The notes below the pieces were generated by a model that worked only from the letters and a program-made list of their open reading frames with translations, had not been told where the DNA came from and did no database searches. DNA of 64,000 bases, taken from Sphingomonas morindae (GTDB lineage Bacteria > Pseudomonadota > Alphaproteobacteria > Sphingomonadales > Sphingomonadaceae). The first letter of the stretch is position 1. Every line of letters begins with the position of its first letter. Below, piece by piece: positions 1 to 64,000 of this stretch. The stretch spans positions 1,752,001 through 1,816,000 of the forward strand of contig NZ_CP084930.1 of assembly GCF_023822065.1 (NCBI RefSeq), read 5' to 3'. A program made the position numbers and the translations under genes.

Positions 1-1570
1 CTACTTCCTCTTCAAGCCCTATGGGCGGATCGCCACGATCTTCATCATGGCGCTCGGCGCCGAGACGTTGCTCGATGGCGTGCCCACCGAACTCGGCGCG
101 CTGCCGCTGCTGACGGTGGCGGCGGCGCTGGCGCTGGCGATCACCCTGGTGCGGCGCCGCGCGGGGCGGATCGCGCTGCTCGCCGCGCTCGCCATCGGGC
201 TGCCGCTGCTCGCGGTGCTGTTGCCGCCGGGCGTCTATATGTCGGTCGTCCCCGCGCTGGGGTTGCTGCTGGTGATGCTGCTGGCCGAAATCATCGCCGG
301 CGGCCGCGAGCTGATGCGCCGGCGCGGCACCACCAATGCGGTGTCGGGTCTCGCCAATCTGTCGGCGCTGCGGGCGCTGCCCAACCATGGCGATCACCGG
401 CTGGTGGTGGCGCATGTGCATAATTTCGCCGATGCCATCGCCACCCTGCCGGCCAGCGCCGAGGCCGAGCTGATCGAGCAGATCGCCGGCCGGCTGCGGC
501 TGGGCGCCGCGCAGGCCGAACTCTACCAGGGCGACAATGGCGTGTTCGCCTGGCTCGCGGCCGAGGAGGCCGAGCGCATCGGCGACGATCTCAACGCGCT
601 CCACGCGCTGTTCCGCACCCCGGTGACGGTCGGCGGCCAGCCGCTGGACCTGTCGCTCACCTTCGGCGTCGACGATGACGGCTCGCGATCGCTCGCCAAC
701 CGGCTCGGCAGCGCGCTGGTCGCGGCGGGGGAGGCGGCGGTCGAGGGCGGCAAGTGGCGATTGTTCGATTCGACCCGGCTGGTCGAGGCGGCGTGGAAGC
801 TGTCGCTGCTCAGCCAATTGGATGCCGCGATCGACGATGGCCATATCTGGGTCGCCTATCAGCCCAAGCTCGATCTTCTGTCGCGCCGGCTGATCGGCGC
901 CGAGGCGCTGGTGCGCTGGACGCATCCCGAAAAGGGGGCGATCAGCCCGCTGGAATTCGTCTCCGCCGCCGAGCAGCACAACCGAATCGAGAAGCTGACG
1001 CGCCATGTGCTGGAGCGCGCGGTGCTCGCCGCCGCGACCATCAACGCGCACGGCTTCGTCTTCGGCATCGCCGTCAATCTGTCGGCGCGGCTGCTCGAAT
1101 CGCGCGATCTCGTGGCGATGGTCGACGAGGCGCTGCGGCGCCACGCCCTGTCGCCCAGCCTGCTGACGCTGGAGATCACCGAAACCGCGACTCTCACCAG
1201 CGGCCGCAGCCTGGAAGCGCTCAACGAGCTGCGCGCGCTCGGCGTCCGGATCTCGATAGACGATTATGGGACCGGTCTCTCGACTTTGGAATATTTGAAG
1301 AAAATTCCCGCGAGCGAGATAAAGATCGATCGCGTCTTCGTGCAGTCGATGCTCAACAATTCCAGCGACCTGCTGATGGTCAACTCGACCATCCAGCTCG
1401 GCCACTCGCTTGGTCACGCCGTTGTCGCGGAAGGCGTGGAAAGTGAAGAGGTGCTCATCAAGCTGGCTGACCTTCACTGCGACATCGCCCAGGGCTTCCA
1501 TATCGGCCGGCCGATGAGCTTCCAGGATCTGGCGCGCCGTCTATTAGCCGAACGTCGACAAGCCGCCTGA
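1..1570 (+). CDS. Membrane-anchored degenerate-GGDEF/EAL protein, 5' end outside window
   Basis: The frame is already open at the window edge, reading into a stretch that ends in AETLLDG. That resembles the end of CHASE2 sensor domains, so the first ATG at 47 is probably internal. Then come about three hydrophobic segments, a GGDEF-like domain whose signature has decayed (YQGDNGVFAW in place of GGDEF), and a C-terminal EAL domain. The EAL domain keeps the catalytic set: EAL in AEALVRW, Asn in VNLSARLL, Glu in EITET, the Asp pair in SIDDYGTG, Lys in EIKIDR, AEGVE, and Gln in AQGFHIGRP. It should therefore hydrolyse c-di-GMP to pGpG at the inner membrane, with the GGDEF part inactive or regulatory. 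CHASE2 is inferred from the last few residues only. It lies directly upstream of the micropeptide units. Confidence 0.88.
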   Translation, partial: YFLFKPYGRIATIFIMALGAETLLDGVPTELGALPLLTVAAALALAITLVRRRAGRIALLAALAIGLPLLAVLLPPGVYMSVVPALGLLLVMLLAEIIAGGRELMRRRGTTNAVSGLANLSALRALPNHGDHRLVVAHVHNFADAIATLPASAEAELIEQIAGRLRLGAAQAELYQGDNGVFAWLAAEEAERIGDDLNALHALFRTPVTVGGQPLDLSLTFGVDDDGSRSLANRLGSALVAAGEAAVEGGKWRLFDSTRLVEAAWKLSLLSQLDAAIDDGHIWVAYQPKLDLLSRRLIGAEALVRWTHPEKGAISPLEFVSAAEQHNRIEKLTRHVLERAVLAAATINAHGFVFGIAVNLSARLLESRDLVAMVDEALRRHALSPSLLTLEITETATLTSGRSLEALNELRALGVRISIDDYGTGLSTLEYLKKIPASEIKIDRVFVQSMLNNSSDLLMVNSTIQLGHSLGHAVVAEGVESEEVLIKLADLHCDIAQGFHIGRPMSFQDLARRLLAERRQAA

Positions 1571-1573
1571 TCC

Positions 1574-1589
1574 TTAATGTCTTGCTAAC
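1574..1589 (+). promoter_or_regulatory. CtrA-like box upstream of micropeptide gene 1
   Basis: TTAA, seven bases, CTAAC, starting four bases after the stop codon of the EAL gene. The known CtrA consensus is TTAA-N7-TTAAC, so this is a one-mismatch match. With 1922-1937 and 4592-4607 it shares the longer pattern CTTAA-N4-TTGCTAAC. It ends 67 bases before the peptide start codon, which suits a promoter-proximal site. No convincing -10 element can be fixed. Confidence 0.55.
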
Positions 1590-1656
1590 TAAGCTTTACT
1601 CTGCCAAAGACCGGTTCGCGGCCAGTTCGGCCGTGTGTGTAACTGGGGAATGAGAG

Positions 1657-1707
1657 ATGAGCTTCGTGAGCTTCATCCAGTGGGGCGGCGGCGTCGTTAA
1701 GGGCTGA
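1657..1707 (+). CDS. 16-residue micropeptide, copy 1
   Basis: A very short frame encoding MSFVSFIQWGGGVVKG. A purine-rich GGGGA at 1645-1649 sits about seven bases before the ATG, and a strong intrinsic terminator begins 20 bases after the stop. The second copy at 2002-2052 differs at three bases only: one changes Ser2 to Arg and two are silent Gly codon changes. The sequence around the frames is otherwise unrelated, which argues for selection on the peptide. The N-terminal half is hydrophobic and aromatic, followed by a Gly-Gly-Gly turn and a C-terminal Lys-Gly. It has no cleavable signal peptide and no Cys. I do not recognise the family. It could be a secreted or membrane-active micropeptide, or the coding part of a dual-function small RNA. 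Confidence 0.6.
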   Translation: MSFVSFIQWGGGVVKG

Positions 1708-1727
1708 GCCAACACTAGGTCAGGAAA

Positions 1728-1756
1728 GGCCCCGCCCTGCCGGCGGGGCCTTTTTT
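1728..1756 (+). terminator. Intrinsic terminator of micropeptide unit 1
   Basis: A perfect 9-bp stem (GGCCCCGCC at 1728-1736 with GGCGGGGCC at 1742-1750), a five-base loop, and six T at 1751-1756. It limits the transcript to roughly 150-180 nt. Confidence 0.88.
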
Positions 1757-1921
1757 CTGACCAGTCTCTGTCACATGTTTGACGCACAACTTCGTGCGGG
1801 GCGCGACGGTGCCGGACATTAGGTCTGGCGGCCGCGGCTTGTCATGTCCAGCGCCGAGAAGGACTTGCCGGCGACCCCTGCCCCGAAATGGGATCTGGTC
1901 CAAGTTGACTGGCAAATATAC

Positions 1922-1937
1922 TTAACCAGTTGCTAAC
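1922..1937 (+). promoter_or_regulatory. CtrA-like box upstream of micropeptide gene 2
   Basis: TTAA, seven bases, CTAAC, ending 64 bases before the start codon at 2002. The copy-1 spacing is 67 bases, so box and gene keep a fixed arrangement although the surrounding 250 bases have diverged. A TTGACT at 1905-1910 lies just upstream, but no well-spaced -10 goes with it. Binding by CtrA is inferred from the consensus only. Confidence 0.55.
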
Positions 1938-2001
1938 CAACTTCTGGGCTGGCATCAAATGGTCAGCGGCTGGGGATGGCCGCGATCAAAAGGAGAAGGC
2001 C

Positions 2002-2052
2002 ATGCGCTTCGTGAGCTTCATCCAGTGGGGTGGTGGCGTCGTTAAGGGCTGA
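2002..2052 (+). CDS. 16-residue micropeptide, copy 2
   Basis: Encodes MRFVSFIQWGGGVVKG, identical to copy 1 apart from residue 2 (Arg for Ser). The ribosome binding site is stronger here: AGGAGAAGG at 1991-1999 ends two bases before the ATG. An intrinsic terminator follows 18 bases after the stop. Two Gly codons differ silently (GGC in copy 1, GGT here). The better ribosome site supports real translation. Function is unknown. A leader-peptide role for nadE downstream is possible but less likely, because the unit ends in its own strong terminator and exists in two copies, one of which is not next to nadE. Confidence 0.65.
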   Translation: MRFVSFIQWGGGVVKG

Positions 2053-2070
2053 CCCACTTTCGGGATTGAA

Positions 2071-2101
2071 AAAGGCCTCGCTTCGCGGCGAGGCCTTTTT
2101 T
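2071..2101 (+). terminator. Intrinsic terminator of micropeptide unit 2
   Basis: AGGCCTCGC at 2073-2081 pairs with GCGAGGCCT at 2088-2096 around a TTCGCG loop. It is preceded by A residues and followed by a T run to 2101. Confidence 0.88.
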
Positions 2102-2212
2102 GTGTCCGGCGCGGCTCGGCCACGCTGTATCCCGCCCCGGCCGGGAAGCGCCCGCGCCGCCCTTTGATCCCGCGCGCCGTGCCCGCTACAGCCAGCCGGC
2201 AGGAGAATGGAC

Positions 2213-4267
2213 ATGGCGACAGCAGCAGAGTTCCGCGCGATTCACAGCCATGGCTTCGTCCGCGTCGGGGCGGCGACGCCGCCGGGCACCGCCGGCGATC
2301 CCGCGGCCAATGGCGCGGCGATCCGCGCGCTGGCCGAGGCGGCGGCGGCGCGCCAGGTCGATCTGCTGGTCTTTCCCGAACTGGCGCTCTCCTCCTACGC
2401 GATCGACGATCTTCACCATCAGGAGGCGATGCTGGCGGCGACCGAGGCGGCGCTGGCCGATCTGCTCGTCGCCACCGAGGCGCTGGCGCCGGTGCTGGTG
2501 GTGGGCGCGCCGGTGCGGCGCAACGGCCGGCTCTATAATTGCGCGCTGGTGCTGCATCGCGGGCGGCTGCTCGGCGTGGTGCCCAAGATCTTCCTGCCCA
2601 ACTACCGCGAATATTACGAGAAGCGCTGGTTCGCCAGCGGCGCGGGGCTGGTCGGCCAGCGGATCGCGCTGGCCGGGCAGGATGCGCCGTTCGGCGCCGA
2701 TCTGCTGTTCGCCGCGGAGGATCTGCCGCATTTCCTGTTCGCGGTGGAAACCTGCGAGGATTTCTGGGCGCCGATCCCGCCGTCCACCGAGACGGCGCTG
2801 GCCGGCGCGCTGATCCTCTGCAACCTCTCCGCGTCCAATGTGACGATCGGCAAGGCGCGTGATCGCGCCATGCTCGCCGCCGCCCATTCGGCGCGCACCG
2901 TCTCCGCCTATGTCTTCTCGGCCGCCGGTCCGGGCGAGAGCACGACCGATCTCGCCTGGGACGGGCAATCCTTCATCTACGAGCTGGGCATTCCGCTCGC
3001 CGAGGGGCCGCGCTTCGCGCACGCGCCGGGGCTGCTCGTCGCCGATGTCGATGCCGGCCGGCTCGCCGCCGAGCGGATGCGCTTCGGCACCTTCAACGAT
3101 GCCGCCCAGCGCCTCTGCCATCCCGAGCAGCGCGTGCGTCGCATCGCCTTTCATCATGGCGTGGCGCCGGCGGATATCGGCTTCGCCCGCGCCACCGCGC
3201 GCTTCCCCTTCGTGCCCGCCGATCCGGCGCGGCTCGACGAGGATTGCTACGAGGCGTTCAACATCCAGGTGGAAGGGCTGGCCAAAAGGCTCGCCGCCTC
3301 GGGTGCGCGCCGGCTGGTGATCGGCGTTTCGGGCGGGCTCGATTCCACCCATGCCCTGATCGTGGCGGCCAAGGCCTTCGATCGGCTCGGCCGATCCCGC
3401 GCGGACATTCTCGGCTTCACCATGCCCGGTTTCGCCACGGGCGAGGCGACCAAGGGCAATGCCTGGGCGCTGATGCGCGCGCTCGGCATCGCCGCCGACG
3501 AGATCGACATCCGTCCGGCCGCGCGCCAGATGCTCGCCGACATGGACCATCCCTTCGGGCGGGGCGAGCCTGTCTATGACGTGACCTTCGAGAATGTGCA
3601 GGCCGGGCTGCGCACCGATTATCTGTTCCGCCTCGCGAACCAGCGCGAGGGGCTGGTGCTGGGCACGGGCGATCTGTCGGAGCTGGCGCTCGGCTGGTGC
3701 ACCTATGGCGTGGGCGATCAGATGAGCCATTACGCCGTCAATGCCGGCGTGCCCAAGACGCTGATCCAGTTCCTGATCCGCTGGTGCATCGCGACCGGCC
3801 AATATGATCCGGCCACCAATGCCGTGCTGGAGGCGATCCTCGCCACCGAGATCAGCCCGGAGCTGGTGCCGGCCGACGCCGAGGGCGGGCTGCAGAGCAC
3901 CGAGGACAAGATCGGCCCCTATGCGCTGAACGATTTCTTCCTGCATCATATCGTGCGCTTCGGGATGAGCCCGGCCAAGACCGCCTTTCTCGCCTGGCAC
4001 GCCTGGCGCGACGCCGCGGCGGGGCATTGGCCGGACGGCGTGCCCGAGGCCAAGCGCGTCGCCTATGATCTGGCCACGATCCGCCATTGGCTGGCACTGT
4101 TCCTGCGCCGCTTCTTCGGCATGAGCCAGTTCAAGCGCTCGGCGATCCCGAACGGGCCGAAAGTCTCGAGCGGCGGCGCGCTCAGCCCGCGCGGGGACTG
4201 GCGCGCGCCCGCCGACGGCACGGCGGCGGCGTGGCTCGCGGGGATGGAAGCCATTCCCGAGCGCTGA
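2213..4267 (+). CDS. nadE: Glutamine-dependent NAD(+) synthetase
   Basis: About 684 residues, two fused domains. The N-terminal nitrilase-type glutaminase has its triad in FPELALSSYA (Glu), PKIFLPNYREYYEKRW (Lys) and VETCEDFW (Cys). The C-terminal synthetase has the ATP-binding SGGLDSTHA loop and a GTGDLSELALGWCTYG segment. It amidates deamido-NAD(+) with glutamine-derived ammonia in the last cytoplasmic step of NAD synthesis. The length matches the long glutamine-dependent class (about 680 residues, as in Mycobacterium) rather than the short ammonia-dependent enzyme. I prefer the ATG at 2213 over the one at 2207 because AGGAGA at 2201-2206 directly abuts 2207. No close partner; micropeptide unit 2 lies upstream. 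Confidence 0.96.
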   Translation: MATAAEFRAIHSHGFVRVGAATPPGTAGDPAANGAAIRALAEAAAARQVDLLVFPELALSSYAIDDLHHQEAMLAATEAALADLLVATEALAPVLVVGAPVRRNGRLYNCALVLHRGRLLGVVPKIFLPNYREYYEKRWFASGAGLVGQRIALAGQDAPFGADLLFAAEDLPHFLFAVETCEDFWAPIPPSTETALAGALILCNLSASNVTIGKARDRAMLAAAHSARTVSAYVFSAAGPGESTTDLAWDGQSFIYELGIPLAEGPRFAHAPGLLVADVDAGRLAAERMRFGTFNDAAQRLCHPEQRVRRIAFHHGVAPADIGFARATARFPFVPADPARLDEDCYEAFNIQVEGLAKRLAASGARRLVIGVSGGLDSTHALIVAAKAFDRLGRSRADILGFTMPGFATGEATKGNAWALMRALGIAADEIDIRPAARQMLADMDHPFGRGEPVYDVTFENVQAGLRTDYLFRLANQREGLVLGTGDLSELALGWCTYGVGDQMSHYAVNAGVPKTLIQFLIRWCIATGQYDPATNAVLEAILATEISPELVPADAEGGLQSTEDKIGPYALNDFFLHHIVRFGMSPAKTAFLAWHAWRDAAAGHWPDGVPEAKRVAYDLATIRHWLALFLRRFFGMSQFKRSAIPNGPKVSSGGALSPRGDWRAPADGTAAAWLAGMEAIPER

Positions 4268-4291
4268 GCCGCCGCCGCGCGTGCGGGCGGC

Positions 4292-4495
4292 TCAGCCCTT
4301 GTGCAGCGCGCTCGGCTTGTGCGCCGCCTGCTTGCCCTTGTCCGTCTCGACCACGAATTGCGGATCGTCGGAGGAGGCGCGGACCTGATGGCCGGAGACC
4401 TTGGCGTCCTTGGTGAGCTTTTTCTTCACCGTGCCCTCGGCCTGGCCGCCATGGCTGTTCCACGTCACATGATCGCCGGTCTTGATGTCCGCCAT
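4292..4495 (-). CDS. DUF2945 / hypervirulence-associated TUDOR-type protein
   Basis: A 67-residue protein beginning MADIKTGDHVTWNSHGG and rich in Lys, His and Gln, of the DUF2945 family. These are small proteins with a TUDOR-like fold, often encoded near stress genes; their biochemical role is unknown. A GGGAG precedes the ATG at good spacing. Upstream on the same strand sits an EcfG-like promoter (4523-4547) and, further up, the third CtrA-like box. The frame stays open upstream to 4588, but that extension has no family similarity. Convergent with nadE, 24 bases apart. Confidence 0.85.
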   Translation of the reverse strand: MADIKTGDHVTWNSHGGQAEGTVKKKLTKDAKVSGHQVRASSDDPQFVVETDKGKQAAHKPSALHKG

Positions 4496-4522
4496 GATCC
4501 GTCTCCCACTATGCTGTGGATC

Positions 4523-4547
4523 AACACGCGGGGCCAGCGGGCGTTCC
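4523..4547 (-). promoter_or_regulatory. EcfG-like promoter for the DUF2945 gene
   Basis: On the minus strand: GGAAC (4547-4543), 17 bases, GTTGAT (from 4525). Alphaproteobacterial EcfG promoters read GGAAC-N16/17-(C)GTT. About 28 bases separate the -10 from the start codon at 4495. Confidence 0.5.
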
Positions 4548-4591
4548 TGTGCCAGCCCGGGATGGCGGCGCCGCGCGGCGGGCGCCAAAGG

Positions 4592-4607
4592 GTTAGCAAG
4601 TTGTTAA
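4592..4607 (-). promoter_or_regulatory. Third CtrA-like box, between divergent genes
   Basis: On the minus strand TTAA-CAACTTG-CTAAC, the same extended pattern CTTAA-N4-TTGCTAAC as the two micropeptide boxes. It lies 10 bases before the start codon (4617) of the small membrane protein on the plus strand and 96 bases before the DUF2945 gene on the minus strand. It could activate the latter or block the former. Confidence 0.45.
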
Positions 4608-4616
4608 GACTTGAGC

Positions 4617-4859
4617 ATGAGCCAGTCGCCCGTCCGCTTCAGCCCAGCCGCGCCCCGCCTTTTCCAGCCGGCCGGACGACCGCCGCTGCGTCGCTTCGGT
4701 CGCCGCCGGGCGCGTCGCCATCCGCTGCTGGCCCGGACCATGGCGCCCGCGCCTGTGCCGGCGCCGGCGCGCGCGCCGTGGCTGAGCGCGGCGGATCTGC
4801 GCTTCCTGGCGACCGCCTATCTGTGCGGCCTGATCTTCTTCTTCGTCATGCTGAGCTGA
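4617..4859 (+). CDS. Small C-tail-anchored membrane protein
   Basis: About 80 residues. The first 50 are Pro/Arg-rich and probably disordered. The C-terminus has one membrane segment, LATAYLCGLIFFFVML, directly before the stop, so it would be a tail-anchored protein. I do not recognise a family. A start at TTG 4611 is also possible. There is no clear ribosome site, and the CtrA-like box abuts the start. The 3' end overlaps the MFS gene on the other strand by 14 bases. Confidence 0.45.
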   Translation: MSQSPVRFSPAAPRLFQPAGRPPLRRFGRRRARRHPLLARTMAPAPVPAPARAPWLSAADLRFLATAYLCGLIFFFVMLS

Positions 4860-6126
4860 GCGCGGCCGCGCAGGCGCGGTGCAGGCGCCAGGCGAGCAGC
4901 GCGGCGGCAAGGCTGCCCGCCGCCACCACCAGCAGCGTATCCGCCACCGGCACGCCCAGCCGCAACAGCCCCGCGAACAGGCAGGCGCCGATCACCATGG
5001 CGCCCGAATTGACGATATTGTTGGCGGCCACGGTGCGCGCGGTGTGGAGCTTGTCCACCGTGGTGGTGAGAAAGGCGTAGAGCGGCACCACGAACATGCC
5101 CCCGAAGATCGCGACGCCGAGCAGATCGATCAGCATGTGCGGCGCCTTGGGCATGGCGAGGAAGGCCGAGACCCCGGTCATGTCGTCGGGCGCGTGCCAG
5201 CCCGCGGCGACCTGGTGGAGATCGAGCAGGAACAGCCCCATCACGAGCGCCGCCGCCGGCGCGTAGCGCGCCGAGACGGCGCCGCCGAGCAGCCGGTTGA
5301 TCGCGAGCGAGCCGATCGCCACGCCGATCGAGAAGACGGCGAGGAACAGCGTGGCGACCGACTGATCCGCCTCGAGCACATTCTTGACCAGCGGCACGAA
5401 CAGCGTGCCGAGGATCGCCGCCTGCATCCAGAAGACGCTGATCGCCAGCACCGCGAGCAGCAGGCGCGGCACGTGCAGCGTTTCCGAGACCAGCCGGATC
5501 GAGGCGCGGACGATGTGGAAATCCAGCGGGCGGCCTTCCACCACCGGCGGCGCGGCGGGCACATGGCGGCTGGTCAGGCGGCCGATCAGCGCGATCGCCA
5601 GCACCAGCGCGGCGGCGGCGGCCGGCGGGATGATGCCGCCGACGAGAATGCCGATCAGCACCGCCGTATAGGTGCCCGCCTCGATCAGCCCGGTCCCGCC
5701 CAGCACCTCGTCTGGCCGGAGATGCTGGGGCAGCAGCGCATATTTGATCGGGCCGAAAAAGGTGGAGTGCATGCCCATGGCGAACAGCGCGAAGAGCAGC
5801 AGCGTCACCGAATGGAAGAGCAGCCCGGCCGCGCCGACCAGCATGATCGCGATCTCGATCGATTTGACCCAGCGAATCACCATCGCCTTGTCGCGGCAAT
5901 CGGCGAGCTGGCCGGCCAGCGCGGAGAAGAGGAAGAAGGGGAGGATGTAGAGGCCGTTGGCCAGCGCGTTGAAGGCGGCCTCGCGATGCTCGTCGGAAAA
6001 GACGCGATAGGTGACGAGCATCACCATCGCGGTCTTGAAAAGGTGATCGTTGAATGCCCCGAGGGCCTGCGTCACGAACAACGGCAGAAAGCGTCGTCGC
6101 AGGAGGAGCGTCAATGAAAGCTGCAT
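4846..6126 (-). CDS. MFS transporter, LplT (lysophospholipid transporter) type
   Basis: About 426 residues with some 12 hydrophobic segments. The start region RRRFLPLFVTQALGAFNDHL is typical of LplT-like MFS proteins, which flip lysophospholipids at the inner membrane. In many bacteria they are linked or fused to acyltransferases; no acyltransferase is visible here. The divergent neighbour pgsA is also a phospholipid gene, which fits. The start is uncertain: the ATG at 6126 gives the N-terminus usual for the family, 6168 is an alternative, and neither has a good ribosome site. Confidence 0.82.
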   Translation of the reverse strand: MQLSLTLLLRRRFLPLFVTQALGAFNDHLFKTAMVMLVTYRVFSDEHREAAFNALANGLYILPFFLFSALAGQLADCRDKAMVIRWVKSIEIAIMLVGAAGLLFHSVTLLLFALFAMGMHSTFFGPIKYALLPQHLRPDEVLGGTGLIEAGTYTAVLIGILVGGIIPPAAAAALVLAIALIGRLTSRHVPAAPPVVEGRPLDFHIVRASIRLVSETLHVPRLLLAVLAISVFWMQAAILGTLFVPLVKNVLEADQSVATLFLAVFSIGVAIGSLAINRLLGGAVSARYAPAAALVMGLFLLDLHQVAAGWHAPDDMTGVSAFLAMPKAPHMLIDLLGVAIFGGMFVVPLYAFLTTTVDKLHTARTVAANNIVNSGAMVIGACLFAGLLRLGVPVADTLLVVAAGSLAAALLAWRLHRACAAALSSA

Positions 6127-6274
6127 GAGGTGGAGGATGGCCCCGTCCTGCTCCGGATGCCGCTCCATTAGCGCAGCGCGCGCCGCCTGCCAAACCGCAA
6201 GCGCCACACGCCGCGCGGCGGCGGCGGGAACCGTGCCATTGCGGTGCCCCGGCCGGCGTCCTAGGACTGCGGCG

Positions 6275-6844
6275 ATGCTGAGCCTCCCCAATCTCCTCAC
6301 CTTGTCCCGCATCTTCGCGGTGCCGATCCTGGTGGGGCTGCTCTGGCATCCGGGCTGGCTGGGCTATCTGCTCGCCTTCCTGCTCTACTGCATCGCCGGC
6401 ATCACCGACTATTTCGATGGCTATCTGGCGCGCGCGCAGGGCGCCGTCTCGCGTCTCGGCATCTTCCTCGATCCCATCGCCGACAAGATCATGGTGGCGG
6501 CGGTGATCGTGATGCTGATCTCGACCGAGCAGGCGATCGGCGGCCATCCGGTGGTGGCGGGCTGGCATGTCATCGCGGCTTTGGTCATCCTGCTGCGCGA
6601 GATCGCCGTATCCGGCCTGCGCGAATTCCTGGCGGGGGTGGCGGTGTCGGTGCCGGTGTCGCGACTCGCCAAATGGAAGACGACCTTCCAAATGATCGCG
6701 CTCGGTGCGCTGATCCTGGCGGGCGCGCTGCCGCGCCAGCCCTGGATCCACGATCTCGGCCTCGCCTCGCTCTGGGGCGCGGCCGCGCTGACCATCGTCA
6801 CCGGCTGGGATTATCTCCGCATCGGCTTGAGGCATATGGATTGA
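6275..6844 (+). CDS. pgsA: CDP-diacylglycerol--glycerol-3-phosphate 3-phosphatidyltransferase
   Basis: 189 residues with several membrane segments and the CDP-alcohol phosphotransferase signature in FDGYLARAQGAVSRLGIFLD followed by PIADK (DGxxAR-x8-G-xxx-D-xxx-D). It makes phosphatidylglycerol phosphate, the committed step to phosphatidylglycerol and cardiolipin. It starts with MLSLPNLLTLSRIFAVP, typical of the family. Its TGA shares one base with the ATG of moaD, so the two are likely translationally coupled. Confidence 0.95.
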   Translation: MLSLPNLLTLSRIFAVPILVGLLWHPGWLGYLLAFLLYCIAGITDYFDGYLARAQGAVSRLGIFLDPIADKIMVAAVIVMLISTEQAIGGHPVVAGWHVIAALVILLREIAVSGLREFLAGVAVSVPVSRLAKWKTTFQMIALGALILAGALPRQPWIHDLGLASLWGAAALTIVTGWDYLRIGLRHMD

Positions 6845-7101
6845 TGACCCTGACCATCCTCTATTTCGCCTGGGTGCGCGAGAAGATCGGCCGCGACGGC
6901 GAGGCGCTGGACGTGCCCGCCGGCATCATGGACGTGGCCGGCGTGGTGGGCTGGCTCGCCTCGCGCGGGGGCGGCTATGCCGAGGCGCTGGGCGATCTCG
7001 CGCGGCTGCGCTACGCGCTGGACCAGGCCTTCGTCGGCCCCGACGCGCCGCTCGACGGCGCGCGCGAACTTGCCATCTTCCCGCCGGTGACGGGCGGATG
7101 A
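6844..7101 (+). CDS. moaD: Molybdopterin synthase small subunit (sulfur carrier)
   Basis: 85 residues, ubiquitin-like fold, ending in the Gly-Gly (FPPVTGG) that carries the thiocarboxylate used to convert precursor Z to molybdopterin. It overlaps pgsA by one base and moaE by four (ATGA), so pgsA-moaD-moaE is one coupled unit. The other moa genes are not in the window. Confidence 0.95.
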   Translation: MTLTILYFAWVREKIGRDGEALDVPAGIMDVAGVVGWLASRGGGYAEALGDLARLRYALDQAFVGPDAPLDGARELAIFPPVTGG

Positions 7102-7547
7102 GCCTGCGCGTGGCCGCGCAGGAGGCGGATTTCGATGTCGGCGCCGAACTCGCCCGGCTCGAGTCGCTGGGCGGCGGCGGCGTCGCCAGCTTCACCGGCG
7201 TGGTGCGCGGGGGCGATGGGCTGGCCGCGCTCTATCTCGAAACCCACCCCGCCATGGCCGTGCGCCAGCTCGAGGCGATCGGCGCGGAGGCCATGGCGCG
7301 CTGGTCGCTGCTGGGCGCCACGCTGCTGCACCGCCATGGCAGGCTCGCGCCCGGCGCGCGGATCGTGCTGGTCGCCACCGCCGCGCGCCACCGCGCCGCC
7401 GCGCTCGAAGCCTGCGCCTTTCTGATCGACTGGGCGAAGACGCGCGCGCCCTTCTGGAAGCAGGAGATCGGCGCCGACGGCGGCACGCGCTGGATCGAGG
7501 CCCGCGCCGAGGATGACAGCGCCGCCGCCCGCTGGCTGCGGCGCTGA
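7098..7547 (+). CDS. moaE: Molybdopterin synthase catalytic subunit
   Basis: 149 residues. The family pattern is clear: ASFTGVVRG near residue 30, YLETHPAM, HRHGRLAPGARIVLVAT, and ALEACAFLIDWAKTRAPFWK with the substrate-binding lysines. It pairs with MoaD to insert both sulfurs into precursor Z. It overlaps moaD by four bases and converges on oxyR, four bases away. Confidence 0.95.
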   Translation: MSLRVAAQEADFDVGAELARLESLGGGGVASFTGVVRGGDGLAALYLETHPAMAVRQLEAIGAEAMARWSLLGATLLHRHGRLAPGARIVLVATAARHRAAALEACAFLIDWAKTRAPFWKQEIGADGGTRWIEARAEDDSAAARWLRR

Positions 7548-7551
7548 TCCG

Positions 7552-8463
7552 TCAGGCGGCGCCGGTCGCCGCGCTTTTCAGCGCCGCCGCGAGCAGCTGA
7601 AATTCCTTGGCGCGCGGCGAGCCCTTGCGCCAGGCGAGCGCGATCCGCCGCGAGGGGTGATCGGCGGCGAGCGGCCGGGTGGTGACGCTGGTGCCGTTGA
7701 GGATGCCGGCGCGGATCGCCATTTCCGGCAGCAGCGTCATGCCCAGCCCATTGTCCACCATCTGCACCAGCGTGTGGAGCGAGGTGCCGAGCATCGCCGC
7801 CTCGCTCGCCAGCTCCGGCCGGTTGCACGCGGCGAGCGCATGGTCCTTCAGGCAATGGCCATCCTCGAGCAGCAGCAGGCGATGCTCGTCGATATCGGCG
7901 GGGGCGATCATCGGCGCGGCGGCCGCCTTTTCGCCCTCCGCCAGCGCCACGTGCAGCCGATCCTCGAACAGATCGGCGGTCTCCACGTCGCCGCAGCGAT
8001 AGGGCAGCGCCAGCAGCACGCAATCCAGCCGACCGCGCGCCAGCGAATCGCAAGCCTGGCCCGTCACCTCCTCGCGCAGATAGAGCTTGAGATCGGGCCA
8101 TTCGTTCCGCAGGCGCGGCAGCAGCTGGGGCAGCAGGAAGGGCGCAATGGTGGGGATCACGCCCATGCGCAGCTCGCCGGAAAGCGGCTTGCCCGCCGCC
8201 CGCGCGAGATCGGTGAGCGTCTCCGCCTCGGCCAGCACGCGCCGCGCCTGGAGCGCGATGCGTTCGCCGACCGGGGTGAAGCGCACCACGCGCCGGGTCC
8301 GCTCCACCAGGGTCAGGCCGAGCAGCGATTCCAGCTCGCGCAGCCCCGCCGAGAGCGTCGACTGGGTGACGAAACAGGCTTCGGCGGCGTTGCCGAAATG
8401 GCCATGCTCATGCAGCGCCACCAGATATTGGAGCTGCTTCAGCGTGGGCAGATAGATGCTCAT
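7552..8463 (-). CDS. oxyR: LysR-type peroxide sensor OxyR
   Basis: 303 residues: N-terminal helix-turn-helix (GNAAEACFVTQSTLSAGLRE) and a C-terminal sensing domain. It keeps the two redox cysteines of OxyR in EDGHCLKDHALAAC, eight residues apart exactly as Cys199 and Cys208 of the E. coli protein. It should form a disulfide on H2O2 exposure and activate antioxidant genes. No catalase or peroxidase gene lies next to it. The divergent neighbour is the serine acetyltransferase gene for cysteine synthesis, a possible target but not shown. Confidence 0.92.
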   Translation of the reverse strand: MSIYLPTLKQLQYLVALHEHGHFGNAAEACFVTQSTLSAGLRELESLLGLTLVERTRRVVRFTPVGERIALQARRVLAEAETLTDLARAAGKPLSGELRMGVIPTIAPFLLPQLLPRLRNEWPDLKLYLREEVTGQACDSLARGRLDCVLLALPYRCGDVETADLFEDRLHVALAEGEKAAAAPMIAPADIDEHRLLLLEDGHCLKDHALAACNRPELASEAAMLGTSLHTLVQMVDNGLGMTLLPEMAIRAGILNGTSVTTRPLAADHPSRRIALAWRKGSPRAKEFQLLAAALKSAATGAA

Positions 8464-8602
8464 CGAGCGGACAGGCTTTCCGTAAGCGGGACCAGGGCGA
8501 TCAACCGCGACGGATCGATCGAGGCGCTGTATCATGCCCGCGGCGGCATGGCCAAGCATCGCCCGGAAGGGGACGGGCCCCGCGCCGCGGACTCGTAAAT
8601 GG

Positions 8603-8627
8603 CGCGGCGACGCACTATGTCGCCGCG
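8603..8627 (+). other. Stem-loop in the leader of the serine acetyltransferase gene
   Basis: CGCGGCGAC (8603-8611) and GTCGCCGCG (8619-8627) form a perfect 9-bp stem with a seven-base loop, 19 bases before the start codon at 8647. There is no T run, so it is not an intrinsic terminator. It could be a protein operator or an mRNA structure. The remainder of the oxyR-cysE gap shows nothing else clear. Confidence 0.4.
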
Positions 8628-8646
8628 TCGCTAAGGGGATTGCCGC

Positions 8647-9327
8647 ATGGGTCGCCGTCTGATCGCCTATCTCGATTCGATCAAGGCGCGTGACCCCGCG
8701 CCCCGCTCGCGCTGGGAGATCCTCCTCTATCCCGGCGTGTGGGCGCTGTTCTGGCATCGCATCGCGCATGCCCTGTTCCGCGCGGACTTTTTCTTCCTCG
8801 CGCGCGCGGTCAATCACCTGTCGCGCTTCCTCACCGCGATCGACATCCATCCGGGCGCGACGATCGGGCGCAATTTCTTCATCGATCATGGCTTCACCGT
8901 GATCGGCGAGACCGCGCTGATCGGCGACAACGTCACCATCTACCAGAATGTCACGCTCGGCGGCACCAATCCGGTCAATGGCGAGGCCGGCAAGCGCCAC
9001 CCCACGATCCTCGAGGGCGCGGTGATCGGATCGGGCGCGCAGGTGCTCGGGCCGATCACGGTGGGCGAGGGCGCGCGCGTCGGCGCCAATGCGGTCGTCA
9101 CGCGCGATGTCCCCGCCGGCGCGACGATGGTGGGCATTCCGGCGCGGCAGACGCTGGTCGATGCGGTCGAATATCAGCGCTTCACCCCCTATGGCACGCC
9201 GTGCGGCGAACGCGCTGATCCGGCCGGCCAGCGGCTGGATGCGATGCGCTGCGAGATCGAGGCGCTGCGCAAGCAGATCGACGCGCTGATCCGCGAACGC
9301 GACGATCAGGGCCGCGAGCGGGCGTGA
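8647..9327 (+). CDS. cysE: Serine O-acetyltransferase
   Basis: 226 residues of the shorter EpsC/SrpH-like CysE type. An alpha-helical start ([20 protein letters not shown]) is followed by left-handed beta-helix hexapeptide repeats ([46 protein letters not shown]). The catalytic His lies in FIDHG. It makes O-acetylserine from serine and acetyl-CoA for cysteine synthesis. The C-terminal 35 residues are a charged helix, probably a coiled coil. The ribosome site AAGGGGA is well placed. The stop overlaps the GTG of the next gene. Confidence 0.92.
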
Positions 9328-9668
9328 GCGCGGTCGTCACGCCGTTTCCCGGCGCGCCCCGGCCCGGCCAGATCGGTTTCGAGCGCGCCGAACTGATGCA
9401 CATCCTCGATCTCTACGGACGCATGGTCGCGGCTGGGCTGTGGAAGGATTATGCCATCGATATGGGGCGCGAGACGGCCGTCTTCTCGGCCTTTCGCCGC
9501 ACCGCCGAACGGCCCGAATTCCGTATCGAGAAGCGCCCCGCGCTGCGCCAGCGCCAGGGCATGTGGGCGCTGGTGGCGGAACATGGCGCGGTGGTGAAGC
9601 GCGGGCACGATCTCCGCTCGGTGCTCGCGCCCGTCGAGCGGCGGCTGCTCAAGACGATCGACGACTAG
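9324..9668 (+). CDS. DUF2794 family protein
   Basis: 114 residues starting with GTG and overlapping cysE by four bases (GTGA). It contains the pattern [17 protein letters not shown] and [19 protein letters not shown], typical of DUF2794, a small alphaproteobacterial family of unknown function. The tight coupling to cysE suggests co-expression, nothing more. Confidence 0.85.
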
Positions 9669-9692
9669 GCGCGGCGCCCGCCGCCGCCGGCA

Positions 9693-9977
9693 TCAGGCGG
9701 ACGGTTCGCGCACCCGTTCATGGTGGCGGATCACCTCATCGATGATGAAGCGCAGAAATTTCTCGGCGAAGGCGGGATCGAGATTGGCGGCCTCGGCCAG
9801 CCCGCGCAGCCGCTCGATCTGCGCCGCCTCGCGGCCGGGATCGGCCGGAGGCAAGCCGGCCTCGGCCTTGTAGCGCCCCACCGCCTGGGTGATCTTGAAC
9901 CGCTCCGCCAGCATCGACACCAGCGCGGCATCGATATTGTCGATGCTCTGGCGATAGCTGCGCAATTGCTCGTCCAT
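9693..9977 (-). CDS. Chorismate mutase (AroQ type)
   Basis: 94 residues, all-helical AroQ fold. The conserved segments are RQSIDNIDAALVSMLAERF, VGRYKAEAGLPPADPGREA and IIDEVIRHH, with the Arg, Lys and Glu residues that bind chorismate. It converts chorismate to prephenate for Phe and Tyr. GGAGGG lies five bases before the ATG. Stand-alone; its length fits a monofunctional enzyme, and fusion to prephenate dehydratase or DAHP synthase is excluded. The related isochorismate-pyruvate lyase is less likely. Confidence 0.85.
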   Translation of the reverse strand: MDEQLRSYRQSIDNIDAALVSMLAERFKITQAVGRYKAEAGLPPADPGREAAQIERLRGLAEAANLDPAFAEKFLRFIIDEVIRHHERVREPSA

Positions 9978-10074
9978 TCTGCCCTCCGTCCACCGCTGTC
10001 GCCTTCATCGCGGCGTGTCGGGTGGCTGGCAACCCTTGCCATCGGCCGCCGCAATCGCCACAGCACCCGGCGAC

Positions 10075-11094
10075 ATGACCGCAACCGTTCATCCCCTGCC
10101 CGGGCAGAACCGGCCCGATCCCTCGCTCGATCCGCTGGTGGCGCTGGTCGCGGCCGACATGAACCTCGTCAACCGCGTGATTCTCGACCGGATGAAGAGC
10201 GAGGTGCCGCTCATTCCCGAGCTTGCCGGCCATCTCATCGCCGGCGGCGGCAAGCGGATGCGCCCGATGCTGACGCTCGCCTCGGCGGCGCTGCTCGGCT
10301 ACCAGGGCACGCGCCACCACAAGCTGGCCGCGACGGTGGAGTTCATCCACACCGCCACGCTGCTGCATGACGATGTGGTGGACGGATCCGGCATGCGCCG
10401 CGGCCGCCGCACCGCCAACGTCATCTGGGGCAATCCGGCGACGGTGCTGGTGGGCGATTTTCTGTTCAGCCGCTCGTTCGAGCTGATGGTGGAGGATGGC
10501 TCGCTGCGCGTTCTGCGCATCCTCTCCAACGCCTCGGCCGTGATCTCGGAGGGCGAGGTGGCCCAGCTCACCGCCCAGCGCCGGATCGAGACCGACGAGC
10601 AGCGCTATCTCCATATCATCGATGCCAAGACGGCGGCGCTCTTCGCCGCCGCCTGCCGGATCGCGGCGGTGGTGGCGGAGCGCGACGAGGCGGACGAGCT
10701 GGCGCTCGATGCCTATGGCCGCAATCTCGGCATCGCCTTCCAGCTCGTCGACGATGCGATCGACTATGCCTCGGACCAGGCGGTGATGGGCAAGGATGCC
10801 GGCGACGATTTCCGCGACGGCAAGGTGACGCTGCCGGTGATCCTCGCCTATGCGCGCGGCGACGAAAGCGATCGCCGCTTCTGGAAGGATGCGATGGAAG
10901 GGCATCGCACCAGCGACGCCGATCTCGATCATGCCCGCAAACTGCTGGAACGGACCGGCGCGGTGCAGGATACGGTGGCCCGCGCGCGCCATTATGGGCG
11001 CCGCGCGGTGGATGCGCTGGGCCGCTTCCCCGATGGCCGCGCCAAGGCGGCGCTGGTCGAGGCGGTCGCCTTCGCGGTCGCGCGCGCCTATTGA
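10075..11094 (+). CDS. ispB: Long-chain polyprenyl diphosphate synthase (quinone side chain)
   Basis: 339 residues with both aspartate-rich motifs of trans-prenyltransferases: LLHDDVVDGSGMRRG (first DDxxD) and FQLVDDAIDYASD (second). GGGKRMRPML near the start binds isopentenyl diphosphate. The residues before the first motif are small, as in octa- to decaprenyl synthases. In sphingomonads the ubiquinone is Q10, so decaprenyl diphosphate is the likely product; chain length cannot be read with certainty. I chose ATG 10075; an upstream in-frame start at 10015 would add an unlikely extension. hrpB follows with two bases between. Confidence 0.92.
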   Translation: MTATVHPLPGQNRPDPSLDPLVALVAADMNLVNRVILDRMKSEVPLIPELAGHLIAGGGKRMRPMLTLASAALLGYQGTRHHKLAATVEFIHTATLLHDDVVDGSGMRRGRRTANVIWGNPATVLVGDFLFSRSFELMVEDGSLRVLRILSNASAVISEGEVAQLTAQRRIETDEQRYLHIIDAKTAALFAAACRIAAVVAERDEADELALDAYGRNLGIAFQLVDDAIDYASDQAVMGKDAGDDFRDGKVTLPVILAYARGDESDRRFWKDAMEGHRTSDADLDHARKLLERTGAVQDTVARARHYGRRAVDALGRFPDGRAKAALVEAVAFAVARAY

Positions 11095-11096
11095 TC

Positions 11097-13583
11097 ATGA
11101 CGGCCGGGCTGCCGATCGCGGCGGTGCTGCCGGATCTGCGCGCGACGCTGCGAACCATGTCGCGGCTGGTGCTGATCGCGCCGCCCGGCGCGGGCAAGAC
11201 CACCGCCGTCGCCCCCGCGCTGCTCGACGAGCCTTGGTGCACGGGCGAGATCCTGCTGCTCTCGCCCCGCCGCCTCGCCGCCCGCGCCGCCGCCGAGCGC
11301 ATGGCCGAGCTGGCGGGCGAGCCGGTGGGCCGCACCTTCGGCTATGCCACGCGGCTGGATAGCAAGCGATCCGCCGCGACCCGCGTGACGGTGCTGACCG
11401 AAGGCATTTTCCGCAACCGTATCCAGGCCGATCCCGAGCTGGCGGGGGTTTCGGCCGTGCTGTTCGACGAGGTGCATGAGCGCAGCCTCGACAGCGATTT
11501 CGGCCTGGCGCTGGCGCTCGATGCCCAGGCCGCGCTGATCCCCGATCTGCGCATCCTCGCCATGTCCGCGACGCTCGACGGCGGCCGCTTCGCCGCGCTG
11601 CTCGGCGCCGGAACGCCCGTGGTGGAAAGCGCGGGGCGCAGCCATCCGCTGACGATCCACCATATCGGCCGCGACTCGGAGATGCGGATCGAGGCGGCGG
11701 TGGCGGCGGCCTGTCGCCGCGCGCTCGGCGAGGCCGAGGGGGGCGTGCTCGCCTTCCTGCCCGGCGTTGCGGAGATCGAGCGCACCGCCGAGCGGCTGGC
11801 GCCGCTGCCGCCCGATGTGGTGGTGCACCGGCTGCACGGCAGCCTCGATCCCGCCGAGCAGCGCGCCGCCATCGCCCCTGCCCCGGCGGGCCGGCGCAAG
11901 CTCGTGCTCGCCACCAGCATCGCCGAGACGAGCCTCACCCTCGATGGCATCCGCCTCGTGGTCGATTCGGGGCTCGCGCGGCGCCCCCGCTATGATCGCG
12001 CCGCCGGCGTGACGCGCCTCTCCACCGAGCGGGTGAGCCAGGCCACCGCCACCCAGCGCGCCGGCCGTGCCGCGCGCCAGGGGCCGGGCACCGTCTACCG
12101 GCTGTGGGAAGCGGCGGCGCAGGCGGGGCTGCCGCCCTTTGATCCGCCCGAGATACTCGAGGCCGATCTGTCCGGCCTGCTGCTGGACTGCGCGCTCTGG
12201 GGGGTGGGCGATCCCGCCACGCTGCGCTGGCTCGATCCGCCGCCCGCCGCCGCGCTGGCCGAGGCGCGGGCGCGGCTGACGGCGCTCGGCGCGCTCGACG
12301 GCGATGGCCGGCCGACCGCGCATGGCCGCCGCATCGCCGCGCTGCCGCTGCCGCCGCGACTCGGGCACATGCTTGCCGCCGCCGCCGGCCTTGGGCTCGG
12401 AGCGGTGGCGGCGGAGGTCGCGGTGCTGCTCGGCGAGCGCGGGCTGGGCGGCGATTCGGCGGATCTCGCGCTGCGGCTGGAGCGGTGGCGCGGCGAACGC
12501 GGCCGCCGCGCGGAGGCGGCGCGCGGCCTGGCGCGGCGCTGGGCGCGGCTGGTCGACGCCGCGCCGGCTCCGGGAGCCGATCTTGCGGACGCGGTGGCCC
12601 GCTGCGTGGCGCTCGCCTATCCCGATCGGCTGGCGCGACGCCGGGATGGCGATGGCGTGCACTGGGCCTCGGCGGGCGGTCGCGGCTTCCGGCTCGATCC
12701 GCTCAGCCCGCTCGCCCGCGCCGAATGGCTGGCGATCGCCGAGACCCAGGGCAGCGCGGCGGGCGCGCGCATCCTCTCGGCCGCCGCGATCGATCGCGGC
12801 GCGATCGAGAGCCTGTACGCCGATCGCATCGTCGAGGCGCGGAGCGTGCGGTTCGACCGCGCCACCGGCGGGGTGATCGCCACGCGCGAGCGGCGGCTCG
12901 GCGCGCTGCGGCTTGGCGGCGGCGCGGACGATCGGCCCGACAAGGCGGCCATCGCGGGGGCGCTGCTCGAGGGCGTGCGGAGCGAGGGCGTGGCGCGGCT
13001 GCCCTGGCCGGAGGCGGCGCAGAGGCTGCGGCTGCGCGCCGGCTTCGCGCGCCAGGCGGGGCTGGACGCGGCGGCGCTCCCCGATCTCTCCGACGAGGGG
13101 CTCGCCGCGCGGCTCGACGCATGGCTGCCGCCGCTGCTGGAGGGCCGCCGCCGGCTCGACCAGATCGATCCGGGCGCGCTCACCGACGCGATCGACGCGC
13201 TGCTCGGCTGGGATGGCCGGCGGCTGCTCGATCGGCTCGCGCCCGACCGGCTGGTGACGCCCGCGGGCGCGAGCGCCGCGATCGACTATGCGGCGGAGGG
13301 CGGCCCGACCGTGGAATGCCGCCCGCAGGCGCTGTTCGGCCTGTCGGTCCATCCCAGCATCGCCGAGGGTCGGGTGCCGCTGATCCTGTCGCTCACCTCG
13401 CCGGCGGGTCGTCCGATCCAGACGACGCGCGATCTGCCGGGCTTCTGGGCGGGCAGCTGGGCGGCGGTGGCGAAAGAGATGCGCGGCCGCTATCCGCGCC
13501 ATCCCTGGCCCGAGGATCCGGCCGCCGCCGATCCCACGCTACGCACCAAGAAGGCGGATGCGCGGGGCCGATCGCGCGGCTGA
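11097..13583 (+). CDS. hrpB: ATP-dependent helicase HrpB (DEAH family)
   Basis: About 828 residues. It has Walker A (APPGAGKTTAV), a DEVH box (LFDEVHERSLDSD), motif III (MSATLDGGRF), a helicase C-terminal domain (RKLVLATSIAETSLTLDG and QRAGRAARQGPG), and the HrpB-specific C-terminal region with FWAGSWAAVAKEMRGRYPRH. HrpB is an RNA-type helicase of unclear bacterial role. The start may be the ATG at 11097 or the TTG at 11091, which overlaps the ispB stop. Confidence 0.93.
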   Translation: MTAGLPIAAVLPDLRATLRTMSRLVLIAPPGAGKTTAVAPALLDEPWCTGEILLLSPRRLAARAAAERMAELAGEPVGRTFGYATRLDSKRSAATRVTVLTEGIFRNRIQADPELAGVSAVLFDEVHERSLDSDFGLALALDAQAALIPDLRILAMSATLDGGRFAALLGAGTPVVESAGRSHPLTIHHIGRDSEMRIEAAVAAACRRALGEAEGGVLAFLPGVAEIERTAERLAPLPPDVVVHRLHGSLDPAEQRAAIAPAPAGRRKLVLATSIAETSLTLDGIRLVVDSGLARRPRYDRAAGVTRLSTERVSQATATQRAGRAARQGPGTVYRLWEAAAQAGLPPFDPPEILEADLSGLLLDCALWGVGDPATLRWLDPPPAAALAEARARLTALGALDGDGRPTAHGRRIAALPLPPRLGHMLAAAAGLGLGAVAAEVAVLLGERGLGGDSADLALRLERWRGERGRRAEAARGLARRWARLVDAAPAPGADLADAVARCVALAYPDRLARRRDGDGVHWASAGGRGFRLDPLSPLARAEWLAIAETQGSAAGARILSAAAIDRGAIESLYADRIVEARSVRFDRATGGVIATRERRLGALRLGGGADDRPDKAAIAGALLEGVRSEGVARLPWPEAAQRLRLRAGFARQAGLDAAALPDLSDEGLAARLDAWLPPLLEGRRRLDQIDPGALTDAIDALLGWDGRRLLDRLAPDRLVTPAGASAAIDYAAEGGPTVECRPQALFGLSVHPSIAEGRVPLILSLTSPAGRPIQTTRDLPGFWAGSWAAVAKEMRGRYPRHPWPEDPAAADPTLRTKKADARGRSRG

Positions 13584-13673
13584 GCCGGCGCTTTCCGCCG
13601 CCCCGGCCGAACTCGGCCCTTGACGGCCGCTTCACCGCTGCGGCAACGGATCGCGATCATCGGAGGGTTACAC

Positions 13674-13979
13674 ATGGCCGCGCGCATCTATCAGCGGATC
13701 AAGAGCACCATGCAGTCGGGCAAGCGCCGCGTCGGCCAATGGACGCTCGAGTTCGAGCCGTCCGAGGCCAAACATGCCGATCCGCTGATGGGCTGGTCGG
13801 GATCGGGCGATATGGATCAGCAGGTCCGGCTCGGCTTCGACAGCCTGGAGGCGGCGCGCCGCTATGCCGAACGCTATGGCATCGCCTATAGCGTGCTGCC
13901 CGATCATGCGCGCAAGCCGCAGCTCCAGGCCTATGCCGACAATTTCTCGGTCGGCCCGATCGTCCCCGCCGGCGATTGA
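13674..13979 (+). CDS. NADH dehydrogenase NDUFS4-type accessory subunit
   Basis: 101 residues matching the ETC complex I subunit family (mitochondrial NDUFS4 / AQDQ). Patterns visible: ARIYQRIKSTMQSGKRRVGQ, WTLEFEP, DPLMGWSGSGDM and LGFDSLEAARRYAERYGI. It is one of the accessory complex I subunits shared by alphaproteobacteria and mitochondria, at the cytoplasmic side of the complex. The start is set by GGAGGG six bases before ATG 13674. The nuo operon is not here. Confidence 0.92.
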   Translation: MAARIYQRIKSTMQSGKRRVGQWTLEFEPSEAKHADPLMGWSGSGDMDQQVRLGFDSLEAARRYAERYGIAYSVLPDHARKPQLQAYADNFSVGPIVPAGD

Positions 13980-13997
13980 GCGGCGGCGGGCGGGGGA

Positions 13998-14531
13998 TCA
14001 GCCCGCCAGCAGCCCGGTGCCGAGCAGCGTGAGCATCTTGGCATCCACCGCCACGCCCGCGGCGCGGCGCGCGGCGACGAAGGCCGGCACCTCGGCCAGC
14101 GGCACGCGATGCACGGTGATGGCCTCATCGTCGATGCCGCCGCCCTCGCCCACCTTGGTGAGGTCCGAGCAGCGGACCAGGGTGAAGATTTCCGAGGACA
14201 TGCCCGAGGAGGAGGCGAACTCGCCCAGCGCCTCCACGCGCGCGGGGCGATAGCCGGTTTCCTCCTCCAGCTCGCGCGCGGCGGCGGCGAGCACCGCCTC
14301 ATCCTCGGCGCCGTCGCCCACCAGACCCGCCGGCAATTCCAGCACCGGGCGCTGCAGCGGCGCGCGGAACTGCTCCACCAGCAGCACATGACCGTCTTCC
14401 ACCGCCAGCAGCACGGCGGCGTGGATGCCGCGCGTGCGGCCGACATATTCCCATTTGCCGCGCGTCATGGCGACGAGGAAGCGCCCCTGCCACTGGATCG
14501 CGGGCGGGGCGGTGAGATCGGGATCGCTCAT
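13998..14531 (-). CDS. Nudix hydrolase, ADP-ribose pyrophosphatase type
   Basis: 177 residues with a complete Nudix box (G-x5-E-x7-REL-x-EETGY, in GDGAEDEAVLAAAARELEEE). The order N-terminal beta strands, VEQFRAPLQRPVLELPAG, Nudix box, and a Ser-rich SSSGMSSE loop resembles NudF ADP-ribose/ADP-sugar pyrophosphatases. The ATG overlaps the stop of the upstream TPM-domain gene by four bases, so it is the last gene of the lemA-TPM-TPM unit. Confidence 0.88.
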   Translation of the reverse strand: MSDPDLTAPPAIQWQGRFLVAMTRGKWEYVGRTRGIHAAVLLAVEDGHVLLVEQFRAPLQRPVLELPAGLVGDGAEDEAVLAAAARELEEETGYRPARVEALGEFASSSGMSSEIFTLVRCSDLTKVGEGGGIDDEAITVHRVPLAEVPAFVAARRAAGVAVDAKMLTLLGTGLLAG

Positions 14532-15193
14532 AGCAGAATCAGCCTGTCGGGTAGCTCGTTGATATCGTCGGGCGAGCGCGGAAAATGCTCGGCGAGCACG
14601 GTGCCGATCCGCTCCACCGCCGCTACCATGCCATCGGCCGGCCTGCCATCCCGCACCGCCGCGATCAGCGCCGCCATCGCCGCGCCCCAGGTTTCGGGCG
14701 CGACGCGGCTGGCGATGGCGCGATCGGCCACGATCTCCGCCCGCCGCTCGGCCAGCGACAAATAGAGCAGCACGCCGGTGCGCGCGCGCGTGCGGTTCTC
14801 GGCGGCGACGCGGAACAGCAGCAGCGCCCGCCGCCGCACCCGGCGCGTCTTGGTGGCGCTCGGGGTGAGCGCCCGCTTCCAGGCGGGGCGGCAGAAGAGA
14901 TAGCGGCCGCACAGGAAGAGCAGCCCTTCGACCACGATCAGCGTGGCCACCAGCGCGCCGGGGCCGAGCGGCCCCCAGCCCGCCGCCACCGGCTCCACGG
15001 CGCGGATCAGCGGCTGCGGGAAGGCCGCGATCAGCGCCAGGCCCAGCAGCATCAGCAGCAGCGTCCAGTGCAGCACCACATCGTGGTAGCTGTCCGATTC
15101 GGGGGCGAGGATGGTGACGATCTCGCCGTCGCTGGCGCGCTCGGCGGCGGTCACCGCCTCGGCGACGCGGATGCGGTCCTCGATGCTCAGCAT
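14528..15193 (-). CDS. TPM-domain membrane protein (second copy)
   Basis: 221 residues. It starts with a TPM-like segment (RIRVAEAVTAAERASDGEIV), has two membrane segments around residues 42-60 and 80-100, then continues with RTGVLLYLSLAERRAEIVADRAI, the second half of a TPM_phosphatase domain. There is no signal peptide, so the soluble part probably faces the cytoplasm. It is the YgcG-related partner often found as lemA-TPM-TPM. One base separates it from the preceding TPM gene and four bases overlap the Nudix gene. Exact function unknown. Confidence 0.8.
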   Translation of the reverse strand: MLSIEDRIRVAEAVTAAERASDGEIVTILAPESDSYHDVVLHWTLLLMLLGLALIAAFPQPLIRAVEPVAAGWGPLGPGALVATLIVVEGLLFLCGRYLFCRPAWKRALTPSATKTRRVRRRALLLFRVAAENRTRARTGVLLYLSLAERRAEIVADRAIASRVAPETWGAAMAALIAAVRDGRPADGMVAAVERIGTVLAEHFPRSPDDINELPDRLILL

Positions 15194-15194
15194 G

Positions 15195-16070
15195 TCACCA
15201 GCTCCCCGATGCGCCGCCGCCGCCAAAGGAGCCGCCGCCGCCGCCGGTGAAGCCGCCGCCGGTCCAGCCGCCGCCGCCATCGTCATGGCCGCCGCCCGCG
15301 CCGCCGTCGCGCCAGCCGCCATCGCCTCGGCTCATCATGTGCGCGGCAATGTCCGCGCCCCAGAGCAGCACGCCCAGGCCGCCATCATCGTAGCGCCGGC
15401 CGCTGGAGCGCGCGAAGCGCGCGGCGAGCACCACGCCGATCACGATCAGCCACAGGATCAGCCCCCAGGGCGCGCCGCCGGCATCGGGACGCCGCGCATG
15501 CTCCTTGTTCCACGCCGCCACCGCTGCGTCCTGCCGGGCGCGCGCCTGATCGTCGGGCAGGCTGAGCAGCTGGATCAGCGCATCGGCGCCGGCCTCGATG
15601 CCGCCCGCCATGTCGCCCGCCTTGAAGGCGGGAAGGATGCGGCTTTCGATAAGGACCTTGGAATAGGCATCGGTGACCACGCCCTCGACGCCATAGCCGG
15701 TCTCGATGCCGACACGCCGCTCATTGGGCGCGACGAGCAGGATCACGCCATTGTCCGCGCCCTTGAGCCCCACCTGCCAGGCGCGGCCTAGGCGATAGCC
15801 ATAATCCTGGATGTCGCGCCCCTCGAGGCTGGGCACGGTGGCGACGACGAGCTGGCGGCTGGTCGCCTTCTGCAAGGCCTGGAGCTTGGCCTCCAGCGCC
15901 GCCGCGCGGTCCGGGGGCAGCACATGCGCCGCGTCCACCACCAGGCCCGTGAAGGCCGGAAAGCTCTGCGCCCGCGCCGCCGGCACGAGCATCAGCCAGC
16001 CGAGCAGCGCCAGCAGGACCAGCGACGTAGCCCGGGCGGGCCGGAACGCGGGGGCGCGGCCCGGCGCCAT
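15195..16070 (-). CDS. Secreted YgcG-like TPM-domain protein with Gly-rich tail
   Basis: 291 residues: a signal peptide (residues 16-35, ending AARAQ), one TPM domain (LVVDAAHVLPPDRAAALEAK to about residue 170), a membrane segment near 205-222 (LILWLIVIGVVLAARFA), and a Gly-rich C-terminus ending SFGGGGASGSW. This matches the YgcG/TPM_phosphatase family, anchored with the TPM domain outside the cytoplasm. It is always found with LemA, as here. A phosphatase activity was reported for plant TLP18.3 but is not established for bacterial members. Confidence 0.88.
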   Translation of the reverse strand: MAPGRAPAFRPARATSLVLLALLGWLMLVPAARAQSFPAFTGLVVDAAHVLPPDRAAALEAKLQALQKATSRQLVVATVPSLEGRDIQDYGYRLGRAWQVGLKGADNGVILLVAPNERRVGIETGYGVEGVVTDAYSKVLIESRILPAFKAGDMAGGIEAGADALIQLLSLPDDQARARQDAAVAAWNKEHARRPDAGGAPWGLILWLIVIGVVLAARFARSSGRRYDDGGLGVLLWGADIAAHMMSRGDGGWRDGGAGGGHDDGGGGWTGGGFTGGGGGSFGGGGASGSW

Positions 16071-16075
16071 GGCGG

Positions 16076-16663
16076 TCAGAAGCTGACCTTGGGCGCCTGA
16101 TCGGCCCCCGGGCTGGTCGCCTCATAGGGCGTCTTGGGCGTGGCGCCGTAGACGATCTTGGCGGTGAGCGCGGTCGGGAAGGTGCGGATCAGCGTGTTAT
16201 ACTGGCGCACCGCCTCGTTATAATCCTGCCGCGCGACATTGATGCGGTTCTCGGTGCCCTCGAGTTGGCTCTGCAGCGCGAGGAATTGCTGATCCGCCTT
16301 CAGATCGGGATAGGCTTCCTTCACGGAAAGCAGCCGGCCGAGTGCGCCCGAAAGGCTGTTCTGCGCGTCCTGGAAGGCGCGCATCTTGGCGGGATCGCTG
16401 AGATCGTCGGCGCGCAGCGTGACGGAGGTGGCGCGCGCACGCGCCTCGGTGACCCCGGTCAGCGTCGCCTGTTCGTGCGTCGCATAGCCTTTCACCGTCG
16501 CCACCAGATTGGGCACGAGATCGGCGCGGCGCTGATACTGGCTCTGCACATCGGCCCATTTCGCCTTCACTGTCTCATCGGCGGCGGGAATGGTGTTGAC
16601 GCCGCACCCGGCCAGCGACAGCGCGGCCAGGGGCGCGAGCAGGGGAAGGGGACGAAGCGGCAT
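16076..16663 (-). CDS. lemA: LemA family lipoprotein
   Basis: 195 residues. The lipobox LSLAGC puts the lipidated Cys at residue 20. The LemA core is seen in KWADVQSQYQRRADLVPNLV and ARQDYNEAVRQYNTLIRTFP. LemA proteins are all-helical envelope proteins of unknown molecular function, usually followed by TPM-domain genes as here. First gene of a four-gene minus-strand unit (lemA, TPM, TPM, Nudix) with gaps of 5, 1 and -4 bases. Confidence 0.92.
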   Translation of the reverse strand: MPLRPLPLLAPLAALSLAGCGVNTIPAADETVKAKWADVQSQYQRRADLVPNLVATVKGYATHEQATLTGVTEARARATSVTLRADDLSDPAKMRAFQDAQNSLSGALGRLLSVKEAYPDLKADQQFLALQSQLEGTENRINVARQDYNEAVRQYNTLIRTFPTALTAKIVYGATPKTPYEATSPGADQAPKVSF

Positions 16664-16785
16664 CGAAGAGGCTCCCTGAAGACCAGGGAGTGGATTAGCC
16701 CAAGCCGTGACGCCTAGGCAATGACCGCTTGCCCGCTCGGTGCCAACTCCTAATCTGGCGCAAGCCGTAGCAAGGAGTGCAGGGG

Positions 16786-17235
16786 ATGCTGAAAGACTTC
16801 AAGGCCTTCATAATGAGGGGCAATGTTCTGGATCTCGCGGTCGCCGTCATCATCGGCGCGGCGTTCAACAAGATCGTCACCTCGCTGACCGACGACGTGC
16901 TGATGCCGATCATCGGCAAGCTGTGCGGTGGCCTCGATTTTTCGGGCTATTTCCTGCGGCTGGGGCCGGTGCCGGCGGACTATAGCGGATCGTTGGTCGA
17001 TTATGCCGCGCTCAAAAAGGCGGGCGTGCCGCTGCTCGGCTATGGCGCCTTCGTCACCCAGATCGTCAATTTCGTCATCGTGGCCTTCATCATCTTCCTG
17101 CTGGTGCGCGGCGTGAACAAGGCGCTGTCCTTCCATGCGCAGGAACAGGCCAAGACACCCGCCGCCCCCGCGCCGGACAGCGCCGAGGTGGTACTGCTCC
17201 GCGAGATCCGCGACAGCCTGCGCCAGCGCGGCTGA
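16786..17235 (+). CDS. mscL: Large-conductance mechanosensitive channel
   Basis: 149 residues. The N-terminal amphipathic helix and first membrane helix read KDFKAFIMRGNVLDLAVAVI, the second helix FVTQIVNFVIVAFIIFLLV, with a cytoplasmic helix at the C-terminus. It forms a homopentamer in the inner membrane and releases solutes on hypo-osmotic shock. The Ala-rich linker TPAAPAPDS before the final helix is slightly longer than in E. coli. The start is chosen for AAGGAG at 16772-16777 with eight bases to ATG 16786. Confidence 0.95.
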   Translation: MLKDFKAFIMRGNVLDLAVAVIIGAAFNKIVTSLTDDVLMPIIGKLCGGLDFSGYFLRLGPVPADYSGSLVDYAALKKAGVPLLGYGAFVTQIVNFVIVAFIIFLLVRGVNKALSFHAQEQAKTPAAPAPDSAEVVLLREIRDSLRQRG

Positions 17236-17314
17236 CGCGCGGCGCCGGCGCATGGCGGTGGCGCCGGCTTGCGCGCCGCCGCCGCCCGGCCTATATCCCT
17301 CCGTGCCGGCCTCG

Positions 17315-17655
17315 GCCGGCTATGACGATAAATGATGCCGTGTAATAGACGCAGCGGACCCGGGGGCAGTACCCGGCGGCTCCACCACAAGCCTCGCTTT
17401 CAGAGAGGCTTCTGACGGGGCCGAACCAGGATCGACGTGTGTTCAAAGGCGGTGTTTTCGTCCGGCCTGATTGAGCCGTTAAACCGATCAAATCCACAAG
17501 TGCCAACGACAACGAGGCGCTCGCTCTGGCCGCGTAACTGAACCCTCACGGGTGACGTTACCACAACCATAGCGCGGTTCGGTCCGCACCGGGCAACAGA
17601 AGCGGAATCCAGCGGCCGCCGGGGGGCCGGGCAACAGAACCCCCGGCACTTCCAC
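17315..17655 (+). ncRNA. ssrA: tmRNA, permuted two-piece form
   Basis: The tRNA-like 3' half comes first and the coding half second. The acceptor piece ends in CGGCTCC (17377-17383), A, CCA (17385-17387). The coding piece starts with GGGGCCG at 17417, which pairs with that CGGCTCC to form the seven-pair acceptor stem (one G-U). An intervening loop of about 29 bases is removed. The tag frame at 17502-17537 reads ANDNEALALAA then TAA, close to tags of other sphingomonads. Pseudoknot-rich GC sequence follows. With SmpB it rescues stalled ribosomes. Outer ends are approximate; the seven-pair stem and tag are certain. Confidence 0.93.
17502..17537 (+). other. tmRNA proteolysis tag frame
   Basis: Codons GCC AAC GAC AAC GAG GCG CTC and on to GCG TAA encode ANDNEALALAA. 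The C-terminal ALAA is the recognition end for ClpXP/ClpAP, and the AND start is typical of alphaproteobacterial tags. Confidence 0.93.
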
Positions 17656-17716
17656 CGTCCGGCAGGAACCTAGCGGCGCCCCGGGCTTTCCCTTGCTATC
17701 CATGGGGAGCCTGATG

Positions 17717-18007
17717 ATGCGTGTCGCCCTGCTCGTGCCGCTGCTGCTCCTGCCCGCCTGCCAACAACGCACCGAAGGCGATCGCGTGCGCGCCGCCTAT
17801 GACAACAAGGCCGATGCCGTGGAGGCGCAGGCCCAGGTCCAGCCCACCGCCGTCGCCAAGACCATCTACAAGGCGCAGGCCGACGCGCTGCGCGAAGAGG
17901 GGCGCGATCGACAGAAGGGGCTGGAGGGGCGCAGCCCCAGCAAGGGCCAGGGCGACCGCGCGAGCAACGCGGGCGTCGGCGGGGACGCGGCCGCGCCCCC
18001 GCGTTGA
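17717..18007 (+). CDS. Small putative lipoprotein
   Basis: 96 residues starting MRVALLVPLLLLPAC, a signal peptide with lipobox LPAC, so Cys is probably lipidated. The rest is hydrophilic and charged: EGDRVRAAYDNKADAVEAQA, then a Lys/Gly/Ser-rich end. It resembles short sphingomonad lipoproteins of unknown role; I do not know a named family. GGGGAG lies seven bases before the chosen ATG at 17717 (17714 is an alternative). It lies between ssrA and pnp. Confidence 0.65.
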   Translation: MRVALLVPLLLLPACQQRTEGDRVRAAYDNKADAVEAQAQVQPTAVAKTIYKAQADALREEGRDRQKGLEGRSPSKGQGDRASNAGVGGDAAAPPR

Positions 18008-18075
18008 GGGCCGCGCCGGCGCGCCGAAACCATCCTGATCGTCCACCGCCGGGCGCCTCGCCGCGCGGGCCGCAT

Positions 18076-18112
18076 GAAAAAGGGCCCGCCGGCGAACCGG
18101 CGAGCCCCTTTC
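18076..18112 (-). terminator. Terminator after pnp
   Basis: On the minus strand, a GC stem-loop (GCCGG/CCGGC core, extended by GGGC pairs) is followed by a short T run (AAAAA at 18077-18081 on the plus strand). It lies about 35 bases past the pnp stop. The plus strand side also ends in CCCCTTT and may stop the small lipoprotein transcript. Confidence 0.75.
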
Positions 18113-18145
18113 TGTCCTTCGGTCGATCGGCCCGGTCGGGCGCGA

Positions 18146-20473
18146 TCAATCGTCGTCGCGGGTGAGGAAGGCGGGGGCGAAATCGGGCGCGGGGCCCTCT
18201 TCGCCGCCTTCGCTGCGCTCGCGGCGCGGGCCGCGGCCCTCGCGGCGCGGACCGCGATCCCGATCGCCGTCGCGGCGCGGACCGCGATCGCCCCGATCGC
18301 CACCGTCGCGGCGGGGGCCGCGATCGCCACGATCGCCGCGCGGCTCGCGCGGCTCACGCGCCGGGCGCGTGTCGGGCAGTTCCTCGCCGGTCTCCTGATC
18401 GACGACGCGCATCGACAGGCGCACCTTGCCGCGCGGATCGATCTCGAGAACCTTGACCTTGACGCTCTGGCCCTCGGTCAGCGCGTCGGCGACCTTCTCG
18501 ACCCGCTCATTCTTGATCTCCGAGACGTGCACCAGCCCGTCGCGGCCCCCCATGAAGTTCACGAAGGCGCCGAAATCGACGAGATTGACGACCTTGCCGG
18601 TATAGATCTTGCCGACCTCGGGCTCGGCGGTGAGGCCGATGATCCACTCGCGCGCCGCCTCGATCTGGCTGACGTCGGACGAGGAGATCTTCACCGTGCC
18701 GTCATCGTCGATATCGACCTTGGCGCCGGTGGTGGCGACGATCTCGCGGATCACCTTGCCGCCGGTGCCGATCACGTCGCGGATTTTCTCCTTGGGGATG
18801 GAGATGGTCTCGATGCGCGGCGCATGGGCCGAAAGCTCGGTGCGGGTATGATCCAGCGCCTTGGCCATCTCGCCGAGGATATGCGCGCGGCCCTCCTTCG
18901 CCTGGGCGAGCGCGACCTTCATGATCTCCTCGGTGATGCCGGCGATCTTGATGTCCATCTGCAGGCTGGTGATGCCCTCGGACGTGCCCGCCACCTTGAA
19001 GTCCATGTCGCCGAGATGATCCTCGTCGCCGAGAATGTCGGACAGGACGGCGAAGTCCTTGCCTTCCAGGATCAGGCCCATGGCGATGCCCGAGACCGGC
19101 CGCTTGATCGGCACGCCCGCGTCCATCAGCGCAAGGCTGCCGCCGCACACCGTGGCCATCGAGGAGGAGCCGTTGGACTCGGTGATGTCCGAGGTCAGAC
19201 GGATGGTGTAGGGGAATTCCTCCTTGCTCGGCAGCACCGCGTGCAGCGCGCGCCAGGCGAGCTTGCCATGCCCCACCTCGCGACGGCCCGGCGCGCCGAA
19301 GCGACCGACCTCGCCCACCGAATAGGGCGGGAAGTTATAGTGGAGCATGAAATGCTCGTAGCGCAGGCCGGTCAGGCCATCGATCATCTGCTCGCTGTCC
19401 TTAGTGCCCAGCGTGCAGGTGGCGATGGTCTGGGTCTCGCCGCGCGTGAACAGCGCGGAGCCATGGGCGCGCGGCAGGAAATGCGCCATCGCCTCGATCG
19501 GGCGCACCGTCTTGGTGTCGCGCCCGTCGATCCGGCGGCCGTCCTTGAGGATGGCGGTGCGGACGATCTCGGCCTCGAGCTTCTTGACGCCCTTGATGGC
19601 GACCATCTGCTCCTGCGGCGTGCGATCGGCCATGGCGGCCTTGGCCTTGGCGCGCGCCTCCGCCAGCGCCGCCGAGCGGGCCGACTTGTCGACCAGCTTG
19701 TAGGCGGCGGTGATCTCCTTGCCGACCAGCTTCTTCAGCTCGGCCTTCAGCTTGGCGCCGTCATCGGCGGCGGGCAGCTCCCACGGATCCTTGGCGGCCT
19801 GCTCGGCGAGATCGATGATCGCGTCGATCACCTTGCGGCTTTCCTCGTGCGCGAACATCACCGCGCCGAGCATCACCTCTTCGGACAGCTCCTTGGCTTC
19901 CGACTCGACCATCATCACCGCGTCCTGCGTGGCGGCGACGACCAGATCGAGCGACCCGGCGGCGACCTCGGCGTCGGTCGGGTTGAGGATATACTCGCCG
20001 TCCTGATAGCCGATGCGCGCGGCGCCGATCGGGCCCATGAAGGGCACGCCCGAAAGCGTGAGCGCGGCCGAGGCGGCGATCATCGCCAGCAGATCCGGCT
20101 CATTCTCGCCATCATAGCTCAGCACCTGAGCGATGACGTTGATCTCGTTGTAAAAGCCCTCCGGGAACAGGGGGCGGATGGGGCGGTCGATCAGGCGGGA
20201 GACGAGCGTCTCCTTCTCGGTCGCGCCGCGCTCGCGCTTGAAGAAGCCGCCGGGGATGCGCCCGCTGGCGAAATACTTCTCCTGGTAGTGGACGGTGAGG
20301 GGGAAGAAATCCTGCCCCTCCTTCACCGACTTGGCGGCCGTGACCGCGCACAGCACCACCGTCTCGCCGAGCGTCGCGAGCACCGCGCCATCGGCCTGGC
20401 GGGCAACGCGGCCCGTCTCGAGGGTCAGCTTGGCGCCGCCCCACTCGATCTCCACCTTCTTCGTATCAAACAT
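18146..20473 (-). CDS. pnp: Polyribonucleotide nucleotidyltransferase
   Basis: 775 residues. Two RNase PH domains (from residue 10 and about 310, joined by the helical domain), a KH domain ([20 protein letters not shown]), an S1 domain ([20 protein letters not shown]), and then an Arg/Gly/Asp-rich tail of about 60 residues with [11 protein letters not shown]-type repeats. It degrades RNA 3' to 5' with phosphate. The tail is longer than the E. coli C-terminus and is likely an RNA- or protein-binding extension. AAGGA precedes the ATG. Order rpsO-pnp as in many bacteria. Confidence 0.97.
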
Positions 20474-20629
20474 TCCGGTTCCTTCACTCCGGCCGCCCTA
20501 TGCGGCCGGGGCCTCATCTGCCGGCTGTCCGGCCGGCGCGGTGCGGGACTATGTGTCGCGTCCCCGGGCGGCGGGCCGAATTGCCCGGCGCCCCTTGCCT
20601 CGGCCGCCCGCTATTGCAGGCGGCGCCTA

Positions 20630-20656
20630 GAAAAAGGGGCGCCGAAGGGCGCCCCT
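20630..20656 (-). terminator. Terminator between rpsO and pnp
   Basis: On the minus strand GGGGCGCC and GGCGCCCC form an 8-bp stem around a four-base loop, followed by TTTTT (AAAAA at 20631-20635 on the plus strand). It lies just past the rpsO stop. Read-through or a separate promoter in 20474-20629 must serve pnp; I see no clear promoter there. Confidence 0.85.
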
Positions 20657-20661
20657 GGTGA

Positions 20662-20931
20662 TTATTTGCGCAGACCCAGCTTGCTGATCAGGTCGGCGTA
20701 GCGCTGCACGTCCGTCTTCTTGAGATAGTCGAGCAGCGAGCGGCGCTTGTTCACCAGCATGAGCAGGCCGCGGCGGCTGTGATTGTCCTTGGCGTGGCTC
20801 TTGAAATGCTCGGTCAGATTGGCGATCCGCTCGGTGAGGATCGCGACCTGGACCTCGGGCGAGCCGGTGTCGCCATTGGTGCGCGCATTGTCTTCAATCA
20901 GCGCCTGCTTGCGCTCCGCGGTGATCGACAT
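20662..20931 (-). CDS. rpsO: 30S ribosomal protein S15
   Basis: 89 residues of full S15 family length: [21 protein letters not shown], then [20 protein letters not shown] and LLDYLKK. It binds 16S rRNA in the platform. The ribosome site AAAGGA is well spaced. It sits between truB and pnp, the common bacterial order. Confidence 0.98.
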
Positions 20932-20946
20932 CGTATTCCTTTCATA

Positions 20947-21858
20947 TCAGAGGTTGAAGCCGCGGACCACCTGCAAACCCATCCCGTCCGACTGGACGAG
21001 CGCGACCGGAACGGCGTTGTCGGTCGCCAGATAGGGCCCGGGTGGAACCGCTTGCCCGATCACCCGACGCCCCTGGCGGAGCGCCCCTGCCTGATCGGGG
21101 CTGACGGGTAGAGCCGGGATGTCGTCCAGCCCCGCCGCCAAGGACAGGAGTGCCTGTTCAAGCGCGCGCCCCTGCCCGAGATCGCCCAGCATGTCCAGTG
21201 AAATCGCGCCCTCGAGCGTGAACGGGCCGGCCTTGGTCCGCCGCAACAGCGTGACATGGCCGACCGTGCCGAGCGCCTGCGCGATGTCGCGCGCGAGGCT
21301 GCGGATATAGGTGCCCTTGGAGACATGCGCGTGCAGCGTCACCGATTCCAGCGCGGGCATCGCGGCGAGCGCCGCCTCGTCCGCCACCGTCAGCGCGTGG
21401 ATGGTGACGGCGCGCGGCGCCAGCGTCACCGTCTCGCCGGCGCGGGCGAGATCATAGGCGCGCCGGCCCTCGAGCTTGAGCGCGGAATAGGCGGGGGGCA
21501 CCTGCGCGATCGGGCCGGTGAAGCGTGGCAGCACCGCCAGCAGCGCCGCGCCGCTCGGCCGCACCGGGCTTTCCGCCACCACCGCGCCCTCGGCGTCGAG
21601 CGTGCTCGTCTCGGTGCCGAAGGCGAGGGTGAAGGCATAGGCCTTGTCCGCATCGAGCATCCGGCCGGACAATTTGGTCGCCTCGCCCAGCGCGATCGGC
21701 AGCACGCCCGAGGCGAGCGGATCGAGCGTCCCGCCATGGCCGACCTTCACCTTGGCATAGCCGCCGGCGCGGAGCGCGCGCTTGGTGGCGCTCACCATGT
21801 CGGTCGAGCCGGGGCCGATCGGCTTGTCGAGGATGAGCCAGCCGTGCAGCGCGGTCAC
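20947..21858 (-). CDS. truB: tRNA pseudouridine(55) synthase
   Basis: 303 residues starting with GTG, overlapping the GNAT stop by four bases (GTGA). The catalytic Asp is in GHGGTLDPLASGVLP. Also typical are GWLILDKPIGPGSTDMVS at the start, VPPAYSALKLEGRRAYDLAR and VSKGTYIRSLARDIAQALG. It modifies U55 in the T-loop of tRNAs. Twelve bases downstream the rpsO upstream region begins. Confidence 0.96.
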   Translation of the reverse strand: MTALHGWLILDKPIGPGSTDMVSATKRALRAGGYAKVKVGHGGTLDPLASGVLPIALGEATKLSGRMLDADKAYAFTLAFGTETSTLDAEGAVVAESPVRPSGAALLAVLPRFTGPIAQVPPAYSALKLEGRRAYDLARAGETVTLAPRAVTIHALTVADEAALAAMPALESVTLHAHVSKGTYIRSLARDIAQALGTVGHVTLLRRTKAGPFTLEGAISLDMLGDLGQGRALEQALLSLAAGLDDIPALPVSPDQAGALRQGRRVIGQAVPPGPYLATDNAVPVALVQSDGMGLQVVRGFNL

Positions 21859-22403
21859 GGCCGCCACTCCTCGGCGAGGATCGACCAGATCTGGGTGTCG
21901 CGCACAAAGCCCGTCCAGATCCGCCGCTGGCGGCGCAGCGTGCCCTCGTGCACGGCCCCGAGCCGCGCCACCGCCGCCTGGCTGCGCCGGTTGCGCGCAT
22001 CGATGCGAAACTCGATGCGGCGGAAGCCGTGATCCAGCGCGCGGTCGATCAGCAGCGTCTTGAAGCGGCGGTTCAGGCCCGTCCCGCGCGCGGCGGGGGC
22101 GAGGAAGGTGCCGCCGATCTCCAGCGTCTCCTGCGCCGGATCGAGATTGAGATAGCCCGACATGCCCACCGGCGTGCCTTCGGCGAACAGCGCGAAGCCG
22201 CGCCGCGCGGCATCGGCAAGCGCGGCGGCGAAGCTCGCCTCGAAATGGCCGGGGCCGTAATGACGCGGGAAGATCGGCCAGAAATCCTCCGCCTCGGTCG
22301 CGCACAGAGCCGCCAGCGCCGGGCCGTGCGCCGCCGTCAGCGGCACGAGCCGGCACTGGTCGTCGCCAAAGGGCTGGTAGAGGCCGTCGGGATCAGCAGC
22401 CAC
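21855..22403 (-). CDS. GNAT family N-acetyltransferase
   Basis: About 182 residues. LYQPFGDDQCRLVPLTAAHG opens the domain, the acetyl-CoA loop is near LAPAARGTGLNRRFKTLLID, and RRIEFRIDARNRRSQAAVAR is typical of the RimJ/RimL-like branch. Substrate unknown; acetylation of a protein N-terminus or a small molecule are both possible. The GTG start at 22403 has GGAG at seven bases and overlaps the tdk stop by 11 bases, so it is coupled to tdk upstream and truB downstream. Confidence 0.85.
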   Translation of the reverse strand: MAADPDGLYQPFGDDQCRLVPLTAAHGPALAALCATEAEDFWPIFPRHYGPGHFEASFAAALADAARRGFALFAEGTPVGMSGYLNLDPAQETLEIGGTFLAPAARGTGLNRRFKTLLIDRALDHGFRRIEFRIDARNRRSQAAVARLGAVHEGTLRRQRRIWTGFVRDTQIWSILAEEWRP

Positions 22404-22974
22404 GCATCTGCTCCATGTAATGGCGGCGGCACAGCGCCACATAGCGGTCATTGCCGCCGATCTCGGTCTGCGCGCCGCTGGTCACGGCGCGTCCGGCGCC
22501 ATCGACGCGCAGGTTCATCGTCGCCTTGGCGCCGCAGGCGCACACGGCCTTGATCTCCTGCAACGAGTCCGCGAGCCCGAGCAGCGCCGCCGAGCCCTCG
22601 AACAAGCAGGCGCGGAAATCGGTGCGCAGGCCGTAGCACAGCACCGGCACGCCCAGCTCGTCGCAGATGCGGGCGAGTCCGAGCACCTGGGCGTGGCTGA
22701 GGAATTGCGCCTCGTCGACCAGCACGCAATCCACGCGGGCGCGGCCATGGCTGGCGGCGACCAGCGCATGGATATCGGTGTCCGCGTCGAAGGGCGTGGC
22801 GTCCGCCTCCAGCCCGATCCGCGAATCGATGCGCCCGCGCCCGGCGCGATCATGCACGCCCGCGGTGAACAGGAGCGTGCGCATGCCGCGCTCGCGATAG
22901 TTGAAGTCCGCCTGCAGCAGCAGGGTGGATTTGCCCGCATTCATCGAGGCGTAGTAGAAATAGAGCTTGGCCAT
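22393..22974 (-). CDS. tdk: Thymidine kinase
   Basis: 193 residues, type II thymidine kinase. P-loop YYASMNAGKSTLLLQ, Walker B VDEAQFLS, a lid segment GLRTDFRACLFEGSAALL, and zinc ligands (CACGAK and CRRHY). It phosphorylates thymidine in the salvage pathway. It lies between rbfA and the GNAT gene inside the translation gene cluster, not a usual place for it. Confidence 0.95.
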   Translation of the reverse strand: MAKLYFYYASMNAGKSTLLLQADFNYRERGMRTLLFTAGVHDRAGRGRIDSRIGLEADATPFDADTDIHALVAASHGRARVDCVLVDEAQFLSHAQVLGLARICDELGVPVLCYGLRTDFRACLFEGSAALLGLADSLQEIKAVCACGAKATMNLRVDGAGRAVTSGAQTEIGGNDRYVALCRRHYMEQMRGC

Positions 22975-23021
22975 CGCCGCCTCGCACAGCGGAAAAGCCG
23001 GGCCCTGTCCAGCCCGCGCGG

Positions 23022-23447
23022 TCAGCCGCGCGCGTCCGGCTCCCCGGCCGCCGCGTCGTCCGCATCGAGATCGCGGGCCACGTCCGGGCGCCGCAGCAGC
23101 GCGTCGATATGGCTGCCCTCCTCGAAGCTCTCGTCCGCGAGGAACTTGAGCTTCGCGGCGAATTTCAGGTTCACGCGCCGCGCCACCTCGCGCTGGAGAT
23201 AGGCGGTGTTGGTGCGCAGCGCCTTCAGCACCGCCGCCTCGTCGCGCGCCAGCAGCGGCTTCACGAAAACGGTGGCGTGCTTGAGATCGGGCGACATGCG
23301 CACCTCGGTCACCGAGACGCTATGGCTCGCCAGCACCTCGTCATGCACGTCGCCGCGCATCAGCACGTCGGAGAGAATGTGGCGCACCTGCTCGCCGACC
23401 CGCAACAGCCGGACCGAGCGGCCCTCGCCGCTGTCATTATGCTTCAT
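23022..23447 (-). CDS. rbfA: 30S ribosome-binding factor RbfA
   Basis: 141 residues. KH-like fold with [20 protein letters not shown] and [20 protein letters not shown]. It helps late 16S rRNA maturation and cold adaptation. Starts with MKHND after AAGGG. The acidic C-terminus ([14 protein letters not shown]) is longer than in E. coli. Follows infB, as usual. Confidence 0.95.
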
Positions 23448-23505
23448 CGCACCCTTCCCGTGCGCGCGTGGGGGCCGGCGCCGCGGGGCGCCGGCCCGAA
23501 CCGGC

Positions 23506-26241
23506 TCAGAGCGTCCGCTCGCGCATCTCGACCTCGAACGTCTCGAGGAAGTCGCCCGGCTTGATGTCGGTGTGGCTCTCGAAGGTCACGCCGCACTCGA
23601 GGCCCGCGCGGACTTCGGGGACATCGTCCTTGAAGCGCCGCAGCGAGGCGATCGCGCCATTGTAGATGATGACATCCTCGCGGGTGATGCGCGCCCGCAG
23701 CGCCTTGCGGATATAGCCCTCGACCACCAGCAGACCGGCCGCCTTGCCGTGCTTGCCCGCCGAGAAGACCTCGCGGACCTCGGCGCGGCCGACGACATGC
23801 TCGATCGCCTCCGGGCCGAGCTGGCCGGCCATGGCGGCGCGGATCTCGTCGAGCAGATCATAGATGACGTCGTAATATTTGAGCGCCACCTGATCGCGCG
23901 TCGCGATCTCGCGCGCCTTGGCATTGGCGCGGACGTTGAAGCCGATGATCGGCGCCTTGGACGCCGCCGCCAGCGAGACATCGCTCTCGGTGATGCCGCC
24001 GACGCCCGCGTGCAGGATGCGCACCTGTATCTGATCGGTGGAGATCTTGTTGAGCGAGCCGACGATCGCCTCGACCGAGCCTTGCGTATCGGCCTTGACC
24101 ACCACCGGATATTGGGCCGCCTGCTTCTCGCGCAGCTGCGAGAACATGCTTTCCAGCGAAGCCGGCGTGTTGGTGGTGCGCTTGCGCTGGATGACGCTGG
24201 CGCGATAGGCGGCGACCTCGCGGGCGCGCGCCTCGTTCTCCACCACCGTCAGCGGATCGCCCGCGCCGGGCACGCCCGACAGGCCGAGCAGCTCCACCGG
24301 CATCGAAGGCGTGGCGAGCTTCACCTGCTTGCCCTTGTCGTCGATCATCGCGCGGACCTTGCCGCTCTCGGCGCCGACCACGAAGATGTCGCCCACGCGC
24401 AGCGTGCCGCGGCGCACCAGCACCGTCGCCACCGGGCCGCGACCCTTATCGAGCTGCGCCTCCACCACCGTGCCTTCGGCGGCGCGGTCGGGATTGGCGG
24501 TCAGCTCGAGCAGCTCGGCCTGGAGCAGGATCTTGTCGATCAGCTCGTCCAGGCCCGTGCGCTTCAGCGCCGACACCTCGACCTCCTGCACATCGCCGCC
24601 CATGCTCTCGACCTGGACGTCATATTGCAGCAGCGCCTCGCGCACCCGCTGGGGATTGCCGCCGGGCTTGTCGACCTTGTTGATCGCCACGATCATCGGC
24701 ACGCCGGCCGCCTTGGTGTGGTTGATCGCCTCGATCGACTGCGGGCGGATGCCGTCATCGGCGGCGACCACGATCACCACGATATCGGTGATGTTGGCGC
24801 CGCGCGCCCGCATGTCGCTGAAGGCCTCGTGGCCCGGCGTGTCGAGGAAGGTGATCTTGTCGCCCGAGCGGACCTGCACCTGATAGGCGCCGATATGCTG
24901 GGTGATGCCGCCCGCCTCGCCGGCGGCGACATCGGTGCCCCGCAGCGCGTCGAGCAGCGAGGTCTTGCCGTGATCGACATGGCCCATGATCGTGACGACC
25001 GGCGCGCGCGGCAGCAGCTTTTCCTGCGGATCGACATCGTCGGACGCGACGATATCCACGTCGCTCTCGCTCACGCGCTTCAGGTTGTGGCCGAACTCGG
25101 TGACGAGCAGCTCCGCCGTATCCTGATCGATCGTCTGGGTGAGCGTGACGGGCATGCCCATCTTGAAGAGCGCCTTGACGAGATCGGCGCCGCGCTCGGC
25201 CATGCGGTTGGCGAGTTCGGCGACGGTGATCGCCTCGGGCACCACCACGTCGCGCACCTGCTTGGCCTGGGGCCCGCCGGGCTGGTGGGCGCGCTTGTCT
25301 TTCTCGCGGGCGCGCTTCAGCGCGGCGAGGCTGCGCGCGCGGGCGCCACCCTCGTCGTCGAGCGCGCGGGTGACGGTGAGCTTGCCGGACTGGCGGCGAT
25401 CATCGCCGGGACGGCCGCGGCTCGCCGGCTTGGCGGGCTCGGGACGCTTGGGCGGCGCGACGGGCGTGAAGCGGCGCGGCGGCGGCATGGTGCTGCCGCC
25501 CGGCGCGCGCGCCTCGGGCGCGGCGGCGGCGCTGGCCGTCTCGAGCACGGGCTCGGGCGCCGGCGCGGGGCGCGCGGCCTCCTCGGCGGCGCGGCGCGCC
25601 TCCTCCTCGACCGCGCGGGCGGCGGCCTCGCGGGCCTCTTCCTCGGCGCGGCGATTATCCTCGGCGCGGCGGCGCTCCTCCTCGCTCGCCTCGGCCTTGG
25701 CGCGCTCCTCGCGGCGGCGCGCCTCTTCCAGCGCGGTCATGCGCGCTTCCTCGGCCTCGCGGAGCAGCCGCTCCTGCATCTCGCGCCGCTCGAGCGGCGA
25801 AAGCGGACGGCCATCGCGCACGGCGGGGCGCGGCGCGGCCTGGGGGCGCGGCGCGGCGGCGACGGGCTGAGGCGCGCGCGGGGCCGGCGCGGAGGCGGGT
25901 GCGGGCGCCGGCGCCGAAGTCGCGGCGGCGGGGGCCGGCGCGGGATCGGGGCGCGGCGCCGGCGCCGGCGTCGCGGCGATCGGGGCGGGCGTCGGCGCGG
26001 GGGCGGGGGCCGGCGCGGGCGCGGGCGCGGCAACCGCCTCCGGCGCCGGCTCGGGCGCGCGGCCGGCAGGCTGGGGCTCGGCCTCGCCGGGGCGGCGCAG
26101 CACACGGGAACGCTTGGTCTCCACGATCACGGTGTTGGAGCGACCATGGCTGAAGCTCTGCTTCACCTTGCCCGTCTCCACCGTGCGCTTCAGACCCAGC
26201 GGCGCGCGCGTACCCAGTTTCGGCTTATCCTGATCGCTCAT
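23506..26241 (-). CDS. infB: Translation initiation factor IF-2
   Basis: 911 residues. N-terminal IF2-associated domain ([20 protein letters not shown]), then a long low-complexity region at roughly residues 60-290: first Pro/Ala-rich, then Glu/Arg/Ala-rich predicted coiled coil. G domain with [24 protein letters not shown] and NKVDKP, then the beta-barrel and C-terminal domains. It places initiator tRNA on the 30S subunit. The MSDQDKP start at 26241 is preferred over an in-frame upstream start, because it matches the family N-terminus. Confidence 0.97.
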
Positions 26242-26287
26242 TCGACTACTCAAATCCCCAGCATAAGGTCGGCGGCCAAGCCGAAAA

Positions 26288-27019
26288 TCATAGAGGCGAG
26301 GCTGTCGCCCCCGCGTTGTCTTCGCGCGGGGCGGCCTCACCCTCCCGTCCGATAAACGCAAGCCAGCGGGCGAGCGCGTCTGTCACGCGTTTCGCGGCCG
26401 CTCGGTCGACGATGGCGACATGTACCACATTCTCGCGGCCAAGTGCCATCGCCAATATGGTGCGCTTCAGTGGAACTACCAGCCCCCGCGCGCCACTTCC
26501 CGCCTCGTCGCGGCCGGCGCGCCAGGCCTGATCGAGCCGCCTGTTGCCATCCGCGCCGGCATCGGCGGCATGGAGCAGCAGCGCCACGCGCCCGCGGCGC
26601 GCGGCATCCTCGATCCGGTCCGATCCGGTCAGCAGCTGGCCGGCCCGGGCCTCGAGCCCGAGCCGATCGAGAAAGGCGCGCTCCAGCGCCGTGGCGATGC
26701 GCGCGCCCAGATCCTCGGGCACGGTCAGCGGCTTGCCCTTGAAGGCGCGGGCGAGGGCGCCGCGCAGCCGGCCCTTGGCCTGGGCGGCGTCCAGCGTCGC
26801 GCGGTCCACGCCCAGCCATGCGCCGCGTCCCGGCGCCTTGGCGCGCGGATCGGGCAGCACCAGCCCGTCCGGCGAGATGGCGAGCCGGATCAGCTGATCG
26901 CGCGGCGCCTGGGCGCCGGAGAGGATGCAGGTGCGCTCGGCGCCGGCGGACGCGGCATCGGCCGCGTCGCCGGTCGGCGCGCTGGCGGTCAGGCCCGGCG
27001 CGGTCTCATTGCTCGCCAT
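26288..27019 (-). CDS. ylxR: YlxR (DUF448) RNA-binding protein with L7Ae-like C-terminal domain
   Basis: 243 residues, longer than the 90-residue Firmicutes YlxR. The N-terminal DUF448 part reads AERTCILSGAQAPRDQLIRL and APGRGAWLGVDRATLDAA. The second half (LEARAGQLLTGSDRIEDAAR, RRGRVALLLHAADAGADGNRR) resembles the L7Ae/L30e fold. This double form is common in alphaproteobacteria. It probably binds RNA in the nusA-infB operon. It overlaps nusA by 14 bases. Family assignment is firm, function is not. Confidence 0.9.
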   Translation of the reverse strand: MASNETAPGLTASAPTGDAADAASAGAERTCILSGAQAPRDQLIRLAISPDGLVLPDPRAKAPGRGAWLGVDRATLDAAQAKGRLRGALARAFKGKPLTVPEDLGARIATALERAFLDRLGLEARAGQLLTGSDRIEDAARRGRVALLLHAADAGADGNRRLDQAWRAGRDEAGSGARGLVVPLKRTILAMALGRENVVHVAIVDRAAAKRVTDALARWLAFIGREGEAAPREDNAGATASPL

Positions 27020-28634
27020 CCGCGGACGCGACCTCCCCGGTCTCGTCGGGCGCATCGGCGAACCAGCCGGCCGCGGTGCGCGCGGCCATGATGATCTCGT
27101 TGCCCTGATCCTCGCTCAGCCCATAATCGGCGAGCACGCCGCCCTTGTCCTCGCTGCGCTGGGTGCGCGGCCCGGCCTCGCCGCGCCGGCGCGGTTCCGC
27201 CTTGCGCTTGGCGACCAGCTCGTCCGTGGCGAGATCGCCGATATCGTCGAGCGTGCGGATCCCCGCCTTGCCGAGCGTGACGAGCATCGCCTCCGTCATA
27301 TAGGGAAGCTCGAGCAGGGCATCCTCGACGCCGAGCGCGCTGCGCTCCTCGCGATTGGCGGCCTCCTTGCGGTCGAGCGCCTCCTGCGCGCGGCTCTGCA
27401 GCTCGGCCGCGAGATCCTCGTCAAAGCCCTCGATCGTCGACAGCTCGGCGGAGTCGACATAGGCGACCTCCTCGAGCGTGCCGAAGCCCTCGGCGACGAG
27501 CAGCTGCGCCAGCGTCTCGTCCACGTCCAGCTCGGCCTCGAACATCGCCGAGCGCTCGACGAATTCCTTCTGCCGCTTCTCCGAGGCATCGGCCTCGGTG
27601 AGAATGTCGATCGCCTTGCCGGTGAGCTGGCTGGCGAGGCGGACATTCTGGCCGCGCCGGCCGATCGCCAGGCTCAGCTGATCGTCGGGCACCACCACCT
27701 CGATCCGCTCGTCATCCTCGTCGATCACGACGCGGGCGACATGGGCGGGCTGGAGCGCGTTGACCACGAAGGTGGCGACATCGGGCGACCAGGGGATGAT
27801 GTCGATCTTCTCGCCTTGCATCTCCTGGACCACCGCCTGCACGCGGCTGCCCTTCATGCCGACACAGGCGCCGACCGGATCGATCGAGCTGTCGCGGCTG
27901 ATGACGCCGATCTTGGCGCGGCTGCCCGGATCGCGCGCGGCGGCCTTGATCTCGATCACACCGTCGTAGATCTCGGGCACTTCCTGCGCGAACAGCTTCT
28001 TCATGAAATCGGGATGGGCGCGGCTGAGGAAGATCTGCGGCCCGCGCACCTCGCGCGCCACCTTGAGGATCAGCGAGCGGATGCGGTCGCCCACGCGCAC
28101 CACCTCGCGCGGGATCTGCTGGTCGCGCCGGATCACGCCCTCGGCGCGGCCGAGATCGACCACGACATGGCCGAACTCGACGCGCTTCACCACGCCGGTG
28201 ATGATCTCGCCGGCGCGATCCTTGAACTCGGCATATTGGCGCTCGCGCTCGGCGTCGCGCACCTTCTGGAAGATGATCTGCTTGGAGGCCTGGGCCTGGA
28301 TGCGGCCGAACTCGATCGGCGGCAGCGGATCGACGATAAAGTCGCCGATCTGCGCGCCCTTCTGGAGCTTTTCGGCATCCGCGGGCGAGATCTGGGTGAA
28401 GTAATTCTCGACCTGCTCGACCACCTCGACCACGCGCCACAGCCGCAGATCGCCGCTGCGCGGGTCGATCTTGGCGCGGATGTCGTTCTCGGCGCCGTAC
28501 CGCGTCTTGGCGGCGCGCTGGATGGCATCCTCCATCGCCTCGATCACGATCTCGCGATCGATCAGCTTCTCGCGCGCCACCGAATCGGCGATCGCGAGCA
28601 GCTCGGCCTTGTTGGCGGAAATGGCGGTGGCCAC
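27006..28634 (-). CDS. nusA: Transcription termination/antitermination factor NusA
   Basis: 542 residues starting with GTG. N-terminal RNA polymerase-binding domain, S1 domain (AGEIITGVVKRVEFGHVVVD), KH1 (GSRAKIGVISRDSSIDPVGA), KH2 (LSLAIGRRGQNVRLASQLTG), and two acidic repeats/helix-hairpin-helix segments at the C-terminus with an Arg-rich linker. AAGGAAGG lies ahead of the GTG. Four bases separate it from rimP. Confidence 0.97.
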   Translation of the reverse strand: MATAISANKAELLAIADSVAREKLIDREIVIEAMEDAIQRAAKTRYGAENDIRAKIDPRSGDLRLWRVVEVVEQVENYFTQISPADAEKLQKGAQIGDFIVDPLPPIEFGRIQAQASKQIIFQKVRDAERERQYAEFKDRAGEIITGVVKRVEFGHVVVDLGRAEGVIRRDQQIPREVVRVGDRIRSLILKVAREVRGPQIFLSRAHPDFMKKLFAQEVPEIYDGVIEIKAAARDPGSRAKIGVISRDSSIDPVGACVGMKGSRVQAVVQEMQGEKIDIIPWSPDVATFVVNALQPAHVARVVIDEDDERIEVVVPDDQLSLAIGRRGQNVRLASQLTGKAIDILTEADASEKRQKEFVERSAMFEAELDVDETLAQLLVAEGFGTLEEVAYVDSAELSTIEGFDEDLAAELQSRAQEALDRKEAANREERSALGVEDALLELPYMTEAMLVTLGKAGIRTLDDIGDLATDELVAKRKAEPRRRGEAGPRTQRSEDKGGVLADYGLSEDQGNEIIMAARTAAGWFADAPDETGEVASADGEQ

Positions 28635-28638
28635 GGGC

Positions 28639-29163
28639 TTATCCTTCCTTGACGATGCTGTCCGCGCCTTCGGTGGAAAGCGGCGCGGTGGCCTTGATGA
28701 GCGCGTCGGTCAAGAGCAGCTTGGCGGACGCGAGAGCGGTGTAGGGAAACGCGAACGCGCCCCCCTTGGCGAGTTCGACGGTGACGATGCCATCGCTGAT
28801 GCCGAGAATGCGGCCATCCAGCTGCTTGCGCCCCTCGATCGGTTCGGCAAGCCGGATGCGCGCGTCGAAGCCCGCCCAGTCGGCGAAATCCTGCGCGCGG
28901 GTCAGCGGGCGGTCGATCCCGGGGGAGGACACCTCGAGCCGATAGGCCTCCTCGATCGGATCGGCCGCGTCGAGCACTTCGGACAGGCGGCGCGACAGCG
29001 CCTCGCAATCGGCAAGGTCGAGCTGGCGCGTATCGGGGCGCTCGGCCATCACCTGCAGGGTCGGATCCGACTTGCCGCCGAACAGGGCGACCCGCACCAG
29101 CGCAAGCCCGAGCGCTTCGGCCTCGGGCTCGATCAGGCGGGTAAGGGCGGCGATATCGGCCAT
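28639..29163 (-). CDS. rimP: Ribosome maturation factor RimP
   Basis: 174 residues. Conserved segments: LGLALVRVALFGGKSDPTLQ, CEALSRRLSEVLD, YRLEVSSPGIDRPLTRAQDF, and a C-terminal SH3-like domain. It acts in 30S assembly. First gene of the minus-strand block rimP-nusA-ylxR-infB-rbfA. ATG at 29163 was chosen by family length. Confidence 0.95.
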   Translation of the reverse strand: MADIAALTRLIEPEAEALGLALVRVALFGGKSDPTLQVMAERPDTRQLDLADCEALSRRLSEVLDAADPIEEAYRLEVSSPGIDRPLTRAQDFADWAGFDARIRLAEPIEGRKQLDGRILGISDGIVTVELAKGGAFAFPYTALASAKLLLTDALIKATAPLSTEGADSIVKEG

Positions 29164-29290
29164 CGGGTGGTGCTGTCTCTTCGCTGTCGAAAACCATGAG
29201 CGCCTGCAGCCGGCCCCGGAGGAGACCAGCCTCGGCAAAGTTTCCAATGTCGAGAAGGCAGGCGGGATATATCGCGTTCGCGGCTCCGCT

Positions 29291-30586
29291 TCAACCCGCA
29301 AGCGGCGCCGGTTCGGAGGGGGGCAGGAAACCGCGCGCCAGGCCGTGATAGAGCCGCTCGCGACAGACCAGCCCGGCGGCGGCGTCGGCCACCAGCGCGC
29401 TCGCCAGCAGCGGCAGCAAAAGGCCGCGGCTGGCGGTCGCCTCGGACAGGATCACCACGGCGGTGAGCGGCGCGCGCACCACGCCGGTGAAATAGGCGAC
29501 CATGCCGAGCAGCACCACCGGACCCGCGGGCAGCCCGGGGAAGAGCGGGCGCAGCAGATCGGCAAGCCCCGCGCCGGTGGCGAGCGAGGGCGCGAAGATG
29601 CCGCCGGGAAGGCCCGAAACCGCCGTCGCCAGCGTCGCCGCGAGCTTGGCCGGGCCAAACCACCAGGGCGCGTCGGCGCCGAGGATGATGAGCCGGGCCG
29701 GCTCGTAGCTGGTGCCCCAGGTCAGTCCGGTCGCGCAGCCCAGCACCGCCACGATCAGCCCGGCCACCAGCGCCAGCAAAACCGGCCGCCGCCGCGCCGC
29801 CGCCAGCAGCGGGGTGCGGCCAAAGCCCAGCATCGCCCGCGAAAAGCCTCCGCCGATCAGCCCGCCCAGCACGCCCGCCACGGGCACCAGCACCAGCGCC
29901 TGGCGCAGCGGCAGCGTATCCGTCACCGCGCCGAAATAGACATAGTCGCCGGCAAGGCCGAGGCTGACCATGCCCGAGATGAGCACCGCCGTCATCACCA
30001 GCAGCGTCATCTTCTGCTCATAGGCGGCGGCCAGCTCCTCGATCGCGAAGGTGACGCCGGCGAGCGGCGTGTTGAACGCCGCCGCCACGCCGGCGGCGCC
30101 GCCCGCCACCATCACCGAGGCGGTGATCGGCACCTTCAGCAGCCGATGCGCATAGGCCATGATCGTCGCCGAGATCTGCACCGTCGGCCCCTCGCGACCG
30201 ACCGAGGCGCCGACCAGCAGCGCCGCCACCGTCGCCACGAATTTGACGATGGCGGTCCGCGCGGCGGTGAGCGAGCGCAGCGCCGCCAGCGGATTGGCGC
30301 GCGCCGCCATGATCTGCGGAATGCCCGAGCCGCGCGCATCCGGCGCCAGCCGCCGGGTGGCCGCGACGATCGCCGCGAAGCCCAGCGGCGTGGCCAGCAG
30401 CGGTGCCCACCAGGCCGCGCGATAGCCGAGCAGGAACAGGCGATTGGCCTGATCGGCCAGGGCCGCGAACAGCAATGCCGCCAGCCCCAGCGCGATCGCG
30501 CCGGTCAGCGTCGCGACGCGGCGCCGCAGGATCGGCCCATGATGGCGCGCCAGCACGCGCACCGGCGGGATCAGCTTCTTGCTCAT
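29291..30586 (-). CDS. clcA: CLC-type chloride channel/antiporter
   Basis: 431 residues with about ten membrane segments. The three chloride-binding signatures are present: ARGSGIPQIMAAR, VGREGPTVQIS (the Glu is the gating glutamate of exchangers), and GLPGGIFAPSLATGAG. It exchanges Cl- for H+ at the inner membrane, as in acid resistance. The ATG overlaps the trmB stop by four bases (ATGA). Confidence 0.93.
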   Translation of the reverse strand: MSKKLIPPVRVLARHHGPILRRRVATLTGAIALGLAALLFAALADQANRLFLLGYRAAWWAPLLATPLGFAAIVAATRRLAPDARGSGIPQIMAARANPLAALRSLTAARTAIVKFVATVAALLVGASVGREGPTVQISATIMAYAHRLLKVPITASVMVAGGAAGVAAAFNTPLAGVTFAIEELAAAYEQKMTLLVMTAVLISGMVSLGLAGDYVYFGAVTDTLPLRQALVLVPVAGVLGGLIGGGFSRAMLGFGRTPLLAAARRRPVLLALVAGLIVAVLGCATGLTWGTSYEPARLIILGADAPWWFGPAKLAATLATAVSGLPGGIFAPSLATGAGLADLLRPLFPGLPAGPVVLLGMVAYFTGVVRAPLTAVVILSEATASRGLLLPLLASALVADAAAGLVCRERLYHGLARGFLPPSEPAPLAG

Positions 30587-31272
30587 CGCGGCGCGACCCG
30601 CCGGTAGCGGAAATACCAGACCTCATGCCCCTTGGCGCGCGCCTTGGCCTCGTAGCGGGTTTCGGGCCAGTCGTCGGGGCGGACCAGGAAATCGCGCGGC
30701 GTCTCGGCCTCCCAGCGGAATTCGGGCCGCGCCGCCATCACCATCATCGCCCAGCGGCAGTAAATGGGATGATCCGTGCCGAAGCGGAACTCGCCGCCCG
30801 GCTTGAGCTTGGCCGCGAGCAGCCCGATCGGCCCCGCATTCATGAAGCGGCGCTTGGCGTGGCGGGCCTTGGGCCAGGGATCGGGGTGGAGCAGCCAGGC
30901 CCGATCGAGGCTGGCATCGGGCAGCCGCTCCAGCACGTCGAGCGCGTCGCCGAGATGCAGCCGGACATTGGCGAGGCCGCGATCGCGCACCTGCATGCAC
31001 GCGCCGACCATGCCATCGAGAAAGGGTTCGCAGCCGATAAAGCCCGTGCCCGGCGCCCAGGCCGCCTGCTGGCCGAGATGCTCGCCCTTGCCGAAGCCGA
31101 TTTCCAGCGCCAGCGGCCGGTCCGCGCCGAACAGGCGCGCCGCGTCGAGCGGCCCCTCGGCGGGAATGGCGAGGCGCGGCAGCAGGCTTTCGACAAGCTC
31201 AGCCTGGCCGGCGCGCAGCGGATGGCCCTGGCGGCGTCCGTAGAGCCGGCGGATGGTCAAGGGATCGGTCAC
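30583..31272 (-). CDS. trmB: tRNA (guanine(46)-N7)-methyltransferase
   Basis: 229 residues. SAM motif LALEIGFGKGEHLGQQAAW, then LLHPDPWPKARHAKRRFMNA, where the DPWPKxRH segment is the TrmB signature. It methylates G46 in the variable loop of tRNA. The GTG at 31272 with AAGGG ahead is preferred; an in-frame ATG at 31308 is possible. Upstream partner of clcA. Confidence 0.94.
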   Translation of the reverse strand: MTDPLTIRRLYGRRQGHPLRAGQAELVESLLPRLAIPAEGPLDAARLFGADRPLALEIGFGKGEHLGQQAAWAPGTGFIGCEPFLDGMVGACMQVRDRGLANVRLHLGDALDVLERLPDASLDRAWLLHPDPWPKARHAKRRFMNAGPIGLLAAKLKPGGEFRFGTDHPIYCRWAMMVMAARPEFRWEAETPRDFLVRPDDWPETRYEAKARAKGHEVWYFRYRRVAPR

Positions 31273-31323
31273 GGGCAAGCCCTTACCGCGTGCGGCGCGG
31301 CTGTGCACCCCTTAGCCGCCGCC

Positions 31324-31348
31324 GGAACGCCGCGCCGGGCCTGTCGTT
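31324..31348 (+). promoter_or_regulatory. EcfG-type promoter of the acidic protein
   Basis: GGAAC (31324-31328), 16 bases, CGTT (31345-31348): an exact match to the GGAAC-N16/17-CGTT consensus of the alphaproteobacterial general stress sigma factor. It lies 26 bases before the start codon at 31375 and is the best site of this type in the window. Confidence 0.7.
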
Positions 31349-31374
31349 CTCCGCGCGAAGCTGTGGAGAGATTT

Positions 31375-31689
31375 ATGACCGCCACCCCGATCGACATGTC
31401 GCCCGAAGAGAAGCAGGCCCTGGACGGAATCTCGGTCGCGCCGCCGGAGCCCGCCGACGCCGACGCCGAGGCCGGCGCGCCCGCGACGCCCGAGGTGCGC
31501 GAGGCGCTCGACGCCGAGAGCGTGACCCCGGAGGCGCAGGATCCCGCCGATCCCGACGCCAAGCTCGATATCGGCATCGACGAGAGCTTCCCCGGCTCGG
31601 ACGTGCCCTCCTCGACCCGGCCCGGCCATTCCGATCCCGCCCCCTCCTCGGGCTATGACGAGGAGGCCGAGCGCGCCCGCACGCAGTGA
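31375..31689 (+). CDS. Small acidic protein with DESFP-SD motif
   Basis: 104 residues, strongly acidic and rich in Pro and Ala. Near the C-terminus it carries IGIDESFPGSDVPSSTRPG, a variant of the DESFPASDPPS motif found in many small, functionally uncharacterised alphaproteobacterial proteins. It has no membrane segment or Cys and is probably disordered. GGAGAG precedes the ATG. It is preceded by an exact EcfG-type promoter, so it is likely a general stress protein. Confidence 0.82.
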   Translation: MTATPIDMSPEEKQALDGISVAPPEPADADAEAGAPATPEVREALDAESVTPEAQDPADPDAKLDIGIDESFPGSDVPSSTRPGHSDPAPSSGYDEEAERARTQ

Positions 31690-31696
31690 GCGCGCG

Positions 31697-31723
31697 GCGG
31701 CGGCGCCGCTGTGGCGCCGCCGC
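31697..31723 (+). terminator. Stem-loop after the acidic protein gene
   Basis: GCGGCGGCGCC (31697-31707) pairs perfectly with GGCGCCGCCGC (31713-31723) around a five-base loop, eight bases after the stop. It lacks a T run (AATATTCG follows), so it may be a weak terminator or a 3' stabilising structure. Confidence 0.45.
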
Positions 31724-31872
31724 AATATTCGTCTCCTGCCGCACCGGTGCCTCGCACGCATGTTGCGTCGCAGCACGATCCATGCTTCCATCTTAGTCGA
31801 GGACGGGGACCATTAAGCGGCCGGTAAGTCCATCGGCGCTAGTCTGTGTCCTCAGATGGTGGGGATTGGGCA

Positions 31873-32421
31873 ATGGGCACGCAATCACGACCGGCCGATG
31901 GGGCCATGACCTTGGCGGAGATGAAGGAGTTCGCCTCCTTCCCCGCCGGCACGCAGCGGTATATCCGCCGCTCGCTGGATATTGGACTGGAACGCGAGGA
32001 TCCGCTCGGCCGCTGGTCGCGCGATGTCGTGGAGGCCGCGAGCATCCGCGCGCAGACCAAGATCTACGGCCGGCTGTCCGGCCTGCGCGCGATCATCCCG
32101 GACGATAGCGGCCTGGAAGCGGTGGAGCCCTTCATGGCGCCGCTCGTCACCGTCTCCGCCTTCGATCTGGGGCAGGATCGGCTGTGCAGCTTCGGCGCCT
32201 ATCGCTTCCTCTATGAGCGGCTGCTCGGCGCCTCGGTGCGGCCCTGGCTGCCCGGCGCCTTCTGCGCCGCCGCGGCGCTGCCGCACCTCCATCCCGATCG
32301 GCGGCGCAAGCTGCTCCAGTCGATCAGCGAGGCGGCGGCGACGGCGGCCGGCTGGTCGGCGCGCGAGCCCAGCTTCTTCCCCGAATGGGTCGAGAAGGTG
32401 GATACCCGTCTCGCCCACTGA
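31873..32421 (+). CDS. Unknown 182-residue protein
   Basis: I do not recognise the family. It begins MGTQSRPADGAMTLAEMKEF, is soluble with no signal peptide, and has a mix of charged helices (PAGTQRYIRRSLDIGLERED) and a hydrophobic middle (FGAYRFLYERLLGASVRPWL). It has Cys in LCSFGAY and AFCAAAALP and ends in ...EWVEKVDTRLAH. GGGGA lies seven bases before the ATG; a GTG at 31846 would extend it. Upstream, TTAA-N7-GTAA at 31813-31827 is a weak CtrA-like site. It is followed by the convergent extensin-like gene. Confidence 0.7.
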   Translation: MGTQSRPADGAMTLAEMKEFASFPAGTQRYIRRSLDIGLEREDPLGRWSRDVVEAASIRAQTKIYGRLSGLRAIIPDDSGLEAVEPFMAPLVTVSAFDLGQDRLCSFGAYRFLYERLLGASVRPWLPGAFCAAAALPHLHPDRRRKLLQSISEAAATAAGWSAREPSFFPEWVEKVDTRLAH

Positions 32422-32439
32422 TCCGCGCGATCGATCCGA

Positions 32440-33168
32440 TCAGCGGCACGCGCGCCACCCCGCCGCGCCGCGCGCCGCCTGATCGAGATGCAGATGATCG
32501 TGATGCGCGGCGTTATAGTCCGGTGACAGCACCGTCGCGAACAGCCGGCACGCGCCATCCCGCGTCGCCCGCAGAAAGGCCGCTTCCGGGCTGCGCGTTC
32601 GCGCCCAGTCGCGCGCCACGCTGATCCGGCGCCCGTCGGCCAGCTCGAAGCCCGCCACGTCCACCGCATTGCCGGTGGCATGTTCGCTCCAGCCGCGATC
32701 CACCCCGGCGATGCGCCGGCAATTATAGCTGCCGAAATGATCCACGCGGCGCACCGTCTGTCCGAACAGGCGGATCGCGGCCGGCTGCACCACCTCCCAT
32801 TCCCACACCGCCAGCCCGGCGGCGACGGCGCAGCGCGTGGTCAGCCCGGCGGGGCGATAGGCGATCGTGCCCGCGCCCCCGGGAAGAAGCCGCTCGCCAT
32901 CGGCATAGCCGCACTGGCCGGGGCCATGAAGCGGCGGCGCGGCGCGATCGGCAAGGCCCGCACGCGCCAGCAGCGCCCGGCAGAGCGCGGGATCGCCGCC
33001 CAGCGCCGTCAGCTTGCGGCCGGTGAAGAGGCCGATCGGCGCGGCGAGATCGAGGCGCGTCCAGGGCAGATCCTGCGGCCGGCGCCGGCCGAGCGCGAAC
33101 AGGCCGAGCAGCAGCGCGCCACCCAGAAGCAGCCAGGCGAGCAGCAGGAGCAGCGTGCGCGGTCTCAT
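32440..33168 (-). CDS. Extensin-like C-terminal domain protein
   Basis: 242 residues. An N-terminal membrane anchor (LLLLLAWLLLGGALLLGLFA) precedes the Extensin_C domain with SYNCRRIAGVDRGWSEHATG, NAVDVAGF and DYNAAHHDHLHLD. The spaced His and Asp residues resemble metal-dependent peptidoglycan peptidases of the VanY/MepA type. It is probably a periplasmic cell-wall protein; the activity is inferred from similarity. The ATG at 33168 is set by the signal anchor. Confidence 0.85.
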   Translation of the reverse strand: MRPRTLLLLLAWLLLGGALLLGLFALGRRRPQDLPWTRLDLAAPIGLFTGRKLTALGGDPALCRALLARAGLADRAAPPLHGPGQCGYADGERLLPGGAGTIAYRPAGLTTRCAVAAGLAVWEWEVVQPAAIRLFGQTVRRVDHFGSYNCRRIAGVDRGWSEHATGNAVDVAGFELADGRRISVARDWARTRSPEAAFLRATRDGACRLFATVLSPDYNAAHHDHLHLDQAARGAAGWRACR

Positions 33169-33205
33169 CCCCGCGCGAGACGCGCGAGCGGCGGCTTGGC
33201 TCCGC

Positions 33206-33943
33206 TCAGCCCGCCGTCGCCGGCAGCCAGCCGAAATCGGGCGTGCCCTCGCGCCCGCCGACATTGCCGATGCGCGCGAGGCCGGCCTCGTTGAGCACGC
33301 GCAGCCGCATGCCGTCGCGCGCGATCAGGCCGGTCTCCACGAGCCGCCGCATCATGCGGTTGACGTGCACGGCGGTGAGGCCGACGGCATCGCCGATCTC
33401 CTCCTGCGTCAGCGGCAGGATCACCCCTTCGGGCGGGATCAGCTTGGCGCGCGCCAGCCGCCGCCACAGATCCACGAGCAGCGCCGCCACGCGCGACATG
33501 GCCGAGCTGCGGCCGACCGAGGCGAGTCGTTCCGCCAGCGCCGTCCGTTCCACCTGGGCGAGCGCGTGGAGCGACAGCGCGAGCCGGGGATGGCGCTCGA
33601 ACAGGCCGCGCAGGCTGGTGCGATCGACGACGCGCACGGTGACTTCGGTGGCGGCGGTGAGCGAGAAGGGCGCGTGGCTCCACGGCAGGGCGGCATCGCC
33701 GGCCAGATCTCCGGGAAGATGAAACCCGAGAATTTGGCGATTGCCTTCGGGCAGCATGACAGAACTATAAAGCCAGCCCTTGCGTACTACGTAAAATTCC
33801 CGGGCTACGGCTTGCTCCGCGCGCAAAACAGCACCGCGTGCGACCGTGCGCTCGCCTTCCTCCAGCGCAGCCAAGGCGCGACGCTCCGCCTCCCCGAGCG
33901 GGAGGTATCTGCCCAACCGCTCCGCAAGACTGCCCTGATCCAC
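33206..33943 (-). CDS. Crp/Fnr family transcriptional regulator
   Basis: 245 residues. Cyclic-nucleotide-binding-like domain (residues about 25-140, with ILGFHLPGDLAGDAAL) and a winged helix (LTQEEIGDAVGLTAVHVNRM). It has no N-terminal Cys cluster, so it is not an oxygen-sensing FNR with a 4Fe-4S centre. A GTG start at 33943 with AGGAGG four bases ahead is well supported. The effector is unknown. It is divergent from murA. Confidence 0.88.
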   Translation of the reverse strand: MDQGSLAERLGRYLPLGEAERRALAALEEGERTVARGAVLRAEQAVAREFYVVRKGWLYSSVMLPEGNRQILGFHLPGDLAGDAALPWSHAPFSLTAATEVTVRVVDRTSLRGLFERHPRLALSLHALAQVERTALAERLASVGRSSAMSRVAALLVDLWRRLARAKLIPPEGVILPLTQEEIGDAVGLTAVHVNRMMRRLVETGLIARDGMRLRVLNEAGLARIGNVGGREGTPDFGWLPATAG

Positions 33944-34084
33944 CAATCCTCCTGCAAGCCCTTGCTTCGCTTGCACGTCTCTGGCGCAAATCGGTCCGGG
34001 ACGCGCTAATCACGATCAAGTTGCGGGTAACCCCCTATCCAGCGCGCATTTGCAGCGTCGGCGGGATCGGCTAAGGCCCCGCAG

Positions 34085-35368
34085 ATGGACCGGATAGTCA
34101 TTCGCGGCGGTCGCCGCCTGTCGGGGCGCCTGCCGATTTCGGGCGCCAAGAATGCGGCACTTACGCTGCTCCCCTGCGCGCTGCTGACCGATCAGCCGCT
34201 CACCCTGCGCAACCTGCCGCGGCTCGCCGACGTGGATGGCTTTGGCCATCTTCTGAACGGCATGGGCGTATCGACCACGATCGCCGGCGGCAGCCCGGAG
34301 GAATTTGGCCGGGCGATGACGCTGACCGCGCCGCGCCTCAGCTCCACCACCGCGCCCTATGATTTCGTGCGCAAGATGCGCGCCTCGATCCTGGTGCTCG
34401 GCCCCACTCTGGCGCGCGCCGGCGAGGCGACCGTGTCGCTGCCCGGCGGCTGCGCGATCGGCAACCGCCCGATCGACCTGCATCTCCGCGCGATCGAGGC
34501 GCTCGGCGCGACGCTGGAGCAGACCGCCGGCTATGTCCGCGCGATCGCGCCCGATGGCGGGCTGCGCGGCGGCCAGATCAGCTTTCCCATCGTCTCGGTC
34601 GGCGCGACCGAGAATGCGCTGATGGCGGCCGCGCTCGCCCAGGGCGAGACGGTGATCGACAATGCCGCGCGCGAGCCCGAGATCGTCGATCTCTGCCGCT
34701 GCCTGGTGGCGATGGGCTCCGAGATCGAGGGCATCGGCAGCGCGCGCCTCGTCGTGCATGGCCGGCCGACGCTGCACGGCGCCGATTACCAGGTCATGCC
34801 CGATCGCATCGAGGCGGGCAGCTATGCCTGCGCGGCGGCGATCACCGGCGGCGCGCTGGAGCTTGTCGGCGCGCGCGAGGCGGACATGACGGCGATCCTC
34901 GCCGCGCTGCGCGAGGCCGGCCTCGCGGTCGAGACCACGGCGGATGGCGTGTCGGTTGCGGCGGACGGACCGATCCGCCCGCTCACCCTCTCCACCGCGC
35001 CCTATCCCGGATTCCCTACCGATATGCAGGCGCAGTTCATGGCGATGCTGGCGCTGGCCGATGGCGCCTCGGTGCTCACCGAGACGATCTTCGAGAACCG
35101 CTATATGCACGTGCCCGAACTGGCGCGGATGGGTGCCGATATCCAGACGCGCGGCCGGGTGGCGGTGGTGCGCGGCGTGCCGGGTCTGACCGGCGCCGAG
35201 GTGATGGCCACCGATCTGCGCGCCTCGATGAGCCTGGTGCTCGCGGGCCTCGCCGCGAGCGGCGAGACGCGGGTCCACCGCGTCTATCATCTCGATCGCG
35301 GCTATGAGCGGCTGGAGGAGAAATTGTCCGCCGTCGGCGCCGACATCCTGCGCGAGGCGGATGGCTGA
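34085..35368 (+). CDS. murA: UDP-N-acetylglucosamine 1-carboxyvinyltransferase
   Basis: 427 residues. The start [20 protein letters not shown] and [15 protein letters not shown] is typical. The active-site Cys is in [20 protein letters not shown], the Cys modified by fosfomycin, so the enzyme should be sensitive. It adds enolpyruvate to UDP-GlcNAc, the first committed step of peptidoglycan synthesis. The stop directly abuts the convergent CopD-like gene. Confidence 0.97.
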
Positions 35369-35788
35369 TCAGGGCTTCGCCGTCACCAGCACGAGGATGA
35401 TCAGGCTGGCGGCGGCGATCAGCCAGGGCGCGGCGCGCAGCAGCCCCGGCCGGGCGGGACGGCCCGCCGCGATCCGCCGCGCGGCGCCGAGCAGCAGGCC
35501 GTGCAGCGCGCTCAGCCCCACCACCAGCGCCACCTTCAGCTTCAGCCACAGCATCACGAACCAGCCCGCCTCCAGCGCCATGCCGAGGCCCGCCGCCCAC
35601 ACCAGCAGCAGCGCCGGGCTGGTGACGAACAGCGTCCAGCGCCGCAGCCGCCGCAGCTCCGCCTGGCGGGCGTCGTCCAGCGGCAGCGCGCGGTTCAGCC
35701 CAGGAAGCGAGAGGGCGAGCAGGAAGAGGCCGCTGATGAAGGCGGCGACGGCGAGCAGATGGAGCAGCAGCAGCGCGGCATAGTTCAT
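35369..35788 (-). CDS. CopD/HemJ-like four-helix membrane protein
   Basis: 139 residues, four membrane segments. LLHLLAVAAFISGLFLLAL begins the protein, with WLKLKVALVVGLSALHGLL in helix 3; the His residues LLLLH and ALHGLL are placed as in CopD and HemJ (UPF0093) families. A copper role or protoporphyrinogen oxidase role cannot be told apart here. The stop abuts the murA stop. Confidence 0.6.
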   Translation of the reverse strand: MNYAALLLLHLLAVAAFISGLFLLALSLPGLNRALPLDDARQAELRRLRRWTLFVTSPALLLVWAAGLGMALEAGWFVMLWLKLKVALVVGLSALHGLLLGAARRIAAGRPARPGLLRAAPWLIAAASLIILVLVTAKP

Positions 35789-35812
35789 GCCCCGTCCCTA
35801 CGCCTGCGCGCG

Positions 35813-36844
35813 CTATACCGCCAGCGCGCGTCCCACCGCGCGACGCGCATCCTCCACCAGCAGCGCCGCCGCGGCGCCTTCCAGCGCGGCATGGGGGAAG
35901 GTGACGAGCGCGCGCGGCGTCTCGCCCAATTGGCGCTTATAGGGGCCTTCCAACGCGAAGGCGCGGCCGAGATCGGGCACAGAGAGCAGCGGCCGCAGCT
36001 CGGCCGGGATGCTGCCCGTCAGGATCACCCCGTCCCAGGCGCCGAGCGCCAGCACCATATTGCCCGCGAAATGCCAGAGCGCGCGGACGAACAGGCCCAG
36101 CGCCTCGACCGCGATCGGATCGCGCGCGGACAGGCCCAGCCGTACCGTCTCGCGCGCTTCAGCGACGGGGGTGGGCGCGCCCTTCATCTGCGCCAGACAG
36201 GCGTGCAGCGCGACCAGGCCGGGGCCGGACAGGATCGTCTCGGCGGTGGCGTAGCCGAGCCGCGCGCCCAATTTCTCGATCAGCGGATCCAGCGCCTTCA
36301 GCCCCGCGGGGAAGCCGCTATGGCCGGCCTCGGTGGGCACGACATTGGCGATGCCATGCTCGTCGCGGGTGAGCAGCGCCACGCCCAGCCCGTTGCCGAT
36401 GCCGATCACGCAAAAGGCGCCCGGCCCGTGCGGCTGGGCGGCGGGCCCGGCCAGCGCCTCCAGCCGGCCCATCGTGCCGCGCTCGCCGATCGCCCAGGCA
36501 TTGGCGGCGAAATCGTTGAGGATCAGCGGCGGCGCCTGCAGCATGGCGGTGAGGCCCGAGCGCGAGACGCGCCAGCGGCCATGGGTGACGGTGATGGTGT
36601 CGCCGCGCGGCATGCCCGAGACCGCCACCGCCAGCCGGCGCGGCAGATGATCCAGGCCGGCATCGCGCGCGAAGCTGCTGATCGCGCCGGACACGGTCGG
36701 CTGGCTCACCGGATCATAGCTGCGGACGCTCTCCGTCTTGAGCCGGCCGGCGGCGTCGGTCAGCCCGATCCGCAGCGCCAGCCGCCCGACATCGGCGACC
36801 AGCGCCACGCGCGCGGCCGCGGCCGCCTTCTCCTCCTGGTCCAT
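35813..36844 (-). CDS. Glucokinase-family sugar kinase
   Basis: 343 residues of the bacterial glucokinase (Glk) fold. LVADVGRLALRIGLTD is the first phosphate loop; AVSGMPRGDTITVTHGRWRV, LILNDFAANAWAI, VPTEAGHSGF and ETILSGPGLVALHACL line up with the Glk order (substrate Asn-Asp pair, Glu of TEAGH, and the SGPGL segment). The sequence deviates from E. coli Glk at several of these, so substrate is not certain. The ATP loop reads ILTGSIPAELRPLL. AGGAGA is five bases before the ATG. A 9-bp inverted repeat lies upstream. Confidence 0.75.
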   Translation of the reverse strand: MDQEEKAAAAARVALVADVGRLALRIGLTDAAGRLKTESVRSYDPVSQPTVSGAISSFARDAGLDHLPRRLAVAVSGMPRGDTITVTHGRWRVSRSGLTAMLQAPPLILNDFAANAWAIGERGTMGRLEALAGPAAQPHGPGAFCVIGIGNGLGVALLTRDEHGIANVVPTEAGHSGFPAGLKALDPLIEKLGARLGYATAETILSGPGLVALHACLAQMKGAPTPVAEARETVRLGLSARDPIAVEALGLFVRALWHFAGNMVLALGAWDGVILTGSIPAELRPLLSVPDLGRAFALEGPYKRQLGETPRALVTFPHAALEGAAAALLVEDARRAVGRALAV

Positions 36845-36890
36845 CGTCTCTCCTGGCGTGTTGACACGCGCTTTATCGCGGAGAGCTTAA

Positions 36891-36929
36891 GCTAAGCTTG
36901 TGGAATGGCAATATTATCCGAAGCTTAGC
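36891..36929. promoter_or_regulatory. 9-bp inverted repeat upstream of the glucokinase-like gene
   Basis: GCTAAGCTT (36891-36899) and AAGCTTAGC (36921-36929), perfect, 21 bases apart, in an AT-rich patch unlike the surroundings. The right arm overlaps the stop codon of the DUF445 gene (36925-36927). It is not terminator-like. A dimeric repressor site around the gene's promoter is the simplest reading. Confidence 0.5.
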
Positions 36930-38202
36930 GTAGAACGGCATCGATCAGGTGGAGCAGCAAGCCGACCAGCCCGCCCACCAGCGTGCCATTTACGCGGATA
37001 TATTGGAGATCGCGGCCGACCGCCTGTTCCAGCCGGCCGGTCACCGTCTTGGCATCCCAGCCGCGCACCGTATCCGAGACGAGCCGGACAATGCCGTCGC
37101 CATAGGCGGCCGCGACGCCCACCGTGGCGCGCCGCGCGAACAGGTTGATGGTGCGCGCGAGCCGCGGCTCGGTGCGCAGCGCATGGCCGAGCTGGCCGAG
37201 CAGCTCGCCCAGCCGCCCCGCCATCGCCGCCTCGGGATCGCGCGCGCCGCGCAGCAGCGCCCCGCGCGCGCTGCCCCACAGACCTTCCAGCCAGGCGGCG
37301 ACGGCGGGGCTGGCGATCAGCTCGTCCTTCATCGCGTTGACGCGCGCCTGCAGCACCGGATCCTCGCGCAGCCGCCGCGCCAGATCGACCAGCCCCTCCG
37401 AGGCCTTGTCGCGAAGCGGATGGGCGGGATCGGCGGCCACTTCGGCGAGCAAGGCGTAGAGGCCGCCGACGATCTTGTCGCCCAGCGTCTCGTCCAGCCC
37501 GGTCCAGCGCAGCACCGCGCCCGCGCGCGCGGAGATCATCGCGCGCAGCGTCTCCTCGTGCGCGGCGAGCACGCGGTTGAGCCACTCGATCCCCGCGTCC
37601 AGCAGCGCGACATGTCGATCCCGATCGATCGCCGCGCCCAGCGCCTGGCCGAGCATCGGCGCGACATCGAGCGCCTGCAGCTTCTGCGCCGCCGCCACGC
37701 GGATCATGCCGCCCAGCCGCTCGCCATCGAGCGCGGCCACCATGTCCGCGATCAGCCGCGAGGCGCCGGCGCGCAGCCGCGACCGATCGCTGCCCGCGCC
37801 CGCCTGCGGCCCGGAGAGGAAGCGGCCGGCGGCGCCCGCGAGATCGAGCCGCCGCATCCGCCGCGCCACCACCGCCGGCACCAGGAAATTGTCGCGCAGG
37901 AAGGTGGCGAGGCTGTCGCCGATCCGATCCTTGTTGCGCGGAATGATGGCGGTGTGCGGGATGGGCAGGCCGAGCGGATGGCGGAACAGCGCGGTGACCG
38001 CGAACCAGTCCGCCAGCCCGCCCACCATCGCGGCCTCGGCGAAGGCGCGCACATAGCCCCAGCCGGGATGCAGCGGCATGAGCTGCCGCGCGACGAGGAA
38101 CAGGCTCGCCATCGCCAGCAGCAGCGCCGCGGCGAAGCGGCGCATCGGGCGGGCGGGATCGGGCGCGCGCGCGGCGGCGGGGCGGGGCGGGGCGATGCTC
38201 AT
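36925..38202 (-). CDS. DUF445 family membrane protein
   Basis: 425 residues. An N-terminal membrane segment (FAAALLLAMASLFLVARQLM) precedes GLADWFAVTALFRHPLGLPI and HTAIIPRNKDRIGDSLATFL, the DUF445 signature, then long charged helices and a second hydrophobic segment at the C-terminus (LVGGLVGLLLHLIDAVL). Function unknown; the family is widespread in Gram-negative bacteria. Confidence 0.9.
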   Translation of the reverse strand: MSIAPPRPAAARAPDPARPMRRFAAALLLAMASLFLVARQLMPLHPGWGYVRAFAEAAMVGGLADWFAVTALFRHPLGLPIPHTAIIPRNKDRIGDSLATFLRDNFLVPAVVARRMRRLDLAGAAGRFLSGPQAGAGSDRSRLRAGASRLIADMVAALDGERLGGMIRVAAAQKLQALDVAPMLGQALGAAIDRDRHVALLDAGIEWLNRVLAAHEETLRAMISARAGAVLRWTGLDETLGDKIVGGLYALLAEVAADPAHPLRDKASEGLVDLARRLREDPVLQARVNAMKDELIASPAVAAWLEGLWGSARGALLRGARDPEAAMAGRLGELLGQLGHALRTEPRLARTINLFARRATVGVAAAYGDGIVRLVSDTVRGWDAKTVTGRLEQAVGRDLQYIRVNGTLVGGLVGLLLHLIDAVLR

Positions 38203-38235
38203 GCCCCGCTTATACGCGGCGCGCCCGCCCCCGGT

Positions 38236-41200
38236 TCATTCCGCCGCGTGCGGCACCGGCTGGGCGCCGCCGGGGCCGCCATTGGTGAACCAGCGGCCGA
38301 GCTTGGGCCCCAGCCGCCGCTCGAAGCCATCGGCCAGGCTGAAGGCGGCCGGCACGATCAGCAGCGTCAGCACGGTGGAGAGGATCAGGCCGCCGATCAC
38401 CATCACCGCCATGGGCTGGTTCCACGAGCCGTCGCCGCCCAGCGACAGCGCGGTCGGCATCATGCCCGCCGCCATCGCCACCGTCGTCATCACGATCGGT
38501 TGGGCGCGCTTGTGCCCGGCATCGATGATCGCCTCGTCGCGCGGCACGCCGTGGCGGATCTCCTCGATCGCGAAATCGATCAGCAGGATCGAGTTCTTGG
38601 CGACGATGCCGAGCAGCATCAGCAGGCCGATCAGCACCGGCAGCGACACCGCCATGCCCGCGACGTGGAGCGCGATCAGCCCGCCCAGCGGCGCCAGCGC
38701 CAGCGAGCCGAGATTGACGAGCGGCGGCAGCACGCGGCGATACAGCAGCACCAGCACCGAGAAGACGAGGAAGATGCCGCTGATCAGCGCGATGATGAAG
38801 TTGGTCACCATCTCGCCCTGCCATTTGGCCTCGCCCGAGGCGGCGAAGTGCACGCCTTCGGGCAGATGCTTCATGATCGGCAGCGCCATGATCTTGGCGC
38901 GCTCCTCGCCGGCGATGCCGCCCGGCGCGAGATCGGCGCTCACCACCACGCGGCGCTCCTGATTGTAGCGCTTGATCTCCGAAGGACCGGCGCCGAAGCC
39001 GATATCCGCCACCACGCCGAGCGGCACGGTGCCGCCGGTGCTGGTGGGCACCGGCAGGTTCTGGATCGTGGCGAGATCCTGGCGGCTATTTTCCGAAAGC
39101 ACCACGCGGATCGGGATCTGCCGGTCGGACAGGGAGAATTTGGCGGCGTTCTGATCGATGTCGCCGATGGTGGCGATGCGGATGGCGGAGGAGAGCGCGG
39201 CGGTGGTCACGCCCAGCTGCGCGGCGAGATCGAGCCGCGGCCGGATCGTGATCTCGGGCCGCGGCAGCCCGCCCTCGATGCGCGGCGCGCGCAGCTTGGG
39301 CAGCGTCTTCATCTGGTCGGCCAGCTGGAGCGCGGCGGCGGTGATGCGCGCGGGATCGTCGCCCGCCAGCATCACCGACACGTCGCGATTGCTGTCGCTG
39401 CTGCCATTCTGGCTCTCGAAGCTGACCCGCGCGTCGGGCGTGCGGTTGAGCAGCGGCGCCAGCTCGCGCTCGAATTCGGTCGAGCTGCGGCGGCGATGCT
39501 CGCTCAGCGTCATCGCGATCTCGGAATTGCCGACATTGATGAACTCGACCGCGGTGGTGACCTCGGGCTGGGCGCGCAGCACGGCGGCGATGCGATCGGT
39601 GACGCGCTCCGTCTCGGCCAAGGTGGTGCCCGGCGCGAGTTCGATCTGGACGCGGCTGGTGTCGACATCGAGCGGCGGCTGGAAGGTGAAGGGCAGCGTG
39701 GCGAAGGCGATGCCGGTGCCGATCAGCGCCAGCACCGCCACGCCCATCATCCACACGCGATGGTCGCGCGTCCAGGCGAACCAGCGGCCGGCGCGGCCGC
39801 GCGCCTTCATCGCATGCGCGCGGCTGGTATCGAGCGACCAGGCGAGCAGCCGGCGATAGGCATCCAGCACGCGGCCGCCGCCATGCGCCTGATGGCCCTG
39901 GCTCTTCAGGAAATAGGCCGCCACCATCGGCGTGACGAGCCGCGCCACGAGCAGGCTCATCAGCACCGCCACGACGATGGTGAGGCCGAAATTCTTGAAG
40001 AACTGCCCGGCGATGCCCGGCATCAGGCCGACCGGCAGGAACACCGCGACGATCGAGAAGGTGGTGGCCACCACGGCGAGGCCGATCTCGTCGGCGGCGT
40101 CGATCGCGGCCTGGTACGGGCTTTTGCCCATGCGCATGTGGCGGACGATATTCTCGATCTCGACGATCGCATCGTCCACCAGCACGCCGGAGACCAGGCT
40201 CAGCGCGAGCAGCGTCATGAAGTTGAGCGTGAAGCCCATCAGCGACATCAGCCAGAAGGTGGGGATGGCCGACAGCGGGATGGCGAGCGCGGAGATGAGC
40301 GTGGCGCGCTTGTCGCGCAGGAAGAAGAAGACCACGATCACCGCCAGGATCGCGCCCTCGACGATCGAGCGCATCGCGCCGTCATATTGCTTGATCGTAT
40401 AGTCGACGCTCGCCGAGCGCTTGATGAAGTGGATGCGCGGATCCTCCTTCTCGATCTCCGCCAGCACTTTCAGCGCCTGCTGGTAGATGGCGACATCCGA
40501 GGCGCCGCGCGCGCGGAACATGCCGAAGGCGACGGTCGGCTTGCCGTTCATCTTGGCGAAGTCGCGCCGCTCGCCATAGAGATCGCGCACGGTCGCGATA
40601 TCGGCCAGCTTCACCGAGCCGCCGCCCGGCAGCGAAAGCTGCATCTGGCTGAGCGTGAAGGCATCCGACGCATTGCCGACGATCCGCACCGCCTGTTCGG
40701 ATCCGGCGATCTCGGCGCGGCCGCCGGCGGCGTTGAGGTTGAGCAGGCTGAGCTGCTGGTTGACCTGCGAGGCGGTGAGCCCGAAGGCCTGCATCCGCGC
40801 CGGATCCAGCAGCACGCGGATCTCGCGCTTCACGCCGCCGAAGGTCTGCACCCGCTGCATGCCCTCGATCGCCAGCAGCCGCCGCGCGACGGTGTTGGAG
40901 ACATACCAGGAGAGCTGCTCCAGCGTCATGTCGGTCGCCTCGACCGAGAAGCGCGCGATGGCATCGCCATTCACCTGGGCGCGCGCGATATGCGGATCGA
41001 TGATGTCCTGCGGCAGCTGCGAGCGGATCTGCGCGATCGCGTCGCGGACATCGGTGGTGGCGCGATCGACGGGCGTGTCCAGCGTGAACATCACGAAGGT
41101 TTCGGAATCGCCCTCGGTGACGGTGGAACTGATCTCCTCCACCCCCTCGAGATTGCGGACCGCCGCCTCGACGCGCTGCGTCACCTGATTCTCAAGCTCG

Positions 41201-41373
41201 ACCGGCGCCGCCCCCGGCTGCGACACGGTGACCACCACGCCCGGAAAGCTGATCTCCGGATTCTGGTTCACGTCGAGCCGCATGAAGGCGATCAGCCCGG
41301 CCAGCGTCAGTGCCGCGAACAGCACCAGCGCGACGATCGGGTTGCGGATCGACCAGGACGAGATGTTGCGCAT
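38236..41373 (-). CDS. RND multidrug efflux transporter (AcrB/MexB type)
   Basis: 1045 residues, twelve membrane segments with two large periplasmic loops. It begins NISSWSIRNPIVALVLFAAL and has the Asp pair of the proton pathway in helix 4 (VSGVLVDDAIVEIENIVRHM). The C-terminal helix repeats include LMLLGIVAKNSILLIDFAIE and MGVAVLALIGTGI. It takes drugs or other hydrophobic substrates from periplasm and inner membrane. It follows its adaptor gene by 21 bases. No TolC-type outer membrane gene or TetR repressor is in the window. Confidence 0.95.
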   Translation of the reverse strand: MRNISSWSIRNPIVALVLFAALTLAGLIAFMRLDVNQNPEISFPGVVVTVSQPGAAPVELENQVTQRVEAAVRNLEGVEEISSTVTEGDSETFVMFTLDTPVDRATTDVRDAIAQIRSQLPQDIIDPHIARAQVNGDAIARFSVEATDMTLEQLSWYVSNTVARRLLAIEGMQRVQTFGGVKREIRVLLDPARMQAFGLTASQVNQQLSLLNLNAAGGRAEIAGSEQAVRIVGNASDAFTLSQMQLSLPGGGSVKLADIATVRDLYGERRDFAKMNGKPTVAFGMFRARGASDVAIYQQALKVLAEIEKEDPRIHFIKRSASVDYTIKQYDGAMRSIVEGAILAVIVVFFFLRDKRATLISALAIPLSAIPTFWLMSLMGFTLNFMTLLALSLVSGVLVDDAIVEIENIVRHMRMGKSPYQAAIDAADEIGLAVVATTFSIVAVFLPVGLMPGIAGQFFKNFGLTIVVAVLMSLLVARLVTPMVAAYFLKSQGHQAHGGGRVLDAYRRLLAWSLDTSRAHAMKARGRAGRWFAWTRDHRVWMMGVAVLALIGTGIAFATLPFTFQPPLDVDTSRVQIELAPGTTLAETERVTDRIAAVLRAQPEVTTAVEFINVGNSEIAMTLSEHRRRSSTEFERELAPLLNRTPDARVSFESQNGSSDSNRDVSVMLAGDDPARITAAALQLADQMKTLPKLRAPRIEGGLPRPEITIRPRLDLAAQLGVTTAALSSAIRIATIGDIDQNAAKFSLSDRQIPIRVVLSENSRQDLATIQNLPVPTSTGGTVPLGVVADIGFGAGPSEIKRYNQERRVVVSADLAPGGIAGEERAKIMALPIMKHLPEGVHFAASGEAKWQGEMVTNFIIALISGIFLVFSVLVLLYRRVLPPLVNLGSLALAPLGGLIALHVAGMAVSLPVLIGLLMLLGIVAKNSILLIDFAIEEIRHGVPRDEAIIDAGHKRAQPIVMTTVAMAAGMMPTALSLGGDGSWNQPMAVMVIGGLILSTVLTLLIVPAAFSLADGFERRLGPKLGRWFTNGGPGGAQPVPHAAE

Positions 41374-41394
41374 GGCTGGTGCCCCGGTGCCGCC

Positions 41395-42561
41395 TCAGCG
41401 GTCCTTTTTGAGTTCGGGAGTGATCTTGTCGCCGGGATTGAGGAAGGCGCCGGCCGAGAAAACCACGCGCTCGTCGCCGGTCAGCCCGTCGAGCACGGCG
41501 ATGCCCGCGTCGGACACGTCGCCCACCTTCACCTCGCGCCGCTCGACCTGATTGTCGCTGTTGACGACGAACACGTAGTTGCCGCCGCGCGGATCGGTGA
41601 GCACCGCCGATTCGGGCAGCAGCGGCGCCTGGCGGCGATCCGCCGCGAAGCTCGCCGTGGCGAAGCCGCCCGGCCGCAGCGCCGGCGCATAGGCCAGCTG
41701 CACGCGCGCCTCGCCCTGGCGTGTGGTGGGATCGATCGTCGGCGCCAGCTGCCAGACATGGCCGGTGAAGGTGGCGGTCGTTCCGATCGGCGTCACGGTG
41801 ACGGGCATGCCGAGATGGATGTGCGAAAGCTGCTGCTCGGCGAGCCGCGCGCGCAGCTCGAACACGCCGTCCATCGCCACCCGGAACAGCGCCGAGGAGC
41901 CCGAGCTCACCACCTGGCCCGGCTCAACGCTGCGCGCCAGCACGAGCCCGTTGGTGGGCGCGCGGATATCCAGCCGGCCGAGCCGGGCGGTCATCTCACG
42001 ATATTGCGCCTCGGCCACCTGCACCGTGGCGCGGGCGGCGTCGCGGGTGGCGATGCGCTGATCGATATCGGCCTTGCTGATGAAGCCGCGCGCCACCAGT
42101 GCCTGGGCGCGTTCCAGCTGGGCCTGGGCCAGCTTGGCCTGGGCTTCAGCGGAGAGGATCTGCGCGCGCATCTGGCTGGCCTGGGCGGCCTGCACGGCGG
42201 GATCGACCACCGCGAGCACCTGGCCCGCGCGCACCCAGTCACCGGCATCCACCAGCACCCGGCTCACCATGCCGCCCTCGCCGGCGACGCCGACGGGCAT
42301 GTCGCGCTTGGCCGCGAGCGTGCCGGTGGCGGTGATCATATTGGCCACCAGGGTGCGGCCCGGCACGATCACCGTCACCGGCGGCGCGGCGGCGACAACC
42401 GGCTTGTCCGGCTTCTTGCGGAAGGCGAAGGAGAGCGCGGCGACGAGCACGATCAGCACCGCCGCGACGATCAGCACGGTGCGCCGGCGCGCCCGCTTGA
42501 CCGATTCCGGAATATCCTCGGCAGCGGCATCCCCGGCCAACATGCCCTGTTCCGCGTTCAT
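41395..42561 (-). CDS. RND efflux membrane fusion (adaptor) protein
   Basis: 388 residues. One N-terminal membrane segment (TVLIVAAVLIVLVAALSFAF), then a lipoyl-like half-motif (VLVDAGDWVRAGQVLAVVDP), a helical hairpin rich in Ala/Gln (VQAAQASQMRAQILSAEAQA), and the second half with RLDIRAPTNGLVLARSVEPG. It bridges the RND pump to an outer-membrane channel. AAGGAG lies eight bases before ATG 42561. Upstream (42605-42625) an AT-rich imperfect palindrome around TAGCTGACTA may hold the promoter and operator. Confidence 0.93.
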   Translation of the reverse strand: MNAEQGMLAGDAAAEDIPESVKRARRRTVLIVAAVLIVLVAALSFAFRKKPDKPVVAAAPPVTVIVPGRTLVANMITATGTLAAKRDMPVGVAGEGGMVSRVLVDAGDWVRAGQVLAVVDPAVQAAQASQMRAQILSAEAQAKLAQAQLERAQALVARGFISKADIDQRIATRDAARATVQVAEAQYREMTARLGRLDIRAPTNGLVLARSVEPGQVVSSGSSALFRVAMDGVFELRARLAEQQLSHIHLGMPVTVTPIGTTATFTGHVWQLAPTIDPTTRQGEARVQLAYAPALRPGGFATASFAADRRQAPLLPESAVLTDPRGGNYVFVVNSDNQVERREVKVGDVSDAGIAVLDGLTGDERVVFSAGAFLNPGDKITPELKKDR

Positions 42562-42717
42562 CCCCTGCTCTCCTTGCGCCAAAATCCCTTGGCGACGCGA
42601 CGGTGTATTAGCTGACTATATCACAGCCGGCAAGCCGGCCGGGCATGTTCAGCCTGGGTAGCCGATGCTCCGGCACAAGCGATAGAGCGGGGCTGGCCTG
42701 CGACGAGGGAGTAGCAC

Positions 42718-43434
42718 ATGAAATCCTTGAAATCGATCGTCCTGCTGGGGGTTTGCACCGCACTGGCCGGGGCCCCGGCGGCGGCGGCGGAGATCAGCAG
42801 CACGCCGATCGCGGGCACGCGGCTGGACGTGAGCGCGACCGGCGAGGTGATGCGCGTGCCCGATCAGGCGACGGTGTCGGCGGCGGTCGTCACCCAGGCG
42901 CCGACGGCGGCGCGCGCGGTCGCCGACAATGCCCGGCGGATGAGCGCCGCCATCCAGGCGCTGCGCGGCGCCGGCATCGCCGAGCGCGACATCCGCACCG
43001 CCAGCCTCTCGGTCCAGCCGCAATATCGCTATGCCGACGGCCAGGCGCCGGTGGTGACCGGCTATCAGGCCAGCAACAGCCTGAGCATCCTGTTCCGCCA
43101 GGTGGACAAGGTGGGCAGCGTGATCGACACGCTGGTGGCCGCCGGGATCAACCAGATCGACGGGCCCGACTTCACGCTCGCCGACCCCGAGGGCGCGCTC
43201 GACGCGGCGCGCACCAGCGCGCTCGCCAAGGCGCGGGCGCGGGCGGATCTCTATGCGCGCGCCGCCGGGCTCAAAGTGGGGCGGATCGTCGCGATCGAGG
43301 AGCAGGGCGGCGGATCCCCGGTCCGCCCGGTGCCGATGCTCGCCATGGCGCGCGCCGAAAAGGCCAACACGCCGATTGCGCCGGGCGAATCCAAGCTCGC
43401 CGTGACCTTGTCGGTGGTGTTCGAGCTGAACTGA
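42718..43434 (+). CDS. Periplasmic SIMPL-domain (DUF541) protein
   Basis: 238 residues with a signal peptide (KSLKSIVLLGVCTALAGAPA, cut near AAAA-EI). The DUF541 core: LDVSATGEVMRVPDQATVSA, IRTASLSVQPQYRYADGQAP, and ALAKARARADLYARAAGL. SIMPL proteins form ring-like periplasmic assemblies; in E. coli YggE is tied to oxidative stress. Role here unproven. It is divergent from the pump genes and ends in a strong bidirectional terminator. Confidence 0.92.
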   Translation: MKSLKSIVLLGVCTALAGAPAAAAEISSTPIAGTRLDVSATGEVMRVPDQATVSAAVVTQAPTAARAVADNARRMSAAIQALRGAGIAERDIRTASLSVQPQYRYADGQAPVVTGYQASNSLSILFRQVDKVGSVIDTLVAAGINQIDGPDFTLADPEGALDAARTSALAKARARADLYARAAGLKVGRIVAIEEQGGGSPVRPVPMLAMARAEKANTPIAPGESKLAVTLSVVFELN

Positions 43435-43458
43435 CCCGGCGCCGGCGGCCGCGCACAA

Positions 43459-43496
43459 TAAAAAGGCCGCGACGCGGGTGCGTCGCGGCCTTTTTT
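43459..43496. terminator. Bidirectional terminator
   Basis: A 15-bp perfect stem (43461-43475 with 43480-43494) with a GGGT loop, A residues before it and a T run after it. It serves the SIMPL gene on the plus strand and the GlsB-like gene on the minus strand. Confidence 0.92.
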
Positions 43497-43510
43497 CTGG
43501 ACGAAGCGGT

Positions 43511-43768
43511 TTAGCGAACCGTGCCGCGACGCACCAGATTGACGATCGCCAGCAGGATCACGGCGCCGAGCAGCGACACCAGGAAGGTGCCCAGCGTCAG
43601 GCCGGCGTCGTTGATATTGCCGCGGCCGAAGATCAGGCCGCCGATGAAAGCGCCGACGATACCGACGACAACGTTGAGAATAATGCCCTGCTGGGCATCC
43701 GTGCGCATGATGATGCTTGCGAGCCAGCCGACAATGCCGCCCACAATGAGCCAGACGATGATACCCAT
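43511..43768 (-). CDS. GlsB/YeaQ/YmgE family stress membrane protein
   Basis: 85 residues, three glycine-rich membrane segments (IIVWLIVGGIVGWLASIIM, LNVVVGIVGAFIGGLIFG, LVSLLGAVILLAIVNLV). It belongs to the Pfam transglycosylase-associated family, a name that says little about its function. It is typically induced by stress. AGGAGG lies before the ATG and an EcfG-like site 55 bases upstream. Confidence 0.93.
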   Translation of the reverse strand: MGIIVWLIVGGIVGWLASIIMRTDAQQGIILNVVVGIVGAFIGGLIFGRGNINDAGLTLGTFLVSLLGAVILLAIVNLVRRGTVR

Positions 43769-43822
43769 AGCGTCCTCCTAGTCTTCCGCGACCCTTTGTT
43801 CTCGCGTGGGGTGCGCGGCAGA

Positions 43823-43848
43823 TACGAACGGAAAGCGCCTTGGGTTCC
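43823..43848 (-). promoter_or_regulatory. EcfG-like promoter of the GlsB-like gene
   Basis: Minus strand: GGAAC (43848-43844), 17 bases, CGTA (43826-43823). One mismatch to the CGTT -10. Two cores at this spacing upstream of a family known to be stress induced makes it plausible; experimental start site unknown. Confidence 0.4.
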
Positions 43849-43862
43849 TATCGGCTGCGAAT

Positions 43863-43906
43863 CGAAATCGGCCGCCCGCGTTTTTGCGCGAACGGCCGAT
43901 CTTTCG
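43863..43906 (-). terminator. Possible terminator after the SciP-like gene
   Basis: Outer arms ATCGGCCG (43867-43874) and CGGCCGAT (43893-43900), with further pairing inside. Weak T richness on the minus strand side (GATTTCGATT). It lies about 20 bases past the stop. Confidence 0.4.
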
Positions 43907-43918
43907 TCCCGTTATGCG

Positions 43919-44218
43919 TCAGAAACTTTGCGGCCGATCATATTCGGCGCGATATTTCTGGAGACGGGTGACGCGCAGGCCCTTGAGCCCGGCACGATCC
44001 ACCGCCCGCTGCCACCCCACGAACTCCTCGAGGCTGAGGCCGTAGCGCTGGCACGCCTCGTCCACGGTCAGCAGGCCCCCGTTCACGGCCGCCACCACCT
44101 CGGCCTTGCGCCGAACCACCCACCGGTGCGTGTTCGCCGGCGGCAGGTTCTCGATCGTCAGCGGCTCGCCGAGCGGTCCGATTACCTGAGCGGGGCGGAT
44201 CTTCTGATTCTCGATCAT
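43919..44218 (-). CDS. sciP: SciP-type CtrA-interacting protein (DUF1153)
   Basis: 99 residues. PLGEPLTIENLPPANTHRWV, RRKAEVVAAVNGGLLTVDEA and CQRYGLSLEEFVGWQRAVDR match DUF1153, the helix-turn-helix family that includes SciP of Caulobacter crescentus, which binds CtrA and blocks its activation of target promoters late in the cell cycle. The near identity of the central helix suggests the same role. It supports the presence of CtrA in this organism (the ctrA gene itself is not in the window). Confidence 0.88.
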   Translation of the reverse strand: MIENQKIRPAQVIGPLGEPLTIENLPPANTHRWVVRRKAEVVAAVNGGLLTVDEACQRYGLSLEEFVGWQRAVDRAGLKGLRVTRLQKYRAEYDRPQSF

Positions 44219-44300
44219 CTACACCTCGAACTGGGTCTTAGCGACCTAACGATGCTCCCCCATCGTCGCGGCCTTTTAGAATATCGGGCCTGAAAGAACG

Positions 44301-44594
44301 CTAAAGTCCCACGGTAAAGCCCGCCTTCATGAAGGTTGACACCCGCCGCCCCGCCCCGGTGGCGACACGCGGATGGAAGCTGCCGCCAAGGCCCATCCGC
44401 GCCGCCGCCTGATCCGCCCGCAGCAGCGCGGCCACCAGCGCCCGGACGGGCTCCTGGCTGCGGCTCGGCTCGTCGATGCGGCCGGCGATGCGCGCCGTCG
44501 GCGTGCCCGCCTGGCGCACCGCCGCGCTGGCGATCAGAATGGCGTGGGTGTCCGACGGCCGTGTCGCGACCGCGAACCGCCGGCGTTCCCCCAT
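44301..44594 (-). CDS. Unknown 97-residue protein between sciP and mnmA
   Basis: Encodes MGERRRFAVATRPSDTHAIL and on to STFMKAGFTVGL. Alternating charged and Ala-rich stretches, Arg-rich start, no membrane segment. GGGGA lies at eight bases before the ATG. I do not recognise it. It lies in a gap where no other gene fits, and the plus-strand frames overlapping it have no good start. Whether it is translated is uncertain. Confidence 0.45.
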   Translation of the reverse strand: MGERRRFAVATRPSDTHAILIASAAVRQAGTPTARIAGRIDEPSRSQEPVRALVAALLRADQAAARMGLGGSFHPRVATGAGRRVSTFMKAGFTVGL

Positions 44595-44703
44595 GTGGAT
44601 AGTCCCCGTTGCGTTCCGCTACCGTGTGGCGGAACAAGCCTAAGGGACCGTAAAATTCCGGCCCCTTTTGCGGCCGGTCCGACGATCGGGTACAGGCGCG
44701 GCG

Positions 44704-45813
44704 ATGTTCGACTCCGATTTCCAGCTGGAAGGCGGCGCCGCCGGGCGCCGCATCGTCGTCGCCATGTCGGGTGGCGTCGATTCCTCCGTGGTTGCCGCGC
44801 TCGCCGCGCGCAGCGGCGCCGAGACGATCGGCGTGACGCTGCAGCTCTACGATCATGGCGCCGCGGTCGGCCGCGCGGGCAGCTGCTGCGCCGGCCGCGA
44901 CATCCGCGACGCGCGCCAGGTCGCCGAGCGGCTCGGCATCGCGCATTATGTCTTCGATTATGAAAGCGCCTTTCGAGAAAGCGTGATGGATCGCTTCGCC
45001 GACGATTATGTCGCCGGGCGCACCCCCATTCCGTGCGTGCGCTGCAACCAGGGCGTCAAATTCACCGATCTGCTGCGGCTGGCGCGCGATCTCGGCGCGG
45101 ATTGCCTCGCCACCGGCCATTATGTCCGCCGCGTGCCCGGGCCGGAGGGCGCGGCGCTGCACCGCGCGATCGATCCGGCCCGCGACCAGAGCTATTTCCT
45201 GTTCGCCACCACGCAGGCGCAGCTGGAGTTCCTGCGCTTTCCGCTGGGCGGCATGGCCAAGCCCGACGTGCGCGCGATCGCCGCCGCGCTCGAGCTGGGC
45301 GTCGCGGCCAAGCCCGACAGCCAGGATATCTGCTTCGTGCCCGATGGCGATTATGCCGGGCTGGTGCGGCGGATGCGGCCCGAGGCGGACCAGCCGGGCG
45401 AGATCGTCGATCTCGCGGGCCGGACGCTGGGCCGGCATCGCGGCATTGTCGGCTTCACCGTCGGCCAGCGGCGCGGGCTGGAGATCGGCGGCGCGCCCGA
45501 GCCGCTCTATGTCGTGCGCGTCGAGCCCGACACGCAGCGCGTGGTGGTCGGCCCGCGCCGCGCGCTGGCGGTGGCGGGCGCGCGCCTGTCCGATATCAAC
45601 CGGCTCGGCCCGCTCGATGGCCCGCTGCTCGCAAAGGTGCGCTCCACCGCCAAGCCCGTGCCGGCGACGCTGGCCGGCGACCGCCTCTGCTTCGAGGCGC
45701 CCGAATATGGCGTGTCGCCCGGCCAGGCGGCGGTGCTCTATGCGGGGGATCGCGTGCTCGGCGGCGGCTGGATCGAGGAGACGATCCCCGCGCGCCAGGC
45801 CGAACCCGCCTGA
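44704..45813 (+). CDS. mnmA: tRNA-specific 2-thiouridylase
   Basis: 369 residues. PP-loop [15 protein letters not shown], catalytic Cys in [14 protein letters not shown], second Cys in [14 protein letters not shown], and [11 protein letters not shown]. It makes 2-thiouridine at tRNA position 34. ATG 44704 chosen by family start (the frame is open to 44668). Followed by a Nudix gene 10 bases on. Confidence 0.96.
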
Positions 45814-45823
45814 ACCCGGCTCG

Positions 45824-46273
45824 ATGCGCCGCCTGACGCTGGTGCGCCCGATGATGCGGGCGGCCGATCGGCTGCGGCGGCTCTGGTGGCGCTGGCGCGG
45901 CACCACGGTGCGCGGCGTGGTGGCGCTCGCCTACACGCCCGACGGCGCGCTCATCCTCGTCCGTCAGACCTATACGCCGGGCTGGTGCCTGCCCGGCGGC
46001 GGCCGCCGCGCGCGCGAGGCGCCGGTGGCGGCGGCGCTGCGCGAGCTGCGCGAGGAGGCGGGCGTGTTCGCGCATGGCGGCGCGCAGTGGCTCGGCACGC
46101 TCGACGAGCGGCTTGGCGGCGTGCCCGCCAAGATCGATTATGTCCGCGTCGTCGACGCGCAGTTTCGCTTCCGCCCCAGCCTGGAGGTGGAGGAGGCGCG
46201 CGCCTTCCCGCCCGACGCGCTGCCGCCCGATCTCAATCCGTGGTCCGCGCGCTTCCTGGCGGCGGCGGGGTAG
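45824..46273 (+). CDS. Nudix hydrolase
   Basis: 149 residues, short Nudix protein with the box GGRRAREAPVAAALRELREE AGV (G-x5-E-x7-REL-x-EEAG). Starts with an Arg-rich segment (RRLTLVRPMMRAADRLRRL). WCLPGG lies before the box. Substrate unknown; dinucleoside or nucleotide pyrophosphatase possible. Its start lies 11 bases past the mnmA stop. Confidence 0.85.
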   Translation: MRRLTLVRPMMRAADRLRRLWWRWRGTTVRGVVALAYTPDGALILVRQTYTPGWCLPGGGRRAREAPVAAALRELREEAGVFAHGGAQWLGTLDERLGGVPAKIDYVRVVDAQFRFRPSLEVEEARAFPPDALPPDLNPWSARFLAAAG

Positions 46274-46282
46274 CGGCGCCGC

Positions 46283-47080
46283 TCAGAGCCGGAACTGGCC
46301 CTCGATCACGGTGACGCAGGCGCCGCGCAGCGCGACCCGCGCGCCATCCAGCCGGCAGCCGATATGGCCGCCGCGCGCCGAGGCCTGATAGGCGGTGAAG
46401 CTGTCGCGGCCGAGCCGCTCCGCCCAATAGGGCGTGATCACGCCGTGCGCCGAGCCGGTGACGGGATCCTCGTCGATGCCGGCGCCCGGGGCGAAGGCGC
46501 GGCTGACGACCTCGGCGGTCTCGCCCGGCGCGGTGACGATGACGAGCAGATCGCCCGCCCGCGCGAGCGCGCGGAAATCGGGCGCCACGGCGCGCACCGC
46601 CGCCTCGTCGTCCAGCACCGCCACCGCATAGCCCTGGTCGTGCCACAGGGTTTCGCGCGGCGGCGCGATGCCGAGCGCGGCGACGAGATCGGGCAGCGGC
46701 CTGGGCACCGGCCGCCAGCTGGGCAGCATCAGCTCATAGCCGCCATCGGCGCGGCGTACCGAGAGCGGCCCGGCATGGCGGGTGGCGAAATGCACCGTAT
46801 CGCGGCCGGGATCGCGGCTGAGCACGATATGGCCGCTGGCCAGCGTCGCATGGCCGCACAGCACCACCTCGGTGGTGGGGGTGAACCAGCGCAGCGCGTA
46901 ATCGGCCTCGCCGCCGGTTGCGAGCGGCACGAGAAAGGCCGTTTCCGAAAGATTATTCTCGCTGGCCACGGCCTGAAGCACGGCATCGTCGGGCCAGTCC
47001 TCCAGCAGCATCACCGCCGCCGGATTGCCGGTGAAGGGGCGGTCGGCAAAGGCATCGACCTGGAAGAAGGGCAGAGTCAT
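46283..47080 (-). CDS. PhzF family isomerase/epimerase
   Basis: 265 residues. Typical segments: FQVDAFADRPFTGNPAAVML, SENNLSETAFLVP (Glu of the NLSETAF motif is the catalytic residue in PhzF), GHATLASGHIV, and DEDPVTGSAHGVITPYWAER. These enzymes act on small chorismate-like or trans-diaminohydroxy substrates; no phenazine cluster is near, so the name signals fold only. Overlaps the CDF gene by four bases. Confidence 0.9.
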   Translation of the reverse strand: MTLPFFQVDAFADRPFTGNPAAVMLLEDWPDDAVLQAVASENNLSETAFLVPLATGGEADYALRWFTPTTEVVLCGHATLASGHIVLSRDPGRDTVHFATRHAGPLSVRRADGGYELMLPSWRPVPRPLPDLVAALGIAPPRETLWHDQGYAVAVLDDEAAVRAVAPDFRALARAGDLLVIVTAPGETAEVVSRAFAPGAGIDEDPVTGSAHGVITPYWAERLGRDSFTAYQASARGGHIGCRLDGARVALRGACVTVIEGQFRL

Positions 47081-48003
47081 AATTCGCTCCGTTCCGCGAT
47101 GGCGCTCGGCAGGTCGCGCTCCGGATCGACATGGCCGGCCGGGTGCGCGTGGATGATCACCTCCAGCCCCGGAAAGGCGGAGACCAGCTGCGCCTCCACC
47201 TCGGCGATCACCCGATGCGCCGAGGCGATCGTGGTATCGGGCGGGAAGGTCATGTGGAATTGCGCGAAATCGCGCGCGCCGCTGGTGCGGGTACGCAGAT
47301 CGTGCATCCCCGCCAGCGCGGGGATGGTGCCGGCCACGCCCAGAAAGGCCCGGCGCTTCTCGGCCGGCCATTCGCGATCCATGAGATCGTCCACCGCGCG
47401 CCGCCCGGTGCCGAGCGCGCCCCAGCCCAGCCAGCCCGCGATCAGCAGCGCGAACACCGCGTCGGCGCCGCGCCAGCCGAGCCACGCCTCCAGCCCCAGC
47501 GCGACGATCACCGCGCCGTTCAGCAGCAGATCGGACTGGTAATGGACATGATCGGCCTGGATCGCCACCGATCGCGTGCGCGCGATGACGCGGCGCTGAT
47601 AGGCGAGCAGCACCAGCGTCGCCAGCGCGGCCACCAGCGACACGATCATCCCCGTCTCGGCCGCCACCGCCGCCGCGCCGCCGCGCAGCGCCGCCGCCGC
47701 GCGGATCGCGATGGCCACCGCCGAGACGAGGATCAGCGCCACCTGGAACAGCGCGGCGAGCGATTCGGCCTTGCCATGGCCGAAGCGGTGATCGTCATCG
47801 GCGCGCTGGCCGGCGATATGCACGCCCCACAGGGTGACGAGCGAGGCGAGCAGATCGAGCGCGGTATCGGCGAGCGAGCCGAGCATCGCCACCGATCCGC
47901 TCGCCACCACGCCCCAGCCCTTGAGCGCCAGCAGCGCCAGCGCCAGCGAGGAGCTGGCGATCGCCGCGCGGCGCGGCAGATGGGCGCCGGCCTCCGCGTT
48001 CAC
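47077..48003 (-). CDS. Cation diffusion facilitator (zinc/iron/cobalt efflux)
   Basis: 308 residues starting with GTG, overlapping pdxH (GTGA) and phzF (ATGA) by four bases each. Six membrane segments; metal site Asp residues in GSLADTALDLLASLVTLWGV and HRFGHGKAESLAAL, with the second Asp pair in ALGLEAWLGW-type helix 5, and a cytoplasmic C-terminal domain with His residues (RTSGARDFAQFHMTFP). It exports divalent cations with proton antiport. FieF/YiiP-like. Confidence 0.9.
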   Translation of the reverse strand: MNAEAGAHLPRRAAIASSSLALALLALKGWGVVASGSVAMLGSLADTALDLLASLVTLWGVHIAGQRADDDHRFGHGKAESLAALFQVALILVSAVAIAIRAAAALRGGAAAVAAETGMIVSLVAALATLVLLAYQRRVIARTRSVAIQADHVHYQSDLLLNGAVIVALGLEAWLGWRGADAVFALLIAGWLGWGALGTGRRAVDDLMDREWPAEKRRAFLGVAGTIPALAGMHDLRTRTSGARDFAQFHMTFPPDTTIASAHRVIAEVEAQLVSAFPGLEVIIHAHPAGHVDPERDLPSAIAERSEL

Positions 48004-48578
48004 GGGTAGAGCAGGCCCTCGCGCCAGCCTTCGCCCGCGCGCGTGAAAAGCCGGCGCTCGTGCAGGCGATGTTCGCGATCGCGCCAGAATTCGATCTGCC
48101 CGGGCGCGACACGATAGCCGCCCCAATGCGGCGGCCGCGGCACGTCCTGATCGGCGAAGCGCGCCTCCATCTCCGCGTAGCGCGCCTCGAACACGGCCCG
48201 GTCGGAAAGCGGGCGCGACTGGTCCGACGCCCAGGCGCCGAGCTGCGACGGGCGCGAGCGGCTGGCGAAATAGGCGTCCGATTCGGCGTCCGAGACGGGG
48301 CTCACCGCGCCTTCGATGCGGATCTGGCGGCGCAGCGACTTCCAGTGGAACAGCAGCGCGGCGCGCGGGTGGGCGGCCAGCGCCGCCGCCTTGCGGCTGC
48401 CGCGATTGGTGTAGAAGACGAAGCCCCGCGCGTCATGGCCCTTGAGCAGCACCTGCCGCGCCGAAGGCTGGCCGTCCGCATCGACGGTGGCCAGGGTCAT
48501 CGCGTTGTAATCGTTGATCTCGCTCGCCTTGGCTTCGGCGAACCAGTGCTCGAACAGGGCGTGGGGATCCTCGGTCAT
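48000..48578 (-). CDS. pdxH: Pyridoxine/pyridoxamine 5'-phosphate oxidase
   Basis: 192 residues. LFEHWFAEAKASEINDYNAM, RQVLLKGHDARGFVFYTNRG, and FHWKSLRRQIRIEGAVSPVS match PdxH with its FMN and PLP sites. RPPHWGGYRVAPGQIEFW near the end. It makes pyridoxal 5'-phosphate. First gene of the pdxH-CDF-phzF unit. Confidence 0.95.
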   Translation of the reverse strand: MTEDPHALFEHWFAEAKASEINDYNAMTLATVDADGQPSARQVLLKGHDARGFVFYTNRGSRKAAALAAHPRAALLFHWKSLRRQIRIEGAVSPVSDAESDAYFASRSRPSQLGAWASDQSRPLSDRAVFEARYAEMEARFADQDVPRPPHWGGYRVAPGQIEFWRDREHRLHERRLFTRAGEGWREGLLYP

Positions 48579-48722
48579 GGCGGCGTGATACGACTGCCAC
48601 GCGCGAAGCGGAAGCCCATAGCGGCAGCCGGGGGCTTGCGCGCGCGCCCACCCATCCCACATTGGGCTTGTGGCATAATAGCAACAGTTGGTTGCGGCAC
48701 GATGGACGCTACACAGACGGCT

Positions 48723-49703
48723 ATGGCGGATCCCTACCAAATCCTGGGCGTGGCCCGTGGCGCCGACGAGGCGACGATCAAGAAGGCGTATCGGACGCTC
48801 GCAAAGGAGCTGCATCCCGATCGCAACGCGGATAATCCCAAGGCGGCGGAGCGTTTCTCCGCCGTGACGGCCGCCTATGACCTGCTCTCCGACAAGGACA
48901 AGCGCGCCCGCTTCGATCGCGGCGAGATCGATGCGGACGGCAATGCGCGCGCGCCGTTCGGCTTTGGCGGCGGGGGGGCAAGCCCCTTTGGCGGCGGCGC
49001 CGGCCCGTTCGGCGCGCGCGGCTTCCGGGCCGGCCCGGGGCCGGGCGGGGCGGGCGGCTTCGGCCAGGATGGCGCGGATTTCGGGGATATATTCGACAAT
49101 CTCTTCAGCGGCGGCGCGGCTGGCGGCGGCGGGGGCGGGCCCTTTGGCGGCTTCGGCCGGCGCGGCACCAAGCCCCAGGCCAAGGGCGCCGATGTCGCCT
49201 ATCGGCTGCAAGTGCCCTTCGAGGATGCCGCGGCGCTCAAGCCGCAGCGCGTGACGCTCGGCAATGGCAAGACGATCGAGCTGAAGCTGCCCCCGGGTGT
49301 GGAAAGCGGCACGCAACGCCGGCTCGGCGGCCAGGGCGAGCCGGGGCCGACCGGGCCGGGCGATGCGATCGTCACGATCGAGATCCAGCCGCACCGCTTC
49401 TTCACGCGCGAGGGCGATGATGTGCGGCTCGATCTGCCCATCACGCTCAAAGAGGCGATGCTGGGCGGCAAGGTGAAGGTGCCGACGGTGGACGGCGCGG
49501 TGATGGTGACGATCCCCAAGGGTTCGTCCTCGGGCCGCACGCTGCGGCTCGGCGGCAAGGGCTTTCACCGCAGCGGCGGCGGCCGGGGCGACCAGCTGGT
49601 GACGCTGATGATCGAGCTGCCCGGCCAGGATGCCGCGCTCGAGCAGTTCCTCGCCGGATGGACCGATGCGCCGCGCTCGCCGAGGGCGGATCTGGGTGTC
49701 TGA
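48723..49703 (+). CDS. CbpA-like J-domain co-chaperone
   Basis: About 326 residues. J domain at the N-terminus with YRTLAKELHPDRNADNPKAA (HPD motif), then a Gly/Phe-rich region (residues about 75-150), and DnaJ C-terminal domains I and II. The Cys zinc-finger of full DnaJ is missing, so it is a CbpA/DnaJ type II protein. It stimulates DnaK. ATG at 48723 or 48702; neither has a clear ribosome site, so it may be made from a short leader. CATAAT at 48674-48679 is a possible -10. Confidence 0.9.
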   Translation: MADPYQILGVARGADEATIKKAYRTLAKELHPDRNADNPKAAERFSAVTAAYDLLSDKDKRARFDRGEIDADGNARAPFGFGGGGASPFGGGAGPFGARGFRAGPGPGGAGGFGQDGADFGDIFDNLFSGGAAGGGGGGPFGGFGRRGTKPQAKGADVAYRLQVPFEDAAALKPQRVTLGNGKTIELKLPPGVESGTQRRLGGQGEPGPTGPGDAIVTIEIQPHRFFTREGDDVRLDLPITLKEAMLGGKVKVPTVDGAVMVTIPKGSSSGRTLRLGGKGFHRSGGGRGDQLVTLMIELPGQDAALEQFLAGWTDAPRSPRADLGV

Positions 49704-50583
49704 TCCCGTGGCGGCGCGCCGCCGCGGCCGGTCGGGCTGGCTCGCGCTGGTCCGGCAGGTGGGGGTGGGCGTCTATTCCGATGGCTTCATCCATGCCGGC
49801 AACATCGCCTATCTCTCGATCATCTCGCTCTTTCCCTTCTTCATCATCGTCACCGCGCTCGCCCAGCTGTTCGGCCGCTCGGGCGACGGCCATGTCGCCA
49901 TTGAGAGCGTGCTGCGCTTCCTGCCGCGCAGCGTGGAGGATCTGATCCGGCCGGTGGTGGAAACCGTGCTGGCGGCGCGCACCGGGCCGCTGCTGTGGCT
50001 GGGCGCGCTGGTCGGGCTGTGGACGGTGGGGAGCTTTATCGAAACGATTCGCGACATTCTCCGCCGCGCCTATGGCACGCGCTTCAACGCGCCCTTCTGG
50101 GAATATCGGCTCTGGTCGGTGGCGATCATCGTCGGCTCGGTGGCGATGATGTTCCTCGCCTTCGCGCTGCAGGTCGCGCTCACCGCCGCCGAGCAGGTGG
50201 TGGATCGCTTCTTCCCGGTGGCGCAGGAGGTGGTGGGCTGGATCGGCCTGTCGCGGCTGCTGCCGGGGCTGGTGCTGTTCGGCGCGCTCTACGTGCTGTT
50301 CCTCGCGCTCACGCCAAGCCGCTTCCGCTATTCCAAGGCGCCCAAATGGCCCGGCGCGCTGCTCACCGCGCTTTGGTGGCTGGGCGTGACGGCGGCTCTG
50401 CCGCTGGTGCTGGCACGGTTCAGCTATGATCTCACCTATGGCAGCCTCGCCGGCGTGATCGTCGCGCTTTTCTTCTTCTGGCTGGTGGGGCTCGGCCTGG
50501 TTACCGGGGCGCATCTCAACGCGGCGCTGGCAAAACCGGGTGAACCAAGCGTAAAGGACGCGGCCAGACACGAAGCGCAATGA
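49696..50583 (+). CDS. YihY/BrkB family inner membrane protein
   Basis: 295 residues with about six membrane segments. YSDGFIHAGNIAYLSIISLF, PFFIIVTALAQLFG, and the C-terminal GALLTALWWLGVTAALPLVL match the YihY/virulence factor BrkB family (once called RNase BN, an incorrect assignment). Function unclear. GTG start overlaps the CbpA gene by eight bases. Confidence 0.88.
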   Translation: MSDPVAARRRGRSGWLALVRQVGVGVYSDGFIHAGNIAYLSIISLFPFFIIVTALAQLFGRSGDGHVAIESVLRFLPRSVEDLIRPVVETVLAARTGPLLWLGALVGLWTVGSFIETIRDILRRAYGTRFNAPFWEYRLWSVAIIVGSVAMMFLAFALQVALTAAEQVVDRFFPVAQEVVGWIGLSRLLPGLVLFGALYVLFLALTPSRFRYSKAPKWPGALLTALWWLGVTAALPLVLARFSYDLTYGSLAGVIVALFFFWLVGLGLVTGAHLNAALAKPGEPSVKDAARHEAQ

Positions 50584-50590
50584 GGTTTGC

Positions 50591-51391
50591 ATGGGACTGA
50601 TGGAGGGCAAGCGCGGGCTCATCATGGGGCTTGCGAACGACAAGTCGCTTGCCTGGGGCATCGCCAAGGCGCTGCATGCGCAGGGGGCCGAACTCGCTTT
50701 CAGTTTCCAGGGCGAAGCGCTGGGCAAGCGCGTGCGGCCGCTGGCGGAGCAGCTCGGCTCGGATTTCCTGATCGAGTGCGACGTGGCCGACATGGCGGCG
50801 CTGGATACCGCCTTCGCGACGCTGGCGGCGCGCTGGCCGACGATCGATTTCGTGGTCCACGCGATCGGCTTTTCCGACAAGAGCCAGCTGCGCGGCCGTT
50901 TCTACGATACCACGCTCGACAACTTCCTGATGACCATGAACATCTCGGCTTATAGCCTGGTGGCCGTGGCGCAGCGGGCGCGGGCGCTGATGCCCAAGGG
51001 CGGCGCGATCCTGACGCTCACCTATTACGGCGCGGAAAAGGTCATCCCGCACTATAACGTGATGGGCGTGGCCAAGGCGGCGCTGGAGACGAGCGTCAAA
51101 TATCTCGCGGTCGATCTCGGGCCCGAGAATATCCGCGTCAACGCCATCTCCGCCGGCCCGATCCAGACGCTGGCGGCGCGCGGCATCGGCGATTTCAACT
51201 ATATCCTCAAGTGGAACGAGCTTAACGCGCCGCTGCGGCGGACGGTGACGATCGAGGATGTCGGCGGCGCCGGCCTCTATATGTTGTCCGATCTTTCGTC
51301 CGGCGTCACGGGCGAGATCCACCATGTCGATTCCGGCTACAACGTTATCGGCATGAAGGCCGAGGACGCGCCCGACATCGCGCTCGCCTGA
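50591..51391 (+). CDS. fabI: Enoyl-[acyl-carrier-protein] reductase (NADH)
   Basis: 266 residues, short-chain dehydrogenase fold. The FabI-type catalytic pattern is YYGAEKVIPHYNVMGVAKA (Tyr-x6-Tyr-x6-Lys). GLANDKSLAWGIAKALHA is the cofactor loop. It reduces enoyl-ACP in the last step of fatty acid elongation. The sequence keeps the residues around the triclosan site typical of sensitive FabI, but sensitivity cannot be read with confidence. 12 bases upstream of aroC. Confidence 0.96.
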   Translation: MGLMEGKRGLIMGLANDKSLAWGIAKALHAQGAELAFSFQGEALGKRVRPLAEQLGSDFLIECDVADMAALDTAFATLAARWPTIDFVVHAIGFSDKSQLRGRFYDTTLDNFLMTMNISAYSLVAVAQRARALMPKGGAILTLTYYGAEKVIPHYNVMGVAKAALETSVKYLAVDLGPENIRVNAISAGPIQTLAARGIGDFNYILKWNELNAPLRRTVTIEDVGGAGLYMLSDLSSGVTGEIHHVDSGYNVIGMKAEDAPDIALA

Positions 51392-51403
51392 GCCGGGGCC
51401 TCC

Positions 51404-52489
51404 ATGAGCTACAACAGCTTCGGGCGGGTGTTCCGCTTCACCAGCTGGGGCGAGAGCCACGGCCCCGCGCTCGGCGCGGTGGTGGATGGCTGCCCCCCGG
51501 GGCTGGCGCTGTCCGAAGCGATGATCCAGCCTTGGCTGGACAAGCGCCGTCCCGGTACTTCGCGCTTCACCACCCAGCGCCAGGAGCCGGACCAGGTGCG
51601 CATCCTCTCCGGCGTGTTCGAGGGCCGCACCACGGGCACCCCGATCAGCCTGATGATCGAGAATGTGGACCAGCGCTCCAAGGATTATTCGGAGGTGGCG
51701 ACGGCCTATCGCCCCGGCCATGCCGATTATGCCTATGACGCCAAATATGGCTTTCGCGATTATCGCGGGGGCGGCCGATCCTCGGCGCGGGAGACGGCGG
51801 CGCGGGTCGCCGCCGGCGCGGTGGCGCGCGCGGTCATTCCCGAGGTGCGGCTGAGCGCCTATCTCGTCGAACTCGGCGGCGATCCGATCGACCGTGCCGC
51901 CTTCGACGCGGCCGCGATCGCGGCCAATCCCTTTTTCTGCCCCGATCCGGCGGCGGCGGCGCGCTGGGAAGCGATCGTCGATGGCGCGCGCAAGGCCGGA
52001 TCATCGGTGGGCGCGATCGTGGAATGCGTGGCCGAGGGCGTGCCCGCCGGCTGGGGCGCGCCGCTCTACGCCAAGCTCGACAGCGAACTCGCCGCCGGGC
52101 TCATGTCGATCAACGCGGTCAAGGGCGTGGAGATCGGCGACGGCTTCGCGGCGGCGCGGCTGACCGGCGAGACCAACGCCGATCCGATGCGACCCGGCGC
52201 GGACGGGCCCGTCTTTCTCGCCAATCACGCGGGCGGCATTGCGGGCGGCATCGCCACCGGCCAGCCGGTGGTGGTGCGGTGCGCGCTCAAGCCGACCTCG
52301 TCGATCCTGACCCCGGTGCCCACCATCACCCGCGCCGGCGAGGCCAGCGAGATCCGCACCAAGGGCCGGCACGATCCCTGTGTCGGCATCCGCGCGGTGC
52401 CGGTGGTGGAGGCGATGGTGGCGCTGGTCTTGGCCGATGCCAAGCTGCTCCACCGTGCGCAATGCCCGGATCGCCGCGCCGAGGGATAG
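51404..52489 (+). CDS. aroC: Chorismate synthase
   Basis: 361 residues. [20 protein letters not shown] at the start, [20 protein letters not shown], and [20 protein letters not shown] near the end match AroC. It makes chorismate from EPSP with reduced FMN. Follows fabI in the same direction. Confidence 0.97.
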
Positions 52490-52614
52490 AACCGCGTACC
52501 AGGACGTTCTCTCTACACGACCAACACTGGCGGCGCGAAAGTCTAACGAAGTTTATCCCTTGCGCCGGTGCGGTCGATCGGGGCGTTTGCCCAAAACGAT
52601 CATAGGAGAGAATG

Positions 52615-53064
52615 ATGCGTCATTTTGGAATGATTGCGGCGGCGGCGATCGCCTTCGCCCCGGCGGCGCTTGTCGCGCAGACCGGCGCGGCGGGTGGCTC
52701 GATGGGCGCCAGCGGCGCGGCGACGCCCTCCAGCGGCACCACGGGCACGCTCGGCACCGGCAGCAGCGGCGGCGGCATGTCCACGCCCGATACCGGCAGC
52801 AGCGGCAGCATGTCGAGCAGCGGCGGCATGTCGAGCGGCACCACCGGCAGTAGCGGCATGAGCAGCGGCAGCGGCTCGAGCAGCGGCGGTCGTCACGGCC
52901 ATAGCCGGCGCGGCGGTTCGGGCTCCAGCTCGGGCTCGATGAGCTCCAGCGGCGGCATGAGTGGCAGCACCAGCGGTGGCATGGGCGGCAGCACCAGCGG
53001 CGATGTGGGCGGCAGCTCCACCGGCGGCATGACCGGATCGAGCAGCGGCGGCACGCCGCGCTGA
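52615..53064 (+). CDS. Secreted low-complexity Gly/Ser/Met/Thr protein
   Basis: 149 residues. Signal peptide (MRHFGMIAAAAIAFAPAALV then AQTG). The mature part is nearly all Gly, Ser, Thr, Met, with SSGGMSSG-like repeats, and one basic island (GGRHGHSRRGGSG) about two-thirds along. No catalytic residues or Cys. Related repeat-rich short proteins are seen in sphingomonads but I know no function. AGGAGAG supports the ATG at 52615. It has its own terminator. Confidence 0.75.
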   Translation: MRHFGMIAAAAIAFAPAALVAQTGAAGGSMGASGAATPSSGTTGTLGTGSSGGGMSTPDTGSSGSMSSSGGMSSGTTGSSGMSSGSGSSSGGRHGHSRRGGSGSSSGSMSSSGGMSGSTSGGMGGSTSGDVGGSSTGGMTGSSSGGTPR

Positions 53065-53078
53065 TCGACCGATCCGCG

Positions 53079-53116
53079 AAAAAGGGGCGGCGGAGCAATC
53101 CGTCGCCCCTTTTTTC
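53079..53116 (+). terminator. Terminator after the Gly/Ser protein
   Basis: GGGGCGGCGGA and TCCGTCGCCCC form an 11-bp stem (one G-T) with a GCAA loop, preceded by A residues and followed by T6. Confidence 0.88.
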
Positions 53117-53178
53117 ATGCCCGGCGCGGGCGGCGCGCGGGCGGATGGGGCGGGCCCAGGGCCGCGCCCCCGCGCGCC

Positions 53179-53766
53179 TCACGCGATCTTGAGGCCTTCC
53201 TTGTTCATCGCAGTGGTGAGCACGCGATTCTGCTCGTGCGACAAGGTGCGCTTGAGCCGCGGGAAGATCTCTTCCTCCTCCTCGCGCACATGCTTCTCGA
53301 TCAGGGCGCGGAACTCCTGCACCTTGGCGATCCAGTGCGGATTGCTGCGCGGCGTCTGGTCGAGATCGTAGAGATATTGTTTCACATAGCCGTGATCATG
53401 GTTGAGATGATCGGCCTGATCGCTGTCCTGATGATCGCGCAGCGCGGCATAGACGGCATTTTCCTCCTGCATCGCGTGCTTGGCCAATGCGTGCTTGAGC
53501 TGCATCAGCAGAAAGCCGCGCTTGGTCGGCTCGGTCTCGTTGGTCGCCTCGATCTTGTCGAACAAGGCGAGCGTCATGCGATGCTCATTGGCCAGCGCAT
53601 CGTCCCAGTCGCCGGCGAGCAGCGTGGGCGATTGCACCACCGCCTTGCGGGCGAAATTGGCCGCCAGGCCGGCGACCAGGCCGGCGGCGGCGGCGACGAA
53701 CAGGCCCGTGCGCGAGCCGTGCGCGCTCTGGTCGCTCTCGATCGTGGCAAGCGTCTCTTCGGTCAT
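53179..53766 (-). CDS. Hemerythrin HHE-domain protein with membrane segment
   Basis: 195 residues. N-terminal hydrophobic, glycine-rich segment (GLFVAAAAGLVAGLAANFA), then a hemerythrin domain with the iron ligands: ANEHRMTLALFDKI, HALAKHAMQEENAVYAAL (His and His-x3-Glu), LNHDHGYVK, and LIEKHVREEEEEIFPRLK (His-x3-Glu). Such proteins bind a diiron centre and may store or sense O2, NO or iron. GGAG precedes the ATG at 53766. Downstream of the 58-residue gene. Confidence 0.88.
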   Translation of the reverse strand: MTEETLATIESDQSAHGSRTGLFVAAAAGLVAGLAANFARKAVVQSPTLLAGDWDDALANEHRMTLALFDKIEATNETEPTKRGFLLMQLKHALAKHAMQEENAVYAALRDHQDSDQADHLNHDHGYVKQYLYDLDQTPRSNPHWIAKVQEFRALIEKHVREEEEEIFPRLKRTLSHEQNRVLTTAMNKEGLKIA

Positions 53767-53796
53767 GACATGCAACTCCTGCTAAGGCGGCCGCCG

Positions 53797-53973
53797 TCAG
53801 GCGCCGCCCGGCTTTTCTTCGGTCTGCGAGGGGCGCGCCTTGGAGTCGGCCTCGGCGGCCTGCTTGTCCTCGGCGTTGGGGCCGGCGCTATCGCGGTTGG
53901 GCACGCCCACGCGCGCATCGCGGTTCACGCCTTCGATATCGGACGAAGGTCCGGCGGGTGGCGGCTTGGCCAT
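53797..53973 (-). CDS. 58-residue hydrophilic protein, possible stress protein
   Basis: MAKPPPAGPSSDIEGVNRDA start, rich in Pro, Ala, Glu and Lys; no Cys, no membrane segment; probably disordered. GGAG lies before the ATG. Upstream sits an EcfG-like promoter inside the end of the kinase gene. It is likely co-transcribed with the hemerythrin gene 30 bases downstream. Unrecognised family. Confidence 0.6.
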   Translation of the reverse strand: MAKPPPAGPSSDIEGVNRDARVGVPNRDSAGPNAEDKQAAEADSKARPSQTEEKPGGA

Positions 53974-54002
53974 AGCGTCTCCGATCCTAGTTGGATCGGT
54001 TA

Positions 54003-56966
54003 TCAACAGGTTGGCGGCGTCGCTGTTCCGGCCAGCGTCAGCAGCAGCGCCCGCGCCAGCTCGTCGCGCCGGAACGGCTTGGCGAGATGGGGGAGATCGG
54101 GCGCAAGCTTTTCGAGATCGGCATAGCCCGAGATGATCAGCACCGGCAGCGTCGGGCGCGGGCCGCGGGCGGCGCGCGCCAATTCGCTCCCGCTCATGCC
54201 GGGCATGAGATGATCGCTCACCAGCAGATCGGGATCCAGCCCCTTGTCCAGCAGCGCCAGCGCGCGTTCGGCCGAGTCCGCCTCGACCACGCGATAGCCC
54301 AGATCGATCAGCATTTCCGCCGTGGTCGCGCGGACGATCGCCTCGTCATCCACCAGCAGCGCAAGGCCGGCCTGCTCGGTCGCCGCGCCATTCCCGGCAT
54401 GGGGCTCGGCCAGCCGCGGCGCGCGCTCGTCCACCGGCAGCCACAATTCGGCGCGCGTGCCCACGCCCGGCGTGCTGGCCAGCCGCAGCGTGCCGCCAAG
54501 CTGGCGGGCCAGGCCATGCACCATCGACAGGCCCAGCCCGGTGCCGCGTCCGAGGCCCTTGGTGGAAAAGAAGGGCTCGACCGCGCGGGCGAGGGTTTCG
54601 GCGTCCATGCCGATGCCGGTATCGGTCAGCGCCAGCAGGATGTAGCGGCCGGGCGCGAGTTCGGCGGGGCGATCGGTGGCGACGCGCACCTCGATGCCCA
54701 GCGCGCCGCCCTCGGGCATGGCGTCTCGCGCGTTCACGGCGAGGTTGAGCAGCGCCATCTCCAGCTGATTGGCATCGGCATGGGCGCGCGGCAGGCCGGC
54801 GGGCGCATCCACGGTGATGCGGATCTGCGGGCCGGAGGTGCGCGTGATCAGCTCGGCCATGCCCGCCACCAGCGCCGACAGATCCACCGGCTGGGGCTGG
54901 AGCGGCTGGCGGCGTGCGAAGGCGAGCAGGCGATGCACCAGCGTGCTCGCGCGCTCGGCCGATTGCAGCGCCCCGTCGATCAGCCGCTGCATCCGCGCAT
55001 CGTCCAGCCCGCGCCGCGACAGCATGTCCAGGCTGCCCAAGATCGGGGTGAGGAGATTGTTGAAATCATGCGCCACGCCGCCGGTCAGCTGGCCGATCGC
55101 CTCCATCTTCTGGCTCTGGCGCAGTGCCTCCTCGGCATCGCGCAGCGCCGCTTCGCGCGCCTTTTCCTCGGTGATGTCGCGGCCATAGGCATAGACGAGA
55201 TCGCCCTCGCGCGAGGTGTGCCACGAGATCCAGCGCAGCCCGCCCTGCTTGTGGCGGAAGCGGTTCTCGAAGGCGGTGAGATCATGATCCGCCACCGCCC
55301 GGGCGAGGCCGGCGATGGTGCGCTCGGCATCTTCCTCGGCGAGGAAGGCGAGGAAGCTGCGGCCGATCACCTCTTCCGGCGCATGGCCGAGCAGCGCCGT
55401 CCAGGCGGGATTGACCGCGCGGAAAATGCCGTCGGCGCCGATCACCACCAGCAGATCGCGCGAGTTGCGCCAGACCCGGTCGCGCTCGGCGGTGCGCTCG
55501 GCGACCCGGCGCTCGAGCGTGGCGTTGAGCTCGCGCAGCCGGGCCTCGGTCGCCTTGCGGGCGGTGATGTCGATGGTGGTGCCCAGCACGCGCACGCAGC
55601 GCCCCTCGGCGTCGAACAGGCCGCGCCCCTTGGCGGCGACCCAGCGGATGCGCCCGTCGCGCGGATCGACCGTGCGATATTCGACATCATAGACGGCGCG
55701 CCGCGCCGGATCGAAGGCGGCGGCGAAGGCGAGGGTGGTCGCCTCGCGATCCTCGGGATGCAGGCCCGCGTAGAAGGTGTCGAGCGTGACCGGCGCCTCC
55801 GGCTCCACGCCGAACATGGCGCGGACGCGCGCGTCCCAGAACAAGGTGTCGGACACGCGGTCCACGTCCCACAGGCCGATATCGGCGGCGGCGATGGCGA
55901 GGCGCAGCTGCTCCTCGCGGCGCTTCAGCGCCTGCTCGCTGCGCTGCTGGCGCGTTTCGGCGCGGGCGCGTTCATAGGCGGCCCAGGTGCGATCGGCGAC
56001 TTCCAGCGCCAGATCGGCATCGGCGGTGCGCCATGGGCGCGGCCGATCATGGCCGATGAAGAGCATGGCGGTGGTCCGCCCGTCGCGGCAGATCGGCGCC
56101 GCCAGCAGCGCGCGCACGCCGAGTGAGGCGAGCGGCAGGCGGCAGGCCATCGCGGCGGTGTCGGCGGCGGCGTCCTCGATCCGCACGATGCGGCCGAGAT
56201 CGAGCGCCGCGCGGCGCGTGGGATCGAGCAGATCGTCGAGCGCGACGCGATCGCCCGGCAGGCTCGCCAGCGGCCCGCGCGCGACATGGGCGTGCAGGAT
56301 CCGCGCCTGGCCCAGTTCGGGCTCGAGTTCGGCATAGCCGACACAGGCCACGTCCAGCCGCTGGGCGACGGCGGCGGTGGCGGTGGCGAGCATCTCCCGC
56401 CCGTTGAGCCCGCGCTCGCGCAGCCGGTCGCTGAGCTCCAGCAGAAAGGCCTGGCGCTGCTCGCGCTCGCGGATGCGATCGGCGGTGAGCACGCGCTGGG
56501 TGCTGTCCACCACCAGCGCCAGCACGCCCGCGGCCCGGCCACTCTCGTCGAGCAGCGGCGAATAGGACAGGTCCATCCAGACCTGCTCGGCCTCGCCATG
56601 CCGGTAGAGGATGAGCGGCTGTTCGCGATAGCTGAGCGTCTCGCCGGCGAGCACGCTGTCCAGCACATGGCGGTTGAACGGCTCCGCCTCGGGCCAGCTT
56701 TCGAGCACCGAGCGCCCCAGGGCGGCCGGGTGGCGCGGCCCGCACACATCGGCATAGCCCTGATTATAGACGGCGATCCCGCGCGGCCCCCAGAGCGCGA
56801 CGCTGGCGACGGGGGAGAGGAGCAGGCTTTGGGTGACGGCGCGCTGCAAGGGCGACCAATCGGCCAGCGGGCCGAGCGGCGTCTCCGCCCAGCGGTGCGC
56901 GCGCAGCACCGCGCCCATGGCGCCGCCGCCATGCGGCCGCCAGCCGCGCTCGTCTTCGTCCGCCAT
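54003..56966 (-). CDS. Hybrid sensor histidine kinase (PAS/GAF/PAS/PAS-HK-REC)
   Basis: About 987 residues. Order from the N-terminus: a PAS-like region (residues about 30-165, [19 protein letters not shown]), a GAF domain (about 180-330), two PAS domains (about 340-480, with [18 protein letters not shown], and 495-620), HisKA with [20 protein letters not shown], an ATPase domain ([37 protein letters not shown]), and a C-terminal receiver ([20 protein letters not shown]). The His of AHDFNN is the phospho-acceptor. Soluble, probably senses a cytoplasmic ligand or light/redox via its PAS and GAF domains. Its 3' end contains the EcfG-like promoter for the stress genes. Confidence 0.92.
54005..54029 (-). 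promoter_or_regulatory. EcfG-like promoter upstream of the 58-residue/hemerythrin genes
   Basis: Minus strand: GGAAC (54029-54025), 17 bases, GTTGAT (from 54007). The same GTTGAT as at the DUF2945 gene. It lies inside the 3' end of the kinase gene, 31 bases before the start at 53973. Confidence 0.5.
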
Positions 56967-57021
56967 GATCGCCCCCCGCCGAGTCGCCGCCACACCGGTA
57001 TGTGTCGGAGACTGACCGGAG

Positions 57022-59055
57022 CTACTCTATAGACCTTAATCGAACCCGGGTAGCGGCGGCGCGCGGCCGGGGTTCCAGCAGCTGCACCAGCCGCGCCGCC
57101 AGCTCGGCCTGGCGGAACGGCTTGGGTAGCAGCGGCAGGCTCGCCATCTGATTGCCCGCGAGATTGGCATAGCCGGTGGCGAGCATGATCGGCAGGGTCG
57201 GGTGGAGGCGGCGCAGCTCGGCGGCGAGATCGGCGCCGTTCATGCCGGGCATCAGATAATCGGTGATGACCAGATCGGGCGCCTCGCCTCCGCGCACAAG
57301 TTCCAGCGCCTGCGCCGCCGAATGCGCCTCGATCACATGATGGCCGAGATCGGCGAGCATCTCGGCGGTGCCGGCGCGGACCAGATCCTCGTCGTCGACC
57401 AGCAGGATGGTGGCGCGGCGCGTGCGCGGCACCTCGCCCGGCCCGGCGGCGCCGAGCTGCTCGGCATGGCCTTCGGCGATCGGCAGCCAGATTTCGGCGC
57501 GGGTGCCCTGGCCGGGCGCGCTGTGGAGCAGCAGCGCCCCGCCCGATTGCGCGGCGAGGCCATGCACCATCGACAGGCCGAGCCCGGTGCCCTTGCCCAC
57601 GCCCTTGGTGGAGTAGAAGGGCTCGATCGCGCGCTTCAGCGTCGCCGGGTCCATCCCGGTGCCGGTGTCGGTGACGGCGAGCCGCACATAGTCGCCGTGG
57701 CGCAGGCTGTGCGGATGATCCGGCCCGACCTGCTGGCGATCGATGGCGAAGCGCAGCGCGCCGCCGCCGGGCATGGCATCGCGCGCATTGACCGCGAGGT
57801 TGAGCAGAGCGAGTTCGAGCTGGCCGGGATCGACCCGCGCCGGCGGCAGATCGCCATCCGCCTCGACCGCGATCGCGATCTGCGGGCCTATGGTGCGGCC
57901 GATCAGCTCGGTCATGCCCGAGACGAGATCGTGCACGTCCACCGCGCGCGGCTCCAGCACCTGGCGCCGCGCGAAGGCGAGCAGCCGCTGCACCAGCGTC
58001 TTGGCGCGCTCGGCGCCCTGCATCGCGCCGGCGATCAGGCGGAGCGCGCGATCATCGCCGTCCAGCCGCCGCCGCAGCATGTCGAGATTGCCGACGATCG
58101 GGGTCAGGAGATTGTTGAAGTCATGCGCGACGCCGCCGGTCAGCTGGCCGATCGTCTCCATCTTCTGCATTTCGGAAAGCTGGGCGAACATCGCCTCGCG
58201 CTCCGAGACGGCGGCGACGACGCGCGCTTCCAGCGTTTCGTTGAGCCGCTTCAGCTCGGCCTCGGCGGCGCGCTGCGCGGACACATCGGTATAGGTGCCG
58301 AGCCAGCGGACCACCGCGTCGCGATCGTCCCGCACCGCCACCGCGAGGCAGAGAAAGGGGCGGGGCTGGCCGTCGCGATCGAGCAGCGGCACCGTCATCT
58401 CGAAGGGGCTGCCATCGGCCAGCGACAGCGCCCAGCGCGTGTCGATCTCGTCGAGCGCGGCCGGATCCACCGCCGCGCGCCAGCCCTGGCCGCGCGTATG
58501 ATCGGGCGAAAGCCCGGTATAGTCGCACCAGCGCCGGTTGCACCAGGTGACGCGGCCGTGCGTGTCGCTCATGAAGCAGAGCTGCGGCATGGCGTCCACC
58601 AGCGTCGCGAAATTCGCCTCGCTCACCTTGAGCGCCGCCTCGGCGCGGCGCCGCTCCGCGCGCGCGGCGGCCTCGGCCAGCGCGCGGCTGACGACATCGG
58701 GCAGGCGATGCAGCCGCTGCTTGACGACATAATCGGTGGCGCCGCGCTTCAGCGCCTCCACCGCCACATCCTCGCCGAGCGTACCCGAGACGAAGATGAA
58801 GGGGATTTCGGGCGCGGTCGCGCGGGCGATCTCCAGCGCCGCCTCGCCGTCGAAGGTCGGCAGCTGGTGATCGGCCAGGATCAGATCCCAGCCGCCGCGG
58901 TGCAGCGCGGCGACGAAATCATCGCGCGTCCACACCCGCTCCACCGCGCAATCGGCGCCGGCCTGGCGCAGATATTCGCAGATCAGATCCGCATCGATGC
59001 TGCTGTCCTCGAGATGGAGGACGTGGACGGTGGCGCCCGGCGTGGCGGCGCTCAT
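57022..59055 (-). CDS. Hybrid kinase with N-terminal and C-terminal receiver domains
   Basis: 677 residues. N-terminal receiver (VLHLEDSSIDADLICEYL, LILADHQLPTFDGEAAL, ATDYVVKQRLHRL), PAS domain (about residues 145-260, PQLCFMSDTHGRVTWCNRRW), HisKA ([20 protein letters not shown]), ATPase ([39 protein letters not shown]), and a C-terminal receiver (LLVDDEDL, LVITDYLMPGMNG). It overlaps the single-domain receiver gene by four bases (ATGA), so it is coupled to the phytochrome unit. It probably takes phosphate from the phytochrome through the small receiver. Closely resembles the kinase at 54003-56966 in its kinase core. Confidence 0.9.
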   Translation of the reverse strand: MSAATPGATVHVLHLEDSSIDADLICEYLRQAGADCAVERVWTRDDFVAALHRGGWDLILADHQLPTFDGEAALEIARATAPEIPFIFVSGTLGEDVAVEALKRGATDYVVKQRLHRLPDVVSRALAEAAARAERRRAEAALKVSEANFATLVDAMPQLCFMSDTHGRVTWCNRRWCDYTGLSPDHTRGQGWRAAVDPAALDEIDTRWALSLADGSPFEMTVPLLDRDGQPRPFLCLAVAVRDDRDAVVRWLGTYTDVSAQRAAEAELKRLNETLEARVVAAVSEREAMFAQLSEMQKMETIGQLTGGVAHDFNNLLTPIVGNLDMLRRRLDGDDRALRLIAGAMQGAERAKTLVQRLLAFARRQVLEPRAVDVHDLVSGMTELIGRTIGPQIAIAVEADGDLPPARVDPGQLELALLNLAVNARDAMPGGGALRFAIDRQQVGPDHPHSLRHGDYVRLAVTDTGTGMDPATLKRAIEPFYSTKGVGKGTGLGLSMVHGLAAQSGGALLLHSAPGQGTRAEIWLPIAEGHAEQLGAAGPGEVPRTRRATILLVDDEDLVRAGTAEMLADLGHHVIEAHSAAQALELVRGGEAPDLVITDYLMPGMNGADLAAELRRLHPTLPIMLATGYANLAGNQMASLPLLPKPFRQAELAARLVQLLEPRPRAAATRVRLRSIE

Positions 59056-59516
59056 GCGCGGGGCTGGTCCGCGTCGCGCGGCGGCGGTTCGTTCAGCACC
59101 GCCCAGAACATGCCGAGATCCTGGATCGCCTTGAAGAATTCCTCGAAGCCGACGGGCTTCACGACAAAGGCGTTCACGCCCAGCTGGTAGCTGCGCACGA
59201 GATCGCGCTCCTCGCGCGAGGAGGTCAGCATCACCACCGGCGTGTGGCGCAGCTTGGCATCCTGCTTGATCTGCTCCAGCACCTCGAGCCCGTCCACCTT
59301 GGGCAGTTTGAGGTCGAGCAGCACCACCACCGGATCGCCGCTGTTGCGGCCCTCGTACCGGCCCTTGCAAAGCAGATAGTCGAGCGCCTCGGCGCCGTCG
59401 CGCGCGACCACCACCGTATTGGCGAGCTGGCAGCGCTCCAGCGCCGCGAGCGTCAGCTCGACATCCTTCGGGCTATCCTCGACGAGCAGGATCGGGTTGA
59501 GTTCGGGTGCGTTCAT
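59052..59516 (-). CDS. Single-domain response regulator of the phytochrome (Rcp1 type)
   Basis: 154 residues, one receiver domain with no output domain: LLVEDSPKDVELT, VVVLLDLKLPKVDG (phospho-Asp), VVMLTSS and FVVKPVGFEEFF. The Asn/Asp/Lys set is complete. The ends overlap by four bases with the phytochrome gene upstream and the hybrid kinase downstream, so three proteins are made in fixed ratio. The layout phytochrome-Rcp-like receiver is known from cyanobacteria and other phytochrome operons. Confidence 0.93.
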   Translation of the reverse strand: MNAPELNPILLVEDSPKDVELTLAALERCQLANTVVVARDGAEALDYLLCKGRYEGRNSGDPVVVLLDLKLPKVDGLEVLEQIKQDAKLRHTPVVMLTSSREERDLVRSYQLGVNAFVVKPVGFEEFFKAIQDLGMFWAVLNEPPPRDADQPRA

Positions 59517-61756
59517 CCATTGGCTCCAACGGGTAGCGCGAAATAGAGGGTGGCGCCCTGATCGACCGCGCCCTCGGCCCAGACGCGCCCGCCATGACGC
59601 TGCTCGACGATCCGCTTCACATTGGCAAGGCCAATCCCGGTGCCCTCGAACTCCTCGGCGCGGTGCAGCCGCTGGAACACGCCGAAGAGCTTGCTGACAT
59701 AGGCCATGTCGAAGCCGGCGCCATTGTCGCGCACGAAGAAGATCGCCTCGCCCTCGCCGGCGCGGTGGCCGATCTCGATCACCGCCGGCGACCGCCCGCG
59801 CGTGAACTTGATCGCATTGTCGAGCAGGTTCTGGAACACCAGCCGCAGCATGGTCGGATCCGCCACGATCGCGGGAAGCGCGCCGACGCGCCACTCGATC
59901 GCGCGGCCGGCCATGTCGGGCGCGAGCTGGGCGCGCACCTCGGCGACGAGCTGCCCGATATCGATCCGGCGCGGGTGGAGCGTCGCGCGGCCCATTTGCG
60001 AGAAGCTCAGCAGATCGTCGACCAGCGTGCCCGCCGACACCGCCGATTCGATGATCGTATCGATGAAGCGCTGCCCCCGCTCGGAGATCTTGTCGGCCTC
60101 GTTCTGCCGCAGCAGCTGCGAATAGCCGACAATGTGGCGGAACGGCGCGCGGAGATCGTGCGACACCGAATAGCTGAACGCCTCAAGCTCCTTGTTCGAT
60201 CGAAGCAGCTGCTCGTTGAGCTGGGCCAGCTCCTCGGCGCGGCGCAGCACGATCTCGACGATGGCGCTGCGCAGCTGGGCGGCGGCGTCAAGCTCGGCCT
60301 CGTCCCAGGGAGCGGAACGCTCGCGCACCGTTTCCTTCCACGCCTCGAAGCTTTTGCGCGGGTGGATGCGGGCGCCCTCGGGCACCTCGCCGGGCTTGAG
60401 CGGCGATCCGCCCCAGCGCACGGTGCGCACCAGTTCGGGCCGGAACCACAGCACATAGCTGGAATGAAGCTGCGAGATGGAGATGGCCACGAGGCCGCAG
60501 GCGCTGTCCTTCAGCGCCTCGGCGCCCGGCATCTCGCCGACCAGGCTTTCGGTCGCGAACAGATCCTCCACCGGCCGCGCATCGAGCCAGGCGGTGATGC
60601 GCGCGATCGCATCCTCGCTCGGCGTGACGCCGACCGTGCGGCACTGGCCCGCCGAGACGACGGCCGCGCCCGCCGCATGGGTAAGGCCGAGAAGATCGTC
60701 CGGCGCGGCGACGAGCCCGTCGAGGAACTGCTCCTCGGCGGCCATGCGGGCGAGCAGCTGCGATTCGACCGCGCGCAAGGCGATGCGCCGCTCGGCGAGC
60801 GCGCCGCGCTCCTTGGCGACGAGCTGGAGCGACAGGATCTGGCCGAGAAAGTCGCACGCCGTGCGCACATGATAGGGCACGCGGTGCGGCGCCCGATTGT
60901 GGCAGGAGATCAGCCCCCAGAGCGCGCCGTCGCGCAGCAGCGAGATCGACATGGACGCGCCCGTGCCCATGTTGCGCATATATTCCAGATGGACGGGCGA
61001 GACGCTGCGGAGCACCGACTGGCTCAGGTCGAGCGGCGCGCCGGTCGCCGGGTGGCCCGCGGGCAGGATCGGCACCGGCACATAATCGGCATCGGCGATC
61101 AGCCGCAGACGATTGAGCCGGTAGAGTTCGCGCGCCTGGGCGGGAATGTCGCCCGCGGGGAAGCGCAGGCCGAGATAGGAGGGCAGGCGGTCATTGCCGT
61201 CTTCGGCGATGACGGTGCCGTTCCACTCGGGATCGAAGCGATAGACCAGCACGCGATCGAAGCCGGTGATGCGCCGCACCTCGCGCGCCGCGAGCGTGCC
61301 TAGCTCCTCGATCGTGCCGGCCGCCTCGAGCGCGCCGAGAAAGGCCTGGAGCGCGGGGTAGATGTGATAGAACTCGGTCGGTTCCTCCTCGATCCCCTCC
61401 TCAAGCTCGAGGATCAGCGCATCGCCCGCGCGGTGCGCGATGGCGTGGAGCCCGCGCGCGGAATGGGGCAACCGCGCCATGCCGAGATATTGCGGCGTGG
61501 TCACAGCGCCGATCGGCGCGAGCAGCGGCCGCAGCGGCGCGGGCAGGATCTCGGCCACGGGCCGGCCGATCGCCGCCTGCGCATCGAACAGGCCGAGCCC
61601 CGGCCCGCACGCGGCCTGCATCACCGCCAGCGTGGCCGGATCCAGCGCCAGCAGCGCGCCGTGCGGCTGGATCGCGCCGGGAATATGGATGGGCTCGCGC
61701 GCGCAGGCCTCGAGATCGGCGCCGCTCTTGATCGTCCCGGCCAGGCTGGTGGCCAT
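59513..61756 (-). CDS. bphP: Bacteriophytochrome photoreceptor histidine kinase
   Basis: 747 residues. PAS-GAF-PHY core then HisKA and ATPase. The biliverdin-binding Cys is Cys18 (ADLEACAREPIHIPGAIQPH). GAF carries RFPAGDIPAQARELYRLNRL, where the usual PASDIP is PAGDIP, and YMRNMGTGASMSISLL. The kinase part has FSYSVSHDLRAPFRHIVG (phospho-His) and DNGAGFD with GTGIGLANV. Red/far-red light via bound biliverdin controls phosphorylation of the following receiver. GGAGAG sits ahead of the ATG. No heme oxygenase (biliverdin source) gene is visible in the window. Confidence 0.95.
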   Translation of the reverse strand: MATSLAGTIKSGADLEACAREPIHIPGAIQPHGALLALDPATLAVMQAACGPGLGLFDAQAAIGRPVAEILPAPLRPLLAPIGAVTTPQYLGMARLPHSARGLHAIAHRAGDALILELEEGIEEEPTEFYHIYPALQAFLGALEAAGTIEELGTLAAREVRRITGFDRVLVYRFDPEWNGTVIAEDGNDRLPSYLGLRFPAGDIPAQARELYRLNRLRLIADADYVPVPILPAGHPATGAPLDLSQSVLRSVSPVHLEYMRNMGTGASMSISLLRDGALWGLISCHNRAPHRVPYHVRTACDFLGQILSLQLVAKERGALAERRIALRAVESQLLARMAAEEQFLDGLVAAPDDLLGLTHAAGAAVVSAGQCRTVGVTPSEDAIARITAWLDARPVEDLFATESLVGEMPGAEALKDSACGLVAISISQLHSSYVLWFRPELVRTVRWGGSPLKPGEVPEGARIHPRKSFEAWKETVRERSAPWDEAELDAAAQLRSAIVEIVLRRAEELAQLNEQLLRSNKELEAFSYSVSHDLRAPFRHIVGYSQLLRQNEADKISERGQRFIDTIIESAVSAGTLVDDLLSFSQMGRATLHPRRIDIGQLVAEVRAQLAPDMAGRAIEWRVGALPAIVADPTMLRLVFQNLLDNAIKFTRGRSPAVIEIGHRAGEGEAIFFVRDNGAGFDMAYVSKLFGVFQRLHRAEEFEGTGIGLANVKRIVEQRHGGRVWAEGAVDQGATLYFALPVGANG

Positions 61757-61865
61757 CAGCTCTCCTCATCGGTCCAGGGCGCGCGGCCCCCCTCCAATGC
61801 GCCGACCCCCACCCTGATAGAGGTTGGTTTCGTGCGTTTCCAGTCTGTAAAAGGCGGGACGGGCG

Positions 61866-63224
61866 TTAAAGTCCCTCGCCGCCCACCCATTGGGCATTGG
61901 CCAGCCGCCGCGCCACCGCCCAGGCCTGGCGCCGGATATCGGGCACCGCCACGATCTCCCAGAAGGCGCCGCGCGTCGGCGGGCCGAGCACCAGCAGCCG
62001 GTCCGACGCGCGGCCGTCGCGCCCGATCGCGCGCGATTGCTGATCGACATCGATGCCGATCCGCAGCGGATCGGGCCGCAACAGCCCGCGCGCGTGGAGC
62101 GCCGCGAGCAGCGGCTCGGCGGTGCGGGTGAGATTGCCCTGCGGGCCGGTGCCGTTGATGAGCCGGGCGAGCGTGAGCGACGCCACCCCGGTCTCGCCGC
62201 GCGGGCGATAGCTGAGCGCCATGCCATCGGGGCGGGGGGTGAGCGACAGGGGGGTGCCGGCGAGGATGGTGAGGCGTCCGCGTGCCTGGAGATCGGCGAG
62301 CCGTTCGGCGACGTGCGGCGCGATCCGGTGGCGATGGACATCCCACCAGGCGCGGGCGTGGCGCAGGAAGCGGCGACGCTCGGCGAGCGGCATGGCGCGC
62401 CACAGCCCCTGGGTGAAGGGGCGCAGCTCGTCCACCGCCGCGCGCCAGCCGATCGCCTCGGCGCGCGCGCGCAGCTCGGCCAGCAGCGCCCGCGCTTCGG
62501 GCGTCGGCCGCTCCGAGCGCGGCGCGGCGGCGGCGCCGGGGGGGCCGGCGGCGTGCGGCCGGGGGATGAGGCCGCGCCGCGACAAGGCGAAGATGCGGCC
62601 CTCGAAGCCCAGCCCGTCCAGCGCGAGCGCGACATCCACCATGGTGAGGCCGGTTCCGAGCACGCCGACGCAATCGCCCGGCTTCAGCCCTTCGGCCAGC
62701 GCCGGGCCCCAGGGATCGGCGATGTAGCGGCCCGCATCCAGCCCCTCCACGTCGAGGCCCGGCGGCAGCAGCGGCGGCAGATTGCCGGTGGCGAGCGCGA
62801 CCGTATCCGCCGCGATCGCGCCGCCGCCCGCCAGCCGCACGGTGGCGGCGGTGGCGCTGAAGGCGGCATCCACCGCGCTGTCGCGCACCACGCGCAGCCG
62901 ATCGCCGGCGTGGCGCTGGGTTTCGGCGAGGAGATCGTCGAGATAGGCGCCATAATCCCGGCGCGAGGCGAAGCCTTCGCGCGGGTGCAGGCCGCGCGCG
63001 GCGAGCCAGCGGAGGAAATGATCGGGCTCGTCGGGAAGCGCGCTCATCCCCGCCGCGCGCACGTTCAGCACATGCTCGGGATGGACGGTGGAATAGGCCA
63101 CGCCGCGTGCCGTTTCGGCGCGGCGCTCGATCAGCGTCGCGCGCGGGCCATCGTGGCGGAGCAGGTTGATGGCGAGCAGGGCTCCGCTGAAGCCGCCGCC
63201 GATGATCGCGACATGATCGGGCAC
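61866..63224 (-). CDS. FAD/NAD(P)-binding oxidoreductase
   Basis: 452 residues starting with GTG. N-terminal Rossmann dinucleotide fold (DHVAIIGGGFSGALLAINLL), RGVAYSTVHPEHVLNVRAAG, GVLGTGLTMVDVALALDGLG as a second dinucleotide loop, and INGTGPQGNLTRTAEPLLAA. This matches the FAD-NAD(P)-binding (HpaF-like) family often found with siderophore or iron-uptake genes; substrate unknown. An iron-type ABC ATPase gene lies 53 bases upstream on the same strand, which fits. Confidence 0.85.
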   Translation of the reverse strand: MPDHVAIIGGGFSGALLAINLLRHDGPRATLIERRAETARGVAYSTVHPEHVLNVRAAGMSALPDEPDHFLRWLAARGLHPREGFASRRDYGAYLDDLLAETQRHAGDRLRVVRDSAVDAAFSATAATVRLAGGGAIAADTVALATGNLPPLLPPGLDVEGLDAGRYIADPWGPALAEGLKPGDCVGVLGTGLTMVDVALALDGLGFEGRIFALSRRGLIPRPHAAGPPGAAAAPRSERPTPEARALLAELRARAEAIGWRAAVDELRPFTQGLWRAMPLAERRRFLRHARAWWDVHRHRIAPHVAERLADLQARGRLTILAGTPLSLTPRPDGMALSYRPRGETGVASLTLARLINGTGPQGNLTRTAEPLLAALHARGLLRPDPLRIGIDVDQQSRAIGRDGRASDRLLVLGPPTRGAFWEIVAVPDIRRQAWAVARRLANAQWVGGEGL

Positions 63225-63277
63225 GGCGCGTCTCTAGCGGCTCGCGCGCGCGAAGGGAAAGCGGGGCGCGCTGCGGT

Positions 63278-64000
63278 TCATGCCAGCCGCCCCAGCGGCA
63301 GGATGAAGCGACCGCCATCGGCGGCGCGGCCGATCTCCACGCGGATGCCGAACGTCTCGGCCAGCGTCGCCGGGGTCAGCGTGGCGGCGCTGTCGCCCGC
63401 CGCCACCAGCCGGCCGTCGCGCAGCAGCACCACCTGATCGGCGACGCGCGCGGCGAGGTGGAGATCGTGCAGCACCAGGATCACCCCGGCGCCGCCGGCG
63501 GCGACGGCGCGCAGCCGATCCAGCACATCGAGCTGGTGCGCGGGATCGAGGCTGGCGAGCGGCTCGTCCGCCAGCAGCCAGTCGGGCTCGCCCGCCAGCA
63601 CCCGCGCCAGCAGCGCGCGCCCGCGCTCGCCGCCCGAGAGCTGGTGCACGCCGCGCCCCGCCAGCGGCAGCAGATCGCAGGCGGCGAGCGCGGCGGCGAT
63701 CGCGGCGCGATCGGCCGCGCCGAGCCCGCCACGGCCGCGATGCGGCAGCCGGCCCAGCGCCACCAGCGTCTCGACATCAATGTCCCAGTGGAGATCGGCC
63801 GCCTGAGGCAGCAGGCCGATGCGCCGCGCCCGCGCGCGCCGCGGCAGGCGGGCGAGCGGCGCGCCGTCCAGCGTCACCGCGCCGCTGGTGGGGGCGATCA
63901 GCCCCGCCAGACAGCCGAGCAGACTGCTCTTCCCCGCGCCATTGGGGCCGAGCAGCGCCGTCACCCGGCCGGCGGGGAAGGCGAGATCGATATCCTCCAG
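63278..64000 (-). CDS. ABC transporter ATP-binding protein, iron/hemin/B12 type (partial)
   Basis: The gene runs off the right edge; its 5' end is missing. Walker A in GPNGAGKSSLLGCLAGL, Q-loop (LPQAADLHW), signature HQLSGGERGRALLARVLAGE, Walker B DWLLADEPLASLDP, and switch His in LVLHDLHLA. Together with AARVADQVVLLRDGRLVA this is the FecE/HmuV/BtuD type, for ferric siderophore, hemin or cobalamin import. The permease and binding protein should lie beyond the window. Confidence 0.92.
   Translation of the reverse strand: MEDIDLAFPAGRVTALLGPNGAGKSSLLGCLAGLIAPTSGAVTLDGAPLARLPRRARARRIGLLPQAADLHWDIDVETLVALGRLPHRGRGGLGAADRAAIAAALAACDLLPLAGRGVHQLSGGERGRALLARVLAGEPDWLLADEPLASLDPAHQLDVLDRLRAVAAGGAGVILVLHDLHLAARVADQVVLLRDGRLVAAGDSAATLTPATLAETFGIRVEIGRAADGGRFILPLGRLA

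Follow-up and report, generated by a model that had tools for sequence, protein, structure and literature searches.

A sphingomonad micropeptide family linked to one lineage of CHASE2-EAL phosphodiesterases, with a possible role for CtrA

Results

Two micropeptide units downstream of a CHASE2-EAL gene

The window, i.e. the whole stretch of 64,000 nucleotides that was analysed, starts inside a gene for a 767-residue CHASE2-EAL protein, which is followed by two micropeptide genes (Table 1) and, further downstream, by a gene whose product has CN_hydrolase and NAD_synthase domains. On visual inspection the EAL signature residues look intact, and Pfam reports no GGDEF domain at E 0.01; the CHASE2-EAL protein is therefore expected, on general knowledge, to be an active c-di-GMP phosphodiesterase. 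The window also holds an alphaproteobacterial (permuted) tmRNA gene at 17265-17610 (+).

Table 1. Features of the micropeptide locus, in window coordinates
Feature	Sequence	Position	Strand	Basis
CHASE2-EAL c-di-GMP phosphodiesterase gene (predicted)		1..1570, start before window	+	Pfam EAL E 6e-64, CHASE2 E 1.9e-25
CtrA-type box, unit 1	TTAATGTCTTGCTAAC	1574..1589	+	consensus match; overlaps TTGCTA -35-like hexamer 1582-1587 (by eye)
Ribosome-binding site, copy 1	GGGGA	1645..1649	+	by eye
Micropeptide gene, copy 1	MSFVSFIQWGGGVVKG	1657..1707	+	sequence, family survey, codon comparison
Intrinsic terminator, unit 1 (hairpin and T run)		1727..1756	+	scan; limits by eye
CtrA-type box, unit 2	TTAACCAGTTGCTAAC	1922..1937	+	consensus match; overlaps TTGCTA -35-like hexamer 1930-1935 (by eye)
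Ribosome-binding site, copy 2	AAGGAG	1990..1995	+	by eye
Micropeptide gene, copy 2	MRFVSFIQWGGGVVKG	2002..2052	+	sequence, family survey, codon comparison
Intrinsic terminator, unit 2		2073..2101	+	scan; limits by eye

An earlier note on this DNA had described two near-identical 16-residue reading frames, and both its coordinates and its counts were reproduced: the coding sequences differ at 3 of 51 bases, and two of the three changes are silent (Sd 2, Nd 1). The copies lie on the same strand within a 55-nt direct repeat (93% identity, spacing 345 nt). The flanks were said to have diverged except for an upstream box, and they are indeed alike there; apart from the box, likeness outside the coding sequence is mainly confined to a few bases after the stop codon and a terminator arm. 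Near-identical coding sequences amid mostly diverged units form a pattern such as gene conversion or strong constraint would leave. A pattern search of the same genome allowing up to two mismatches returned the two window copies and no further near-copies.

The ribosome site that the note had placed before each frame is recognizable by eye in both units, and where it had seen a terminator 18-20 bases past each stop, a hairpin and T run resembling a terminator begin about 20 nt after the stop. A single terminator is weak evidence, because 5 kb contain four terminator-like sites compared to 2.5 (sd 1.8) in shuffled sequence. Across the family described below, a terminator is present in 74 of 79 units (both window copies counted) vs 10 of 232 control windows analysed with the same rule.

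A family of micropeptides behind CHASE2-EAL genes

A CHASE2 alignment was used to search 397 genomes of the family, 188 of which had a match at E 1e-40. The 114 loci investigated consist of 14 loci from among the best EAL homologues and 100 loci among the matches listed, taken best-scoring first and then with a hand-made spread over genera; this choice is not neutral, since the search profile (A2) was derived from peptide-bearing rows. A micropeptide unit on the same strand was found at 78 of the 114 CHASE2-EAL loci, representing 78 genomes and 34 genera of the Sphingomonadaceae, and because the loci were a selected set this fraction is no family-wide rate. Curation had reduced 79 loci to 78 by removal of a spurious one (L191); second ORFs at L172 and L180 were dropped as well, and L045, L047 and L048 were inspected but are outside the counts.

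The resulting 79 ORFs, both window copies included, encode 11-41 amino acids (median 25), and the distance from the EAL stop codon to their start is 57-431 nt (median 87). A single copy is present within the scanned stretch at 77 of the 78 loci; the genome of the window is the sole case with tandem copies. The peptides have a mean net charge of +2.2 and a basic tail, 72 of the 79 contain at least two Trp residues, and their usual core is [FI]W[DE]W-hydrophobic-x-GG. The strict core [FI]W[DENSQG]W-hydrophobic occurs in 55 of 79 ORFs and is thus usual, not universal. It is missing from 24, those of the window included: the window peptides carry FIQW-GGG, which in a loose alignment shares with FWDWLLGGG only the second Trp and the run of Gly. 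Judged by position, architecture and this loose alignment, they look like divergent family members despite the missing W-x-W core. The family, large and apparently undescribed, comprises sphingomonad peptides of 11-41 residues.

As to copies in related genomes, which the earlier note had looked to, near-identical sequence is absent: the window-peptide pattern had no match in nine further genomes from this genus, and the reversed control matched once, in G005. Divergent relatives, on the other hand, are present in 34 genera. The missing near-identical copies do not refute the gene, since synteny behind EAL homologues revealed tiny, divergent ORFs in a like layout.

The note had also stated that the peptide matches no known family, and this agrees with the database searches: ten longer relatives gave no match in Pfam and NCBIfam, one relative used as query gave none in the PDB, and in the window stretch Rfam reported nothing at gathering scores for the micropeptide units. 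The peptide core strings were absent from 5.39 million open papers, a collection in which few subscription papers or preprints are covered. Likewise, searches of mainly open papers for CtrA, CHASE2 or c-di-GMP and for small proteins brought up none that evidently describes the micropeptide.

Codon comparisons

Selection was analysed in 14 comparisons within close groups, not all of which are independent because some share a sequence. Synonymous differences amounted to 62.3 in 219.3 sites and non-synonymous differences to 33.7 in 740.7 sites, giving a pN/pS of 0.16. Together with the relatives in 34 genera, this value supports the selection on a tiny translated peptide that the earlier note had suspected. 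Nor are the substitutions spread evenly over the codon: the 96 differences are distributed over positions 1, 2 and 3 as 19, 12 and 65. Third positions of the core vary as well; the invariant Trp codons cannot separate RNA from protein constraint. Taken as a whole, the codon comparisons indicate that the peptide is translated and under purifying selection. Conservation of the RNA alone is disfavoured by the third-position excess.

Association with a single phosphodiesterase group

A tree of 90 CHASE2 rows was calculated with IQ-TREE. It includes 56 loci with the same-strand unit (78 in total) and 32 lacking it (36 in total), together with the paralogue from the genome of the window and one unlabelled row (G257_L354); the peptide-less loci G382:C9, G009, G233 and G200 are outside the tree. 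It contains a paralogous clade of 29 rows (support 100/100), in which none of the 28 scored rows has the peptide. The paralogue of the window's own genome (G000_L353) belongs to this peptide-less clade, and a scan behind it found no unit. Among the other 61 rows, 56 have an adjacent unit on the same strand; in two the unit is inverted, in two it is intact but located at another genomic site, and for one none was found. The peptide label changes five times on the tree vs 27 times after shuffling, and none of 500 shuffles was as low. The window's EAL row (G000_L075) sits among the peptide-bearing rows, on a long branch and at a poorly supported fork. The contrast between the two clades is independent of the ranking by the non-neutral search profile.

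A scan of both strands at the 36 loci without a same-strand unit revealed nothing at 34 of them and an inverted whole unit beside the EAL gene at the other two (G374, G354). Three genomes (G362, G188 and G382, the last with its EAL gene C9 outside the tree) have kept an intact unit apart from the EAL gene. In G007, where the enzyme of the ortholog group is present, no unit was detected with the strict-core pattern, which a divergent copy would escape. The genes downstream of the 78 loci fall into 44 clusters (blastp), the largest with 10 and 9 loci. The c-di-GMP phosphodiesterase gene that the earlier note had mentioned as a neighbour is a CHASE2-EAL gene, and on these comparisons no other gene accompanies the unit steadily. 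Because inverted and unlinked units are kept and the downstream genes form 44 clusters, the unit can be regarded as autonomous and most likely acts in trans.

Two other roles were rejected. A leader peptide or attenuator does not fit a terminator located after the ORF and next genes that vary so widely. If the unit were no more than part of the 3' end of the EAL mRNA, it would be found neither inverted, as at two loci, nor unlinked, as in three genomes.

Independent pattern scans

The degenerate pattern TTYTGGGAYTGGYTNNTNGGNGG, which represents FWDWLxGG, was run on the 397 family genomes with the reversed pattern as control. It gave 24 matches and the control none, and all 24 are located just downstream of an EAL gene; the EAL assignment was flagged by the script in 17 cases, and rests on a visible EAL tail in four and on coordinates in three.

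A slightly wider pattern matched 83 stretches of the GTDB collection, 80 of which were read. In 42 of these, the motif is part of a short ORF that starts with ATG and has a ribosome site; the other 38 have it in long ORFs or show no such ORF. All but one of the 42 are labelled as sphingomonads or, in three cases, as Alphaproteobacteria or Rhodospirillales MAGs; besides MAGs, these 41 include Aurantiacibacter, Alteraurantiacibacter, Erythrobacter, Altererythrobacter, Blastomonas, Sphingomonas, Sphingobium, Sphingosinicella, Sphingorhabdus and Parasphingopyxis. The exception is a Campylobacterales MAG with no EAL gene in front. Upstream of the 41, an EAL gene was flagged by the script in 32 cases, recognized by its tail in two and masked by an ORF in another frame in three; one has a degenerate EAL tail and three are at the edge of the stored stretch. 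Blastomonas natatoria, Sphingobium boeckii and Sphingosinicella microcystinivorans are among the species that carry the unit.

In one record, L239 (a MAG labelled Rhodospirillales), the peptide is identical to that of the sphingomonad G109, and we therefore suspect that this record may be mislabelled or contaminated.

CtrA-type boxes upstream of the units

Both window boxes read TTAA-N7-CTAAC, one change (CTAAC for TTAAC) from the CtrA consensus TTAA-N7-TTAAC as given in PMC7200025. With patterns composed after the boxes had been seen, three matches were obtained in the 64-kb window vs 0.02 in shuffled sequence, and two of the three belong to the micropeptide units. Candidate -10 elements 17 nt beyond the -35-like hexamers (CAAAGA and CATCAA) are poor as judged by eye.

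The third box, TTAACAACTTGCTAAC at 4592-4607 (-), is located between two divergent genes, one for a 67-aa Hva1_TUDOR (PF11160) protein at 4292-4495 (-), the other an 82-aa ORF at 4611-4859 (+) that Pfam does not match and whose product has a hydrophobic C-terminus.

For the family, boxes were counted in the 170 nt upstream of each of the 79 ORFs, with shuffles as control. TTAA-N7-TTAA with at most one mismatch precedes 50 of the 79 units vs 7.5 in shuffles (maximum 16), and the exact motif precedes eight vs 0.3. A spacing of 7 gave the highest count among spacings from 4 to 13, the others being found upstream of 5-29 of the 79. The half-sites TTAACC/GGTTAA occur 97 times vs 7.5 in shuffles (maximum 20). 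Upstream of the EAL genes themselves (250 nt), full CtrA-type boxes are present at only 2 of 30; half-sites precede 14 of the 30 (21 occurrences in all), and for this reason the EAL gene is perhaps itself not free of CtrA. In an Erythrobacter-like clade (L046, L157, L172, L188 and relatives), TTAA-N7-TTAA is replaced by two GGTTAA-type repeats which, by eye, are about 22-24 bp (about two turns) apart and flank a TTTACA hexamer. This different spacing hints that the regulator or the binding mode may have changed in that clade.

A ChpT homologue is present in the genome of the window; among 14 control genomes, the ChpT family matched Caulobacter only. According to PMC2877005, the CckA-ChpT-CtrA pathway is kept in Sphingomonadales and the DivJ-PleC-DivK branch is degenerate or lost. 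The micropeptide boxes resemble those of known CtrA regulon genes in sequence and in their position over the -35 region (PMC7200025). No comparable micropeptide target is apparent among the mainly open papers found on CtrA.

Structure of the leader

Pairing of the ribosome site has a family mean of 0.711 vs 0.619 in shuffles (sd 0.019), and 57 ordinary genes have 0.584. In the window copies masking is partial to weak (0.50 and 0.25), and for the family the idea of a masked ribosome site holds only modestly. A clade of ten (L117, L118, L120, L121, L124, L128, L130, L134, L136 and L140) shares a 5' hairpin that masks the ribosome site. Covariation in this hairpin, whose structure was derived from the same alignment that was tested, is 0.398 vs 0.234 shuffled (0 of 500 shuffles as high), and three measures agree. 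The number of pairs changed on both sides (5 vs 3.9; 122 of 500) is not supportive. As the masking hairpin covaries, translation of the micropeptide may be gated by it in these ten.

Discussion

The comparisons presented here show, at the level of sequence, a coding sequence, a compact unit with a promoter-like box of its own, and linkage to one enzyme lineage. We propose, giving it about an even chance, that the unit encodes a CtrA-controlled, trans-acting micropeptide that works with the CHASE2-EAL phosphodiesterase. Each copy would be an autonomous unit of about 150 nt, consisting of a CtrA-type promoter, a short 5' leader, a Shine-Dalgarno sequence, the ORF and a strong terminator. Its product would be a short Trp-containing micropeptide that is under purifying selection and most likely acts in trans. 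In the Sphingomonadaceae the unit is inherited together with a single orthologous group of membrane CHASE2-EAL enzymes and is missing beside the paralogous group. The peptide would bind or otherwise tune the phosphodiesterase or its membrane complex, so that CtrA activity would set the peptide level and the peptide level would adjust c-di-GMP breakdown. The role of CtrA as regulator, the contact between peptide and enzyme, and the sign and place of action are the parts of this model that we infer.

The peptide might instead be translated and have another target, such as the membrane, a protein of the CtrA pathway or the flagellar or pilus machinery, sharing a process and a neighbourhood with the enzyme and having no contact with it. 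The promoter-like box of the unit and its retention where inverted or unlinked are compatible with this, and a basic tail with a Trp core would suit the membrane interface. We nevertheless consider such a target rather unlikely, given the association with a single enzyme clade, the absence beside paralogues and the position of every exact pattern match behind an EAL gene.

The compact RNA with its 5' hairpin and strong terminator also recalls a dual-function small RNA, in which base pairing would be the main role and the peptide secondary. The hairpin covariation in the clade of ten would fit such an RNA, with both-side changes close to the shuffled value. Conservation tracks the amino-acid core, however, and not third positions, and alignments A3 and A4, inspected by eye, have no unpaired stretch in common outside the ORF. 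Rfam gave 11 sub-threshold matches, all to unrelated families. We regard this alternative as improbable.

CHASE2 is an extracytoplasmic sensor domain, and a peptide gene adjoining its receptor gene is a common plan, so that the product could in principle be an exported pheromone for which the partner enzyme's CHASE2 domain would be the sensor. The streptococcal pheromones XIP and SHP offer a parallel: short ORFs beside a receptor gene, encoding Trp-rich or GG-ending peptides. They come from another phylum and act on another receptor type, and the likeness is one of description. No signal peptide was recognized by eye in the sphingomonad peptides, and their fast-evolving tails would demand co-evolution with the receptor; a pheromone thus appears quite improbable. 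Least probable to us is a type I toxin-like membrane peptide gated by the leader hairpin, which a tiny Trp-rich peptide, the tandem copies of the window and a ribosome site paired more than in shuffles would suit, but not the partial masking in the window, the one copy at 77 of 78 loci and the steady inheritance with the enzyme gene, since toxin loci are scattered in their distribution.

If the CtrA-controlled micropeptide does work with the phosphodiesterase, a peptide layer would be added to c-di-GMP control and the sphingomonad CtrA pathway would gain a specific output. In other Alphaproteobacteria c-di-GMP acts on CckA and hence on CtrA (PMC9756655), and a CtrA-controlled phosphodiesterase partner would therefore close a loop. 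More tentatively, and at somewhat less than an even chance, the peptides of at least 34 genera may be a dedicated trans-acting cofactor of one phosphodiesterase lineage and a missing CtrA-to-c-di-GMP feedback arm in an order whose DivJ-PleC-DivK branch is degenerate. A large environmental bacterial family would then carry micropeptides, down to 11 residues, that are small enough to escape gene finders. The survey also shows that conserved ORFs far below 20 codons are detectable via synteny with an orthologous group.

Several known systems resemble the units in part. Type I toxins with masked ribosome sites have a tiny hydrophobic ORF, a structured leader, a terminator and occasional tandem copies; unlike them, the sphingomonad peptide is inherited with the enzyme of one ortholog group. 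MgrB, SafA and AcrZ are small-protein regulators, and DbfQ, a periplasmic small protein encoded beside dbfRS (PMC12714742), is another of this kind. In these cases too, the gene for a very small protein lies close to one for a signalling protein of the membrane. Unlike DbfQ-type regulators, the sphingomonad peptides have only 11-41 residues and no signal peptide by eye, possess their own CtrA-type box and terminator, and are tied to a c-di-GMP phosphodiesterase.
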